In this document: piece after piece, positions 1 through 47,486 of the stretch | Numbering within the stretch: position 1 is the stretch's first letter | How the letters are laid out: every line of letters begins with the position of its first letter | Source of the DNA: a virus | Strand: one strand, 5' to 3' | DNA: 47,486 nt | Virus record (IMG/VR): IMGVR_UViG_3300008262_000089 | Location: 1 to 47,486 of that record | Notes under the pieces: generated by a model | Database searches by the model: none | Seen by the model: the letters and a program-made list of their open reading frames with translations, nothing else | Told to the model about the DNA's origin: nothing | Program-made: the position numbers and the translations under genes

Positions 1-44
1 CAATAAAATTTTGCCATAGTAGTTGGTATGTCGTAAGGAATAAT

Positions 45-689
45 ATGAATGAAATAAACCAAAAAATATATGAAAATTTAGAGTTGTGGCCTGAAGATAC
101 AGATGGCTGGGGAGGAAATGATTCTATTTTTGAAGAAATGATATCTATGTCTTTGCCTTCAGTTGTAGTAGAAATAGGTTCTTGGAAAGGCCAATCAACT
201 ATTAACATGGGCAAAATTTTAAAAAAACTAGGATTGAAACATACCAAGATATATGCCATTGACACATGGTTAGGAGCGACAGAATTTTGGACAACACACA
301 AGGATACTCCAGAAAGAAATCTCCATCTTAAAAATGGTTATCCTCAAATATATTATCAGTTCTTGAGTAATGTTGTTCACAATAATTTACAAGATACGAT
401 TATTCCAATAACAAATACATCAATTACAGGCTTAAAAATATTGAAACACCATGCGATAAAGCCAGAGCTTGTTTACATAGATGCATCTCATGAAGAGGAA
501 GATGTTTACGCAGACTTGAAGTACTCATTTGATATGGTAGAAAAAGGAATTGTTTTTGGTCATGATTATGATTGGTGTGCAGGTGTAAAAAGTGCCGTAG
601 ACAGATTTGCAAATGAGAACAGACTAAGGCTTGAATCTAAAGCAGCTTTTTGGTTTATAAAAAAGTTGAAATATCCACAAAAAAAATAA
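45..689 (+). CDS. class I SAM-dependent methyltransferase (Methyltransf_24-like)
   Basis: A 214-aa protein. The SAM-binding glycine motif EIGSWKGQS lies at residues 43-51, an acidic strand end (AIDTW) near 71-75, and a YIDASHE motif at 144-150, followed by GHDYD at 172-176. This arrangement is typical of the small O-methyltransferases grouped as Methyltransf_24, which act on sugars or secondary metabolites; the substrate cannot be read. An AAGGA Shine-Dalgarno lies 5-6 nt before the ATG. It stands alone on the plus strand beside the microprotein cluster. It probably belongs functionally with the sugar-modifying genes at the other end of the window, which is inference. Confidence 0.8.
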   Translation: MNEINQKIYENLELWPEDTDGWGGNDSIFEEMISMSLPSVVVEIGSWKGQSTINMGKILKKLGLKHTKIYAIDTWLGATEFWTTHKDTPERNLHLKNGYPQIYYQFLSNVVHNNLQDTIIPITNTSITGLKILKHHAIKPELVYIDASHEEEDVYADLKYSFDMVEKGIVFGHDYDWCAGVKSAVDRFANENRLRLESKAAFWFIKKLKYPQKK

Positions 690-726
690 TTTTTTTATGA
701 TCTAAAAATTTGTAGACTTATCGTGG

Positions 727-891
727 TTATTTCTGGAGAGCATTTTTATGTTTCCTTTTCTCTCTATACTGTCTAATTTTGTCTTGATTATTTGCTTCCC
801 ATATTTTTCTTTGTTCACGAAGTTTTTCTTTATTCTTAATTCGCCATGCTAACCTTGCTTCTTCTCTTCTGATTCTACTTTTATATGGCAT
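727..891 (-). CDS. small basic Arg/Lys-rich protein
   Basis: A 54-aa ORF with GGGAG 5 nt before the ATG. The ATG overlaps the stop of the upstream 38-aa ORF (TAATG), indicating translational coupling. The protein is highly basic and helix-forming (repeated RxxR, KEKLREQRK, QYREKRK). It resembles the basic N-terminal segment of many phage HNH endonucleases but has no HNH catalytic part, so it may be a remnant or a free nucleic-acid-binding peptide. Last gene of the minus-strand microprotein chain. Confidence 0.65.
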   Translation of the reverse strand: MPYKSRIRREEARLAWRIKNKEKLREQRKIWEANNQDKIRQYREKRKHKNALQK

Positions 892-1007
892 TACTTCTCC
901 CTTCTTTTAATTTTTCCACAACTAATGTCACAACACAAGAAATAAAGCTGTGACATAACAAATGTCACAGCTACACCTGTCCAAAATCCATCCCAATAAC
1001 TAGACAT
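891..1007 (-). CDS. 38-aa membrane microprotein
   Basis: Starts MSSYWDGFWTGVAV; one hydrophobic segment covers roughly residues 8-26, followed by a Cys pair and a basic tail (KIKRREK), suggesting a single-pass inner-membrane peptide. Its start overlaps the end of the upstream 18-aa ORF and its stop overlaps the next ATG. No clear Shine-Dalgarno of its own is visible, so expression would rely on coupling. Function unknown. Confidence 0.5.
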   Translation of the reverse strand: MSSYWDGFWTGVAVTFVMSQLYFLCCDISCGKIKRREK

Positions 1008-1056
1008 TGTCAGACATAGATTGACGACAACGGTCACATTTCGTTGGATACGGCAT
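1000..1056 (-). CDS. 18-aa CxxC peptide
   Basis: Tiny ORF with a strong AAAAGGAG site 5 nt upstream of the ATG. The peptide contains CDRC, a possible zinc knuckle or redox pair. It overlaps the downstream 38-aa ORF by 8 nt. It is either a real micropeptide or a leader peptide that sets translation of the next gene. Confidence 0.4.
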   Translation of the reverse strand: MPYPTKCDRCRQSMSDNV

Positions 1057-1108
1057 AGAAACTCCTTTTAAAAAACACTTAGGCATAATACTATAAAAAA
1101 TTACTGAA

Positions 1109-1294
1109 TCAAACCCAATCGCTGGAATAAAATCCAAAATTTTTAGATTGTTGAAGTCGTAGATTAGTATTTCTGGCTGAAAAACTTTTCCAAAGATATG
1201 AATACGGCATAAAATGATGGAAGAAACAAGCTATATTGGAACTTGCTTTTTGATGCAATATCCAGCAGCATGATTCTGCATGTAACAACCTCAT
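1109..1294 (-). CDS. Trp/Cys/Phe/Ser-rich microprotein, 61 aa
   Basis: The ATG overlaps the stop of the upstream ORF (ATGA), and GGAG lies about 9 nt before it, inside the upstream gene. Composition is unusual: Cys-Cys-Trp near the start, many Phe/Tyr/Ser, ending SSDWV. The upstream microprotein ends WSDWV, so the two share a C-terminal tag. No recognisable domain; function unknown. Confidence 0.55.
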   Translation of the reverse strand: MRLLHAESCCWILHQKASSNIACFFHHFMPYSYLWKSFSARNTNLRLQQSKNFGFYSSDWV

Positions 1295-1521
1295 ACCCAA
1301 TCGCTCCAACTGTGCTGTTCTTCAAATGAAAATTCTTTCCATACTGTAGATTCGCAAGCACCAAACACTTCACTCCAAGCTTGCCCTGTATTTCTACTAA
1401 CTCTATTGAATCTACTTCCAAAAGCCAAACAACAATATTCATTAGGTCTGAATGTCACACCGAATCTTTGATTTCGGGCGAATACAGAATAAGTGTGTCT
1501 GCATGTGTAATTGAAAATCAC
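1291..1521 (-). CDS. Trp/Cys/Phe-rich microprotein, 76 aa
   Basis: GTG start chosen because GGAGAAG lies 6 nt upstream and the GTGA overlaps the TGA of the preceding ORF. The longer version beginning at 1548 has no such site. Rich in Phe, Arg, Cys, Trp; begins MIFNYTCRHTYSVFAR and ends HSWSDWV, matching the end of the next protein. No known family recognised. Confidence 0.55.
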   Translation of the reverse strand: MIFNYTCRHTYSVFARNQRFGVTFRPNEYCCLAFGSRFNRVSRNTGQAWSEVFGACESTVWKEFSFEEQHSWSDWV

Positions 1522-1703
1522 GGGCTTCTCCACAACATATTGAAGCAATGACTGTCATAAATAAACGGATGACTGAATAATTGGCTTTGAGTTCTGCCGT
1601 CAAAGCTAAGTGCTCTATAAAGTTCACTATTATTTATGTCTTTGAATGAGCAAGCGTTACCTGCTGAAAAAACATCACAATTAAAATTTAAAACCTTTAA
1701 CAT
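1518..1703 (-). CDS. Phe/Ser/Cys-rich microprotein, 61 aa
   Basis: ATG lies inside the end of the upstream gene (overlap of about 23 nt); its stop overlaps the downstream GTG. Begins MLKVLNFNCDVFSAG and ends NMLWRSP. Composition matches its neighbours (Phe, Ser, Asn, Cys, Trp). The Shine-Dalgarno is weak, so the exact start is uncertain. Function unknown. Confidence 0.45.
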   Translation of the reverse strand: MLKVLNFNCDVFSAGNACSFKDINNSELYRALSFDGRTQSQLFSHPFIYDSHCFNMLWRSP

Positions 1704-2007
1704 GACTTTCGTTGAAAACCTTTGATTCAGTTATGCCTGAAGGCCACCATGATCTCGGTTCGGTTGTCCAGTTCAAACTTCTTTTGACTCTTTTATCACC
1801 ATACTTTGACCAATAGTAAAGTATAGTGGATCGATCAGCGTTTGGAAACCTTTCTCTTTGTCTCCATGGTGATGAATACAGAGAAGTAATAAAAACATAA
1901 CTTTTGTGACTTAGATCAACAGTTCTTTTTTGTTCATTCCAACTTGTATTTAATACTGGAGGCTTGTTAGTTGTAAAACCATATACTGAAAATGGAATTT
2001 CTGACAT
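1681..2007 (-). CDS. Trp-rich small protein, paralog of the 45082 gene
   Basis: A 108-aa protein whose ATG overlaps the TGA of the upstream 27-aa ORF (TGATG). Its first 38 residues align with the plus-strand protein at 45082-45354: both carry FSxYG, a KPP segment and the near-identical block KRTVDLSH(K/R)SY. The C-terminal two thirds differ and are Trp/Arg/Ser-rich here (YYWSKYGDKRVKRS, RSWWPSG). Conservation between two distant loci is the best evidence that these aromatic microproteins are real. Function unknown. Confidence 0.7.
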   Translation of the reverse strand: MSEIPFSVYGFTTNKPPVLNTSWNEQKRTVDLSHKSYVFITSLYSSPWRQRERFPNADRSTILYYWSKYGDKRVKRSLNWTTEPRSWWPSGITESKVFNESHVKGFKF

Positions 2008-2090
2008 CACTCTCTCACTTTCTCTGCAACTATATATATCATACCCACTAGTACAGATACAGCGACGAGAAAAGAAAGAGTATTAATCAT
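2007..2090 (-). CDS. 27-aa single-pass membrane microprotein
   Basis: Strong TAGGAG Shine-Dalgarno about 7 nt before the ATG; the stop overlaps the next ATG as TGATG. The sequence is a short hydrophobic helix (residues 5-22) with a charged C-terminus (AEKVRE). The Shine-Dalgarno includes the stop codon of the preceding microprotein. A good candidate for a genuine gene too short for routine annotation. Confidence 0.6.
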   Translation of the reverse strand: MINTLSFLVAVSVLVGMIYIVAEKVRE

Positions 2091-2099
2091 GGTGATCTC

Positions 2100-2297
2100 C
2101 TAAATGTTGCCAGACCAATGTCCCCAGCTGCTATTTAAATTGAACTCATCTCCCCAAGTAAAATGTCTGCTGAAAAAGTATTTGTTAGAAAAACACTCTG
2201 ATTCTAATATAAAATCTCTTTCTGTCCAACAATCAGACCGATTCCAATTATTTTGGAATTGGCAAACATCACTTCGTTGGCCAACTTTAAACAACAT
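2100..2297 (-). CDS. Trp/Phe/Asn-rich microprotein, 65 aa
   Basis: ATG start with a GGA site about 8 nt upstream in the end of the preceding ORF. Contains CWTERDF, a SECFSNKYFFS segment and WGHWSGN. The middle resembles the TECEFIRRYYFSGN stretch of the 46273-46497 microprotein, a weak sign of common origin. Plus-strand ORFs across the same bases lack ribosome-binding sites. Confidence 0.5.
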   Translation of the reverse strand: MLFKVGQRSDVCQFQNNWNRSDCWTERDFILESECFSNKYFFSRHFTWGDEFNLNSSWGHWSGNI

Positions 2298-2299
2298 TT

Positions 2300-2482
2300 T
2301 CAATTTCCAAAAGCAAAAGAACGAGAATTAAACTGTGAGAATAGGACGCTGCCAGTTCTTTCAAAAAAAGCTATTGAAAAACTACTATGGAATTTAAAAC
2401 CATATGAGTATTTATATCTTGCTAACCGTGTGCCAGAATATCTTCTTTCAAATCTGAATGATTTGCTTTCTGGGAAGAACAT
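2300..2482 (-). CDS. Phe/Arg/Ser-rich microprotein, 60 aa
   Basis: Starts MFFPESKSFRFERRY and ends SRSFAFGN, two bases before the next ATG. GAGG lies about 10 nt before the start. It overlaps the end of the upstream ORF by 61 nt in another frame. A plus-strand ORF (2253-2492) also covers this segment and has more ordinary composition, so the coding strand is not certain; the unbroken minus-strand chain favours this reading. Confidence 0.4.
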   Translation of the reverse strand: MFFPESKSFRFERRYSGTRLARYKYSYGFKFHSSFSIAFFERTGSVLFSQFNSRSFAFGN

Positions 2483-2688
2483 AGGCTCATGAACCTCTGG
2501 TATGGAATAAACTTCTGTTCAACGCCATGCCAAATTTCAATTTTGTCGAAGTTTTCTGCTCGGATATTTTCTTTGCTGTCAATCCAGACTTGATTTGGAC
2601 AGCAGCAGCCTTTGGTCACTCTACTTTTTACACCAATCCATGCATGAAATACAGAGTATGAGTTGCATTCTAAACATTTAACTACCAT
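2422..2688 (-). CDS. small Cys-rich (possible zinc-binding) protein
   Basis: 88 aa from the ATG. An N-terminal CLEC pair and a CCCPN cluster about 25 residues later could form a zinc ribbon. Trp-containing segments follow (HAWIGV, EIWHGV). First of the W/C-rich genes downstream of the 68-aa coiled-coil gene. The start could also be the TTG at 2709. Confidence 0.45.
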   Translation of the reverse strand: MVVKCLECNSYSVFHAWIGVKSRVTKGCCCPNQVWIDSKENIRAENFDKIEIWHGVEQKFIPYQRFMSLCSSQKANHSDLKEDILAHG

Positions 2689-2720
2689 CACCCAATCTCT
2701 GCTGCCCAAAATATTTCAAG

Positions 2721-2738
2721 ACACATTAGGAAATGTGT
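2721..2738 (-). terminator. weak hairpin between small genes
   Basis: A 7-bp inverted repeat (ACACATT / AATGTGT, 4-nt loop) between the 68-aa and 88-aa genes. There is no long U run. The same stretch reads on the minus strand as TTGACT-17 nt-TAATGT, a possible promoter for the microprotein chain. Either role is tentative. Confidence 0.25.
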
Positions 2739-2765
2739 TTACGAAAGTCAAATAATTACATGACT

Positions 2766-2972
2766 TTATTTGGGTTTTGAATTTTCTTTTTGCCAAGCTT
2801 CAAAGGCAGCAGAAAGAGCAAGGGCTTCGTCATCAATTTTTTTCATCTGGAGTTTGTGATCCTCCAAAAGTTTTTTGAGTTCTGCGCTGGCTTTTTTCTT
2901 AGCCTCATGAAGTTGTGAAATTTTTTGGGAAAATTCAACAAACTTGTCAGATAGTAAAAGTTCTGGGTTCAT
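2766..2972 (-). CDS. small charged coiled-coil protein, 68 aa
   Basis: ATG at 2972 lies 5 nt after the nuclease gene stop; upstream in-frame codons overlap that gene and were not used. The protein is a Lys/Glu/Leu-rich helix (SQKISQLHEAKKKASAELKK) with a heptad-like pattern, probably a coiled coil. Cotranscribed with the nuclease gene. Function unknown. Confidence 0.6.
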   Translation of the reverse strand: MNPELLLSDKFVEFSQKISQLHEAKKKASAELKKLLEDHKLQMKKIDDEALALSAAFEAWQKENSKPK

Positions 2973-2976
2973 AATT

Positions 2977-3504
2977 TTAAATGAGTAAAGGTTGATATTT
3001 TTCTTTAAATTGAGAAAAATCGAGGAGATCACTATAAAGCATATTCCAGCAATCTGCTTTTACTACGAAATTATTGCTGCCATCAACTTGTCCCTTTTTC
3101 AAGAATCTCGCTTCTTTCATATATTCTTTTTTGTCGTAGTATCCCATAATATAAACAGAAATAGGAAGCAACATATCTTGTGGCCAAAGTACTCTTGTAA
3201 AAACATAATATTTACAATTTTGTTTAGTATTGAAATTGGCAATACTTGCTTCATGGTATGACTGTGGAATGACAGATGTTTTCTTGGCTTTTACATCTAA
3301 AGATATACTATTGTATGTTATGTCATAGTTGTATGTGTTATTTCTTTGAGATTCGATTTTGAGATACGATTTTACTGCCTCTTCTCCAACAAAGCCTGTA
3401 AAGTTGCCTTTACCTCTTAGGATAGAGTTTTTGCATTCTCCCAAAGATATGGAATCCTTGTAGGCACGAAGAACCATATCCTTGGTAAGCTTAATATTTA
3501 TCAT
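2977..3504 (-). CDS. PD-(D/E)XK-like endonuclease
   Basis: 175 aa. Residues fitting the restriction-endonuclease core are E41/E42 (FVGEEAV), D61 (NYDI) and D70-x-K72 (SLDVKAKK). They are followed by a strand-rich half with NTKQNCKYYVFTRVL and a late ARFLKKGxVD(G) segment, as seen in many phage proteins of this fold. Such enzymes cut or repair DNA; the target is unknown. GAGGA lies 6 nt before the ATG. A sigma70-like promoter (3523-3550) drives it away from the neighbouring plus-strand gene. Confidence 0.6.
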   Translation of the reverse strand: MINIKLTKDMVLRAYKDSISLGECKNSILRGKGNFTGFVGEEAVKSYLKIESQRNNTYNYDITYNSISLDVKAKKTSVIPQSYHEASIANFNTKQNCKYYVFTRVLWPQDMLLPISVYIMGYYDKKEYMKEARFLKKGQVDGSNNFVVKADCWNMLYSDLLDFSQFKEKYQPLLI

Positions 3505-3522
3505 ATTTTTCCTCTTTGTTAC

Positions 3523-3550
3523 ATTTTAACGGTAAAACCATTTGTAGCAA
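3523..3550 (-). promoter_or_regulatory. sigma70-like promoter for the nuclease operon
   Basis: Minus strand: TTGCTA, 16-nt spacer, TAAAAT, just upstream of the nuclease gene. Nine bases separate it from the divergent plus-strand promoter at 3559. Confidence 0.35.
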
Positions 3551-3558
3551 ATTTATGG

Positions 3559-3587
3559 TTGTCGTTTTTTATTGTGTCCCGTATAAG
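3559..3587 (+). promoter_or_regulatory. sigma70-like promoter
   Basis: TTGTCG, 17-nt spacer containing a T6 run and ending CCCG, then TATAAG. The layout (T-run then CCCG(G) before the -10) is shared with the promoter at 5984-6012. It precedes the 402-aa gene. Confidence 0.5.
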
Positions 3588-3627
3588 ATAAGGATGTAAA
3601 TGGAGGATTGTACAAGGAGGAATCACC

Positions 3628-4836
3628 ATGAATCGCAACAAAATTCAAAAAAAGAAAGAAAGAGAAGAAAGGCTTCGTAAACAAAAGCACTTTGAATCAG
3701 TTAGAGGTTTATATCCTCAATTTTCATTTGTAAACGAACATATCTGTGATAGAGACTATGTAGATATTGTTAAAAAAGCTGTAAAAGATATCAACTTTCA
3801 GACCTTCAAATTCCATGATGCACATGATGACATATATCACGAATTCTTGAAGAATATTGTCAAGTTTGGGTTCAAGCCAGCTTTTTTCATGGCAGCTGGG
3901 ATAGAGGAATTTGCTCATAAAATTTCCCGAATGGATGTAAAAAAGGGCACTCAATTCTTAATGAGTGAGGAGCCTGAAGTTGTTGAATTCAATAAAAGGG
4001 CATCCAATTTCGCAAGCCAGCATGAAAAGTTGCTACTTGCTATTGGAGATAATATACTTTTTTCTAAAGGCAAGGATGGTCTTTTCAAGTATTGGCCAAA
4101 TCAAGGTTTCAGACTGTGCTTTGTTGACAATAAAATTTGTTTTGTATTTCAAAGGATTAATAAAATAGAGTCTGATGGTAGTACATGCTATCAGTATATG
4201 ATACCCAATAAAATCAAATGGCACAGTAAAGAGTACGATATGGTTTTCACTCATCATGCCATGAGCCGGATTATTCAAAGATTTTCGAATAGGGGTAAAA
4301 GTTCATATTGTAGTTTCATCTTACTTTATGAATTCTTTAATAATTTGAAATACAATCTAGCATTTCATGCTGGAGGTCGGAGATTCATTCAATTTTATTT
4401 CCCAGTATTTAGCAAACTTTTACCAGTTGTGAAAAATATTGTAGAGAAAGAGCCTGAGTTGAAGTCGATTCATGGCAATGTTATTCCTAATACCGAAAAA
4501 CGAGATGTGTATGTGAAATGCTTCTCTTCACCCATGGACTTCAAAGATAATATTGCAACCATCATCACAGCATTATTGCCGGGATATCACCCCACTCCTG
4601 AATCTTACATGTATTCGTCTCCGGGCATCAAAAACATGAAGGAAAAAGACAGGTTTAGGCACCTCTATTTTTCAGAGGTTGATATTACATCTGATGATTA
4701 TGTTGATGCTTTTCAGTTTTTCCACAATAATGGAATTCAACAAGTATTCGTTGAGAAATCAGTAAAAGAAACCAACCCGTTCAGAATTCGTAATTATTTC
4801 GATAACGAAAATATGATTTACGACAAATTAAATTAA
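3628..4836 (+). CDS. hypothetical protein, 402 aa
   Basis: Starts MNRNKIQKKKEREERLRKQ, a strongly basic N-terminal helix. AAGGAGG lies before the ATG. The centre has FTHHAMSRIIQRF, a His-x-x-x-x-Arg arrangement that recalls short toxin or RNase-like motifs but is not enough for a call. The remainder is aromatic-rich and soluble with no membrane segment. It has its own promoter at 3559-3587. I do not recognise the family. Confidence 0.6.
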   Translation: MNRNKIQKKKEREERLRKQKHFESVRGLYPQFSFVNEHICDRDYVDIVKKAVKDINFQTFKFHDAHDDIYHEFLKNIVKFGFKPAFFMAAGIEEFAHKISRMDVKKGTQFLMSEEPEVVEFNKRASNFASQHEKLLLAIGDNILFSKGKDGLFKYWPNQGFRLCFVDNKICFVFQRINKIESDGSTCYQYMIPNKIKWHSKEYDMVFTHHAMSRIIQRFSNRGKSSYCSFILLYEFFNNLKYNLAFHAGGRRFIQFYFPVFSKLLPVVKNIVEKEPELKSIHGNVIPNTEKRDVYVKCFSSPMDFKDNIATIITALLPGYHPTPESYMYSSPGIKNMKEKDRFRHLYFSEVDITSDDYVDAFQFFHNNGIQQVFVEKSVKETNPFRIRNYFDNENMIYDKLN

Positions 4837-4896
4837 TTTTTTTGTTGTAAATATTGATTTTTCTTTTATGATTGCTTTCCCAACTGGAGGCAATAC

Positions 4897-5109
4897 ATGA
4901 ATAATTCCAAAAATGGTCATGAAAAACTTTTCAAAGTTATCATGAATAGAAAAGTAATTTCAAAGTTTAATTATCAAGAACTCGAAGAGTTGAACTTTGC
5001 GTTAAGTGACAGAATATCTAAAGTCACAAAAAAATCAGATGATGTCAGATATGTCAAATTCATAAATAAGCTTTTGAGTAAAATACGCAAAAAGATTGAG
5101 TCGTATTAA
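4897..5109 (+). CDS. small helical protein, 70 aa
   Basis: GGAGG lies 7 nt upstream of the ATG. Lys/Asn/Leu-rich, predicted mostly helical, basic, no domain recognised. Followed directly by the bidirectional terminator at 5112-5147. Confidence 0.6.
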   Translation: MNNSKNGHEKLFKVIMNRKVISKFNYQELEELNFALSDRISKVTKKSDDVRYVKFINKLLSKIRKKIESY

Positions 5110-5111
5110 TA

Positions 5112-5147
5112 AAAAAAGGGGAAGGACAGTAGTCCTTCCCCTTTTTT
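5112..5147. terminator. bidirectional intrinsic terminator
   Basis: A6 - GGGGAAGGAC - AGTA loop - GTCCTTCCCC - T6: a perfect 10-bp GC-rich stem flanked by A and T runs, so it can work for both converging transcripts (4897-5109 plus and 5166-5411 minus). Confidence 0.9.
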
Positions 5148-5165
5148 AGATTGTGCCCTTAGCAA

Positions 5166-5411
5166 TCAGGGGGTTACGATGAATACACCACCTGCACCAT
5201 TTGAAATGTCGGTGAGTGTTTGGAAACCATCGTTGAAAGTTGCGCCGTCATTGAGTTCCCAAACCATGCGTTGTTGTAGGTCAGAAGTATTTACAACTTC
5301 GATATAACCTGTGCGCTGAGCGGAAACACCGTTGCTGACGCTTGTGTCTAGTGAGCCCTCTGTTCCTAGGTTGACTAGGCTAGGGGTCAATTTTAGTAAA
5401 TAATTAGCCAT
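5166..5411 (-). CDS. small putative virion protein, 81 aa
   Basis: Ser/Thr/Gly/Val-rich beta-type composition without Cys (NLGTEGSLDTSVSNG, GGVFIVTP), as expected for a small structural or decoration protein. AAGGAG lies 8 nt upstream. A late-type box (ATAAATAAT on the minus strand, 5454-5462) sits about 45 nt upstream, as for other virion genes here. No family recognised. Confidence 0.6.
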   Translation of the reverse strand: MANYLLKLTPSLVNLGTEGSLDTSVSNGVSAQRTGYIEVVNTSDLQQRMVWELNDGATFNDGFQTLTDISNGAGGVFIVTP

Positions 5412-5453
5412 TAAATATCTCCTTGTATAAAGACATGCATGCCATTAGGCAAC

Positions 5454-5462
5454 ATTATTTAT
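5454..5462 (-). promoter_or_regulatory. late-promoter-like box
   Basis: ATAAATAAT on the minus strand, close to the T4 late consensus TATAAATA; precedes the 81-aa virion-like gene. Confidence 0.4.
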
Positions 5463-5480
5463 GCAGAAAACAATCATTTT

Positions 5481-5951
5481 TCAAAACTTACTAGTTAAAA
5501 TAACAGTACAGTAATTGTTAAAAACCGCAACACCAATATAATAAAAGTTATCACTTAGTAGCGTATTCCTTCCAATCGTATCAGAAAGAATGTTTCGTAT
5601 TAAGTTTTCAGTATTACATTCATGATAAGAATGTGCTGGAATTAGGTACATATTCTTGCAAAAAATGTTGTTTTTATGCAGTCTATAACTCAACTGCAAT
5701 CCTTTCATATCATACATGATACGATTAGACTTGGCCATCTCAAAAGAATATTCAGTAGCAATTTTTTCAAGGCTGCTGTTGTGTATAAATGGTATTAAAC
5801 TATTCTTATTTCTGAATATGTTTAGAGATTTCTCGATGTAAATGCTGCTTGATTTGTTATCTGGATTTGGTATTATTTCTTTAGATGGACTGATAGATTT
5901 TTTTATAGCATTTAAAAAGTTAAGTATTAACATTTTAATTTTTTCTATCAT
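5481..5951 (-). CDS. CAP (SCP/PR1) domain protein
   Basis: 156 aa. A hydrophobic stretch at residues 7-16 may anchor or export it. The CAP pattern is visible: INIFRNKNSLIPF-type helix (here LNIFRNK), the SLEKIATEYSFEMAK helix, NLIRNILSDTIGRNTLLSD, then YYIGVAVFNNYCTVIL strands. The usual His pair is only partly conserved (AHSYHE present), so activity is unclear. CAP proteins are usually secreted and bind lipids or act in cell-surface interactions. GGGGG lies 5 nt before the ATG. Unusual for a phage. Confidence 0.6.
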   Translation of the reverse strand: MIEKIKMLILNFLNAIKKSISPSKEIIPNPDNKSSSIYIEKSLNIFRNKNSLIPFIHNSSLEKIATEYSFEMAKSNRIMYDMKGLQLSYRLHKNNIFCKNMYLIPAHSYHECNTENLIRNILSDTIGRNTLLSDNFYYIGVAVFNNYCTVILTSKF

Positions 5952-5983
5952 TTTTGCCCCCTAATTTTTTATTTAGTCCTCTG

Positions 5984-6012
5984 TAGTCGCAAATATTTTT
6001 TCCCGGTATATT
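5984..6012 (+). promoter_or_regulatory. sigma70-like promoter
   Basis: TAGTCG, 17-nt spacer with a T6 run and CCCGG, TATATT; very similar in layout to 3559-3587. Precedes the 111-aa gene. Confidence 0.45.
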
Positions 6013-6046
6013 GTCTCAGAGAACATTAAAAACTAGGAGGAACAAT

Positions 6047-6382
6047 ATGAGTGCAAGCAGCGCAATTTTTGATGAGTTGGAATTTGGTTCGAAACCCTAC
6101 AAAGAGATGTCTCTTGACATAAAAAAATGTGACTATCTAGAAAAGGCAAAGCTGGAGGTTAAAGCTTTTAAGCAGCAATTGATAAGAACTTTTGGTCAAG
6201 TTGAAAACACAAAATTTGTCATCAGAAAGTATAAAAAAAGTGGAGTAACATTTTATGGCGTATGTCTGGTCTATAGCGTCAATGATTGGGATGCTATGAA
6301 TTTTGCTTTCGGAGTGGAAGATAGAATTCCAGATTTTTGGGACGATGAATCTTTGAAGAATTTGAAACTTAATGATTTTTAG
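6047..6382 (+). CDS. hypothetical protein, 111 aa
   Basis: The ATG at 6047 is preceded by AGGAGG at 7-nt spacing; the longer reading from 6011 has no site. A mixed alpha/beta soluble protein (helix to residue 60, then strand-like FVIRKYKKSGVTFYGVCLVYSV). No known domain. Its stop overlaps the stop of the converging gene by four bases. Confidence 0.6.
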   Translation: MSASSAIFDELEFGSKPYKEMSLDIKKCDYLEKAKLEVKAFKQQLIRTFGQVENTKFVIRKYKKSGVTFYGVCLVYSVNDWDAMNFAFGVEDRIPDFWDDESLKNLKLNDF

Positions 6383-6978
6383 ATTTTTCTTACAAATTTG
6401 TTGTTGTCCCTGACATAGTGCAACACATTTTCGTAGGGAATTCTAACAAAATCTTCGATTGCACTACCTTTGTTGATACCAGAGCAGCAGAATTTTCTTA
6501 CTCTGTGACAACCATGCTCTGGCATCACGAAGTTAGCACTTGCTGGTACGCTACGATGGCCCATGTATTCCTCACCACAAGATTCCATGGCCATTGAAGC
6601 GTATTTCATAGGAATCAATAAGAATTCGGATAAGTCTTCTTTCCCCATGAAGTAAAAGCCTTTACCGCTAGTTATCTTCGCATACTTATATTTTCTAGCT
6701 GGTACATCTATTCCTTCATAAATGTAGTGCCAATGTTTATCGCTTTTTATTTCTGCTTCAACAAATACAGTCATATCTCTATCAGAAAAATATACTCGCA
6801 AGTCTGGTTGCTGAAATAATCTTCTCCCCAACTCATCTAAATCATTGCACTCTACTTTAGCCCCTTGGCTGGAAAAATAAAGTGTTGCAAATCTTTTGCC
6901 TTTTTCATCAAAAACATCGTTTCTTTCACGATTGAATTTGCCTGAGATGATTCCATTCCTAAAATATGTTGTCACCAT
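6379..6978 (-). CDS. hypothetical protein, 199 aa
   Basis: GGAG lies 6 nt before the ATG. Strand-rich N-terminal half with RVYFSDRDMTVFVEAE, where acidic residues at strand ends could suggest a nuclease-like core, but a full motif set is not visible. C-terminal half contains Cys and His (CGEEYMGHRS, EHGCHRVRKFCCSG) that may bind metal. Family not recognised. Confidence 0.6.
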   Translation of the reverse strand: MVTTYFRNGIISGKFNRERNDVFDEKGKRFATLYFSSQGAKVECNDLDELGRRLFQQPDLRVYFSDRDMTVFVEAEIKSDKHWHYIYEGIDVPARKYKYAKITSGKGFYFMGKEDLSEFLLIPMKYASMAMESCGEEYMGHRSVPASANFVMPEHGCHRVRKFCCSGINKGSAIEDFVRIPYENVLHYVRDNNKFVRKI

Positions 6979-7042
6979 TAATTCTCCAGACGATTTACTA
7001 TTTTATTTCTAGCAGGCTCAAAATTCAAGAAAGGGGCACAAA

Positions 7043-7288
7043 ATGGCGAAGGGATTGAAAGGTACGACAATCAAGGCTAAGAGAATTGCTGACATGCAAT
7101 CAGTTGTAAATCAATTGAAGCATCCAGCAGCAGCTGCAAAATATAATCATGTTCGTATTCAACTTGAAGATGGAAAGGAGGTCCACTTGCTGTTTACTGA
7201 TTCAGAGGTAAAAAGGGCTGTGGACCGTGCCAAGAAAAACCCGGAAGACTGCCCCAAGGCATCTCTCTTCCGTGATATATTTGATTGA
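7043..7288 (+). CDS. small basic protein, 81 aa
   Basis: AAAGGGG lies shortly before the ATG. Basic N-terminus (MAKGLKGTTIKAKRIAD), a HLLFTDSEVKRAVDRAKKN helix, ends LFRDIFD. Possibly nucleic-acid-binding on composition alone. Followed by a strong terminator. Confidence 0.6.
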   Translation: MAKGLKGTTIKAKRIADMQSVVNQLKHPAAAAKYNHVRIQLEDGKEVHLLFTDSEVKRAVDRAKKNPEDCPKASLFRDIFD

Positions 7289-7310
7289 CCGAAAAGCAAT
7301 TATTTGTACA

Positions 7311-7345
7311 ATAAAGCCGAAGGATGACTTCGGCTTTATTTTTTT
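7311..7345 (+). terminator. intrinsic terminator
   Basis: ATAAAGCCGAAG / CTTCGGCTTTAT stem (12 bp) with a 5-nt loop and a run of seven T. Confidence 0.9.
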
Positions 7346-7356
7346 ATGGAGGACAA

Positions 7357-7647
7357 ATGACACGCACCTTGAAAAGAGGGGATATTACAGTTGATGTTGA
7401 TTTAGGTTCTGCTTGGAAATTATACGACAACCACAATATCAATAAAAGTGTAGCTTTTTATTACGGGCCTATTTTCAAGACTAAGGAGCGAGTTTTTTGG
7501 ATGGAAACAGATAGAGGCGGTTTTGTAATCGATCCGTCAGCTGATTTAAAATGTATTTCAGAAGCTACTGGGCTTTCCGAGTATTCCTTAATAAACATTC
7601 TACAAGACCCTAAAGAGAAGTATCATAGATTGAAAATACAGAACTAA
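7357..7647 (+). CDS. hypothetical protein, 96 aa
   Basis: The ATG at 7357 follows GGAGG by 4 nt; the in-frame ATG at 7324 lies inside the terminator stem and is unlikely. Beta-rich small protein (VDVDLGSAWKLYDN, RVFWMETDRGGFVID). No family recognised. Confidence 0.55.
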   Translation: MTRTLKRGDITVDVDLGSAWKLYDNHNINKSVAFYYGPIFKTKERVFWMETDRGGFVIDPSADLKCISEATGLSEYSLINILQDPKEKYHRLKIQN

Positions 7648-7685
7648 TAGACACTATATATCAATAATTAATATGAGGTATGCCA

Positions 7686-9071
7686 ATGTCTGATAATGTC
7701 CGTCTCACAGATCATGACAAAGTTTTAGCTGCTGATGAAATAGGCAATGTAAAACATCTTAAGGTCAAACTTCAGTATGGTGGTGAAAATACTGCTGTTG
7801 ATGTGAGTGAAAGTAACCCCCTGCCAGTCGGTACAACCGGAGGTAATAATCTTGCAATCACCCTTGGAGACTCTCCCGCAATAGATGCATTCGGCAGGCT
7901 TAGAGTTAGTAATCCTTCATATGTTTTTGAGAACCAGAACCAATATGATGCACAGCCATTAGTTTATAATACTGTAACTACAGGAGGTGGTGGGTCATCT
8001 CATATAGCATTAGAATCAACTGTGCAGTTATCGGTAGGGGGTACGCTCAACGATAAAGCAATTAGACAAACAAAACAATATTTTAGATATCAGCCCGGAA
8101 AGTCACATCTCATACTAGTCACAGGTGTATTAGGGGCATCTGCTTCAGGAGTTCGTAGAAGGATCGGCTATTTCGATGATGCTGGTGGTATGTTTTTTGA
8201 GCAAATCCCAGCATCTGGAGGAAATACTGGAGTTAAAGTTGTAATCAGAACTAATTCAAGCGATCAAGGAGTTGATCAATCTGCATGGAACATCGATAAG
8301 ATGGATGGTTCTGGTGCGAGTGGGATCGATTTAGATTTTACCAAAGCACAAATATTTTTAATTGATTTAGAATGGCTTGGTGTTGGTAGGGTTAGGTACG
8401 GTTTTGTAGTCAACGGCTTAATCTATTATTGCCATGAAGTCAATAATGCAAATGTTGTTACTGCTGCTTACACGACAACTGCCAATCTGCCTCTAAGATA
8501 CGAGATAGAAAATACAGCGAACGGTGCTGCTGCAACTATGAAATGCATTTGCGGTGCTGTTGTTTCTGAAGGGGGATATGATAAAGTCGGCTATCCATTT
8601 GCAGTTGGAAAAGGTTCGACTTTTACATCTGTACAAACAAGAAGGCCTGTTTTAAGCATTAAACCCAGAACCACATTTAATAGCATTACAAATAGGATGG
8701 AATTTGATATTACTGGTGTAGAAGTTACAAGTGGAACATATACTTCTTACTATGAAATTGTTTATAATGGAACTTTGACTAATGCTTCTTTTAACAATGT
8801 TAATACGACATATAGTGGAATGAGTTATGATACAGCTGCAAATGCTATTACTGGAGGCATCGTTATCGCAGCTGGTTATGCGGTTGCTGGTGGTCCGGGC
8901 GCTAATGCGACTGGTGGCATAACCCAGAGGGTTGTCAAAGTTCCCTTAACCGTCAATTACGCTGGGACAGATGCAGATGTAATTTCAGTTGTTGTTACAA
9001 GCTGCGATACTCAAGACCCTCCAAGAGCAGCTAGCGTTGGAGCCGTTATCAGCTGGCAAGAACTAAGATAA
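7686..9071 (+). CDS. phage appendage-type structural protein
   Basis: 461 aa from the second ATG, which lies 7 nt after GAGG; the ATG at 7680 is only 1 nt from it. A short N-terminal segment is followed by AFGRLRVSNP, RQTKQYFRYQPGKS, ARRR-type GVRRRIGYFDDAGG, SAWNIDKMDGSG and DLEWLGVGRVRYGF. I recognise this chain of motifs from a widespread phage virion family with a jelly-roll-like body, probably tail or baseplate appendage. C-terminal 150 residues are Thr/Ala/Gly-rich beta repeats. Converges with the 9074 gene with a 2-nt gap. Confidence 0.75.
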   Translation: MSDNVRLTDHDKVLAADEIGNVKHLKVKLQYGGENTAVDVSESNPLPVGTTGGNNLAITLGDSPAIDAFGRLRVSNPSYVFENQNQYDAQPLVYNTVTTGGGGSSHIALESTVQLSVGGTLNDKAIRQTKQYFRYQPGKSHLILVTGVLGASASGVRRRIGYFDDAGGMFFEQIPASGGNTGVKVVIRTNSSDQGVDQSAWNIDKMDGSGASGIDLDFTKAQIFLIDLEWLGVGRVRYGFVVNGLIYYCHEVNNANVVTAAYTTTANLPLRYEIENTANGAAATMKCICGAVVSEGGYDKVGYPFAVGKGSTFTSVQTRRPVLSIKPRTTFNSITNRMEFDITGVEVTSGTYTSYYEIVYNGTLTNASFNNVNTTYSGMSYDTAANAITGGIVIAAGYAVAGGPGANATGGITQRVVKVPLTVNYAGTDADVISVVVTSCDTQDPPRAASVGAVISWQELR

Positions 9072-9073
9072 AA

Positions 9074-10594
9074 TTAATCTGGCAGCAACGGTTTTGATCT
9101 AATAAGACCAAGTTCCGCTGCTGCTTTACTTACTGGTGGAAGGCTTCCAAATTTTTTGAGCACGGCATCATTTGCTAAACGATCAGCATGGTTTGACACA
9201 AAATTTATTTTTTTACTTACTGGACTGTTATACACATCCTTATGTGTATCTATGTAAGCTTGTTTGAGGGCTGCATGGGTTTCGTGTGCTGACAAGTTGG
9301 GATCAGATAGTATCTGTTGTTTCATATTGATAAATTCTTTATCAGCTTGTTTCAACAAATCTAGATGATTAGTACCCATGTTGGCAGGTGTGCTTGCTGC
9401 GTTATTGGATAAGATTGCTTCATTCTCTGCCTTAGCTCTTAAAATATCATAGTTTTTATAAATTCCAACATCCTTGTGCGTGTCCATAAATGCCTTTTGT
9501 ATTTGAAGCTTCATTTCATAGGGTGACAAGTTTTTATTACTTAATATTTCTTGCTTCATTCTCAGGAATTCCTGATCGGCGTTTGCTGTAAGTGAGGTTG
9601 GTGCTGTGGTTGTACTTGCAGGCGTTTCGGTTGATTGGGCTTGTCCAGTAACAGCATGGTGTGCTGAATCTTGTACTTGCTGAATAACATGATTAGTAAG
9701 TTTTGTTACTCCGTGGCCGATTGCAACACCAAGAGCCATGAGGAAAGCTGCCTTCATAATTCCTATACGATTATTTTTGGCAAAGTTTCCTAAAGCTTGG
9801 AGACTTCCTTCGACAACGGCTTCGATCTTATTCTGAATATTATCAAAGAATCCACTTACGAAACCAACCCCTTGGCCAATTTTTCTACCGATCCAATTTA
9901 GAATTTTGCCTTCATTTAGTAATTCATAATTTGGATTTGAAATCCATTCTTTGAAAGAAATATTGTTGATGTAGCCAAGAGTTTTGATTTCTTTGTAGAG
10001 CAAGTAATTATTGTAATCAGAACAGAAAACCCATTCTGTAGCCGTGACCAATTTTTTTTTCTTTTTCTTTTTTTTTCTTCGGATTATAGGAATGTCCTCT
10101 GCGGGCTTAATAGCATCTTTTGCTGCTTGTGCTGCTGCTTGTGCCTCTGCTTCTTTTTTGCGTCTGTCCTCATCTGTGCCAAATACTTTATCAAAGCCTT
10201 TTCCAGCTACACCCAAGACAGGGGTAACAAAGATTTTTCTGGTAAAGTACAAAAAAGCTGCCATCGGGATGGCTCCCGCCCCGCCAGTCACACCAGCTGC
10301 CAACAGAGCAGCAGCTAAAGGTGCAGAAACGCCAGTAACCTCTTGGGCCTTGTTGACGAATTGTTTTGTTTTTTCTATGGCTGGCATGACTGCGTTTTTA
10401 AATTTTTCCCATGTTGGGTTTTTACCGTCCGCTCTTAATGCTTTATCTTCTTCAGTCTCGGTTGGATTCCAGTATGTGTAGCCAGATTGATAACCACGCT
10501 TGGCGTGTTTCCACATGTCCTTAATAAATTGAATTTCATCAAGCCTATCTTGCTCACATAAATCAACGAATTTTGCAAAAGTTATGTCATTCAT
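9074..10594 (-). CDS. internal virion protein A with capsid-targeting motifs
   Basis: 506 aa. N-terminus has CEQDRLDEIQFIK; a Gly/Ala membrane-like segment covers about 94-120, followed by YFTRKIFVTPVLG. A poly-Lys run (eight Lys) follows, then a second motif, SFKEWISNPNYELLNEG. A hydrophobic helix (MKAAFLMALGVAIGHG) comes next. Two ~65-residue repeats close the protein, each with (M)KQxILSxxNLSxxE and DTHKDV. The LDE|I and LNE|G sites resemble T4 gp21 protease sites (L/I-x-E). Starts by TAATG overlap with the larger paralog upstream. Probably injected or packaged with DNA; function unknown. Confidence 0.65.
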   Translation of the reverse strand: MNDITFAKFVDLCEQDRLDEIQFIKDMWKHAKRGYQSGYTYWNPTETEEDKALRADGKNPTWEKFKNAVMPAIEKTKQFVNKAQEVTGVSAPLAAALLAAGVTGGAGAIPMAAFLYFTRKIFVTPVLGVAGKGFDKVFGTDEDRRKKEAEAQAAAQAAKDAIKPAEDIPIIRRKKKKKKKKLVTATEWVFCSDYNNYLLYKEIKTLGYINNISFKEWISNPNYELLNEGKILNWIGRKIGQGVGFVSGFFDNIQNKIEAVVEGSLQALGNFAKNNRIGIMKAAFLMALGVAIGHGVTKLTNHVIQQVQDSAHHAVTGQAQSTETPASTTTAPTSLTANADQEFLRMKQEILSNKNLSPYEMKLQIQKAFMDTHKDVGIYKNYDILRAKAENEAILSNNAASTPANMGTNHLDLLKQADKEFINMKQQILSDPNLSAHETHAALKQAYIDTHKDVYNSPVSKKINFVSNHADRLANDAVLKKFGSLPPVSKAAAELGLIRSKPLLPD

Positions 10595-12738
10595 TATCGT
10601 TTACCGCCTCGCATAAACTGTTCTAATTCAAATTTTCTGTCTCTGAGTCTGTCAGCTTGTTTCGAAAACAGTTCTCCAATCTTTTCTAAATTAGATTTGG
10701 GGCCAGCAATCCCTTCTCTTCCAACTTTTTCTAATACTTCATTCCAATAAGTTTTCAAAGTTTGATATTCAGGGGAATCAAATTTGACTTCTGTTCCTGT
10801 GTCCTTCAAAAAGTCTGCAAAAGATTCATCGACACCTTTGTTTTTGATGACATCTGGCAACCAACTTCTCAAATTAAGGCCTGTTTTATTGAGGGTTTTT
10901 TCAATATAAGAAAACATGTTGTGTTTGTTAAGTATTATGTTGTTGTAATTATCAATATTTGCCATAGAAGCATCAATATCTTTCATACTGGCAGAGCCGA
11001 GTTTTTGCCTGAGTAAGGACTCGGCATTTTTGTATAAAGCACTATTTTTAACTGTGTCTATTATAGATTTTACTTCTGCTTTGCTCTGTATCACATTTCC
11101 AAATTGATCAACAGCGGAGTCATCTGGAGCCATCATACTTGGATCAATATCAGATGCTACCGCATCGCTTGCTGCTTGCCCAGCATCGGCCTTGCTTTGA
11201 ACTATGTTGCCAAATTGGTCAACAGCAGAATCGTCTGGTGCCATTGAAGATACATCAATGTCTGGTATTGGCTTGCCCGTCTTTTGTGAAAAGCGCTCTA
11301 AGGCATCCGTAAACCTTTTGAAGTAACTCGATCCTAGTGAGGATGCTTTTTCATAGGCTGCGCTGAATTCTGCCTTAGTTTGAGCAGCATTCATGACAGC
11401 AACAGCATCTTTATCTGGATTTTGCATATCTCTCATGACATCGACTAATCTCTGTTTTATAATTCCCCACTTTGTTACAAGACTGTCTACAATGTCTTTG
11501 CCTTGCGCTAGGGCCTGCTTCGCATCAACGGCTCTTTGAGCAACGCCTACTGCATCTGTAGAATCAGGATTAGCCCAATTTTCAGGTGGCATTCCAGCAT
11601 TGGGATCAGCAGCAACATCTTCGGGAGTAGAAGGTGCTTGACCACCATAAGATTTAGCAATTTGATTTAGTTCTGCTACTTCAGCTGGAGGTACTTTAGC
11701 GCCCATGCCTATAGCTGTTTTTACTGAAGAAACAGCATCGTTTACGATAGGTGCGGTCAGTTTGGTAATAGTCCCACCAACAAGCACACCGATTGCCATT
11801 AAAAAGAGGAATTTGCCGATAGGCACTTTCCATTTCCAAACCCATTGAAGAGCCGATGCAATACCGTTGTAAAGGAATTTTGCAGTCTTTTTCACAGCTG
11901 ATGACACGAATCCGGCAACATGACCAGCGCCTCTGCCGATAAGGTTCAGCAAGTAATCGCTAACTCTTCCTTCAGTTAGTAGTTCATAATTTGGATTTGC
12001 AAGCCACTCCTTGTAGCTCACATCAATATCACCTTCATTTTTAAGAAATTTATATAAGCTATAGTTTCTGAAGTCGTTGGTGAATGTCCACTCATTGATG
12101 AGTGAAAAGCTTTCTTTTTGAACTTTAGGCCCTCTGATAACATTTCTTGCCGTATCAACAGCCGTATCATACACTTTCCCGGCAAAACCCAAGATTGGTG
12201 TCATCAATATTTTTCTGGTGAAATAAAGAATCACAGCTGCCGGAATTGCAGCCATGCCTCCGTACCAGCCAGCAAATATAATTGCTATGGCTAATGGTGC
12301 GCTTATGCCTGTCATGCGTGAAGCTGCAAGTATCACATCCTTCATCTTGACGGCAAAAGATTTTACCTTATCCCAAAGTCCTTGATATTTTTCTGTGACT
12401 GCGTCAGGGTTTGCATCTTTGGGTGGTGCTTCTAAATTTATTTTTGATATATCGGTAGTAGAAATACTTTGAGCAGCGAAAGGGTCGGTTGGTTTTTGTG
12501 CTCCTTGAGCCGGTTGTTGCTGTTCAGGTTCTTGTTTTTGATCCCAAGAACCGAAAGCTGATTTGAATCCACCTTTGAGCTTGTCCCAAGCGTTTTTCAG
12601 GAATTGGATTTCATCTAAACGATCCTGTTCGCAAGTCTTTATAAATTCTTTGAAAGTTAAATATGGAAAATATTCCCCATTTTCAAGAATGAATGGATTT
12701 TGTTTAACAGAATTAGCTGATTTAATAATATTTTCCAT
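10594..12738 (-). CDS. internal virion protein B, paralog of A
   Basis: 714 aa. Same order of parts as protein A: FKEFIKTCEQDRLDEIQFLK near the start, a hydrophobic segment with YFTRKILMTPILGFAGK, YKEWLANPNYELLTEG in the middle, and a hydrophobic helix (FLFLMAIGVLVGG). The second half is Ala/Asp/Lys-rich helix and includes a tandem repeat of MAPDDSAVDQFGN(I/V). LDE|I and LTE|G resemble prohead-protease sites. Late-type box AATAAATAA lies about 25 nt upstream. No clear Shine-Dalgarno. Tandem duplication with protein A seems likely. Confidence 0.65.
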   Translation of the reverse strand: MENIIKSANSVKQNPFILENGEYFPYLTFKEFIKTCEQDRLDEIQFLKNAWDKLKGGFKSAFGSWDQKQEPEQQQPAQGAQKPTDPFAAQSISTTDISKINLEAPPKDANPDAVTEKYQGLWDKVKSFAVKMKDVILAASRMTGISAPLAIAIIFAGWYGGMAAIPAAVILYFTRKILMTPILGFAGKVYDTAVDTARNVIRGPKVQKESFSLINEWTFTNDFRNYSLYKFLKNEGDIDVSYKEWLANPNYELLTEGRVSDYLLNLIGRGAGHVAGFVSSAVKKTAKFLYNGIASALQWVWKWKVPIGKFLFLMAIGVLVGGTITKLTAPIVNDAVSSVKTAIGMGAKVPPAEVAELNQIAKSYGGQAPSTPEDVAADPNAGMPPENWANPDSTDAVGVAQRAVDAKQALAQGKDIVDSLVTKWGIIKQRLVDVMRDMQNPDKDAVAVMNAAQTKAEFSAAYEKASSLGSSYFKRFTDALERFSQKTGKPIPDIDVSSMAPDDSAVDQFGNIVQSKADAGQAASDAVASDIDPSMMAPDDSAVDQFGNVIQSKAEVKSIIDTVKNSALYKNAESLLRQKLGSASMKDIDASMANIDNYNNIILNKHNMFSYIEKTLNKTGLNLRSWLPDVIKNKGVDESFADFLKDTGTEVKFDSPEYQTLKTYWNEVLEKVGREGIAGPKSNLEKIGELFSKQADRLRDRKFELEQFMRGGKR

Positions 12739-12761
12739 AATAATTATATACTTTTTAAGGT

Positions 12762-12770
12762 TTATTTATT
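12762..12770 (-). promoter_or_regulatory. late-promoter-like box
   Basis: AATAAATAA on the minus strand upstream of the internal virion protein pair; overlaps the last codons of the 67-aa gene. Confidence 0.4.
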
Positions 12771-12965
12771 CTTTTTCTTTTTGCCTTTATAAAGATCGCC
12801 TCCGGGCTTTAGTCTTTTGGCAAGTTTGTACTGTGGGCTACCCTCTGGGCACTTTTTGCTGCCCATGTCTGCACAACGACCGGGATGCTTAATTGCACCA
12901 GCAATCCATTGTTTTTCTTCTAATACATAACCTTTTTCTTCGCAGTACTCATGAAACGATTTCAT
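12762..12965 (-). CDS. small basic virion-type protein, 67 aa
   Basis: Starts MKSFHEYCEEKGYVLEEKQW, a capsid-targeting-like leader (SFxEx...LEE|K), then IAGAIKHPGRC and a Lys-rich tail. The W-I-x-x-A-I-K-x-P-G core is widespread in small proteins of T4-like phages. AAGGTG lies 5-6 nt upstream. Likely packaged in the head. Confidence 0.65.
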   Translation of the reverse strand: MKSFHEYCEEKGYVLEEKQWIAGAIKHPGRCADMGSKKCPEGSPQYKLAKRLKPGGDLYKGKKKKNK

Positions 12966-13006
12966 ATTAACACCTTCTAAAAGATAGTTAATATATGTAT
13001 GTTTTA

Positions 13007-13681
13007 TTAAAGGAATCTTAAGGTTGTATCAGTTGCTTTATCATACTCAAATATTCTGTATGTCAACTCGCTAGCCATCATACCTTTTTTCTCGTTGCCC
13101 ACCACGCTGATGGGAATGTTTGTTGGCAGGGAAGAATTTGTCAAAAATTTAGTGAAATAGTTGCCAATTAATATGAATGGATAGAACCATTTCGGAACAA
13201 TATCTTTTACTAAGTAAGCTCCACCCAAATCCAAACCACAGTTACCGTACATCATTTTAACGGCTTCGGTGCAGTAGAATGACATGGGATCGTTGAAGTT
13301 GAAATCATAGCTTGGATCAAGTTCTAAAAAACCTTTGATTTGATTTTCGATGCAATTTTCAATATCTTTAGTTTTATTCTGCAATCTGTAGACACAAAAA
13401 TCTGTCATATACCAGTTGTCAAACCAGTCTATTACTCTGAGTTTTCTTGTTCCCCAATCTGACACATCTATTGCGTATGTTTCACCATTCTCTACAAGGA
13501 TGAGAGTGGCGTGAGAGTATAATGATTTGGTAAAAGTTTGGATCAGTTTGCCAAAAGGTATTCCTAATGGACCTGTGACATCAGATGCATTATAAACTAT
13601 ATCACCAGTCTCAAGGGGAATTTGTTTTAGTTGTTGTACTATTTGTTTTCGTCTCTCGTATAATGGTCCCGGCTTGAACAT
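13007..13681 (-). CDS. permuted NlpC/P60-like (YiiX/C92) hydrolase
   Basis: 224 aa. GDIVYNASDVTGPLG opens the fold, KSLYSHATLILVENGETYAID holds the catalytic-type His, and FYCTEAVKMMYG supplies the Cys (Cys after FY), the usual order for circularly permuted papain-like NlpC/P60 enzymes of the YiiX group. These cut amide or ester bonds in peptidoglycan peptides or lipids. GGAT precedes the ATG. Sits beside virion genes, so a role in cell-wall entry is plausible; a cytoplasmic role cannot be excluded. Confidence 0.7.
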   Translation of the reverse strand: MFKPGPLYERRKQIVQQLKQIPLETGDIVYNASDVTGPLGIPFGKLIQTFTKSLYSHATLILVENGETYAIDVSDWGTRKLRVIDWFDNWYMTDFCVYRLQNKTKDIENCIENQIKGFLELDPSYDFNFNDPMSFYCTEAVKMMYGNCGLDLGGAYLVKDIVPKWFYPFILIGNYFTKFLTNSSLPTNIPISVVGNEKKGMMASELTYRIFEYDKATDTTLRFL

Positions 13682-13702
13682 GATGAATCCTATTTTTCGT
13701 AT

Positions 13703-13710
13703 TATAAATA
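13703..13710 (+). promoter_or_regulatory. TATAAATA late-promoter-like box
   Basis: Exact TATAAATA on the plus strand, 37 nt before the GTG of the 34-aa membrane peptide. Confidence 0.35.
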
Positions 13711-13746
13711 TAAGAGTAGAGGGTTTGGATTACTGCGGAGAAGCTT

Positions 13747-13851
13747 GTGACTCGTTTTGAGGAAATGATTTTCAGCATTTTACTTATTTTATCTGTAGTG
13801 GTGTTTCCTCTACTATATTTTTGGGTTTGTAAGAAATTACTCGAAGACTAG
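13747..13851 (+). CDS. 34-aa single-pass membrane microprotein
   Basis: GTG start with GGAGAAG 4-6 nt upstream. Short acidic N-terminus (TRFEE), a 20-residue hydrophobic helix rich in Ile/Leu/Val, then VCKKLLED. Fills most of a 208-nt space between two larger genes. Function unknown. Confidence 0.5.
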   Translation: MTRFEEMIFSILLILSVVVFPLLYFWVCKKLLED

Positions 13852-13889
13852 AATTTGTTAATATAGAAACTTTACTCAAGGAAGCAAAA

Positions 13890-14351
13890 ATGAAAAAAAT
13901 ATGTGCCTTGCTTATTCCATGTGAAGGAGAAATAAAATTAATAGAGATAAATGATGATATAGAAGAAAAGCAAAAAATGGTAGGCGGGCCAATAAGCCAT
14001 GTGTCTGTTGCCGAAGACAATCCTTTTTTGATTGTTGTAAATAAAGACGCAAAGTCTAATAAACTTCCTTTGAATATTCGTGGAACTTGTATTGCAAATA
14101 GTTTTTGCAGAGTGACCAATCAGTTTTTTCGTGATATAGCTGTTTTCGGTGATGTTTTGGTAGAAGGATGTCGTGTTGACAATGAATTACAGGAATTTGA
14201 AAGTTGTTCTCTGCCAATACTCTATCTTGAGGAAATAATAGAATTCTGCAACAAAGCAGACATATGGTGGAACTCTATGGGTAAAAAGATTGCCAACTCA
14301 GCTTATATTAAATGGCTTACCAAACCACAAAATATTGAAGAAGAATTTTAG
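13890..14351 (+). CDS. DUF3846-like protein
   Basis: 153 aa. The N-terminal pattern (ALLIPCEGEIKLIEIND, then MVGGPISHVSV, then FLIVVNKDAKSNKLPLN, and a later IAVFGDVLVEG) matches the DUF3846 architecture of beta-strands separated by MVGG and LPLN signatures. These proteins are common in phages and plasmids; their role is unknown. AAGGA precedes the ATG at about 7 nt. Confidence 0.65.
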   Translation: MKKICALLIPCEGEIKLIEINDDIEEKQKMVGGPISHVSVAEDNPFLIVVNKDAKSNKLPLNIRGTCIANSFCRVTNQFFRDIAVFGDVLVEGCRVDNELQEFESCSLPILYLEEIIEFCNKADIWWNSMGKKIANSAYIKWLTKPQNIEEEF

Positions 14352-14379
14352 TTGCATTTTTAAAATCTGTTGGTAGCAT
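14352..14379 (+). promoter_or_regulatory. extended -10 promoter
   Basis: TTGCAT, 16 nt, TAGCAT with TTGG just before the -10; precedes the secreted-protein gene. Confidence 0.35.
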
Positions 14380-14390
14380 GCAGTTGTCCC

Positions 14391-14438
14391 GGCGCAGGGT
14401 TAATCAAGCGAGTCAGAGTGCGCCATCTGATTCGAATC
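14391..14438 (+). promoter_or_regulatory. structured 5' leader
   Basis: GGCGCA (14391-14396) pairs with TGCGCC (14419-14424), followed by a 10-bp palindrome GATTCGAATC (14429-14438) just upstream of GGAGG. The leader could control translation of the 14456 gene; only the pairing is observed. Confidence 0.35.
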
Positions 14439-14455
14439 ACGGAGGAAGTACAATA

Positions 14456-14827
14456 ATGTTGCGTTTTGCTTTTGCTGCTCTGGCAATCATGTCTCTGGCC
14501 ACCGAGTCTTTTGCAGGCCCTTTCGGGCTTTTCAAGAGAGGCAGCAGTAACAACTACAGCAACCAAAACACTAACAATTCAGGAGGAACAGTCTATTATG
14601 ACAACGGTGAATTGTATTCAGCGCAAGGTGTTGCTAACCGAATGGCACGACTGCTTCGTATGGCCCACCTAGGCAACCCAACTGGTGGTTATGAGGGAGT
14701 GGGAATGGGCGGTTCACCCCAAGCAGCAATCCAAAATTGCTGTTATTATGGCAGAAGGCCTCTCCGTGATAGTGGTGTGGCACAAGGTGCTAACGGCATG
14801 TGGTATGCATGCTGCCGTTACAACTAA
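14456..14827 (+). CDS. secreted Gly/Asn/Cys-rich protein
   Basis: 123 aa from the ATG preceded by GGAGGA at about 8 nt; earlier in-frame codons lie in the leader. Signal peptide residues 1-20 ending SFA|G. Then an Asn/Ser/Gly-rich linker and a compact C-terminal part with AQGVANRMARL, GYEGVGMGG, NCCYYGRR, VAQGANGMWYACCRY. The AQ-x-x-A...GVG...CCY...G-x-N-G-x-WY chain resembles small secreted proteins that I associate with Planctomycetota-type genomes; this is a memory-based hint only. Likely host-derived and exported. Confidence 0.6.
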   Translation: MLRFAFAALAIMSLATESFAGPFGLFKRGSSNNYSNQNTNNSGGTVYYDNGELYSAQGVANRMARLLRMAHLGNPTGGYEGVGMGGSPQAAIQNCCYYGRRPLRDSGVAQGANGMWYACCRYN

Positions 14828-14847
14828 TTTATTTTAAAATTTGACAT

Positions 14848-14908
14848 AACGAGCAGTAACCTCACGAAGGCGGGCCACATAGTGTGGGAGGTTGCTGCTC
14901 GTTTTTTC
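14848..14908 (+). terminator. terminator with long stem
   Basis: A 16-bp stem (14848-14863 with 14888-14903, one T-G pair) enclosing a 24-nt loop that has an inner CCAC/GTGG pairing, then T6. Separates the secreted-protein gene from the RCC1 gene. Confidence 0.85.
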
Positions 14909-14918
14909 GTAATTATAC

Positions 14919-14929
14919 TAATAAATAAT
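14919..14929 (+). promoter_or_regulatory. late-promoter-like box
   Basis: TAATAAATAAT 20-30 nt before the RCC1 virion gene. Confidence 0.4.
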
Positions 14930-14948
14930 AATACAAGGAAAATACACT

Positions 14949-16136
14949 ATGCCATTTATTTCAAGACCTGACGGTGATGTTAAAAAAGTTTTTATTACTG
15001 ACGCTTGGCTTCTCGACCAGTTTGTAGGAAGCACTCTTTGGTCTTGGGGAAGAAATTATCAAGGAGGACTGGGGGACAACTCCGTAACCAGCAGAAGCTC
15101 TCCTGTTCAGACTGTGTCTGCTGGCACAAACTGGAAAGAAATTCATCTTGGCTCATATCATTCATTGTCTATAAAAACTGACAATGCACTCTGGGTATGG
15201 GGCTATAACAATCACGGCCAACTAGGTACTAACAATGTAACTAATTATTCCTCTCCCGTGACTACAGCTATATCTGGAACATTTTGGAAAACATGTGCTG
15301 CTGGATACTACCATAGTGCTGCTATAAAGACAGATGGAACGCTCTGGATGTGGGGATATAATGCAGATGGAGAGCTTGGAGATAATACAGTAACAAAAAG
15401 AAGCTCTGGTGTACAAACAGTAGCAGCTGGTACAAACTGGAACAAAATATCTTGCGGTGGATATCATACTGCTTGCATAAAAACAGACGGTACGCTTTGG
15501 CTATGGGGGTATAACAACCAAGGGCAGCTTGGAGATAATACTAGAACTCATCGTAGTTCTCCTGTCCAAACAGTAGCTGGTGGAACTAATTGGCTAAATG
15601 TTTCTTGCGGAGGATTTTCAACGGCAGCAATTAAGACGGATGGAACTCTCTGGACTTGGGGAGGCAACAGCTTCGGTGGTTTAGGAGATAACACAATTGT
15701 TGATAAGTCATCTCCGATCCAAACAATAACAGGAGGGACAAGCTGGAAACAAGTTTCGATGGGTGGTGGCAACCACACGGGGGCAATCAAGAATGACGGA
15801 AGCCTCTGGATGTGGGGGTATAACCTTACAGGATCATTAGGGGATAATACTATTACTAACCGCTCATCTCCCGTTCAAACTGTATCTGCCGGAACAAGTT
15901 GGAAACAGGTTGATTGTGGAGGGTTTGGACAATCAACAGGAGCCATAAAAAGTGATGGAAGTCTTTGGTGTTGGGGAAGAAATGTTATTTTTGGCACATC
16001 CACCATAACCGGCCAAATAGGAACCAATGCTGCCCTGCAATTTTATTCATCTCCAATTCAAACAGTTGCTGCTGGAACAACTTGGAAACAGGTTTCTGTT
16101 GGATACAACAGAACTGCTGCGGTAAAAAATGGTTAG
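14949..16136 (+). CDS. RCC1-repeat protein (predicted seven-bladed propeller)
   Basis: 395 aa. After about 27 residues come seven repeats of ~50 residues built on LWxWGxNxxGxLGDN(T)xTxRSSPVQTV-x-AGTxWKxVxxGxxHTAAIKxDG. The seventh blade has an insertion (about 8 residues) and the protein ends there. Seven blades form a closed beta-propeller. In phages such proteins are generally virion appendages used for adhesion. AAGGA and a late-type box precede it. Repeats are similar enough for recombination between blades. Confidence 0.8.
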   Translation: MPFISRPDGDVKKVFITDAWLLDQFVGSTLWSWGRNYQGGLGDNSVTSRSSPVQTVSAGTNWKEIHLGSYHSLSIKTDNALWVWGYNNHGQLGTNNVTNYSSPVTTAISGTFWKTCAAGYYHSAAIKTDGTLWMWGYNADGELGDNTVTKRSSGVQTVAAGTNWNKISCGGYHTACIKTDGTLWLWGYNNQGQLGDNTRTHRSSPVQTVAGGTNWLNVSCGGFSTAAIKTDGTLWTWGGNSFGGLGDNTIVDKSSPIQTITGGTSWKQVSMGGGNHTGAIKNDGSLWMWGYNLTGSLGDNTITNRSSPVQTVSAGTSWKQVDCGGFGQSTGAIKSDGSLWCWGRNVIFGTSTITGQIGTNAALQFYSSPIQTVAAGTTWKQVSVGYNRTAAVKNG

Positions 16137-16144
16137 TTTTTTAT

Positions 16145-16173
16145 TTGATTAATATGGCGAAACTTGTTATGAT
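16145..16173 (+). promoter_or_regulatory. sigma70-like promoter
   Basis: TTGATT, 17 nt, TATGAT; the start of transcription would fall about 40 nt before the 16218 ATG. Confidence 0.5.
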
Positions 16174-16217
16174 AAGACTTGTTTAAAGAGTCTTTTCATT
16201 CAACAAGGAGAAGAGCA

Positions 16218-16421
16218 ATGGACTGCATTCGAGTTAAGATTGAAAATGGTTCTTATCAACCTCTTTCTAATCAAGTGGAAGACTGGGAAGCAGTCCTTTC
16301 GTTTGCTGAAAAGACTGAACATGTGTGCCATATAGAAGGCTATAACCCTTATACAGAATGTTACAAAGTTGTCGTTGGACAGGATGAATACTTGTATTTG
16401 GTAGAAATGTTTCAATGGTAA
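16218..16421 (+). CDS. hypothetical protein, 67 aa
   Basis: ATG at 16218 has AAGGAGAAG at about 6 nt. Small acidic alpha/beta protein (VKIENGSYQPLSNQ, YKVVVGQDEYLYLVEMF). First gene of an operon with the ankyrin-like genes downstream. Confidence 0.6.
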   Translation: MDCIRVKIENGSYQPLSNQVEDWEAVLSFAEKTEHVCHIEGYNPYTECYKVVVGQDEYLYLVEMFQW

Positions 16422-16430
16422 GGAGGCAAT

Positions 16431-16808
16431 ATGACAAATCTCAATAAATTGTTAGATAATAACGAATTTGATAAAATTTTAGAGTACGCTATCAAAAACG
16501 AAAATGATGAATTTGACATCATTGGACAAAAAAAACTCATTCGGTATTGCACATCAAGAGGTGCGGATACAAAATGTATTGAAAAGACGATATCCGAATA
16601 TCTGAAAACTGGTGAATACAAGAAGATTGAACCATTTATGGAATTTGCTAATGTGGACACTTTGCTCATTCGGTCAGTAGAATTGAATTGGCCTGATGGA
16701 ATTAATTTTGCTATCAGGAGGGGAGCAAAAAACATAGACTTTGCAATATTCAAAGCAGTTCAAATGCAAAACTATGAATTAGCTGAATATTTGCAACGCA
16801 AAAAGTGA
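16431..16808 (+). CDS. ankyrin-like repeat protein, 125 aa
   Basis: AGGAGG precedes the ATG. Helical hairpins with ankyrin-like turns (LLDNNEFDKILEYAIKN, SVELNWPDGINFAIRRGAK, AVQMQNYELAEYLQRK). Canonical TPLH motifs are absent, so the call is on spacing and composition. Probably a protein-binding scaffold in the phage takeover phase. Cotranscribed with 16218 and 16824. Confidence 0.5.
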   Translation: MTNLNKLLDNNEFDKILEYAIKNENDEFDIIGQKKLIRYCTSRGADTKCIEKTISEYLKTGEYKKIEPFMEFANVDTLLIRSVELNWPDGINFAIRRGAKNIDFAIFKAVQMQNYELAEYLQRKK

Positions 16809-16823
16809 CAGGAGGGCTGAAAT

Positions 16824-17771
16824 ATGTTTACTAATACTGAAATATCAAATTTGCTCGATACTGGGGATTATCGACAACTCATTTTCTCAATCATGAGAAA
16901 TAAAGAATATGATATGAAAGATAGAAAAGATATTTACAAGTATCTCAAAAGAATTCAAGCTTTTAACAGTATGGACAGAATAGATGAAAGTCAATTTCTT
17001 TGTACTTTAGGTGATAAAGATATCATTTCTACATTTCTTGCAGAGGACTTTTCCCTTTTGACAACGGGAGAGCAAGAACAAATTTTTTCAATTTTATTTG
17101 AGTGTTATGATTACAAGCAAATGCAAGAAATTTTGCCTGATGAGATTTATTTTTGCAAAGATTTTTTCAATAAAATTCTTGATGGATTTGCAGATACACC
17201 AGACTATTTTCGAAGTTTTGTAATCAGCAAATTGGATATTCATAAAATGCGTCTCAACGCACACGGTGAGGCTATTTTGTTGGCAATTGTTAAAAGAAAG
17301 TACTTGCTTCATTATTTTGTGAAACTATTTGAGGATGCAAAGAAAATTCAAGAAACTGACAATTGGTTAAAGAATTTTCTGCATGCCAACATAGGTGTGC
17401 ATACAAACTTCAAAGAAGAAGATTTGGTTTTTATATCTAAGTATTATAATCTGAAAGATATTTTCAGACAAGATGTTTTGAAATATTACTTCAATAGTGT
17501 CTACAAATGGGGAAAGCCCAGTAAGCAGAAATTAGATTTGGCAAGTTCGATTGTCAAAACAGGATTCAGAGGTGTGACGAGCGTATTCACGGAAGCAGTC
17601 AAACGAAATGATATTGAAATGGTGAAGCTACTTCTCCCGTGTAAACCTCGTCTCGATAAAGCTATGGCTTGCATCAATTCTGTACAAGTGGGAGATTTAC
17701 TCAATGTCGCAAGTCAAGAAAGGGTAAAGAGAAAGGGCAAGAATTCTCTTGATCAACCTGTGGATCAGTAA
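16824..17771 (+). CDS. helical-repeat protein, 315 aa (ankyrin-like C-terminus)
   Basis: AGGAGG about 9 nt before the ATG. N-terminus (ISNLLDTGDYRQLIFSIMRN) resembles that of the 125-aa neighbour (LNKLLDNNEFDKILEYAIKN), so the two may be paralogs. The body is helical; TSVFTEAVKRNDIEMVKLLLPC is ankyrin-like. The C-terminal tail is Lys/Ser-rich. No enzyme motif. Follows 16431 by 15 nt. Confidence 0.55.
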   Translation: MFTNTEISNLLDTGDYRQLIFSIMRNKEYDMKDRKDIYKYLKRIQAFNSMDRIDESQFLCTLGDKDIISTFLAEDFSLLTTGEQEQIFSILFECYDYKQMQEILPDEIYFCKDFFNKILDGFADTPDYFRSFVISKLDIHKMRLNAHGEAILLAIVKRKYLLHYFVKLFEDAKKIQETDNWLKNFLHANIGVHTNFKEEDLVFISKYYNLKDIFRQDVLKYYFNSVYKWGKPSKQKLDLASSIVKTGFRGVTSVFTEAVKRNDIEMVKLLLPCKPRLDKAMACINSVQVGDLLNVASQERVKRKGKNSLDQPVDQ

Positions 17772-17789
17772 GCATATTTTTATTTTGAG

Positions 17790-17818
17790 TTGTGTTTTTT
17801 TCGTGCGTTTGGTATCAT
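17790..17818 (+). promoter_or_regulatory. extended -10 promoter
   Basis: TTGTGT, 17 nt, TATCAT with TTTGG before the -10. Serves the ribbon-helix-helix gene and possibly the tRNA. Confidence 0.5.
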
Positions 17819-17882
17819 GTTCACATAGGGAATGAATCACTTCGATTCTCCCGGTTTCTTTTACTTTTTTAAGGAGGATGCG

Positions 17883-18092
17883 ATGTCTGATAAGAAGCAA
17901 GCTACCGCAACTAACACCGAAGACCGCAAGAGCAATGGCAACAGCATTTTGCTGCGTATGAGTCCTGTTCTGGCCGATGCTCTTCGGACTATTTCCAAGC
18001 GTGAAGAGCGCACTTTGACTACCATCATGTCCCGTGCGTTCAAGGACTACATCAAGACCAACCATCCTGATATTAAGTCCGATATTGAGTAA
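17883..18092 (+). CDS. ribbon-helix-helix (Arc/CopG-like) DNA-binding protein
   Basis: 69 aa, AAGGAGG at 5-6 nt. A disordered polar N-terminus (20 residues), then a strand (SILLRMSP) and two helices (VLADALRTISKREERTLTTIMSRAFKDYIKT), the classical RHH layout. It would dimerise and bind operators; a candidate regulator of the downstream tRNA/ATPase region. G+C content is noticeably higher than in nearby genes. Confidence 0.7.
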   Translation: MSDKKQATATNTEDRKSNGNSILLRMSPVLADALRTISKREERTLTTIMSRAFKDYIKTNHPDIKSDIE

Positions 18093-18106
18093 TCAATATG
18101 CATGCT

Positions 18107-18155
18107 GTTTTCAAGTCCCTAGTCAATTTGTAAGTTGACTAGGGACATTGAAAAC
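18107..18155 (+). other. long RNA hairpin upstream of the tRNA
   Basis: A 20-bp stem: 18107-18126 pairs with 18135-18155, with one bulged A at 18147 and an 8-nt loop. No T run follows, so it is more likely an RNase III-type processing site or a transcript-stabilising structure than an intrinsic terminator. It ends 18 nt before the tRNA. Confidence 0.7.
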
Positions 18156-18173
18156 CTAGAATAGAAGAGATAG

Positions 18174-18442
18174 GCCCTCATAGCTCAATGGAAGAGCAAC
18201 AGCCTTCAAAAGGAGCGTTATAAGAGAAATCTTATAATGGATCGTGTCAAATTCGGTGAATCCTTAACTGGTAACGCCGAGCCAAGCCCGGAAACGGGAA
18301 GGTGTAGAGACTGAACGGCACGGACCTGAACAGATAATGCTGAAGGTCAAGACACAGTCCAGACCACGAACCCACATGGGGCGGTGAAAACCGTAGTGGT
18401 ATGCTAAGCTGTAGGTTACAGGTTCGAGTCCTGTTGAGGGTA
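18174..18442 (+). tRNA. tRNA-Arg(UCU), interrupted by a group I intron
   Basis: Exons are 18174-18206 and 18404-18442. Acceptor GCCCTCA/TGAGGGT (first pair G-U), D stem GCTC/GAGC, anticodon stem ACAGC/GCTGT, variable loop AGGTT, T stem ACAGG/CCTGT with TTCGAGT loop, discriminator A. CCA is not encoded. After splicing the anticodon loop is CTTCTAA, identical to that of E. coli tRNA-Arg(UCU); the splice lies between U34 and C35. It reads AGA, a frequent Arg codon in this window. The promoter is probably at 17790. Confidence 0.93.
18207..18403 (+). other. group I intron (IC3-like, 197 nt, no ORF)
   Basis: P1: exon CUU pairs with GAG at 18213-18215 including U-G at the splice site, extended by C207-G212 with an AAAA loop. 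P2: 18218-18224/18231-18237. P6: CCCG-GAAA-CGGG (18287-18298). The R and S regions AGAGACTGAACGG and AAGACACAGTCC resemble the Anabaena tRNA-Leu intron. P8: GACCT/AGGTC (18323-18327/18344-18348). P9: ACCAC/GTGGT. The last base is G, as required. No homing endonuclease is encoded. Expected to self-splice. Confidence 0.92.
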
Positions 18443-18512
18443 TTTCTGGCGAATCTTTTTTAACTAATGATTAGTATTGTTCCTTAACCAGTAATCACTA
18501 AAGGAGTATATA

Positions 18513-19964
18513 ATGCAGTATCTGAAGATTGAAAATGTTGGCGTTTGTCCTACTGAAGGTTTCACCATTTTTGGTGCGTCTTCTAAATCTGAAAATACCG
18601 ATCCGAATATTATTGGCACATTTGGCTCTGGTGCAAAGCATGGCATTTCTCTTGCCTTGCGTCAGGGTTTGATGCCTGTTGTATATTGCGGTAAAGTTCG
18701 TCTGGCCTTTTACACTAAGCCTCTCAAGATTAAAGGTGTTTCTGGAGAAGCGGTTCACCAGCAACTGTGCGTTAAGATTTCTGGTCAAACTGAAGATAAC
18801 AAGACGATCAATCAAGATCGTGAATTGGATCATACTCTTTCTTATGGCAATAAAGATTGGAATGAGCTTTCTTTGGCTCTGCGTGAGTTTGTTTCAAATG
18901 CAATCGATGCTTGCTACGAGCAGGGATTGTCTCCAGACTCCATGAGTGTTGAGTTGGTGGAGGAGAATCAAGTTCGTGCCAAGGGTGGTACAACTCGCAT
19001 TTTTGTTCCAGCTACCATGGATGTCATGCGTTTTCATCAAGAAATTGGCAAGTGGTTTCTTCACTTTAGTGAACCACAAAGCATGGAAAATAAGTTGCTT
19101 TTCAAAAAGAATCGAAATTGCGTTGATAGTTCAGGTAACAAAAAGTCTACTGCCGTAATCTACCGCCGTGGTGTGAGGGTGCGGGAGTTCACTTCTTCTG
19201 ATATTCCCAGTCTTTTTGATTATAACATCCCTGATTTGCCAATCGATGAATCCAGAACTATCGATGACTGGAAGGCTAAGTTTGAGTGTGGTCAAGCTTT
19301 GGCGCAAACGGAAGACCCAACTGTTCCTACTTTGATGTTTCAAAAGCTTGTGAAGAATGAGAGTTGTTGGGAACTGGAGCAAGATGGATTTGCGCTGACT
19401 TACTGCATTTCTGATAAACAAAAGAAACAGCAGATATGGCAAAATGCTTTCTTTGCAGTTTGTGGTAAGAATGCAGTCATCACCACTAGTGCTCTTGCTG
19501 ATCGTTGCAAGGAAAAAGGCTACACACCTATCGTGCTATCAAACGCACAGAGTGGATTTCAGAAGTTTTTGAAAGAAATGAATATTCTTTCTGATGTGGA
19601 TGTTTTGACTGCTAATGATTTGAATGGTCGCAAGATTTTTGCTCCTTCCTTGGCTGTTACCCAAGCCCTTAATTGGGTCTGGGAAAAGCTGGAGAGCATT
19701 GATATGACCTACAATCGGCCAAAACCTGAACTTCGTTGCTTTCGTCAGCTGACGGAAGCATCTTCCATGACATTTGGTTACTGGCTCGACGGAACGATTT
19801 ACATCAATGAGGATATTTCGCAGAATAGTAATAACTCTTTGATGGATACCATGGTTGAGGAAGTAGCGCATCACATTACCAAGGCAACAGATGGTAGTCG
19901 TGATTTTGCCAACTTCCTGATCCGCATGTCTGTTGAACTTGCGAAGTCTACCGACCCCAAGTAA
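18513..19964 (+). CDS. GHKL-like ATPase with C-terminal EExxHH motif
   Basis: 483 aa, AAAGGAG at 7 nt. GTFGSGAKHG at 35-44 resembles the glycine-rich ATP lid, and LREFVSNAIDA at 123-133 (E125, N129, D132) resembles the N-box of Hsp90/MutL/histidine-kinase-type ATPases. The glycine motif precedes the N-box, the reverse of the normal order, so the fold may be circularly permuted. Near the C-terminus VEEVAHHITKATDGSRDF (about 448) resembles the metal site of small metalloprotease-like domains. It starts a module with AAA+ and VWA genes. Function unknown; a client-remodelling role is inference. Confidence 0.55.
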   Translation: MQYLKIENVGVCPTEGFTIFGASSKSENTDPNIIGTFGSGAKHGISLALRQGLMPVVYCGKVRLAFYTKPLKIKGVSGEAVHQQLCVKISGQTEDNKTINQDRELDHTLSYGNKDWNELSLALREFVSNAIDACYEQGLSPDSMSVELVEENQVRAKGGTTRIFVPATMDVMRFHQEIGKWFLHFSEPQSMENKLLFKKNRNCVDSSGNKKSTAVIYRRGVRVREFTSSDIPSLFDYNIPDLPIDESRTIDDWKAKFECGQALAQTEDPTVPTLMFQKLVKNESCWELEQDGFALTYCISDKQKKQQIWQNAFFAVCGKNAVITTSALADRCKEKGYTPIVLSNAQSGFQKFLKEMNILSDVDVLTANDLNGRKIFAPSLAVTQALNWVWEKLESIDMTYNRPKPELRCFRQLTEASSMTFGYWLDGTIYINEDISQNSNNSLMDTMVEEVAHHITKATDGSRDFANFLIRMSVELAKSTDPK

Positions 19965-20029
19965 AACCGGCGAATCTATTTTTTCTCAATATTACAATCA
20001 TCTTAGGTCCATTTTATAAAGGAGATAAT

Positions 20030-21121
20030 ATGTCTAGAAGGAAGTCACCAGAAGCTTTGTACATCGAATCCAAGCTTAAAAATGATCACAATCTACGATA
20101 TGCCGATCTGGTAAAAATGCCAGACTACGCTTATGATATCGAAAATGCATATTTCAATACTGTCAAAAGTCGTTTTAGAAAGGTGACGGCTGAAAAAGCT
20201 TTTGCTGTGGTGCCACAAGTTGCAGAATTTGACTCAGAGGATGTAAGTGACTTTGAGCCAGAGTATGATGAGCAGGCATCCAAGTTGATTCCATCTCTTG
20301 ACCCGTATTTTGCAATCACAGAAGAGGGCAATAATTTTATTGGGCTTGTGCAGTCAATGAGCAGGGTCAACAATTTAAATATTAGACTGGTTGGTCCAGC
20401 AGGTTGTGGCAAAACCAGCTTTGCAACACAATACGCTGCAAAAAATAACTATCCTTGTTTGATTATGGACTGTGCTAATGTTCGAGAGCCTAGAGATTGG
20501 TTCGGATATCGAACATTTGATCCAGTTACTAAAGAAATTGTCTGGCATGAGAGTCTCTTTGTTAAGATGGTTGAAACTGCACATAGTGTTATTGTTCTCG
20601 ATGAGCTTAACCGTGTGTCTCCGTTGGTGATCAATACGCTGATTCCTTTGCTTGACCATCGTCGCTCTACTTATCTTGAGGAAGCTGGCAAGAACATCAG
20701 TTGTGCTGAAGGTGTTACATTCTGGGCTCCAATCAACGAAGGCAGTCAGTTTACCGGAACGATTGCTCTTGATGAAGCAATCTCTGATAGATTTGGTCTT
20801 GTTATGGAGTGTAAATTTTTGCCATCAATTGAAGAAAAGCTGGTTTTGCATAAAAAGACTGGTTTGGAGGAATCAGTTTGTGAAAAACTTGTTGATATTG
20901 CAAATCAAGTAAGAATCAAATCACAGATGGATTCAGTTGATAGTTACAGCAAGCCTATTTCTACACGAATGCTTGAGAATGCTGCAAGAGCTTTCAAAAA
21001 GCAGGGGGTGAAGTCTTTGCAATTTACTCTTTTGAACCACTTCAGTTCGGCTGGTGGTGCTGCGAGTGAGAGGAATAATTTGAGAACCCTGCTTGTTGGC
21101 AAATTCGGACTACTTTCATAA
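20030..21121 (+). CDS. MoxR/CobS-type AAA+ ATPase
   Basis: 363 aa, AAAGGAG at 5 nt. Walker A GPAGCGKTS at 122-130, Walker B VIVLDE at 187-192 followed by LNRV, a sensor-like FWAPINE (ATxN-type) near 236-242, and ISDRFG (arginine-finger region). The N-terminal ~90 residues are acidic. CobS/MoxR ATPases work as hexamers with a VWA partner to load metals or remodel proteins; that partner is the next gene, 12 nt downstream. CobS-like genes are known in T4-like phages, where cobalamin synthesis is unlikely to be the role. Confidence 0.85.
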   Translation: MSRRKSPEALYIESKLKNDHNLRYADLVKMPDYAYDIENAYFNTVKSRFRKVTAEKAFAVVPQVAEFDSEDVSDFEPEYDEQASKLIPSLDPYFAITEEGNNFIGLVQSMSRVNNLNIRLVGPAGCGKTSFATQYAAKNNYPCLIMDCANVREPRDWFGYRTFDPVTKEIVWHESLFVKMVETAHSVIVLDELNRVSPLVINTLIPLLDHRRSTYLEEAGKNISCAEGVTFWAPINEGSQFTGTIALDEAISDRFGLVMECKFLPSIEEKLVLHKKTGLEESVCEKLVDIANQVRIKSQMDSVDSYSKPISTRMLENAARAFKKQGVKSLQFTLLNHFSSAGGAASERNNLRTLLVGKFGLLS

Positions 21122-21133
21122 TAAGGAGAATTT

Positions 21134-23038
21134 ATGAGCAGCAAAACTAATCTGTTTGATGACAGTTGGGAGTATGAAGATGATGATGCTTACTTCTACG
21201 GAAAGAACACGGAAGTAAGCCATACACCATGGTCTGTTTATAACCCAATTAAATCAACTAGTGAATATTTAAGGCAAAGCTCTGGGTATGATGATAGGTA
21301 TTTCAAAGACAGCCTTCATCAGACCGAAGAAGATTTGCATAAGACTTTGAAGGAACTAAACAAAACAATCAATTTGACTGCAAATAGTTCAGACGGATAC
21401 GAGAAATGTCTATGCGTTAAATATAGTAACGGCAAAGTTACAAATGATTTGTTGTCAGATGTTCTTTATGTCTCTCCAGATAGTTTGCTGGACGAGGATA
21501 TGAAGTTAATTGACAAGGATCAGAAGTATTTTGATGTCCTAGACGGGTTGAATGGTCAGGCCTTGCTTTGTTCTTTTATTAAGAAGAGTATTCATGTTGA
21601 TTCAGCATTGCAGTTCAAGAATTCCGATTCTTGGGCTGTGCGTAATATTTTTATGACAGATTTGCAGTCTGGTGCAAGCAATGAAGTCTTTTCAAAATGG
21701 CCCGGTTTTTTGAGTTATGTAACTCAACAAATGGTGGTGTTTGGACAACAAAAGAAAAAGATAGAGGAGAATTTAGTATCAAATATTGCTAAAGGATCAG
21801 TTGAGTTCGATGACATTGTAGAGTTACTTTGTTTCAATAGATTAAGTCCAGAAAAAATTGATTATTATATTTTTCCACAAGAATTTAGAGACAAGATCGA
21901 TGAAGTTGATACACATTTTAATGACAGATTAAATTCATTTGTTACAGACCAATATAAGTTTGATCGTGCGGTCAACTTGTATCAAGACATGCTCGAAATG
22001 TTAGAGCCTAGTGAAACTCAAAAATCGACTATCACATTGAATGATATTACGATAGAAACAAACAATTCTGCCAAAGATAGGCCTTTGACTGGTGGGGATG
22101 CTTATAACAACAATATTTCAATTCCCGGAAATATTATTAGTAGCTCTCTCGATCACAACAAGAATCTTAGAGATAGGACAAAGTCTTTTGATGATCATTT
22201 GAAATCACCAGTCTACAACAAAGATAACTATTTGACACATTTGAGCTATAAGCTTGTTGTTCCAGCTGTAAATACAGAAACTATTGAAGCATACAAGAAG
22301 ATTGTTCATGCACATAAGAAATCTATTAAAGATTTAGAAACTTCTTTTATGTTTAGAAACAATGTTAACCAAACTTTTACTTACGGCACTAACTCTGGAG
22401 ACCTTGACGATAATAGTTTTTACAAAACTTTTCTTGGAGAGCATGACAAAATTTATTATCAAAAGGATTTAGTATCTAGAAAAAAATATCATGTAAGTAT
22501 TGCTCTAGATCAAACTGGCTCGATGGCTGGCAGCATGAGAGAAGCAGCAACTTTGGCAATAATTATGGCTGAAGCTTTGAAGAAAATAAAAGATGTAGAT
22601 TATTCAATTTATGGTTTTAACACGGGTACAGATGTAGAAACCCATGTGTATAAAGATCATAACTATAACAAGACAGAGGCTTTGTCAGAAATATTGGCAT
22701 CTGGCAATACAGCTATGGGGTATCACTTGTGTGCAATTGCAGATAAGATTATTACACAAAATCCGTTTGTTGAAAACAAGATATTGTTTATGATTACGGA
22801 TGGTGAGCCAACACATGGATCGGTTGGTAAAAATCCCGTTGAATTAACCGCTTATGCAGTTGAAAAGGCAAGAAAAGCTGGGGTTAAGGTTTATGGTATC
22901 GGAGTTCACAACGCTTTTTCAGAGCAAACGGGCAAGGCGTTGTTTGGAGCAGGCAATTTCGCAGTTATTCAGGGTATAAAGGGTACCTTGCCATTATTAA
23001 GAAATAAATTGGCAACCTTCTTAAAAAGGGTTGCCTAA
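21134..23038 (+). CDS. VWA (CobT-like) partner of the AAA+ ATPase
   Basis: 634 aa, AAGGAG at about 6 nt. The C-terminal ~180 residues form a von Willebrand A domain: ALDQTGSMAGS (about 455-465) as MIDAS with Thr in place of the first Ser, and MITDGEPTHG near 553-562 supplying the second Asp. The N-terminal 400 residues are acidic and helical. This is the standard layout of CobT-like partners of MoxR/CobS ATPases. Translationally close to the AAA+ gene, so a complex is expected. Confidence 0.8.
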   Translation: MSSKTNLFDDSWEYEDDDAYFYGKNTEVSHTPWSVYNPIKSTSEYLRQSSGYDDRYFKDSLHQTEEDLHKTLKELNKTINLTANSSDGYEKCLCVKYSNGKVTNDLLSDVLYVSPDSLLDEDMKLIDKDQKYFDVLDGLNGQALLCSFIKKSIHVDSALQFKNSDSWAVRNIFMTDLQSGASNEVFSKWPGFLSYVTQQMVVFGQQKKKIEENLVSNIAKGSVEFDDIVELLCFNRLSPEKIDYYIFPQEFRDKIDEVDTHFNDRLNSFVTDQYKFDRAVNLYQDMLEMLEPSETQKSTITLNDITIETNNSAKDRPLTGGDAYNNNISIPGNIISSSLDHNKNLRDRTKSFDDHLKSPVYNKDNYLTHLSYKLVVPAVNTETIEAYKKIVHAHKKSIKDLETSFMFRNNVNQTFTYGTNSGDLDDNSFYKTFLGEHDKIYYQKDLVSRKKYHVSIALDQTGSMAGSMREAATLAIIMAEALKKIKDVDYSIYGFNTGTDVETHVYKDHNYNKTEALSEILASGNTAMGYHLCAIADKIITQNPFVENKILFMITDGEPTHGSVGKNPVELTAYAVEKARKAGVKVYGIGVHNAFSEQTGKALFGAGNFAVIQGIKGTLPLLRNKLATFLKRVA

Positions 23039-23039
23039 T

Positions 23040-23972
23040 TTATGATTCTTGTCTAAACCACTCTGCAAAATTCAAATGGCCTTCGGATTGTGATCTCCAA
23101 GCTGGATAAAGCAGACTAGTTGGCGCAGGCTTCTTGGATAACATGTAGAGTTCTTTCCCAGATGCTAGGTAAGGGTCCACTTTGATATTGCTCTTGGGCA
23201 AACATTGGTTTGGAATAAATCCAGTCAATTCTGGGTGTTTTTGCATGTCAGGGTGGCAAAGTATTGAAAGTGCAGCTTGATACATTTTAGATTCTGCTGG
23301 GCTGCTGTGAATTAATCCTCTTAGTTTAACCATATCTTCGGATTTTACTTTAATCCCATTTATAACATATTCAGGTTTGAGAGGTAGTTTAGCAATTTTT
23401 CTTGGCGCTTCTTCAGGTGCTGACTTGTCAGCAATTGGTGAAAAAAGATATGGTTCTCCTTTGAAGGGGACGATTGCCCATTCTTTTGCCATGCCTTTTC
23501 CGTATCTTTTAAAAATTTCAGAAGTGACTGCGGGATCATGCAAAAAGGTTTCAAACTTTGGATGTTCTTTGCCTTGCCAAAACGCTATGACAAGTTCTTT
23601 GTCTAGTACTGCAATTCTCCCCGCCAGAGCATCTCCAAAATTTAGGCATTTCCCTCGTATGCCAAAAGTAGACTTCCAATCTGATGGATTGATTCCCATT
23701 TCTTTGAGCTTGGCATCTAAAAATGGAAAATTTTCTTTAGTTTTATAGTTTAATAAATCTTCTATTTGAAAAGATGTCACAACGCCTTTGGCTTTTGGGA
23801 AAATATCATAAAATGTAGTTTTATTATTTGCTAAGTCATCATGTGCTTCGGGACAGTCTACATGATGAAAGGATTTATTATAAAAAAATGTTATGCAGGG
23901 GTATTCGGTATCATGTTTGCGTTCATCATACAAGAAGTCTGGGTCCACTTTTTTTAAGTAGCTTAGGTCCAT
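23040..23972 (-). CDS. hypothetical protein, putative virion component
   Basis: 310 aa. GGAGA precedes the ATG. The middle contains an alpha/beta domain (AGRIAVLDKELVIAFWQGK). The C-terminus LNFAEWFRQES resembles the FxEWLxxE capsid-targeting-like motif of other proteins here, but sits at the end rather than the start. A late-type box (TAATAAATA) lies about 25 nt upstream. No family recognised. Abuts the VWA gene tail to tail with a 1-nt gap. Confidence 0.5.
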   Translation of the reverse strand: MDLSYLKKVDPDFLYDERKHDTEYPCITFFYNKSFHHVDCPEAHDDLANNKTTFYDIFPKAKGVVTSFQIEDLLNYKTKENFPFLDAKLKEMGINPSDWKSTFGIRGKCLNFGDALAGRIAVLDKELVIAFWQGKEHPKFETFLHDPAVTSEIFKRYGKGMAKEWAIVPFKGEPYLFSPIADKSAPEEAPRKIAKLPLKPEYVINGIKVKSEDMVKLRGLIHSSPAESKMYQAALSILCHPDMQKHPELTGFIPNQCLPKSNIKVDPYLASGKELYMLSKKPAPTSLLYPAWRSQSEGHLNFAEWFRQES

Positions 23973-23994
23973 GGTCTCTCCATTTTATCTAGAC

Positions 23995-24003
23995 TATTTA
24001 TTA
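23995..24003 (-). promoter_or_regulatory. late-promoter-like box
   Basis: TAATAAATA on the minus strand upstream of the 310-aa gene. Confidence 0.35.
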
Positions 24004-24021
24004 TTTTTATTTTTATTTTAG

Positions 24022-24049
24022 TTGTCATTCGATTTTGTATCAGTAAAAT
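24022..24049 (+). promoter_or_regulatory. sigma70-like promoter
   Basis: TTGTCA, 16 nt, TAAAAT; 25 nt before the exonuclease ATG. Confidence 0.35.
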
Positions 24050-24073
24050 AAAACTATTACTTGGAGGATTCCC

Positions 24074-24688
24074 ATGTCAAAGTATCTTGTAGTTGATTGT
24101 GAAACAACTGGTCTCGATCCAGAAATACATGGATTAATTACTTTAAGTGCAGTCGTATACGATGGAAAAAAGAAAGTTTCCCAATGGCATGGAGCTAACA
24201 AAGACTGGCAGCAGTTTACAATAGATGCTTCTGCCCTCAAGGTTAATGGAATTAGTCTGTTTCAGACAGAGTATTTTTCTGTTCTTACAAAAGACATAAT
24301 AGAGGGAACAACAGAAAAAGGTTATTATCTCATAGAAAATTATAGCACATTTGTGCGTTTCTTCGTCAGCTGGTTGCTTGAAAACGCAACTGATTGTGAT
24401 TTTTTGTTAGGAATGAATGTTCAATTTGATTTGTCATTCATAAAGAAAGCTTGCAATACATTCAATATGAAGATTGATAGTTTGTTGCCCAGAAAACAAA
24501 TTGATCCGTTAATTATTGCGTCTGCTGCTCTTGATAGCGGTAAGCTCAAATCTGATTTAAAGTATATAAACAGTCAATCGATGTACAATATGTACGAAAT
24601 TAATTCTCAAGGTATACATCGATCAGATGTTGATGTCGTTCTTGCATTTGAACTTTGGCAAAAAATGAAAAAAGACATTTTTGCTTAA
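24074..24688 (+). CDS. DnaQ-like 3'-5' exonuclease (DEDDh)
   Basis: 204 aa, GGAGG at 6 nt. Exo I VVDCETTGLDP (D8, E10), Exo II NVQFDLSF (D119), Exo III HRSDVD (H182, D187) give the full DEDDh set. This is the fold of the epsilon proofreading subunit and RNase T. A C-family polymerase lies 4.3 kb away on the other strand, so it is a plausible proofreading partner; a free exonuclease role is the alternative. Confidence 0.85.
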   Translation: MSKYLVVDCETTGLDPEIHGLITLSAVVYDGKKKVSQWHGANKDWQQFTIDASALKVNGISLFQTEYFSVLTKDIIEGTTEKGYYLIENYSTFVRFFVSWLLENATDCDFLLGMNVQFDLSFIKKACNTFNMKIDSLLPRKQIDPLIIASAALDSGKLKSDLKYINSQSMYNMYEINSQGIHRSDVDVVLAFELWQKMKKDIFA

Positions 24689-24719
24689 TAATTTCAAAAT
24701 GATTAACTAAAATAATTTT

Positions 24720-25850
24720 ATGAAAAAGTGTAAAGCAAAATTTGTTTTTAACACAATGGTTTCAAATGAGAGCCATTGCATCCTTAGAATGCTTGAATCG
24801 GTCTACAAATATGTAGATTATTGGGTAATTCAAGACAACGGTTCTACGGATGGAACTCAAGATTTGATCAAAAACTTCTTCGCAGAGAAAGGCATTCCGG
24901 GATTTCTTTACGAAATTCCTTGGTCTGGCTGCATGGGTCAGAATCGAGATCACACAGTTCAAACATGTTTGAAAGCAGATCATGGTTGTGATTGGATTTT
25001 GCGGGTTGATGCAGATGAAGTGTTAGAGGTTGATGATGACTTCGACTGGTCAATTTTTGATGAAACCAGCATTCAAAGTTTTGATGTACCAGCTAAATCT
25101 GGTGTCGTAAATTACTACCGCTGTTGGCTTTGGAATGCCAAATTGCCATGGAAGTTCAAGCATGATAAGCGCCATGAATGTATCATGTTGGACAGGGATA
25201 ATGTAGGAGAAAATTTCCAAAGAGTTCAACTGCCACCTAGTTTTCGTCACAAAGTGATTGCAGATGGGCAGACCTACTCAAATCCATTCAAGTATTACAT
25301 CGATGCTCTTGAATTAGAAAAAGACATGATCGTGAAGAAGGAGATGCTGACCGACCAGTATCACTTGTGGTACTTGGGTAAAAGTTATCATGATAATGTG
25401 CCATCTGGTCATCTCCCATTTGGTGAATTGCATAATCATGAACTAGCTAGGCGAGGATTGTTTTATTTTGAGAGATTCCTTGAAGTAAGACACCAGTTTA
25501 TGTCAGCTGGAACAATTAAATATGTTGATGAAATGGCATACACAGGATTTCTGTGTATGGCACATTTATACTCCGTGATGGGAGATTTAGAAAAAGAGAT
25601 TTGGGCTCTTAAAACTGCTGAAATGACTTGCCCAAGAAGGAATGAACATCTTAAGAGATTGGCTTGGCTTTACCATCGCAATAAAAGATTTGCAGAGATG
25701 CTACAAGTCACAACTCGAATGATGGACCCTCAAAGAACTAACCCTTATCCGAGTCTTTGTGTTGTTCTTGAAGACGATGCTTACCACAATACAGGAACAT
25801 TGGTACAAGACTTACATCGCTTAGCTCTTGAATGCAACCAAATGCACTAA
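24720..25850 (+). CDS. family 2 glycosyltransferase
   Basis: 376 aa. GT-A signature: FNTMVSNESHCILRMLESV, WVIQDNGSTDGTQD and the metal-binding RVDADEVLE. The C-terminal half is helical with TPR-like pairs (YTGFLCMAHLYSVMGDLEKEI, LKRLAWLYHRNKRFAEML), as in related transferases that modify proteins or peptides. No Shine-Dalgarno is visible upstream. The stop TAA overlaps the ATG of the carbamoyltransferase (TAATG), so the two are coupled. Confidence 0.85.
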   Translation: MKKCKAKFVFNTMVSNESHCILRMLESVYKYVDYWVIQDNGSTDGTQDLIKNFFAEKGIPGFLYEIPWSGCMGQNRDHTVQTCLKADHGCDWILRVDADEVLEVDDDFDWSIFDETSIQSFDVPAKSGVVNYYRCWLWNAKLPWKFKHDKRHECIMLDRDNVGENFQRVQLPPSFRHKVIADGQTYSNPFKYYIDALELEKDMIVKKEMLTDQYHLWYLGKSYHDNVPSGHLPFGELHNHELARRGLFYFERFLEVRHQFMSAGTIKYVDEMAYTGFLCMAHLYSVMGDLEKEIWALKTAEMTCPRRNEHLKRLAWLYHRNKRFAEMLQVTTRMMDPQRTNPYPSLCVVLEDDAYHNTGTLVQDLHRLALECNQMH

Positions 25851-27415
25851 TGAAAAATGTAGCTATTTATGGATACCATGACGCATCTTTATGTTTGAAA
25901 GATAACGGTCGTTATTACATTTATGAAGCGGAAAGATTTTTCGGAAAAAGATACTCGATACTGACTCAAGAGTTCAAAAATCATCCTATTGTTGGGCATT
26001 TAGTTCCTTCAGATTCGCAATTTCATGCATTCTTTGATCACATCAAAAACAAACATAAATTTGAAACTATTGAAAATCTTTACTATCACGACATGTATCC
26101 TCCAGATATCAATAAAATCAAGCAATTTTTTCATGTCCAAAATTTCAGAAGCTTCAATCATCATGATGCACATGCTTGGAGCGCATATTGCCAATGTCCT
26201 TTTGATGAAACATATATCATCACATATGATGGAAATGGAAAAAACTTAGTTGGTCCAGAAAGTAGTTTTGTGCTGTGGTACGCAACGCCAACAGAAGTAA
26301 AAAAATTAAACGACTTCCAGCCATGGGGTTCATACAGCCTTGGTAATTGTTACATCGCACTTACAAATTGTCTGGCTTCGATCAAAAAGAAGAAAAATTT
26401 TGGTTTGCCCAGCGCTGGTAAGCTGATGGGTCTTTGTTCTTATGGTCAACCAAGAGAAGCATGGAAGCAAGTTATAAGAGAGTTCTTTGATAGCGGTTCC
26501 AAAGATGCAGCCCAAGGTGTTGCTAATGTTGTTGGATTTGATCCAAGAGAATATGACACGATATCTGGCAGGGATGAGTTAGATTTTGCAGCAACTATTC
26601 AATGGGCTTTTGAAGATAAGTTTTTTGGAATTTTCAACGATTTAAATATTCCTCCGAATTCAAATTTATGTCTTGCTGGAGGTTGCGCCCTTAATATAAT
26701 TGTAAATCAAAAGCTATTTGAGATGGGATATAATGTCTATGTTCCACCTAATAGTGGGGACTGTGGCATTACACTTGGGGTTGTAGCCCATGAAAACCAA
26801 GATAGAAAAATAGATGCAACATATTGTGGTTATGAGATTTTAGATTATGGGTATTACGATAGTAGTTTTTACAGACACGATGTCACCAATCAAGAAATAG
26901 CAAAAATTCTTTTTGAGCAAAAGAAAATTATTGGTTACATTCATGGCAATAGTGAGTGTGGTCCTAGAGCTTTGGGTAACCGTAGTATTCTTTGCTACCC
27001 AGATATTGCAAATTTAAAAAATAAGTTAAATAGTGAAATCAAATTTAGAGAATGGTATAGACCATTTGGAGCAGTAACAAAGTTGGAAAACTTGGAAAAA
27101 TATTTTTACAAGGCTTGCGAATCACCATTTATGAATTTTTGTCCAATTTTGAAAGAACAATACAGGTGGCCATCAATTACACATGTTGATAACACTTGCA
27201 GAATACAAACGGTTACTCGACTTCAGCATCCCGATTTGTATGACATTCTTACTCAAATAGAGAATCTAGGAGGAGAGGGAATCCTTCTGAATACATCATT
27301 TAATATAAAGGGTAAGCCAATTTTAACTACTATGCGAGATGCATTTGAGGTTTTAGAACAAACTAAGCTTAATGGCTTTGTACACAATAATTTATATTAT
27401 ACGAGAGAGGTGTGA
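25850..27415 (+). CDS. carbamoyltransferase 1 (NodU/TobZ/CmcH family)
   Basis: 521 aa from the ATG overlapping the preceding stop; an in-frame ATG 18 nt earlier lies inside the glycosyltransferase gene. N-terminal Kae1-like domain: IYGYHDASLCL, NHHDAHAWSAY (metal-binding His), ITYDGNGKN, and LAGGCALNI. C-terminal YrdC-like domain: HGNSECGPRALGNRSIL, IKFREWYRPFGA, LLNTSFNIKGKPI. The two-step enzymes use carbamoyl phosphate and ATP to carbamoylate hydroxyls on sugars or antibiotics. Followed by a closely related copy. Confidence 0.9.
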   Translation: MKNVAIYGYHDASLCLKDNGRYYIYEAERFFGKRYSILTQEFKNHPIVGHLVPSDSQFHAFFDHIKNKHKFETIENLYYHDMYPPDINKIKQFFHVQNFRSFNHHDAHAWSAYCQCPFDETYIITYDGNGKNLVGPESSFVLWYATPTEVKKLNDFQPWGSYSLGNCYIALTNCLASIKKKKNFGLPSAGKLMGLCSYGQPREAWKQVIREFFDSGSKDAAQGVANVVGFDPREYDTISGRDELDFAATIQWAFEDKFFGIFNDLNIPPNSNLCLAGGCALNIIVNQKLFEMGYNVYVPPNSGDCGITLGVVAHENQDRKIDATYCGYEILDYGYYDSSFYRHDVTNQEIAKILFEQKKIIGYIHGNSECGPRALGNRSILCYPDIANLKNKLNSEIKFREWYRPFGAVTKLENLEKYFYKACESPFMNFCPILKEQYRWPSITHVDNTCRIQTVTRLQHPDLYDILTQIENLGGEGILLNTSFNIKGKPILTTMRDAFEVLEQTKLNGFVHNNLYYTREV

Positions 27416-27417
27416 TT

Positions 27418-28986
27418 GTGGACATGGCAGTTTATGGCTACCATGATGGTTCTGTTTGTATCAGAGATGATGATGGTAAATATCATATTTATGAAGCTGA
27501 GAGATTCTTCGGGAGAAGGTATTCTCTTATCACCAGAGAATTTGAATTAGAAGAAAATGTATCTTTTTTAACTCCTACAGAAGATGAGTTCAACAATTTT
27601 TTTGTTCACATAAAAAACAAACATAAAGACAATCGAATAGAAAATTTTTATTATCATGACATGTATGCTCAAGATTTGGCTGTCTTGAATTCAATTTTTG
27701 ATATTAAAAACTTCAGAAGCTATGATCACCACTATTCTCATGCCTGTAGTGCATATTATCAATCTCCATTTGATGAATGCTACATAATAAGCTACGATGG
27801 TTCTGGCAAGAATACAAATCATACCATGAGTTCTTTCGTATTCTGGCATGCCAAACACAATGAAATAATTAAGTTAAGAGAATTCACCCCTCACACAGCA
27901 TTTAGCTTGGGTGATTGTTATATTGATCTTTCTATTTGTTTGTCTTCAATAAACGGATCAGAATTCTTTGGATTGCCGAGAGCAGGCAAACTGATGGGTC
28001 TTTGCGCCCATGGAAAACCACGGGAAGAGTGGAAAATTCCAATAGCCAAATATTTCGATAATCCCGGATATTTAAGTTTGAATGCTTTGGCAAATCAAAT
28101 AGGTTTATATGTCCAGCATTGGCACACCTTGTCTGGACAGGATGAGTTAGATTTTGCTGCTACCATCCAATGGGCTTTTGAAGATAAGTTTTTTAGATTA
28201 TTCAATCTTATGAAGATACCTAAAGGTTCAAACATATGCATGGTTGGAGGTTGTGCCATGAATATTGTTGTGAATCAAAAGTTATTTGAAATGGGATACA
28301 ATATTTATGTGCCACCGAATGTTGGTGACTGCGGGTTAACTTTTGGAGTTTTAGCCGATATTTATAAAGATAAAAATATTGACCTCACCTATGCTGGTTT
28401 TGATATTTTAGATGAAGACTATCGAGATCATGAATTTAACTGCGAATACATCAGAGAATCTAGTATTGCTAATTTATTATTTTTTGAAAAACAAATAATA
28501 GGGCTCATGCAAGGCAAAAGTGAATGTGGCCCGAGAGCTTTGGGCAATCGCAGTATTCTTTGTTATCCTGATATTCCAGACCTGAAAAATAAGTTGAATA
28601 GTGAAATAAAATTTAGAGAATGGTTCAGACCTTTTGGAGCAGTCACGAAACTGGATGCTCTCGATAAATATTTCTATAATGCCTGTGAATCAAGACACAT
28701 GACATTTTGTCCTACTTTGAAAGAAGAGTATCGATGGCCATCCATTACGCATGTCGATAATACTTGTAGAATTCAAACAGTTACAAAGGAGCAAAATTAC
28801 AAGCTGTATAAAATACTCGATGAAATTGAAAAATTAGGTGGTGAGCCCATCTTACTGAATACTTCTTTCAACATAAAAGGCAAGCCAATTCTTACAACAT
28901 TAAAAGATGCGTTTGAAGTTTTGAAACAAACAAAACTGAATGGTTTTGTTTGCGAAGATTTATATTTCAAGAATAACTTGAATTAA
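27418..28986 (+). CDS. carbamoyltransferase 2, tandem paralog
   Basis: About 522 aa. The GTG at 27418 lies 7 nt after AGAGAGG; GTG 27412 is too close and ATG 27424 is also possible. All motifs of the first copy recur (AVYGYHDGS, YDHHYSHACSAYY, YDGSGKN, VGGCAMNI, SECGPRALGNRSIL, NTSFNIKGKPI). The two are clearly related, strongest in the C-terminal half. A tandem duplication whose copies may modify different positions or acceptors. Converges with the polymerase gene with a 4-nt overlap of stops. Confidence 0.9.
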   Translation: MDMAVYGYHDGSVCIRDDDGKYHIYEAERFFGRRYSLITREFELEENVSFLTPTEDEFNNFFVHIKNKHKDNRIENFYYHDMYAQDLAVLNSIFDIKNFRSYDHHYSHACSAYYQSPFDECYIISYDGSGKNTNHTMSSFVFWHAKHNEIIKLREFTPHTAFSLGDCYIDLSICLSSINGSEFFGLPRAGKLMGLCAHGKPREEWKIPIAKYFDNPGYLSLNALANQIGLYVQHWHTLSGQDELDFAATIQWAFEDKFFRLFNLMKIPKGSNICMVGGCAMNIVVNQKLFEMGYNIYVPPNVGDCGLTFGVLADIYKDKNIDLTYAGFDILDEDYRDHEFNCEYIRESSIANLLFFEKQIIGLMQGKSECGPRALGNRSILCYPDIPDLKNKLNSEIKFREWFRPFGAVTKLDALDKYFYNACESRHMTFCPTLKEEYRWPSITHVDNTCRIQTVTKEQNYKLYKILDEIEKLGGEPILLNTSFNIKGKPILTTLKDAFEVLKQTKLNGFVCEDLYFKNNLN

Positions 28987-30698
28987 ATTTCAAAAAGCAT
29001 TTTTTGATTTGGGACTTTATTTAATTTTGAAAATATATATTTACTACATTGAATTGATCTGTTAGAAAATATTCCTTCTCCTTCAATTGTGTCATATCTG
29101 TCAAATTCGTGTGCTCCATCTAAAACTAAATCATAATATTTGTTCATGGATGTTCCAATTGTTATAAATGTTATCTTCCTACCATGAACTGTATGGTGTC
29201 TGCCTGTGGCAATCAATCCTTTAAAATTAACATAATTATTATTTTCTTTGGAAAACATTCCCGGCATAAATCTATTGCTTATCCAATATCCTCTTTGTTG
29301 ATATTGGTGCCAACCATCACCAGAAGATTCTGGAAATTTAGGATGCAGTTCATCTCCTATTAGTTTCCAAGGCCCTTTGCCAAAGGCAGCAAATTTCAAA
29401 CCGGCTTTCTTAGCCTCCTGTATATGGACCCAAGGTCTATACAAAGATTGAGCATGATTCAAAGCAGACCACCAAAATTTCTTTGGTTGACGAACTTTTT
29501 CGTATGCCAAAGCCCAGACTAAATTGCCATAACTAGTCGCATGAGCATGACAAAAACTGTAAAGAGAAAAATAACCAAGCTCTTTTAGAATGAATTCTTT
29601 TTCTGGATGATATTTTATCTTTTCAGCAAATTCATCCATTTTGATTTTGTTTTTTTTACCAAATCCTTTACGATATAGTTCTGCATCTGATTCAGAACAG
29701 TTTAAAAGCTTCTGAATAAAAAGAATTCCATCATCGTCATATATTAATTGACCACGATGGTTTCTTTCCTTATGGAATTGATCTAATACACGAATTTTTC
29801 TTCCATCAGCCGAAGGCAATGGTCTTATCAAGGCAAGCGAAAATATCACATCTTTTCTGCATTTTGGCTGGACATCAACATGCAATCGTCTCTGAGCAGG
29901 GCTTTCTCCAAAAGTTACTCCCCATGTATTGCCTGAACGAAACAGATTTGCAGTTGATTCATCGTATTCTGGATAATCTTCTAAACTTCTAGAAGATAGT
30001 TCGTTTAGTTGTGCCAAACCCCTGTTGCACAAAATATCAATCTTGAACAATCCTTTTTGTTCAACTTCATCCTTATTCAATTTAATTTGATCATTTGTAA
30101 GCTTTAATTCTTCGGGAACACAATCTGGGAAAACAACAATTCCTCCACAATGCAGGGAGTAATTTTTAAAAGTTCCTTCTAATTCTTTGGCTCTATCCAG
30201 AATAGATTCAATTCTAGAACCAGCAATATTTTCAAAATCAAAATACTTGGGCATAAATTTTCTATTGCCATGTTCCCTTATGGCTTGTCGAACAGCAGAG
30301 TTAGGACGGTATAAAACATGATTGCTTATTCTTGCAACTCTATTTGGGTATTTTTCTTTGACTAATTCTATTACACTATCTCTTTGGTTATATGCAAAGT
30401 CTATGTCAATATCTGGAAGGTCTGAGCGGTTTTCATGCATGAAACGGCTCAAGACAAAATTGTTTTTAACAGGGTCCATATTGTGGATGCCCATTAAATA
30501 ACAAATTAAGCTACATCCGGCAGAGCCTCTAGTGATAAAACGATATTCAGGAACCAAGTCCAGAATTTCTCTGACTTGAATGAATGATTCAGCAAAACCA
30601 AATTTCTCAATCAAAGCCATTTCTCTGGCATATCTGGCCAGATAGGCTTCTTCTTGAGGTAGCTTTCTTCTGAAATATTTTTCAACCTTCTGGATCAA
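28983..30698 (-). CDS. C-family DNA polymerase alpha subunit (DnaE-like), PHP-less
   Basis: 571 aa. Palm: RGSAGCS at 57-63, PDIDID at 95-100 (catalytic-type D96, D98), SNHVLYRPNSAVR, and FKIDILCNRG (third Asp, D221). Fingers: CRKDVIFSLALIRPLP, YDDDGILFIQKLL, YRKGFGKK, and FCHAHATSYGNLVWALAYEKV. C-terminal OB-type FKGLIATGRHHTVHGRKITFITI. Bacterial DnaE has an N-terminal PHP domain of about 270 residues and a total near 1,160; here PHP and the tau/beta-binding tail are missing. The TTG start lies inside the upstream 79-aa gene (17-nt overlap), so coupling or frameshift fusion is possible. Confidence 0.85.
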   Translation of the reverse strand: MIQKVEKYFRRKLPQEEAYLARYAREMALIEKFGFAESFIQVREILDLVPEYRFITRGSAGCSLICYLMGIHNMDPVKNNFVLSRFMHENRSDLPDIDIDFAYNQRDSVIELVKEKYPNRVARISNHVLYRPNSAVRQAIREHGNRKFMPKYFDFENIAGSRIESILDRAKELEGTFKNYSLHCGGIVVFPDCVPEELKLTNDQIKLNKDEVEQKGLFKIDILCNRGLAQLNELSSRSLEDYPEYDESTANLFRSGNTWGVTFGESPAQRRLHVDVQPKCRKDVIFSLALIRPLPSADGRKIRVLDQFHKERNHRGQLIYDDDGILFIQKLLNCSESDAELYRKGFGKKNKIKMDEFAEKIKYHPEKEFILKELGYFSLYSFCHAHATSYGNLVWALAYEKVRQPKKFWWSALNHAQSLYRPWVHIQEAKKAGLKFAAFGKGPWKLIGDELHPKFPESSGDGWHQYQQRGYWISNRFMPGMFSKENNNYVNFKGLIATGRHHTVHGRKITFITIGTSMNKYYDLVLDGAHEFDRYDTIEGEGIFSNRSIQCSKYIFSKLNKVPNQKMLFEI

Positions 30699-30921
30699 TG
30701 TGCTTCATCCCTAATTTAATATGCATGATTCCTCTTTCCAATTCCCTTATTCCATGAGCTAAATTTTCAGATTTGTAGCCCATTTTTTCTGTGATTACTT
30801 TTGTTGCTTTCAAGTGGTCTACCACGACACCTAAAACATCATGAGGTGTTTTTTCGTCACAAAGCTTGTCGATGATTGAAATCCATTTTTCATTCAACGA
30901 CCTGTAGTTGATTCCACGCAT
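30682..30921 (-). CDS. small protein upstream of and overlapping the polymerase
   Basis: 79 aa, GGAG at 8 nt. Mostly helical, no recognised domain, ends HIDPEG. Its last 17 nt overlap the TTG start of the polymerase in another frame. It may be a polymerase accessory subunit or serve to couple translation. Confidence 0.6.
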   Translation of the reverse strand: MRGINYRSLNEKWISIIDKLCDEKTPHDVLGVVVDHLKATKVITEKMGYKSENLAHGIRELERGIMHIKLGMKHIDPEG

Positions 30922-30985
30922 GAGAGAGGCTCCTGAGAGGATTTTTCAGTTTATATGAGTTCCCAAGTTTTTTCAACAATTTTGG

Positions 30986-31014
30986 TTGTTTTTGTTTCAG
31001 CCGATTGGTATAAA
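30986..31014 (+). promoter_or_regulatory. extended -10 promoter
   Basis: TTGTTT, 17 nt, TATAAA with TTGG before the -10, about 50 nt before the 31063 ATG. Confidence 0.5.
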
Positions 31015-31062
31015 GACTTCGGTTTTGATGAATAATTCTGTTCAACAGGGAGGAAAATTAAA

Positions 31063-31380
31063 ATGGCTAAGTCGAAGCCCGCTTTTGATCGTGTTGAAAT
31101 TGATAAGACGCATGCTGAAACTATCGGTGATGCGATGAAGGCATACATTGGCCAGCCTGTGGCCATTTTGTGCGCCAGATTCAATTATAGGGGTATTTTG
31201 AGCAAGGTTGGCAAGGACTACTGCATCATTGCCCAAGCCCGTGCTGTTGAAAGCTCCGGTGCTAGCAGCCAAGAAAGGCCTAGCAATGAAGACCCAATTG
31301 GATCATCTGTTATCATCAGTATCAACGCTGTCGAACTGATTTACCAACCAGCTTGGTGTTTTGCCGATTTAAATGATTGA
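31063..31380 (+). CDS. hypothetical protein, 105 aa (small beta-barrel type)
   Basis: GGGAGG at about 9 nt. A helix, then strand pattern (QPVAILCARFNYRGILSKVGKDYCIIAQAR ... SSVIISINAVELIYQ) resembles a small Sm-like or SH3-like barrel by spacing only. G+C is higher than in neighbours. Followed by a terminator, so it is expressed as a single gene. Function unknown. Confidence 0.6.
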   Translation: MAKSKPAFDRVEIDKTHAETIGDAMKAYIGQPVAILCARFNYRGILSKVGKDYCIIAQARAVESSGASSQERPSNEDPIGSSVIISINAVELIYQPAWCFADLND

Positions 31381-31391
31381 TATGTCAATGT

Positions 31392-31428
31392 AAACTCTTC
31401 CTGTTTCCAAAAAACAGGAAGAGTTTTG
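31392..31428. terminator. intrinsic terminator
   Basis: AAACTCTTCCTGTTT / AAACAGGAAGAGTTT stem of 15 bp with a 5-nt loop; A and T runs on the flanks. Confidence 0.85.
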
Positions 31429-31463
31429 TTGTAATTTTGATTTATTGTAGTGGAGGGAATCAA

Positions 31464-32072
31464 ATGAAAAATACCGGATTCAATTCTTGGAAAGCTCGAC
31501 TTGAATTCATGGGCCAAGAGTTCCCGTTTACCAAACCGGAAGAGGGAATTGTTACAATTAAAAACGAAGAAGGTAGACTGCATGCCGATAATGAACCGGC
31601 ATGGAGATCGCCTACGAGAATCATTTGGTATCGTGACGGCAGAAAGCATGGGATTGATGCCGATATTCATGGCAGCATTACTTACTATTACGAAAACATT
31701 AGGATTCCTCCACGCTATCACCAAGCTGTGGGTGAGCCAGAGATTTTGACAGTTGAAGAGGTATTGAAGCATCAAAATGCTGAAATACGATATGTAGGAA
31801 TTAAAATCATCGGGTACGATAGAATTCGTACTCACAAAAACTGTAAGCTCGTTGATACCTGCAAAAAAACAGGCATGGAGCTTTTTAGTATCAAGGGTAT
31901 TTTTGATGATCCGGTTTGTGTTTTGAAAGTGATTAATAGTACCGCAGAGCCAGATGGTACTTTTAAAAACTACTATTTGACGGTCCCTCCTAACATGAAA
32001 AAATGCAAGGAGGCGGTTGCATGGACTTTCAGAATGACTGCGGATGATTACGCTCCAATGCAAGAAACTTGA
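31464..32072 (+). CDS. DUF6745-like protein
   Basis: 202 aa; the ATG follows GGAGGG by 6 nt. HGIDADIHGSITYYYENIRIPP, then ILTVEEVLKHQNAEIRYVGIKIIGYDR, VVNST-type KVINSTAEPDGTFKNYYL, VPPNMKKCKEAVAWTF and DDYAPMQET form the ordered signature I recognise as DUF6745, found in bacteria often next to leucine-rich or small companion proteins. The companion is the next gene. Role unknown. Confidence 0.7.
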   Translation: MKNTGFNSWKARLEFMGQEFPFTKPEEGIVTIKNEEGRLHADNEPAWRSPTRIIWYRDGRKHGIDADIHGSITYYYENIRIPPRYHQAVGEPEILTVEEVLKHQNAEIRYVGIKIIGYDRIRTHKNCKLVDTCKKTGMELFSIKGIFDDPVCVLKVINSTAEPDGTFKNYYLTVPPNMKKCKEAVAWTFRMTADDYAPMQET

Positions 32073-32097
32073 TTGGCTGGCGTACATATGGTATGAT
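32069..32097 (+). promoter_or_regulatory. extended -10 promoter
   Basis: TTGATT, 17 nt, TATGAT with ATGG before the -10; precedes the 108-aa gene. Confidence 0.45.
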
Positions 32098-32135
32098 TGT
32101 GTGTGGCATTTTGTGCTTTCAAAAGGAGAAAGATC

Positions 32136-32462
32136 ATGAAAAGTTTCCAAGCAAGACAAGGTGATATCTATTTCAAGGCTTGCAATAAGCCAGATATCAC
32201 CAAAATGAAAAAGAAAACCGATGGCATATTTGCCTATGGTGAAGTCACGGGTCATGCTCACCGGCTGACAACTAACATCTCTGACTGTGAATCCTATGTA
32301 GATGAAAACGGAGATATCTACATTCTCTCCGATAAAGAGATGCAAGTTGGACACGATGAGCACAATGTAATCACTTGTCCTCCTAATACTTGGATTTGTG
32401 TAAGCCGTCAGAGGGAATATGATCCGGCTGCTGCTGAAAAAGAGCGCAGAGTTGCTGATTAA
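32136..32462 (+). CDS. small companion of the DUF6745-like gene
   Basis: 108 aa; AAAGGAG at 7 nt. Pattern: QGDIYF, GEVTGHAHR, an acidic strand (GDIYILSDKE), HDEHNVITCPPNTWICVSRQREYDP and the C-terminal RRVAD. This GEVTGHAH...H-x-EH...RQREY chain is shared by short bacterial proteins encoded beside DUF6745. The His-rich core could bind metal. Has its own promoter. Confidence 0.7.
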   Translation: MKSFQARQGDIYFKACNKPDITKMKKKTDGIFAYGEVTGHAHRLTTNISDCESYVDENGDIYILSDKEMQVGHDEHNVITCPPNTWICVSRQREYDPAAAEKERRVAD

Positions 32463-32481
32463 GAAATCTTAAGTTTCATAG

Positions 32482-32526
32482 AAAAAGCCAAGCAAGAGTA
32501 AATATTCTTGCTTGGCTTTTTTATTT
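32482..32526 (+). terminator. intrinsic terminator
   Basis: AAAAAGCCAAGCAAGA paired with TCTTGCTTGGCTTTTT, short loop, then further T residues. Confidence 0.85.
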
Positions 32527-32536
32527 GGTAAAAAAT

Positions 32537-32737
32537 ATGCAACAAAAATTAGCTGATTATATATCTCGCTGCTGGGGAAGCAATTACTATTGCACAGAGT
32601 TATGTAACAGGGTTTGCAATTGCGGAACATTCGGACGATCTTTCAAATCGTCCGATGTTTACAATAACGACATGTTGAAATCTTTTGTCTTCGGTCAATT
32701 TAGTGAATCATCTACATTTAAAAGAAATAACTTTTAG
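32537..32737 (+). CDS. Cys/Asn/Phe-rich microprotein, 66 aa (doubtful)
   Basis: No Shine-Dalgarno is visible and the ORF lies just after a terminator, so expression is uncertain. Composition matches the other aromatic/Cys microproteins (SRCWGSNYYC, NCGTFGRSFKSS). A 13-bp hairpin lies inside (32626-32659), so the segment might instead be a structured RNA. Ends overlapping the converging lectin-domain gene. Confidence 0.35.
   Translation: MQQKLADYISRCWGSNYYCTELCNRVCNCGTFGRSFKSSDVYNNDMLKSFVFGQFSESSTFKRNNF
32626..32659. other. inverted repeat / hairpin
   Basis: CGGACGAT (32632-32639) pairs with ATCGTCCG (32647-32654), extended by AACAT/ATGTT around one bulged T; 7-nt loop. No T run. Lies 75 nt before the converging gene end; may be a transcript-end structure or part of a small RNA. 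Confidence 0.5.
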
Positions 32738-34233
32738 AATGGTGTTGTTTCATTCCAGTCTACGCCATTATTTGTGACAGTTTTATTTTGACTGCTGCTG
32801 TCTTTTAATTTTTCAGAATCACTTGAAGCAAGTAACAGCAATTTGGCATTTGCATCTGGTGTTATAGGAGCACTTGGAGGAGTGAAGGGTGCATTGTACA
32901 ATGCGGTTCCCTTGACGAATTGGAAATTTGTTATGTACCCTAGGAAATCAGAACCACCACGGGTTGATTCCGTACCTATGTACAACAAATTACTGCTGTC
33001 TGTTATATCATCGCTGTTAGCCCCGCTGTAAACTTGGGTACCGTTCACATAAGCAGTAAGAGTTCCTGAAGCTCTACAAACAGCTATGTGAGTCCAAGAG
33101 GTATAAATGCCTGAAATATTACCGCAATCTATCAAATTTCCATTTGTCCAAAAATAAAATGTATTTTCACTTGACTCCATGCTACAAGCGATACTTGCTG
33201 ATGGCCAAGCATTCACCGAAAATACTCTTTCATTTCCACCAGTCGGGAATTGATATTGGAACCATTCGACTGTGAAATCTCCAGTACCTACAGCCCAGTC
33301 ACTACTTGCAGGAACTGTCAAATAACTATTATTGAAATGCAAGCTACCACCAAGACCTACTGGAGAGTAACCGCCTCGAATGCCGTAATATAACATTTCA
33401 AGCTGTGTTCCACCCGGATTGATTTGACTGTAAGCATTTAATGTTTGAAGAGCTTGTTCTCCATACAATGTGAATTCATCACCATGTTTTAATTCATAAG
33501 GCCAATTTTCAATCCAAACAGTCTGGTTTTCTAGATTTCGAATAATGTTGTTCACATTTGAGTCTGGAAAATTTTGCCCTACAAATTGTAATGGATCGTA
33601 GGTTTTCACTCTGAATATAACTTCTGGATATGGATATTGATTTGATTTTTGCCCGCTTATACTCAAATATGTAAAATAGCTTCTAGTTGGATCTTCATCT
33701 TGGTCAGCATCGAATCCAATTCTATATGGACCAGCCGGAAGAACTTCATTCAAAACTAATGAATTGATTGCAACGCCTGTTGCACTTGCTCCATCATATA
33801 CTTCGTAAGAAAATGTACCCGCTGATGGATCGTAAACAATCTTACAAGTGTATGTATTTCCAATACTCAAATCTGAGCCAGCACCTTCACCATCCTGAGT
33901 TATTCCAGATATCATCGGGCTCCCGCAGTCTACCTGAAAAGCAATTCTGGTTGTACTTGTGCCCCAAGACCATTCTGGCTCAATATTTGGATTGAAAATA
34001 CAAATTGAATGATCGGCGCAATTATTTACTTGTACAAAAGTAGCTATAATCTCAGTTTTATTATCACTTGGGATATCAAAAGTTGTTCTAATAGGGTAAG
34101 AAACATCATCTGAAGTACCTGAAAACCACATTCCTGAAGAATCGAAACCGAAGTTTACATCAACGGTTGTTTTTTCAGTATTTGGGTAATAATCAAGCCA
34201 ACTTGGTTTTGTTTCTAGGTTGCTGGTATACAT
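32734..34233 (-). CDS. LamG/ConA-like virion protein
   Basis: 499 aa, AGGG before the ATG. The C-terminal third is a LamG-type jelly roll (LHFNNSYLTVPASSDWAVG, DFTVEWFQYQF, WTHIAVCRASGTLTAYVNG, FLGYITNFQFVKGTALY), a module typical of phage tail fibres and host-binding proteins. The N-terminal ~200 residues also look ConA-like (FDIPSDNKTEIIATFVQV, CKIVYDPSAGTFSYEVYDG), with a linker between. Late-type box AATAAATAA upstream. Probably a receptor-binding fibre. Confidence 0.75.
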   Translation of the reverse strand: MYTSNLETKPSWLDYYPNTEKTTVDVNFGFDSSGMWFSGTSDDVSYPIRTTFDIPSDNKTEIIATFVQVNNCADHSICIFNPNIEPEWSWGTSTTRIAFQVDCGSPMISGITQDGEGAGSDLSIGNTYTCKIVYDPSAGTFSYEVYDGASATGVAINSLVLNEVLPAGPYRIGFDADQDEDPTRSYFTYLSISGQKSNQYPYPEVIFRVKTYDPLQFVGQNFPDSNVNNIIRNLENQTVWIENWPYELKHGDEFTLYGEQALQTLNAYSQINPGGTQLEMLYYGIRGGYSPVGLGGSLHFNNSYLTVPASSDWAVGTGDFTVEWFQYQFPTGGNERVFSVNAWPSASIACSMESSENTFYFWTNGNLIDCGNISGIYTSWTHIAVCRASGTLTAYVNGTQVYSGANSDDITDSSNLLYIGTESTRGGSDFLGYITNFQFVKGTALYNAPFTPPSAPITPDANAKLLLLASSDSEKLKDSSSQNKTVTNNGVDWNETTPF

Positions 34234-34263
34234 AATTTTCCCTTTTTATAAATCTATACTTTT

Positions 34264-34272
34264 TTATTTATT
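34264..34272 (-). promoter_or_regulatory. late-promoter-like box
   Basis: AATAAATAA on the minus strand, about 30 nt before the LamG gene start. Confidence 0.45.
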
Positions 34273-34304
34273 GTTAATTTGTTGTTTTTATTAAGAGGCT
34301 AAAT

Positions 34305-34333
34305 TATAAATATGTTTATATAATAATAAATAA
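34305..34333 (+). promoter_or_regulatory. late-promoter-like boxes
   Basis: An exact TATAAATA (34305-34312) and AATAAATAA (34325-34333), upstream of the lectin-like gene; divergent from the box at 34264. Confidence 0.45.
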
Positions 34334-34356
34334 CATATACCTTACAAGGAGACAAT

Positions 34357-35046
34357 ATGGACGCAGAAAACGATTTAGTTGCTCAGGGCAATTTAATACA
34401 TCCGAATTATTTGCAATATCAAAGTATCGGAGACACAGACATCAACTGGGTTTCCACAGACGGAGACCCATCCTCAGTAGCTGATGCAACTATTTCAGGT
34501 GATGCCAGCTTTAATAGTACTAACGAAGGGGTTTGGTTGACACCAGCCACCGATGGAACAACCGGATATCTTTATTGGCAAAAAGATTTCGATTACACTA
34601 AAAATATAATCATTTCCGCAACAACTCGCTCTGGTGGTGGTGATGGTGGTGATGGAATTACTTTCTTCCTAGGTGGATCAGATGTTGTTTCACAGGATGG
34701 AGAAGGCCATGATTCTTTATCAATATATGTTGATGAGTTCAATTCTGATGTGGTTTTAGTTCAGAAAGACCTTGCAACTGTAGGCCCATCTGTTTCCACT
34801 CTCAAAACTCTTGATGATAACACCTATAATTTTTGGGAAATCGTTTATGAGTACAAAGATGCCGATTCAAGGATTCTACATGTTTTGTTGAATAAAAGAT
34901 ATGTATCACGAATCGATGTAGGCAGTTGGACTCCCGGTGGCAACTACATCGGAATTTCTGGATGGTGTGGTTCAGTTAACAATGTGCATAGCGTGAAAAG
35001 CTTCCAAGTAAAATCAGCAAGAGGATGGATTGCTTTAACTCAGTAA
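34357..35046 (+). CDS. L-type-lectin-like virion protein
   Basis: 229 aa, AAGGAG at 5 nt. Strand pattern of a legume-lectin-type jelly roll: GDGITFFLGG, then SLSIYVDEFNSD (metal-type D-x-F), YNFWEIVYEYKDADSRILHVLLN and NYIGISGWCG. Probably glycan-binding and part of the host-recognition apparatus, paired with the divergent LamG protein. Followed by a terminator. Confidence 0.7.
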   Translation: MDAENDLVAQGNLIHPNYLQYQSIGDTDINWVSTDGDPSSVADATISGDASFNSTNEGVWLTPATDGTTGYLYWQKDFDYTKNIIISATTRSGGGDGGDGITFFLGGSDVVSQDGEGHDSLSIYVDEFNSDVVLVQKDLATVGPSVSTLKTLDDNTYNFWEIVYEYKDADSRILHVLLNKRYVSRIDVGSWTPGGNYIGISGWCGSVNNVHSVKSFQVKSARGWIALTQ

Positions 35047-35068
35047 TTCAAAATTTTATAATTACATG

Positions 35069-35107
35069 AGACCTTGTCAAAACTTTGACAAGGTCTTTAT
35101 TTTTTTA
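35069..35107 (+). terminator. intrinsic terminator
   Basis: AGACCTTGTCAAA / TTTGACAAGGTCT stem, very short loop, followed by TTATTTTTTT. Confidence 0.9.
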
Positions 35108-35163
35108 TGTGTTATAATTATTCAGTTTGCAATAATTTTGCGGTTTAATAAAAGGATTGAAAA

Positions 35164-35397
35164 ATGGCTAAGAAAACTGTTATTGACGAAGATAAAACAT
35201 TTAGTATGATCATGTTGGTGATTTGTGGTTTGTTTTTGACTGTCATAATTTCTTTTTACTTTGCAGAAGTGAAAAAGACAGAATACTTAGACGATTTAAT
35301 AAACAAAATGAATGACGAAAATCAAATGATCATGAATGAAAACCAAATGTTAAGAAATGAAATTTTTGAACTGAAGAAAAAAAGGACTGGAAATTAA
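35164..35397 (+). CDS. membrane-anchored coiled-coil protein, 77 aa
   Basis: AAAGGA at about 7 nt; a perfect TATAAT lies near 35112. One transmembrane helix at residues 15-34, then a Met/Asn/Glu-rich coiled coil (LINKMNDENQMIMNENQML). Layout resembles FtsL/FtsB-like or spanin-like small membrane proteins, but no specific match. First gene of the operon with 35401 and the methyltransferase. Confidence 0.6.
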   Translation: MAKKTVIDEDKTFSMIMLVICGLFLTVIISFYFAEVKKTEYLDDLINKMNDENQMIMNENQMLRNEIFELKKKRTGN

Positions 35398-35400
35398 TTC

Positions 35401-35625
35401 ATGAAACTATGTCATCGAACGAATTCCATAAGTGTGGTGCGATGTTGGGCCAATAATTCAAATGGATCAAAATTGTACAGCACTATTTCTCCTTCCAGTT
35501 TTTTTGTCACAAATGTAGTCAATTCATTTCTGTGGAACCTATCTGGAAATCTTTTTAAAAGAGGCGCTTTTAGTTTTTTGTTTGATGGCATGTTATGTTC
35601 TCACAACTGGTCAAGGAAAATTTAA
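35401..35625 (+). CDS. Ser/Phe/Asn/Trp-rich microprotein, 74 aa
   Basis: Fits exactly between the preceding stop (35397) and the GTG of the next gene (35627), supporting it as real. Composition matches the other aromatic microproteins (VVRCWANNSNGS, LWNLSGNLFKRG, CSHNWSRKI). Its last codons contain the Shine-Dalgarno of the next gene. Own Shine-Dalgarno weak. Function unknown. Confidence 0.5.
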   Translation: MKLCHRTNSISVVRCWANNSNGSKLYSTISPSSFFVTNVVNSFLWNLSGNLFKRGAFSFLFDGMLCSHNWSRKI

Positions 35626-35626
35626 A

Positions 35627-36550
35627 GTGAATCCAATCCTAGAATTGTGTCAGTTGTTTTGCAAAAAAGGCAAAACAAAATTTGCAATCAAATTATTAGA
35701 CGAGTTATCAGAAATTCTGATAGACCCACATCAAGGATTTATTTTGGGTTCGTGTTATCAAGAGATAGCAGAGTTTCAAAAAGCTATTGATGTTTTTGAA
35801 AGTTGTGTTGAGTACTTGCACTCTAAGGATCAAGCATACAGACAACTTAGCATTTGCTACGCTAATTTGTTACAAATTGAAAAAGCACAAAAGTATTTAG
35901 ATATGTGCTTCGATGTAGAAAACCAATTGATTGCCAAGGCAAACTTAAAACGGATCAAGGATGAAATAGAGCACTTAGGGTCGAATCATGGCTTTTGGTC
36001 AACTCATGAAAACCATATTCATAGTCCCAACCTTGCTAGATTCATTTCTTCATTGTTGACTAAAGACAGAAATATATATGACTTTGGTTGCGGTGATGGA
36101 TTTTATTTATCAACTTTACAAGAGTCTGGATTTGATAAACTCACAGGCTTTGAGGGGAGCCCATCAACCAGTCCTAAATTCAGCAACATCCACAAGCAAG
36201 ACCTAGCTGAATTGTTTAGTGTGCCAGAAAAAGGTCATGTAATCTGTCTTGAAGTAGCGGAGCATATTCCAAGGGAATATGAAAACATTCTTATTTCAAA
36301 TATAACTAATGCATGTCATGGATATCTTATATTTAGTTGGGCAGTAAGGGGCCAAGGTGGAACTTGCCATGTAAATTGCAGAAACAATGACGAAGTTCTT
36401 GAAATGTTCTCCTCTCAAGGGTTTATTTTTTGTAAAGAGCTTACTACAAAAGCAAGGCTTCTTATCGAAGATCATTGTGACTGGTTCAGAGATACTATAT
36501 TAATATTTTCAACTCATCAAGAGGAGGAAAATGCCATACATAAAAATTAA
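35627..36550 (+). CDS. TPR + class I methyltransferase fusion
   Basis: 307 aa from a GTG with AAGGA at 10 nt; the longer ATG reading (35582) would overlap the previous gene by 44 nt. N-terminal ~115 residues are TPR-like helical pairs (GFILGSCYQEIAEFQKAI, AYRQLSICYANLLQIEKAQKYL). The C-terminal SAM domain has IYDFGCGDGFYLSTL, LTGFEGSP and VICLEVAEHIP, as in Methyltransf_23-type sugar or ubiquinone-like enzymes. TPRs likely bind the acceptor. Ends inside the next gene. Confidence 0.75.
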   Translation: MNPILELCQLFCKKGKTKFAIKLLDELSEILIDPHQGFILGSCYQEIAEFQKAIDVFESCVEYLHSKDQAYRQLSICYANLLQIEKAQKYLDMCFDVENQLIAKANLKRIKDEIEHLGSNHGFWSTHENHIHSPNLARFISSLLTKDRNIYDFGCGDGFYLSTLQESGFDKLTGFEGSPSTSPKFSNIHKQDLAELFSVPEKGHVICLEVAEHIPREYENILISNITNACHGYLIFSWAVRGQGGTCHVNCRNNDEVLEMFSSQGFIFCKELTTKARLLIEDHCDWFRDTILIFSTHQEEENAIHKN

Positions 36551-36758
36551 TAATTATGTTGTAGTTAAACATAAAAATAATACTGGAGACTTTTATGCCG
36601 TGCATGCAATAACTTCGGCATTTGATGAACCGTTGACTTATTGTCAAGAACCTGTTAAGTTAGAAGCCGATACTTTGGCTGATCTGCAATCAAAAGTTTT
36701 TCAAGTAAGCAAGAGTGTTTTGGCAAATAAGCTAGTAGTTTCTGATTCAGAAAAATGA
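36531..36758 (+). CDS. hypothetical protein, 75 aa
   Basis: GAGGAGG at 4 nt, overlapping the previous gene by 20 nt. Soluble, beta-strand N-terminus (YIKINNYVVVKHKN) and helical C-terminus. Precedes the RNA ligase. Function unknown. Confidence 0.55.
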   Translation: MPYIKINNYVVVKHKNNTGDFYAVHAITSAFDEPLTYCQEPVKLEADTLADLQSKVFQVSKSVLANKLVVSDSEK

Positions 36759-36786
36759 TTTGACTTAGGCTTTTGGAGATCAAGTC

Positions 36787-37872
36787 ATTTTTACTCTTGA
36801 AAAAGCATGGCAAGCATTAGAAGGCAGAAAAGAATTTGCCATCGTTGAAACTTATAACACTATAACTATTGATTATATTGTAATATCAGATGATACATTC
36901 TCCGATGATGAGTTTGGTCGTATTCGAAGAAACTTTCGAGGAGTTGTTTTCAACAAGAAGACAGGAGAAATAATCAGTCTTCCGTTTCACAAGTTTTTTA
37001 ATCTCAATCAGACAGTAGAAACTCAATTCCATTTGCACAAACACAAAAAAGCGTATGTTTTTGAAAAACTTGATGGGAGCATGATTCATTTTTTCAGGAT
37101 GCCTGACGGTAGCGTCACATGCTCAACATGTCGGTCAACAAACTCTATTCAGGCAAAACAAGCAAAAGAATTTGCATTCAACAATGCTTATCTATTGAAT
37201 AAGATTGTGCAAAGCATAGATTATGGGTTTACTCCAATTTTTGAATGGGTAGCCCCGCATAATCAAATAGTGTGCCATTATAAAAATCCGAGACTTGTTT
37301 ACCTCAATTCTAGGAATAGATCAACCGGAGATTATTTTTTTGAGGAGAAGTATGCAGACAAAGCTGTGCGGTATGACATAGAATTTTCGGATATTCTGAA
37401 TCACATAAACGGAACTGAAATGGAAGGTTATGTTTGTCATTTAAGCTGTGGGACTATACTGAAGGTAAAAACACCATGGTATTTAACTAGGCATCGTGCT
37501 GTTGACATAATGATGAGCCCTAAGTACAAGGTTATGGACTTAGCATTACAGGGTTGTCTGGATGATGTAATTTCAAATGCTCCTGATATGCATAAGCAGG
37601 TTTTGATGGATATTGATTCTGTTGTAAAAAATGATGTAGTAGAGTTTCATGCTGCATTAATTGAAGAGTATAGTTATTTGACAAGAAATCTGGAAATGAA
37701 CGATACTGCATCCTGTAAAAAACAAGTTGCATCAGCATGTCAAGCAAGCCCAAATTTTCCGGCTATGATGATGTTGTATCAAAATAAAGATACAAAAAGT
37801 TTCGTGAGTAAAAAATTATATGAAAAATATAAATCTTTGTACCCCAATAAACTGTTAAATTCTGAAACATGA
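36787..37872 (+). CDS. T4 Rnl1-type RNA ligase with apparent AUU start
   Basis: 361 aa if begun at ATT 36787, which has GGAG at 8-nt spacing; the frame is closed just upstream (TAG) and no ATG/GTG lies in the conserved N-terminus. Family segments: LEGRKEFAIVE, RRNFRGVVFNKKTG, LPFHKFFNLNQ, motif I EKLDGS (K94), motif IIIa PIFEWVAPHNQIV, motif IV MEGYV, motif V KVKTPWY. T4 Rnl1 has 374 residues, so size fits. Rnl1 reseals tRNA cut by host anticodon nucleases. A non-AUG start or a sequencing/frameshift lesion are the two readings. Stop overlaps the next ATG (ATGA). Confidence 0.85.
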   Translation: MFTLEKAWQALEGRKEFAIVETYNTITIDYIVISDDTFSDDEFGRIRRNFRGVVFNKKTGEIISLPFHKFFNLNQTVETQFHLHKHKKAYVFEKLDGSMIHFFRMPDGSVTCSTCRSTNSIQAKQAKEFAFNNAYLLNKIVQSIDYGFTPIFEWVAPHNQIVCHYKNPRLVYLNSRNRSTGDYFFEEKYADKAVRYDIEFSDILNHINGTEMEGYVCHLSCGTILKVKTPWYLTRHRAVDIMMSPKYKVMDLALQGCLDDVISNAPDMHKQVLMDIDSVVKNDVVEFHAALIEEYSYLTRNLEMNDTASCKKQVASACQASPNFPAMMMLYQNKDTKSFVSKKLYEKYKSLYPNKLLNSET

Positions 37873-37973
37873 TCAACATTAATCTCAGTTTTGAGGCAAA
37901 ATGTTTGATTTTATCAATAATTTTCGGCATAATTTTAGGATTGACAATAGCTACAGTAGTGGTGGCTTTCTGA
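37869..37973 (+). CDS. 34-aa single-pass membrane microprotein
   Basis: ATG overlaps the RNA ligase stop (ATGA). Hydrophobic helix covering about residues 12-34 (ILSIIFGIILGLTIATVVV). No separate Shine-Dalgarno; coupled to the ligase. Function unknown. Confidence 0.5.
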   Translation: MININLSFEAKCLILSIIFGIILGLTIATVVVAF

Positions 37974-37982
37974 TGGGGATTT

Positions 37983-38090
37983 ATGGAAGTAATAAAAAAT
38001 TTTTTGTCTCAACCCTCTGTTGCTATGTTAGGGTTTTGTTTATGTTGGATAACTATTTTTATAATCCATTTGATTAAAGACAATCGTTGA
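37983..38090 (+). CDS. 35-aa single-pass membrane microprotein
   Basis: GGGGA lies 3-4 nt before the ATG. Short N-terminus (MEVIKNFLSQ), a transmembrane helix at 12-30, then IKDNR. Sits exactly between the previous microprotein and the 38092 glycosyltransferase. An overlapping frame from 37972 (34 aa) is less hydrophobic and less likely. Confidence 0.5.
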   Translation: MEVIKNFLSQPSVAMLGFCLCWITIFIIHLIKDNR

Positions 38091-38091
38091 T

Positions 38092-39465
38092 ATGTTAAGA
38101 TTGTTACCAGAAATAGACATTTTTGTGTTGGGCCATGAGAAATGTCAGATAGACAAAATTCCTAGTAAACCATTTTTACATAAAATAAATTTAAATCAAT
38201 TAGAACTACCGATAAAAAATACAAATGATCTAGCAGAAAATAGATTCTTTTTACTTAAAAAAGAACAGTTTAATAATTGCAAAGATTACATAGGCGTTTT
38301 GACATCAAATTTTGATACGAAGTATCCAAATTTACTAAGTCTTGAAAATTTTGATCAAATAAGAGAGAAATTAAAGCATGATACTGTTTATGCAGCCAGC
38401 CCAACAGAAACATTCTATGAGGGGAAGTGGTTAAAATATACTTACAAGTATCATCTCACTATACAAAAATATATTGAGGATATGGCAAAACAATTCCATT
38501 TATCTTTAGAGGAAAATCCCACTTTATGGGCAAATAATTTTATTTGTCACAAAAGTATCTTCTTCAAATTTTTGGAATTTTTCCAAAAAGTTTTTTCTTA
38601 CATGCATCAGAAGTATGAATACAGTTATCAAATGAAAGTTGATGATCCGTCAAGGACTGCTGCGTATGTTTATGAGCGGATTAGTATGTTATATTTTTCT
38701 AATAGAAAAGATTTAAAAATTTATAAAATACCAAATAAAAAACCATTTTCCTTAGACTGTGTGAATTGGATTTCTTTGGCATCTGAGAACTATAAAATTT
38801 TAAGTAAAGGATGCATCGATGATTTGATAAAACTTGGTGTAAGTAATGAAAATATAACTCATAAAAATATACCTTTGCCAGACTACATGAAAGGTGAAAT
38901 TAGATTTGGGAGTGATATATGGCATCATTCCATAAAAAACAAAATTGAATTAATAATCGAAATATTAAAGAAAAACTCTACAAACGAGAGATACGATTAT
39001 TTTATTTGTCATGATTGTGATGTTCAATTTTTTCCTGAAAGGCTATCTGTTTGGGAAGAGCTTTTTGAATATGTGGACTCCACTAATTATGATTTTTATT
39101 TCCAACCAGAAATTGTGTATGAAAATTATGAGTTGTGTGCTGGGTTTTATATAATAAAAAAAAGCAGAATACAAAAAGCTATCTATTTTTTGAATTTAGT
39201 ATTAGAAAATCTTAAAAACACACCCCAAGAGCAATTAGAGTTTGCGGATCAATCTGTTATCAAAAACCTTCAGCATAAAACAAAATTTGTGTTACTCCAT
39301 GAAAAATATTGTGCTTTTGCGGGTCGATTTAACGAAGAATATAAAAGCACTTATTTGTTTCACCACGCTATAGCAGCAAAAACAATTGCTGAAAAATTAT
39401 CGCAGATGCGTAAGATGAAAAAGCTTATGCAGGAAAATAAGAGTAGTTTTTCGATCAGCAAATAA
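38092..39465 (+). CDS. two-domain glycosyltransferase-like protein
   Basis: 457 aa. The first ~220 residues resemble capsular-polysaccharide-type transferases (FFLLKKEQFNNCKDYIGVLTSNFD, VYAASPTETF). The C-terminal half is a GT-A-like domain: YDYFICHDCDVQFF with a metal-type DCD, PEIVYENYELCAGFYIIKKS and EFADQSVIKNL, as in families that use nucleotide sugars (GT6/GT77-like). Both halves appear intact. No Shine-Dalgarno is visible. Confidence 0.65.
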   Translation: MLRLLPEIDIFVLGHEKCQIDKIPSKPFLHKINLNQLELPIKNTNDLAENRFFLLKKEQFNNCKDYIGVLTSNFDTKYPNLLSLENFDQIREKLKHDTVYAASPTETFYEGKWLKYTYKYHLTIQKYIEDMAKQFHLSLEENPTLWANNFICHKSIFFKFLEFFQKVFSYMHQKYEYSYQMKVDDPSRTAAYVYERISMLYFSNRKDLKIYKIPNKKPFSLDCVNWISLASENYKILSKGCIDDLIKLGVSNENITHKNIPLPDYMKGEIRFGSDIWHHSIKNKIELIIEILKKNSTNERYDYFICHDCDVQFFPERLSVWEELFEYVDSTNYDFYFQPEIVYENYELCAGFYIIKKSRIQKAIYFLNLVLENLKNTPQEQLEFADQSVIKNLQHKTKFVLLHEKYCAFAGRFNEEYKSTYLFHHAIAAKTIAEKLSQMRKMKKLMQENKSSFSISK

Positions 39466-40249
39466 TTTTATATTTTTCTGGTATTTGTACACACTTGCAA
39501 ATATTTTCAGTAAAAAATGAAACAAATTGTTCTTTTTTTTCTATTCTATTTTGCCATCCTTTTTTTAATGTAAGTGTTTCTGGATGGAAATTGCCTTCAA
39601 GTAATGTTTTTTGATTTCGTGCATAAAGAACATCGTAATCGATCATTTTGAGATGAATCAACATAAGTTGAGTGTCAATCGTAGGATATGTTTCATCAAA
39701 ATTATGCATACTATTCCAATAATCTATTGGCTCTTTTATAAAAACTGGTTTCCTGAAGTAATTGTTATCCCACCACAGTTTTCTTTGTTTTAATAATGGC
39801 AAGTCAGGATTCAATGCGCTCTCATTATTTTGAATATCATGTATTGGTTCATAACCCAAACAACGAATTACTTTTTGTGGCCACTTAAAGTATTTTTTTG
39901 CTGCCTGAATTAAGCCGTTTGGGTGATATAAAATTTCATCACATTCGGCCAGATACACAGAGTAATATTGATCGAGTAAAATTCTCATCAGCCTCGTAAG
40001 CTCTTGATTAATTGCTGTGAAGTCGTGGTTAAATTTTGTATTGAAAACAAAATTATTGAAAAGAAATTTTTTTCTGTAGTTGTATATGAAGCTATTTTCG
40101 CAATTATTTTCGACAACGAAAATATCTTCGGGATTAAATATTTTAGTGTAATATTTTAAAAATATTGGAAAGAAAAAATGCTCGTCATGGACATATGTCA
40201 ATAAACAACAGGATTTTTTCATGGGCTTGTATAAATTTACTCTTTCCAT
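39455..40249 (-). CDS. glycosyltransferase-like protein (GT2/GT92-type)
   Basis: 264 aa; AGGA before the ATG (an internal ATG at Met10 is possible). CCLLTYVHDEHFFFPIFLKYY is the GT92/Glyco_tranf_2_4-like opening, IFVVENN the nucleotide-sugar strand and VYLAECDEILYHPNG the D-x-D-like metal site. It faces the two flanking transferases from the opposite strand. Acceptor unknown. Confidence 0.7.
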   Translation of the reverse strand: MERVNLYKPMKKSCCLLTYVHDEHFFFPIFLKYYTKIFNPEDIFVVENNCENSFIYNYRKKFLFNNFVFNTKFNHDFTAINQELTRLMRILLDQYYSVYLAECDEILYHPNGLIQAAKKYFKWPQKVIRCLGYEPIHDIQNNESALNPDLPLLKQRKLWWDNNYFRKPVFIKEPIDYWNSMHNFDETYPTIDTQLMLIHLKMIDYDVLYARNQKTLLEGNFHPETLTLKKGWQNRIEKKEQFVSFFTENICKCVQIPEKYKIIC

Positions 40250-40275
40250 TATAATCCTATGAAAATGAGGCGTAT

Positions 40276-40500
40276 ATGAAAACAGAAAAAACTTTCAACA
40301 TCTTAATGTTTTGTTTAGAAATGATGAAAAGAGCGTTTTGTTTCTTCTTTATTTTGTCTGCTTTAAATATAGGTAAAATTTTGATATACTATGATCAATA
40401 TCATCTACAAGTTCCACATTATATGGGTGTATTTTTGATTTCATTGGTTTTTTTGCTAATAATAAATTTATTACAATCAGGAATGAGAAGTGATGTATGA
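40276..40500 (+). CDS. small two-pass membrane protein, 74 aa
   Basis: Two predicted membrane helices (about residues 19-39 and 49-66) separated by YYDQYHLQVPHY. Weak AGG site. The TGA overlaps the next ATG, so it is coupled to the 358-aa transferase and may anchor it. Confidence 0.55.
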   Translation: MKTEKTFNILMFCLEMMKRAFCFFFILSALNIGKILIYYDQYHLQVPHYMGVFLISLVFLLIINLLQSGMRSDV

Positions 40501-41573
40501 TCGTGATATTTAATGTTAAAGTTAGCAACCTTAGATTTTTCGTTCATCAAAGGCCTAACTTATCTGATTTTTGTAGAGCAGATATATTCAAGTATTCTAT
40601 AGCTAGTCATGCAATTTTAAACAAGCATGTATCAAGATACATATTTTTCATTCAATTAGATAATGATTTAGAAAATAAAAAAGATGAAATCAAACAATTC
40701 ATTCAGCAGAATATCGATGTATCGAAGACGGACCTAATGTGGCACCGAAATAACACAATTACAGACTGGAAAAATCATAGTGCCCTATGGAATAATTTAG
40801 ATGATGAAATAATATGGTTTGCAGGTAACGATGATCATATATTTTTTGATTACAACTTAGAGTTAGTCGAAACAGCAACTAAGTTGCTTGAAGAAGAAAG
40901 TAATAATTTTGCTGCTGTATATTTTTCGCATTGGCCAGAAGCAATTCGCATGGCATTTCACTATCATGGTAAAATTCATCAAAACAAAAATTTTGTTTTT
41001 TTTAATTGGGAGAATCACGATTCAATTCGGATTGTGACTAAAAAACTATTTAATTATTATTGGTTTGGCACAAAAGCCGATACGGCATGTGTAGATTTTT
41101 ATAGAACAGATGCATTTAACTTTTCCGATGAGGGTAAATTTCCCATCAAAACATTCGTGCCAACCAGAGAGATGTGCAGGCATTTTGATGGATATAGTCA
41201 TGTCGGTGGTTTATACGATTTTTTCCCCCCACTAGAAATACCAAGAGGTTTTTTTGAATCTCAAATGATAGTCAACTATGGTTTTGAAGAGATTGACAGA
41301 AATGTGACCAACATAAATCCAAGAGCAATTTCATTCAAGACAACAAATTTAGAGTCAGGCCATGACATGTGGACTATTCTTGATCGCTTGCCGTTATTCT
41401 GGAAAAACAGAATTTCAAAAATAAACTCAAATCTTGAAAATGATTATAAATTCAAATCATGTTACAAAAATCGTTATATACAAAGCCTTAAAGAGAGAGT
41501 GGATTGTCATTTTACCCGTTTCGATACTACCTATCACCCACCTGAAGAGTGGATTTTAAAACATCTTGATTAA
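40497..41573 (+). CDS. glycosyltransferase-like protein, 358 aa
   Basis: GT-A-like opening with SRYIFFIQLDNDLE, then EIIWFAGNDDHIFF, a DDH-type metal site. C-terminal half contains Trp/Phe-rich segments and KTFVPTREMCRHFDGYSHVGG, which may hold the acceptor. Family assignment is tentative. Coupled to the upstream membrane protein and followed by the nucleotidyltransferase 12 nt later. Confidence 0.6.
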   Translation: MIVIFNVKVSNLRFFVHQRPNLSDFCRADIFKYSIASHAILNKHVSRYIFFIQLDNDLENKKDEIKQFIQQNIDVSKTDLMWHRNNTITDWKNHSALWNNLDDEIIWFAGNDDHIFFDYNLELVETATKLLEEESNNFAAVYFSHWPEAIRMAFHYHGKIHQNKNFVFFNWENHDSIRIVTKKLFNYYWFGTKADTACVDFYRTDAFNFSDEGKFPIKTFVPTREMCRHFDGYSHVGGLYDFFPPLEIPRGFFESQMIVNYGFEEIDRNVTNINPRAISFKTTNLESGHDMWTILDRLPLFWKNRISKINSNLENDYKFKSCYKNRYIQSLKERVDCHFTRFDTTYHPPEEWILKHLD

Positions 41574-41585
41574 AATATATAGTTC

Positions 41586-43151
41586 ATGACAAAACTAGTA
41601 ATACTTGCAGCTGGATTCGGTTCAAGAATGGGCTTATTAGGAGATTCGTTTAACAAGGCTTTGTTGCCTATACAGGGGAAGGCTGTAATCTCACATATAA
41701 TAGAAAATGCTCCTGTTGATCATATAATAATTGCTATTGGATATAGAGGGCAACAAATTAAGGATTATTGTTCAATATTTCATCAAAAAAACAATATTAC
41801 ATTTATTGAGGTAGACAATTATGACGGCCCCGGTGCAGGCCCCGGATACAGCATGTTTTGTTGCAAGGCAGAGTTAAATTGTCCTTTCTATCTGGTGACA
41901 GTCGATTCTTTACTGACGCAAAAACTACCAGCAATAGATTGCAACTGGATTGGATCAGGAGATGTAGATGACATGAGACACTATTCAACCTTGAAAGTAG
42001 ATGAAAATGACATCGTGGTTGATTTTCAAAACAAAAATGAAAACAGTTTGCCTTTGGCTTTCACAGGTGTAATCGCAGTAAAGGATTATGATTTATTTTG
42101 GAAAAGGTACGAACAATATTTAAATGAAAAACCGGATAAAGAAATTGAATTTGTTGGGGCATTTTACAGACCTTTCTTTGCACCAATTAAGAACAAGAAA
42201 ATAGCTTGGAAAGATGTTGGAAGAAGAACCTTGTACATGAGTGTTTACGAATCTTTAGATGGTGTTGATGATTATGATTTAAAAAAAGTTGATCACGATG
42301 AATTGACATACATTTACGATGGCAAAGTAGCAAAACTTTCCATGCCAAAAATTATTACTCAAAAAAAATTAAGACAAAGAATTTTACATGACTTTACACC
42401 TGAGCCCATTCATGACAATCTTCACAACTTATTAGTTCATAACTTTATCTGTGGGAAAAACTTATACCAAATTGGAGATGCAGAAGTTTATCATAAGTTT
42501 TTAAAATGGGCTGATGATAATTTATTCTGTAAAACAATTGAATGTAACAAAGGATTCAAAGAAGCTTGTGAAAAATTTTATAAACAGAAAACTTATGAAA
42601 GAATAGCTGCATTTTACAAAAGATTTCCAGAGTTCAATTCTGAATTGATTATTGCGAGCACCACATGTGGAAACGCATTCGATTATTTCAATAAGATTGA
42701 TTGGAATTTTATCTGTGAAGAATCAAAGGCCTATATTTTTCATGGTGATTTAAATTTTGGAAATATAATTCTTCAGACTAACGGAGATTTCAAACTAATT
42801 GACTGGAGATCAGATTTTGCTGGATTACCTTATGGAGATTTGTATTATGATTTTGCAAAACTTTATGCTGGATGTTTGATTAACTTTTATAAATGTTGTT
42901 ACGATAAAAGATATTTTTATAAAAAACAAAGCAAAGAATATGATGTCAATTGGTTTTCGACTGCTGATGAACAAATATTTATTCACCATTTCAGAAACTG
43001 GCTGGTAAAAAACAATTTCTCGCTTGATAAAGTAGAATTATTGTCTTATTTAATTTTATTAAACATGGCCCCGTTACATCTTGAAAATTTTTCCAAATAT
43101 CTGTATCTTCAAGGTATCAGGTACTTGGAGATTCATTTCCAAAAAAAATGA
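41586..43151 (+). CDS. nucleotidyltransferase-kinase fusion (LicC-like + LicA/APH-like)
   Basis: 521 aa. Residues 1-230: NTP-transferase, LVILAAGFGSRMG (substrate loop), NKALLPIQGK, GPGAGPGYS and VTVDS. Residues 240-521: aminoglycoside/choline-kinase fold with YIFHGDLNFGNII (HGD...N catalytic loop) and FKLIDWRSD (DFG-like). Such fusions make activated alcohols (CDP-choline-type) for decorating surface glycans. Substrate not readable. Stop overlaps the next ATG. Confidence 0.8.
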   Translation: MTKLVILAAGFGSRMGLLGDSFNKALLPIQGKAVISHIIENAPVDHIIIAIGYRGQQIKDYCSIFHQKNNITFIEVDNYDGPGAGPGYSMFCCKAELNCPFYLVTVDSLLTQKLPAIDCNWIGSGDVDDMRHYSTLKVDENDIVVDFQNKNENSLPLAFTGVIAVKDYDLFWKRYEQYLNEKPDKEIEFVGAFYRPFFAPIKNKKIAWKDVGRRTLYMSVYESLDGVDDYDLKKVDHDELTYIYDGKVAKLSMPKIITQKKLRQRILHDFTPEPIHDNLHNLLVHNFICGKNLYQIGDAEVYHKFLKWADDNLFCKTIECNKGFKEACEKFYKQKTYERIAAFYKRFPEFNSELIIASTTCGNAFDYFNKIDWNFICEESKAYIFHGDLNFGNIILQTNGDFKLIDWRSDFAGLPYGDLYYDFAKLYAGCLINFYKCCYDKRYFYKKQSKEYDVNWFSTADEQIFIHHFRNWLVKNNFSLDKVELLSYLILLNMAPLHLENFSKYLYLQGIRYLEIHFQKK

Positions 43152-43162
43152 CTGGAGCAAAC

Positions 43163-43555
43163 ATGGCTGCTTGGGAAAAAAGAGTTGATACTCGTACAAA
43201 TGACATGGCCCATGGCATTACTTTCCATATGTGGGAAAGGTACATGGAGGACTGTAGAGGAGAAGCAGCATACAATACAAAAAAATTACACCTTGATGGC
43301 AAGGTCAGTCTTACTATAGCACAGGGCCAACATAAGTATGGAGATGAATTAATTGCTCAAGTTTATGGAGTTGGTGGTGAGTTTAAGCCTAGACGAGCAA
43401 GTACACATAATAGAATTCAAGTTTATCTTGGCAAGATAGATGAAAGCACGGCTACTATGCTTGAAGAAATGGCTCAAACAATTAGAAAAATAATTAGTGA
43501 AACTACAAATAGTCAGACTGACTTGACCAAGGAAACAAATTCTTCGTGCTTGTAG
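43163..43555 (+). CDS. hypothetical protein, 130 aa
   Basis: ATG at 43163 has GGAG at 5 nt; the ATG at 43148 overlaps the preceding stop and has none. Small alpha/beta protein; QHKYGDELIAQVYGVGGEFKPRRA is the most conserved-looking part. Its end overlaps the converging CapK-like gene by 43 nt. Family not recognised. Confidence 0.5.
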   Translation: MAAWEKRVDTRTNDMAHGITFHMWERYMEDCRGEAAYNTKKLHLDGKVSLTIAQGQHKYGDELIAQVYGVGGEFKPRRASTHNRIQVYLGKIDESTATMLEEMAQTIRKIISETTNSQTDLTKETNSSCL

Positions 43556-44562
43556 TTTGTAAAATTATCAACATAGGTTATTGCAACTTGAGATTCTGTT
43601 TCCAACATGGAGCGGATTTGCTCCTTGAGCCGTGTTTCATTTTGTTCTGACATTTTTTCACATACGACTTGGAGTTCTAATTGATGCAAAGAGTGCTGTA
43701 TTAGCTTATATCTTTTTATTCCGAAATCATCATAGTATGTTCTGCTGCCAAATAATGGCCATTTTTTATCTCCATTAGGATAAACAAACATATTTCTTAC
43801 TCTGCCGTAAATTTTTGTTATTGTTTGCAAAGACCTACCACAACTACAAGTTCCCAATTCTATCAAATCACCGTGCTTATATCTTCTAATGTAAGGATTT
43901 GTTAGAGTTGTTATTATTAATTCTTTGTTTTCATTAGTTTCAACAATTTGGTTTTCCATGACATGATAATTTTCTTGATTTGTCGGACATTGAATTGCAA
44001 TTGTGCCACATTCTTCAGATGAATACATACTGCCACCCAGTTCACCAGTACCTTTTACATCTATTAAGTTGGTGATTTTTTTGAGATCAAGTTGTTTGGC
44101 TACAGTAGGATTGCAATGAAGATAATGTGGATTTTTCTTTTCAAGCCATTCTTGTATTTCTCTTACTGTGCCTAAATGGGATTTATAAGATTTTCCCTGC
44201 TTCGGTGCAATAATTTTTGGAATACCCCAAGAATCAAATTCTTTATCTTCTTTTTCTATACTGGGTTTTACCGTTGCTTTAGTCAATCCAAAATTCCAGT
44301 TTCTCCATTTCATCTCACGAATGTTTGTTGCCATGTACCAGATGTGATCGAGAATAGTTTTTTCAACGGTTACGGGTATGCCAGTTGATCCAGAACTTTT
44401 GCAACTGAATACACCTTTTTCCATTTTGGTTTTTTGCAATTCTTCTCTGCTTATGATTGGTAAATTTTTGACAAAATCGAAATTTGGTTTATAATTGTAC
44501 TGCATGACATCAAAAGAATCTAGAAGATGCTTTATGTGTTGATCAATTGAAATTCTTTGCAT
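43513..44562 (-). CDS. CapK/PaaK-like adenylate-forming enzyme
   Basis: 349 aa. FSCKSSGSTGIPVTVEKT is the ATP-binding P-loop, MYSSEECGTIAIQCP the adenylation motif, TLTNPYIRRYKHGDLIELGTCSCGRSLQTI the HGD/acid-binding and Cys region and IYGRVRNMF the hinge. These enzymes activate carboxylic acids as AMP esters, then often pass them to CoA or an amine. Short of the usual 430-450 residues, with a reduced N-terminus. Overlaps the upstream methyltransferase gene by 20 nt. Confidence 0.8.
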   Translation of the reverse strand: MQRISIDQHIKHLLDSFDVMQYNYKPNFDFVKNLPIISREELQKTKMEKGVFSCKSSGSTGIPVTVEKTILDHIWYMATNIREMKWRNWNFGLTKATVKPSIEKEDKEFDSWGIPKIIAPKQGKSYKSHLGTVREIQEWLEKKNPHYLHCNPTVAKQLDLKKITNLIDVKGTGELGGSMYSSEECGTIAIQCPTNQENYHVMENQIVETNENKELIITTLTNPYIRRYKHGDLIELGTCSCGRSLQTITKIYGRVRNMFVYPNGDKKWPLFGSRTYYDDFGIKRYKLIQHSLHQLELQVVCEKMSEQNETRLKEQIRSMLETESQVAITYVDNFTNYKHEEFVSLVKSV

Positions 44563-45010
44563 GGAAGTTCCATATTAAAAAGGAATAAACTGATTGGTCT
44601 TCTATTGTATCAGGCTTTATGTAAAGCTCATGTGGATGTGTAAAATAATTTGCAATTTTCATGTTCGGCAAACGCTCATTAAAATATCTTACAACGAAAC
44701 GGTTACAATGAGTAGATGCCATTTTTAGTACATCATTAGTAAGCTCTTCCGTAAAGTTTAAAACCCCATCACCCATGATGTTATTATAAAATATTTTATT
44801 ATTTCTCCAATCTCCAACTATAACATTTTTAGATAAAAACCACGGATCGATATCCAGTTGATAATCAGTATGTATTAAAAGTTTATGTGTACAGCCAAGA
44901 AGCAAGCTGGAGCCTTGAATTTTATATTTTATGTAAATATTGATATCATCGTCTGATGGGCTATAGGGAGGCTGCAATTGTGTAGCCCAATATGTTTTAT
45001 CGACAAGCAT
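44543..45010 (-). CDS. small SAM-methyltransferase-like protein
   Basis: 155 aa. LLLGCTHKLL as glycine-poor motif I, QLDIDPWFL as the acidic strand end, VIVGDWRN and NIMGDGVLNF: the LG-T-x-x-L ... D ... GDW ... GDG chain seen in a class I methyltransferase family. About 70 residues shorter than usual. Coupled to the CapK-like gene. No Shine-Dalgarno seen. Confidence 0.55.
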   Translation of the reverse strand: MLVDKTYWATQLQPPYSPSDDDINIYIKYKIQGSSLLLGCTHKLLIHTDYQLDIDPWFLSKNVIVGDWRNNKIFYNNIMGDGVLNFTEELTNDVLKMASTHCNRFVVRYFNERLPNMKIANYFTHPHELYIKPDTIEDQSVYSFLIWNFHAKNFN

Positions 45011-45019
45011 AATTTAATG

Positions 45020-45049
45020 TAGACACAATTCAAAATTTTTGCGTACAAT
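45020..45049 (+). promoter_or_regulatory. sigma70-like promoter
   Basis: TAGACA, 18 nt, TACAAT about 33 nt before the 45082 start. Confidence 0.45.
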
Positions 45050-45081
45050 GTGTCTCAGGTTCGTATACAGGAGGCAATAAT

Positions 45082-45354
45082 ATGGAATATGATTTTAGTT
45101 TTTATGGTTTGGCAACTGATATCAAACCACCTTTGAAAGTAAGTTGGCAAGAAACCAAAAGAACAGTTGATCTATCTCATAGGTCATATGCTTTTAGTTT
45201 TTTTGATAAAGGAGCTAAACAGAGCAAACATGCTGTATCATCGTGGGGCAGTAAAAAAGTTTTCTTCGGTATAATGCGCTTCCAGAGAAGTGGCTGCTTT
45301 TCCAAAAATCCCGTGGTTTCTGAATCAATTTGTTTTGGAGAATGGAGAATATAA
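45082..45354 (+). CDS. Trp/Phe/Ser-rich small protein, paralog of the 1681 gene
   Basis: 90 aa, AGGAGG at 7 nt, own promoter. Shares FSxYG, KPP, SW and KRTVDLSH(R/K)SYxF with the 1681-2007 protein over the first 38 residues; the remainder diverges but stays Ser/Phe/Trp-rich. The stop overlaps the next ATG. Good expression signals here make this the firmest member of the aromatic microprotein set. Confidence 0.75.
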   Translation: MEYDFSFYGLATDIKPPLKVSWQETKRTVDLSHRSYAFSFFDKGAKQSKHAVSSWGSKKVFFGIMRFQRSGCFSKNPVVSESICFGEWRI

Positions 45355-45560
45355 TGACAATTCACAATGCAGCAGTCATCTGCTCTTCCGTGTTTGGCAA
45401 AAGAGCTATTTCTGTTAATAATGCCAATCAACATAAAAGCAAATGTTTTACACTTTCACATTATGGGCATAATCATCAAGATTATACTTTACATATATTA
45501 GGCAGTTCATACGCACCTTATGTTTACAGCCGTATTCAGTTCAGGGCTTTTTGGGTTTAA
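45354..45560 (+). CDS. Ser/His/Tyr-rich microprotein, 68 aa
   Basis: Start overlaps the preceding stop (TAATG). Composition rich in Ser, His, Asn, Tyr and Phe (VICSSVFGKRAISV, LSHYGHNHQDYT, FRAFWV). No known domain. Coupled to the 45082 gene. Confidence 0.55.
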   Translation: MTIHNAAVICSSVFGKRAISVNNANQHKSKCFTLSHYGHNHQDYTLHILGSSYAPYVYSRIQFRAFWV

Positions 45561-45594
45561 TGTCATTTTTTATTAAAAAAACAAATTAAAACAC

Positions 45595-45624
45595 AATACC
45601 TACTAGCAAAAGCTGGTAGGTATT
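45595..45624 (+). promoter_or_regulatory. 13-bp hairpin over the ribosome-binding region
   Basis: AATACCTACTAGC (45595-45607) pairs with GCTGGTAGGTATT (45612-45624), one T-G pair, AAAA loop. The right arm contains the only SD-like bases (TAGG), and the stem ends one base before the GTG start of the next gene, so it could block translation. It could also be a terminator stem for 45354-45560, though the T run is short. Confidence 0.6.
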
Positions 45625-45625
45625 T

Positions 45626-46270
45626 GTGGATAAAATAGAAAAACTAAAAGTATTTTGCGAGAAAATCAATCTGAGTCTCGGAGACTTTTTACAGGTTTAT
45701 GACAATGAATTTTTTCCTGAAACAAAAATAGAAAAATACTGCTTATTCAAAAATATTATTGATAGAAATTTGAATCAAGAACAAAAAGATTTTATAGATA
45801 GTGTCTGCAACCTTAATAACAGAGATAGTCGAACACCTACTGAATATGCAAGAGATTTAGTCGTTTCTTGGCTTGTAGAAGATGTAATAAAAAAATACCT
45901 TAATTTGAAAAATAATGGAGCGGATTCACAACGAAATTTTCTAAAAAGCAAACAAATCAAATATGATTCTGATTTTATGTTAAATGATCGATATTTGGAA
46001 CTTTATGTCAATTTTACTGATTATTGGATTAAACAGAAAAAAATTGATTTAAGAATGGATAAACACTCACATTTAGTAAAAAACAAGTCGTTATTACTTG
46101 GGATAGCCTTCAATACATATCAGTTTTTCCTGATTGACTTTGGTTCAGAAGATTTGCCGTTTCATGAAAACTACAATTATTTTTGGAAGAAAAAATGCTA
46201 CACTTGTGATAAGTATGATAAATTCTACGACATTGCAGAATTGAAAAACTATCTTTCTTACTTTGGATAA
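45626..46270 (+). CDS. hypothetical protein, possible nuclease-like fold, 214 aa
   Basis: GTG start immediately after the hairpin. Helical N-terminal half; the C-terminal half has IKYDSDFMLNDRYLELYVNF and KKIDLRMDKHSHL, an acidic/strand arrangement that could fit a PD-(D/E)XK-like core but lacks a clear E-x-K. C-terminal KKKCYTCDKYDKFYD has a CxxC. Recognised only weakly. Confidence 0.55.
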   Translation: MDKIEKLKVFCEKINLSLGDFLQVYDNEFFPETKIEKYCLFKNIIDRNLNQEQKDFIDSVCNLNNRDSRTPTEYARDLVVSWLVEDVIKKYLNLKNNGADSQRNFLKSKQIKYDSDFMLNDRYLELYVNFTDYWIKQKKIDLRMDKHSHLVKNKSLLLGIAFNTYQFFLIDFGSEDLPFHENYNYFWKKKCYTCDKYDKFYDIAELKNYLSYFG

Positions 46271-46272
46271 AT

Positions 46273-46497
46273 ATGATTCATAAAATATGGTCTTGTTCAT
46301 CTACGAGTTGCTGGACTGGATCGACAGGTTTTCATCATTCGATCAATCACTTCTACAATAAAAGCAAAGGCCGATGCTTTCGCATGAATCACAGCTTTTC
46401 AAAGAATTCAATATTTTTGACTGAATGCGAGTTCATCAGACGATATTATTTTAGTGGAAACATTCAGGTTTCCCGAAATTGGAACTCAAACTCTTGA
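46273..46497 (+). CDS. Trp/Cys/Ser/Phe-rich microprotein, 74 aa
   Basis: Starts 2 nt after the preceding stop and overlaps the next gene by 19 nt. Contains WSCSSTSCWTGSTGFHH, CFRMNHSFSK and TECEFIRRYYFSGN; the last resembles the SECFSNKYFFS stretch of the 2100-2297 microprotein. No clear Shine-Dalgarno. Placed between two real genes in an operon, which supports coding. Confidence 0.5.
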   Translation: MIHKIWSCSSTSCWTGSTGFHHSINHFYNKSKGRCFRMNHSFSKNSIFLTECEFIRRYYFSGNIQVSRNWNSNS

Positions 46498-47228
46498 TTA
46501 AACAAATAATAGCTAGAAGTAGACAGAATCAGTTTGTTTTTTATGAATTTGATTATATTGGCCAGCACATTCTTAGAGATGGAGTTTGGGAACCCCATTT
46601 TGACGAGGTAATTAAGCTTATAGGCGCTGGCTCATGTTTAGTTGATATCGGGGCCAACTTTGGTTACAACAGCGTTTTAATGGCAAAAAAGACGGGTTTA
46701 AATGGCAAGCTATTTGCCTTCGAACCACAGCGATTACTATTCCAACAATTAAATGCAAATTTAGTGCTGAATGATATCCAAAATGCTTACACTTACAATT
46801 TGGCTTTAGGAAATGAATCTGGCCAAGTTCTCACAATGGAGCCAATTGATTATCAGCAAGCATGCGTAAATTTGGGCGCTTTGAGCATTGGTTCTGGTGG
46901 AGAAACTATTAAGACTACGAAGTTAGATGATTTAGAAATTGGCAGAATAGATTTCATAAAATTAGATGCTCAGGGTTATGAAAAGTTTATTATGCAAGGC
47001 GCAGAAAACACTATTAAGAAATACATGCCAACCATTTTCATAGAAATCGAAGAGCATCATCTGCAAAAGTTTGGTGTTACAACAGACGAAATATACGAGT
47101 TGATTTCAAGTTTTGGCTACCAAATTTACAAAATCCAAAATGATTGGCCATATGATCATATTTGTAGTGTTGACCCAAGAGTTGAACATTTAAATTTGCC
47201 AATATTTAAAATGATCAAAAATAACTAA
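46479..47228 (+). CDS. FkbM-type methyltransferase
   Basis: 249 aa from a TTG start. VDIGANFGYNSVLMAKK (motif I), LFAFEPQ (acidic strand end), YNLALGNESG, IDFIKLDAQGYEKFIMQGA and PTIFIEIEEHHL form the ordered FkbM signature. These enzymes O-methylate sugars or polyketides. Last enzyme of the modification island; overlaps the microprotein upstream. Confidence 0.8.
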   Translation: MELKLLIKQIIARSRQNQFVFYEFDYIGQHILRDGVWEPHFDEVIKLIGAGSCLVDIGANFGYNSVLMAKKTGLNGKLFAFEPQRLLFQQLNANLVLNDIQNAYTYNLALGNESGQVLTMEPIDYQQACVNLGALSIGSGGETIKTTKLDDLEIGRIDFIKLDAQGYEKFIMQGAENTIKKYMPTIFIEIEEHHLQKFGVTTDEIYELISSFGYQIYKIQNDWPYDHICSVDPRVEHLNLPIFKMIKNN

Positions 47229-47243
47229 ATTGTTTGTCTTGTT

Positions 47244-47251
47244 AATAAATA
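47244..47251 (+). promoter_or_regulatory. late-promoter-like box
   Basis: AATAAATA only 7 nt before the ATG of the last gene; if it acts as a -10, the mRNA would be nearly leaderless. Confidence 0.3.
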
Positions 47252-47258
47252 TATTACT

Positions 47259-47486
47259 ATGATAACACTACAAGAATGGCTGCTATTGGATGAAAGTAAA
47301 AAAGATGCTTGCTATCACAAGGTAAAAGCAAGGTATCGTGTTTGGCCTAGTGCCTACGCCAGCGGGGCGTTAGTAAAATGCCGTAAAGTTGGAGCCAAGA
47401 ATTGGGGAAATAAAAAGAAGAAAAAACTAAAAGAGAATAAATTTCCAACACTTGAGCAATATTTGAATGAAACAAAATTCGGTCTT
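47259..47486 (+). CDS. DUF5872-like capsid-targeted protein (partial, cut by window end)
   Basis: 76 residues visible. MITLQEWLLLDE|SKKD is a capsid-targeting-like leader with an L-x-E site, followed by the very typical KARYRVWPSAYASGALVKCRKVGA block and NWGNKKKKK, which many T4-like phage proteins share. A second such peptide, TLEQYLNE|TK, starts near residue 63, so the protein may be a multi-part head polyprotein. No Shine-Dalgarno seen. Confidence 0.7.
   Translation, partial: MITLQEWLLLDESKKDACYHKVKARYRVWPSAYASGALVKCRKVGAKNWGNKKKKKLKENKFPTLEQYLNETKFGL

Follow-up and report, generated by a model that had tools for sequence, protein, structure and literature searches.

Type IC3 introns split the tRNA-Leu(UAA) genes of cyanobacteria and plastids, and the introns of Azoarcus tRNA-Ile(CAU) and Agrobacterium tRNA-Arg(CCU) are inserted after position 36. 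The intron described here interrupts a tRNA-Arg(UCU) gene in a 47,486-base stretch of viral DNA (the window, by which we mean the whole stretch analyzed), and like the Azoarcus and Agrobacterium examples it is small and endonuclease-free. With tRNA-Leu(UAA) introns it shares the site after U34, the guide GAG, and core sequence (in the viral-contig, phage, and plasmid Leu introns compared), but the host tRNA and the 3' exon are different. Group I ribozymes also occur in phages such as T4, SPO1, Twort, and the Jug phages, where, unlike here, they sit in protein genes and often carry homing endonucleases (available parts of PMC3984707 and PMC12363816). According to the available part of a 2014 review, phage introns observed to that date were all in protein-coding genes despite the many tRNA genes of phages (PMC3984707).

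Joining the 5' exon (18174–18206, plus strand, ending C32-U33-U34) to the 3' exon (18404–18442, plus strand, beginning C35-U36-A37-A38) gives a 72-nt tRNA, called tRNA-Arg(tct) by ARAGORN, with all four stems paired and the anticodon loop CUUCUAA (CTTCTAA in the DNA). The initial annotation had proposed a cloverleaf with this standard loop from these exons; its coordinates were exact, and ARAGORN returned a clean tRNA-Arg(UCU) from the spliced sequence. As in bacterial-type tRNA introns, the insertion point is in the anticodon loop, here inside the anticodon itself, and the tRNA is otherwise intact. CCA is not encoded at the 3' end of the exon. By eye, the tRNA has A20 and C35, both of which are read by the E. 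coli arginyl-tRNA synthetase, and it is probably charged with arginine. On the unspliced window, ARAGORN in default mode called a tRNA-Ser(gct) from the 3' part and in intron mode a Leu(caa) with a different junction; both calls are superseded by the spliced tRNA-Arg(UCU). The Rfam tRNA model (RF00005) matches the 3' part of the split gene only.

The insert at 18207–18403 (197 nt, plus strand, terminal G18403) is a complete small group I intron. An Rfam search matched a single general group I model, RF00028, at 18196–18380 with 51.4 bits, barely above the gathering score of 50. Because this margin was thin, a covariance model (R1) was built from 39 other tRNA introns with the window left out. 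R1 matches 18196–18411 with 177.4 bits (E 3e-49), the sole match in the window at E values up to 10. The intron RNA folds to −66.2 kcal/mol against a shuffle mean of −46.95 (z −4.58), and none of 200 shuffles was as low. No endonuclease frame occurs in the intron, where the longest stop-free stretch in six frames is 51 codons, in agreement with the initial annotation. The group I fold suffices to explain the inserted sequence, and an archaeal-type intron with a bulge-helix-bulge cut by an endonuclease need not be invoked. A relationship to bacterial tRNA introns is seen in a shared alignment and tree and in 74.8% identity to the closest bacterial Arg intron compared. The earlier description of a phage tRNA-Arg(UCU) split by a group I intron of bacterial tRNA type with a terminal G stands.

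A P1–P9 structure was written from the window sequence and then counted on 51 aligned introns including the window's own; the alignment keeps one row (L011) with a wrong junction. Across these rows, 89.1% of the cells of the named structure pair, compared to 29.7%–44.1% when partners are slid by one to three columns. Changes on both sides are found for 43 of 54 pairs, and none of 500 shuffles scored as high on any of five measures. All helices are on the plus strand. P1 (18204–18215) pairs C32-U33-U34 (18204–18206) with the guide GAG (18213–18215) and places U34·G18213 at the splice site; C18207 can also pair with G18212, although this pair of the first intron base is paired in only 46.0% of the rows. 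P2 is a hairpin of nine pairs with a GAAA loop (18217–18238; 70.4% of cells paired). P3 (18243–18248 with 18317–18322) is paired in 98.4% of cells, and all six of its pairs change on both sides. P4 (18252–18256 with 18277–18281; 96.5%) encloses P5 (18262–18263 with 18270–18271; 98.0%), and is followed in the written structure and alignment count by P6 (18282–18283 with 18301–18302) and P6a (18287–18290 with 18295–18298), which bears a GAAA loop. P7 (18309–18313 with 18355–18359), presumably the seat of the guanosine site, is paired in all 51 rows, with four of its five pairs invariant. P8 (18323–18327 with 18344–18348) is paired in 83.9% of cells, and four of its five pairs change on both sides. 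P9 (18363–18367 with 18396–18400) and the GAAA-capped P9b (18382–18385 with 18390–18393) are paired in 98.0% and 98.5% of cells, respectively, and P9a (18371–18373 with 18378–18380) has one pair at 92.2% and two at 65.6%. P2 and P9a are poorly conserved as pairs in the 51 rows, and the P10 pairing to the 3' exon seems, on visual inspection, to be short (C-G, U-A). The ordered helices read earlier from the window, among them P1 with U·G at the 5' splice site, P8, and P9, are all present with covariation. The GAAA-capped P6 of that reading corresponds to P6a, and P2 is GAAA-capped likewise.

At a fixed alignment column, 47 of the 51 rows place a G across from the final U of the exon and form two further pairs. 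Three of the four exceptions (L010, L161, and L171) pair by eye once the column is shifted by one, and the fourth, L011, has a guide GCA that fits tRNA-Asn(GUU). Five exon sequences are represented, with guide-exon sets GAG/CUU, GGG/CCU, GGU/ACU, GCA/UGU, and GGA/UCU. Because guide and exon are separate stretches, this covariation is the strongest sign at the sequence level that the predicted splice sites work. A decayed intron in a tRNA pseudogene that no longer splices might have produced the low Rfam score (51.4 bits) and the long end branch of the window's intron on the tree described below (0.49). Such decay is very improbable, as P3, P4, P6, P7, P8, and P9 are complete, the guide matches the exon, the terminal G and the tRNA are intact, and the fit to R1 is strong.

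We therefore favor, with a probability of roughly 0.88, a tRNA intron that lacks an endonuclease and is competent to splice, in a gene providing the tRNA for AGA, which is the main arginine codon of the phage. Under this reading, the locus would produce a pre-tRNA-Arg(UCU) whose 197-nt intron folds on itself, the guide holding C32-U33-U34 of the 5' exon with the U·G pair at the splice site. By analogy with established group I introns, an outside guanosine seated in P7 would cut at the 5' splice site, and U34 would then attack after the terminal G18403 and be joined to C35. We infer that splicing of this kind happens in this RNA. The product would be a tRNA for AGA (and AGG by wobble) to which an enzyme must add CCA. 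The intron itself is probably a well-kept passenger, mobile now or formerly, and would be one member of a large phage tRNA-intron family.

Codon use in the window was counted over 43 mechanically called ORFs. AGA makes up 264 of 490 arginine codons (54%, 20.3 per 1000) and AGG 66, or 330 of 490 for the two. The flanking genes use mostly CGN (18 CGN, 1 AGA, and 1 AGG in 18513–19964; 6 CGN and 0 AGA in 17883–18092). Despite these CGN-rich neighbors, codon supply is a fitting role for a phage-encoded tRNA that reads the main arginine codon.

Three other IMG/VR contigs, of 17,614, 39,757, and 145,015 bases, share without a single difference the 301-base stretch that holds the gene. A flank-gene search for intron-free alleles found none; it recovered only these three contigs, each 100% identical. 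The 145,015-base contig, from the same phage, contains one tRNA match (RF00005, to the 3' part of this gene) and one R1 match. This contig is probably a fragment, so further tRNA genes may exist in the phage. It has no match to the terminase families PF03237 or PF17289 of Pfam, and the phage nature of the contig therefore rests on the IMG/VR record, a virion structural protein, and phage-type DNA polymerase. The virion protein (phrog_1645, head-and-packaging) is 35.7%–43.4% identical to cyanophage and other phage proteins among the 15 relatives listed, and the best-listed relative of one of the DNA polymerase families present is in a 484-kb uncultured phage.

The tRNA gene is preceded by an Arc-like repressor gene (17832–18092; a weak match, E 0.00013) and followed by an ORF without assigned function (18513–19964) and a MoxR-like AAA ATPase (AAA_5, CbbQ_C) adjoining a VWA protein (20030–23038). 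A MoxR ATPase has been noted in jumbo phages (available part of PMC7824862). A possible promoter, TTGACT-16-TAGAAT (18135–18162, plus strand; 10/12), has a second box that ends 11 bases before the tRNA; because the scan found one such candidate in the region and 1.8 were expected from shuffles, it is no evidence by itself. A perfect 12-base inverted repeat, GTCCCTAGTCAA...TTGACTAGGGAC (18115–18146), lies between the Arc-like repressor gene and the tRNA, overlaps the possible −35 box, and could be an operator.

In T4, an enzyme of the RNA ligase 1 type mends tRNA that has been cut by anticodon nuclease. The same phage as the split gene encodes an RNA ligase of the T4 RNA ligase 1 family with a KLDGS motif, possibly for tRNA repair (about 36769–37872, plus strand; PF09511 with 29.8 bits in the window ORF and 58.3 bits in the 145-kb contig). 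This ligase and the position of the split inside the anticodon would suit an intron kept for use, either hiding the anticodon from host anticodon nucleases until splicing or delaying the tRNA until a set stage of infection, and a role of phage tRNAs against host enzymes that cut tRNA has been proposed (available part of PMC10264068). We regard such a use as unlikely: the mature tRNA loop is ordinary, so protection would end on splicing, and the guide sequence alone explains the choice of site. A coupling of tRNA supply to GTP level or infection stage through splicing, as suggested in the initial annotation, would be a further, speculative use.

We searched a genome set of 84,980 species with a 3'-junction pattern for tRNA-Arg(UCU) and found at least 117 bacterial stretches, 106 of which could be parsed as tRNA-Arg(UCU) split at CUU/CUAAG (11 could not). 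Taxa among the 80 stretches listed of the 117 include Bacillaceae, Thermoactinomycetaceae, Gammaproteobacteria, and Cytophagales. These introns resemble the window's in the tRNA, the U34/C35 site, and the guide GAG (in the loci listed), and also in the 3' end GTGGTA-N-G, an end that the search pattern demanded. They differ in lying on bacterial genome contigs, in length (202–690 nt among the 106 parsed), and in tree position, 61 of 71 standing apart from phage introns. Introns in tRNA-Arg(UCU) have also been reported for Thiomargarita Bud S10 and BOGUAY (available part of PMC4853749). With this report and at least 106 bacterial stretches split at the same site, the rarity of tRNA-Arg(UCU) introns implied by the initial annotation was not confirmed.

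Viral sequences were scanned with three DNA patterns of the intron core, and all counts from this survey are lower bounds. ARAGORN intron mode gave wrong junctions (152 of 225 sites), so splice sites were enumerated with exons ending in T and introns ending in G, and the best tRNA was kept. Since the search demanded both, the T before the intron and the terminal G in these relatives are not independent evidence. The patterns matched at least 225 sites, of which 186 were unique; 112 of these yielded a tRNA, in 109 of which the junction fell well within the molecule, and 94 were accepted (junction 0–3 bases into the anticodon, score above 112 and within 2.5 of the best, length 150–320). Three rounds of dinucleotide-shuffled flanks at the 186 unique sites yielded no junction-spanning tRNA. 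The remaining 92 unique sites are not all negatives and include protein-gene introns and introns longer than 320 nt with inserted sequence. Of the accepted split tRNA genes, at least 94, 92 are from viral contigs, one is from a plasmid (L014), and one is from a cultured phage (L017); the implied rarity of such introns was thus not supported among viral contigs either. The viral-contig status of most loci is taken from the record; terminase PF17289 was found in one of seven records tried.

As called, the accepted genes (at least 94) comprise 57 Leu(UAA), 10 Arg(UCU), 9 Met-type CAU, 6 Lys, 3 Thr, 3 Asn, 3 Arg(CCU), 2 Glu, and 1 Gln. The guide rule rejects L011 as Thr, making it Asn(GUU), and L157 as Lys, making it Leu(UAA), which changes the counts to 58 Leu, 5 Lys, 4 Asn, and 2 Thr. 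The call of L093 as Met is doubtful, with no guide match in its first 45 nt. A position-free guide test found a match in 92 of 94, but three-base matches arise easily and the test is weak; the fixed-column test was therefore relied on. The 34/35 site is used in 72 of the 94 cases (among the matches listed). Among the ten Arg(UCU) cases, which include the window's phage, the site is 34/35 in six, 33/34 in three, and 36/37 in one; the 34/35 group includes a pair of nearly identical copies, L178 and L186. In the three Arg(CCU) cases (L082, L145, and L176) the intron sits after position 36, and these are probably host genes at prophage edges.

Two cultured phages carry split tRNA genes: tRNA-Lys(UUU) with a 238-nt intron in Gordonia phage Daredevil and tRNA-Leu(UAA) with a 278-nt intron in Agrobacterium phage Atu_ph07. 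The annotation of the relevant stretches lists no tRNA in either. Split tRNA-Leu(UAA) genes were also found in the uncultured huge phages LR756511 and LR756501. Intron matches in the cultured phages HTVC120P, pYD6-A, AD45-P1, and P433.1 (L018, L357, L358, and L360) gave no split tRNA. The tRNA-Leu(UAA) intron of LR756511 (L015, 2001–2655) is ~700 nt, with an insert that looks by eye like an HNH endonuclease (ELHHIDGD...CPNCH). An uncultured Autographiviridae phage (KT997847; L016, 1948–2128 and 2657–2837) has two small group I introns in the region of its capsid gene, and R1 matches both.

Among the introns compared, the closest to the window's are a phage Leu intron (L148, 78.2%) and a phage Arg intron (L208, 76.7%); the closest bacterial Arg intron shorter than 330 nt (L230) is 74.8% identical, a narrow gap. 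A tree was built by quick search from 134 introns over 188 columns, with a program warning of long branches. All of its bacterial rows were collected with a single Arg-specific pattern, which leaves the diversity of bacterial introns undersampled. The window's row is left unplaced, in no supported small set, on a long end branch (0.49). Supported branches require at least four label changes among the five phage Arg(UCU) rows with site 34, which lie among Leu, Lys, and other phage introns. In contrast, 61 of the 71 bacterial Arg introns form one set (support 99) without phage rows, where the program again warns of long branches. One viral record of 251 kb (G010), which carries a terminase match, has four R1 matches, leading to Gln(UUG), Arg(UCU), Leu(UAA), and CAU tRNAs. 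Between the Gln and Arg introns of this record the identity is 90.6%, and neither has a closer relative among those compared.

These patterns, most sharply that of G010, are compatible with a tentative proposal: small group I introns without endonucleases would form a mobile family in phage tRNA genes and spread from one tRNA gene to another as directed by the guide. For an intron with the guide GAG, any tRNA with C32-U33-U34 would be a possible target, reached perhaps by reverse splicing; this would include many tRNAs whose anticodon begins with U, and the window's intron would be one such landing. Because the exon CUU is shared, moves between tRNA genes are easy to picture, whether by reverse splicing or by recombination. 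Alternatively, a bacterial tRNA-Arg(UCU) gene may have brought the intron into the phage already in place, with no move from another phage tRNA gene, a possibility that we hold just as tentatively. In bacteria, introns occupy this site in tRNA-Arg(UCU) genes too, and the spliced tRNA of the window is 92.8% identical over aligned columns to bacterial L297, L305 (Arenicellales), and L326, but phage L208 is equally close (92.8% over aligned columns). The window's row belongs to a set of 72 rows, 64 of them bacterial, with weak support (81), whereas the closest introns are from phages, by the narrow gap given above, and the well-supported bacterial set excludes phage rows, subject to the long-branch warning.

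Taken alone, the window's intron belongs to a bacterial intron family and is carried by a phage. What seems to be undescribed is the wider class, in which phage tRNA genes of many isotypes contain putatively self-splicing introns. A partial literature search, in which subscription journals were thinly covered and which does not prove absence from print, found no later report of a group I intron in a phage tRNA gene. There is no mention of one in the available parts of PMC12350094, PMC11878797, PMC12363816, PMC10580990, PMC11835236, PMC7162821, PMC7824862, PMC13096335, or PMC13015707, and the word "intron" does not occur in the available parts of PMC7162821 and PMC13015707. The sequence evidence would outdate the review statement that known phage group I introns spared tRNA genes (available part of PMC3984707). 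In the window, ARAGORN with default settings misassigned the split gene and the Rfam tRNA model detected no more than the 3' part, so tRNA genes may be undercounted in phage repertoires and in codon studies. The split genes of Daredevil and Atu_ph07 make splicing in infection directly testable, and the guide-exon pairs across isotypes offer a natural record of endonuclease-free introns changing targets.

Several other elements were identified near or alongside these introns. An abiF RNA (RF03085) match lies just upstream of the split tRNA-Arg(UCU) in related viral contigs (L057, 11857–11893; L178, 959–995), and a 104-kb viral contig has a match to a permuted tmRNA family (RF04321, 118.4 bits; L006, 1074–1391). 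The conjugative plasmid pCTX-M3 (NC_004464.2; L014, 2881–3179) carries a tRNA-Leu(UAA) gene interrupted by a group I intron of 213 nt; a predicted aac(3)-IId resistance gene is about 650 bases away. The window query matches 1,253 plasmid records, 1,249 of them at 60%–80% identity and most from Enterobacterales genera.
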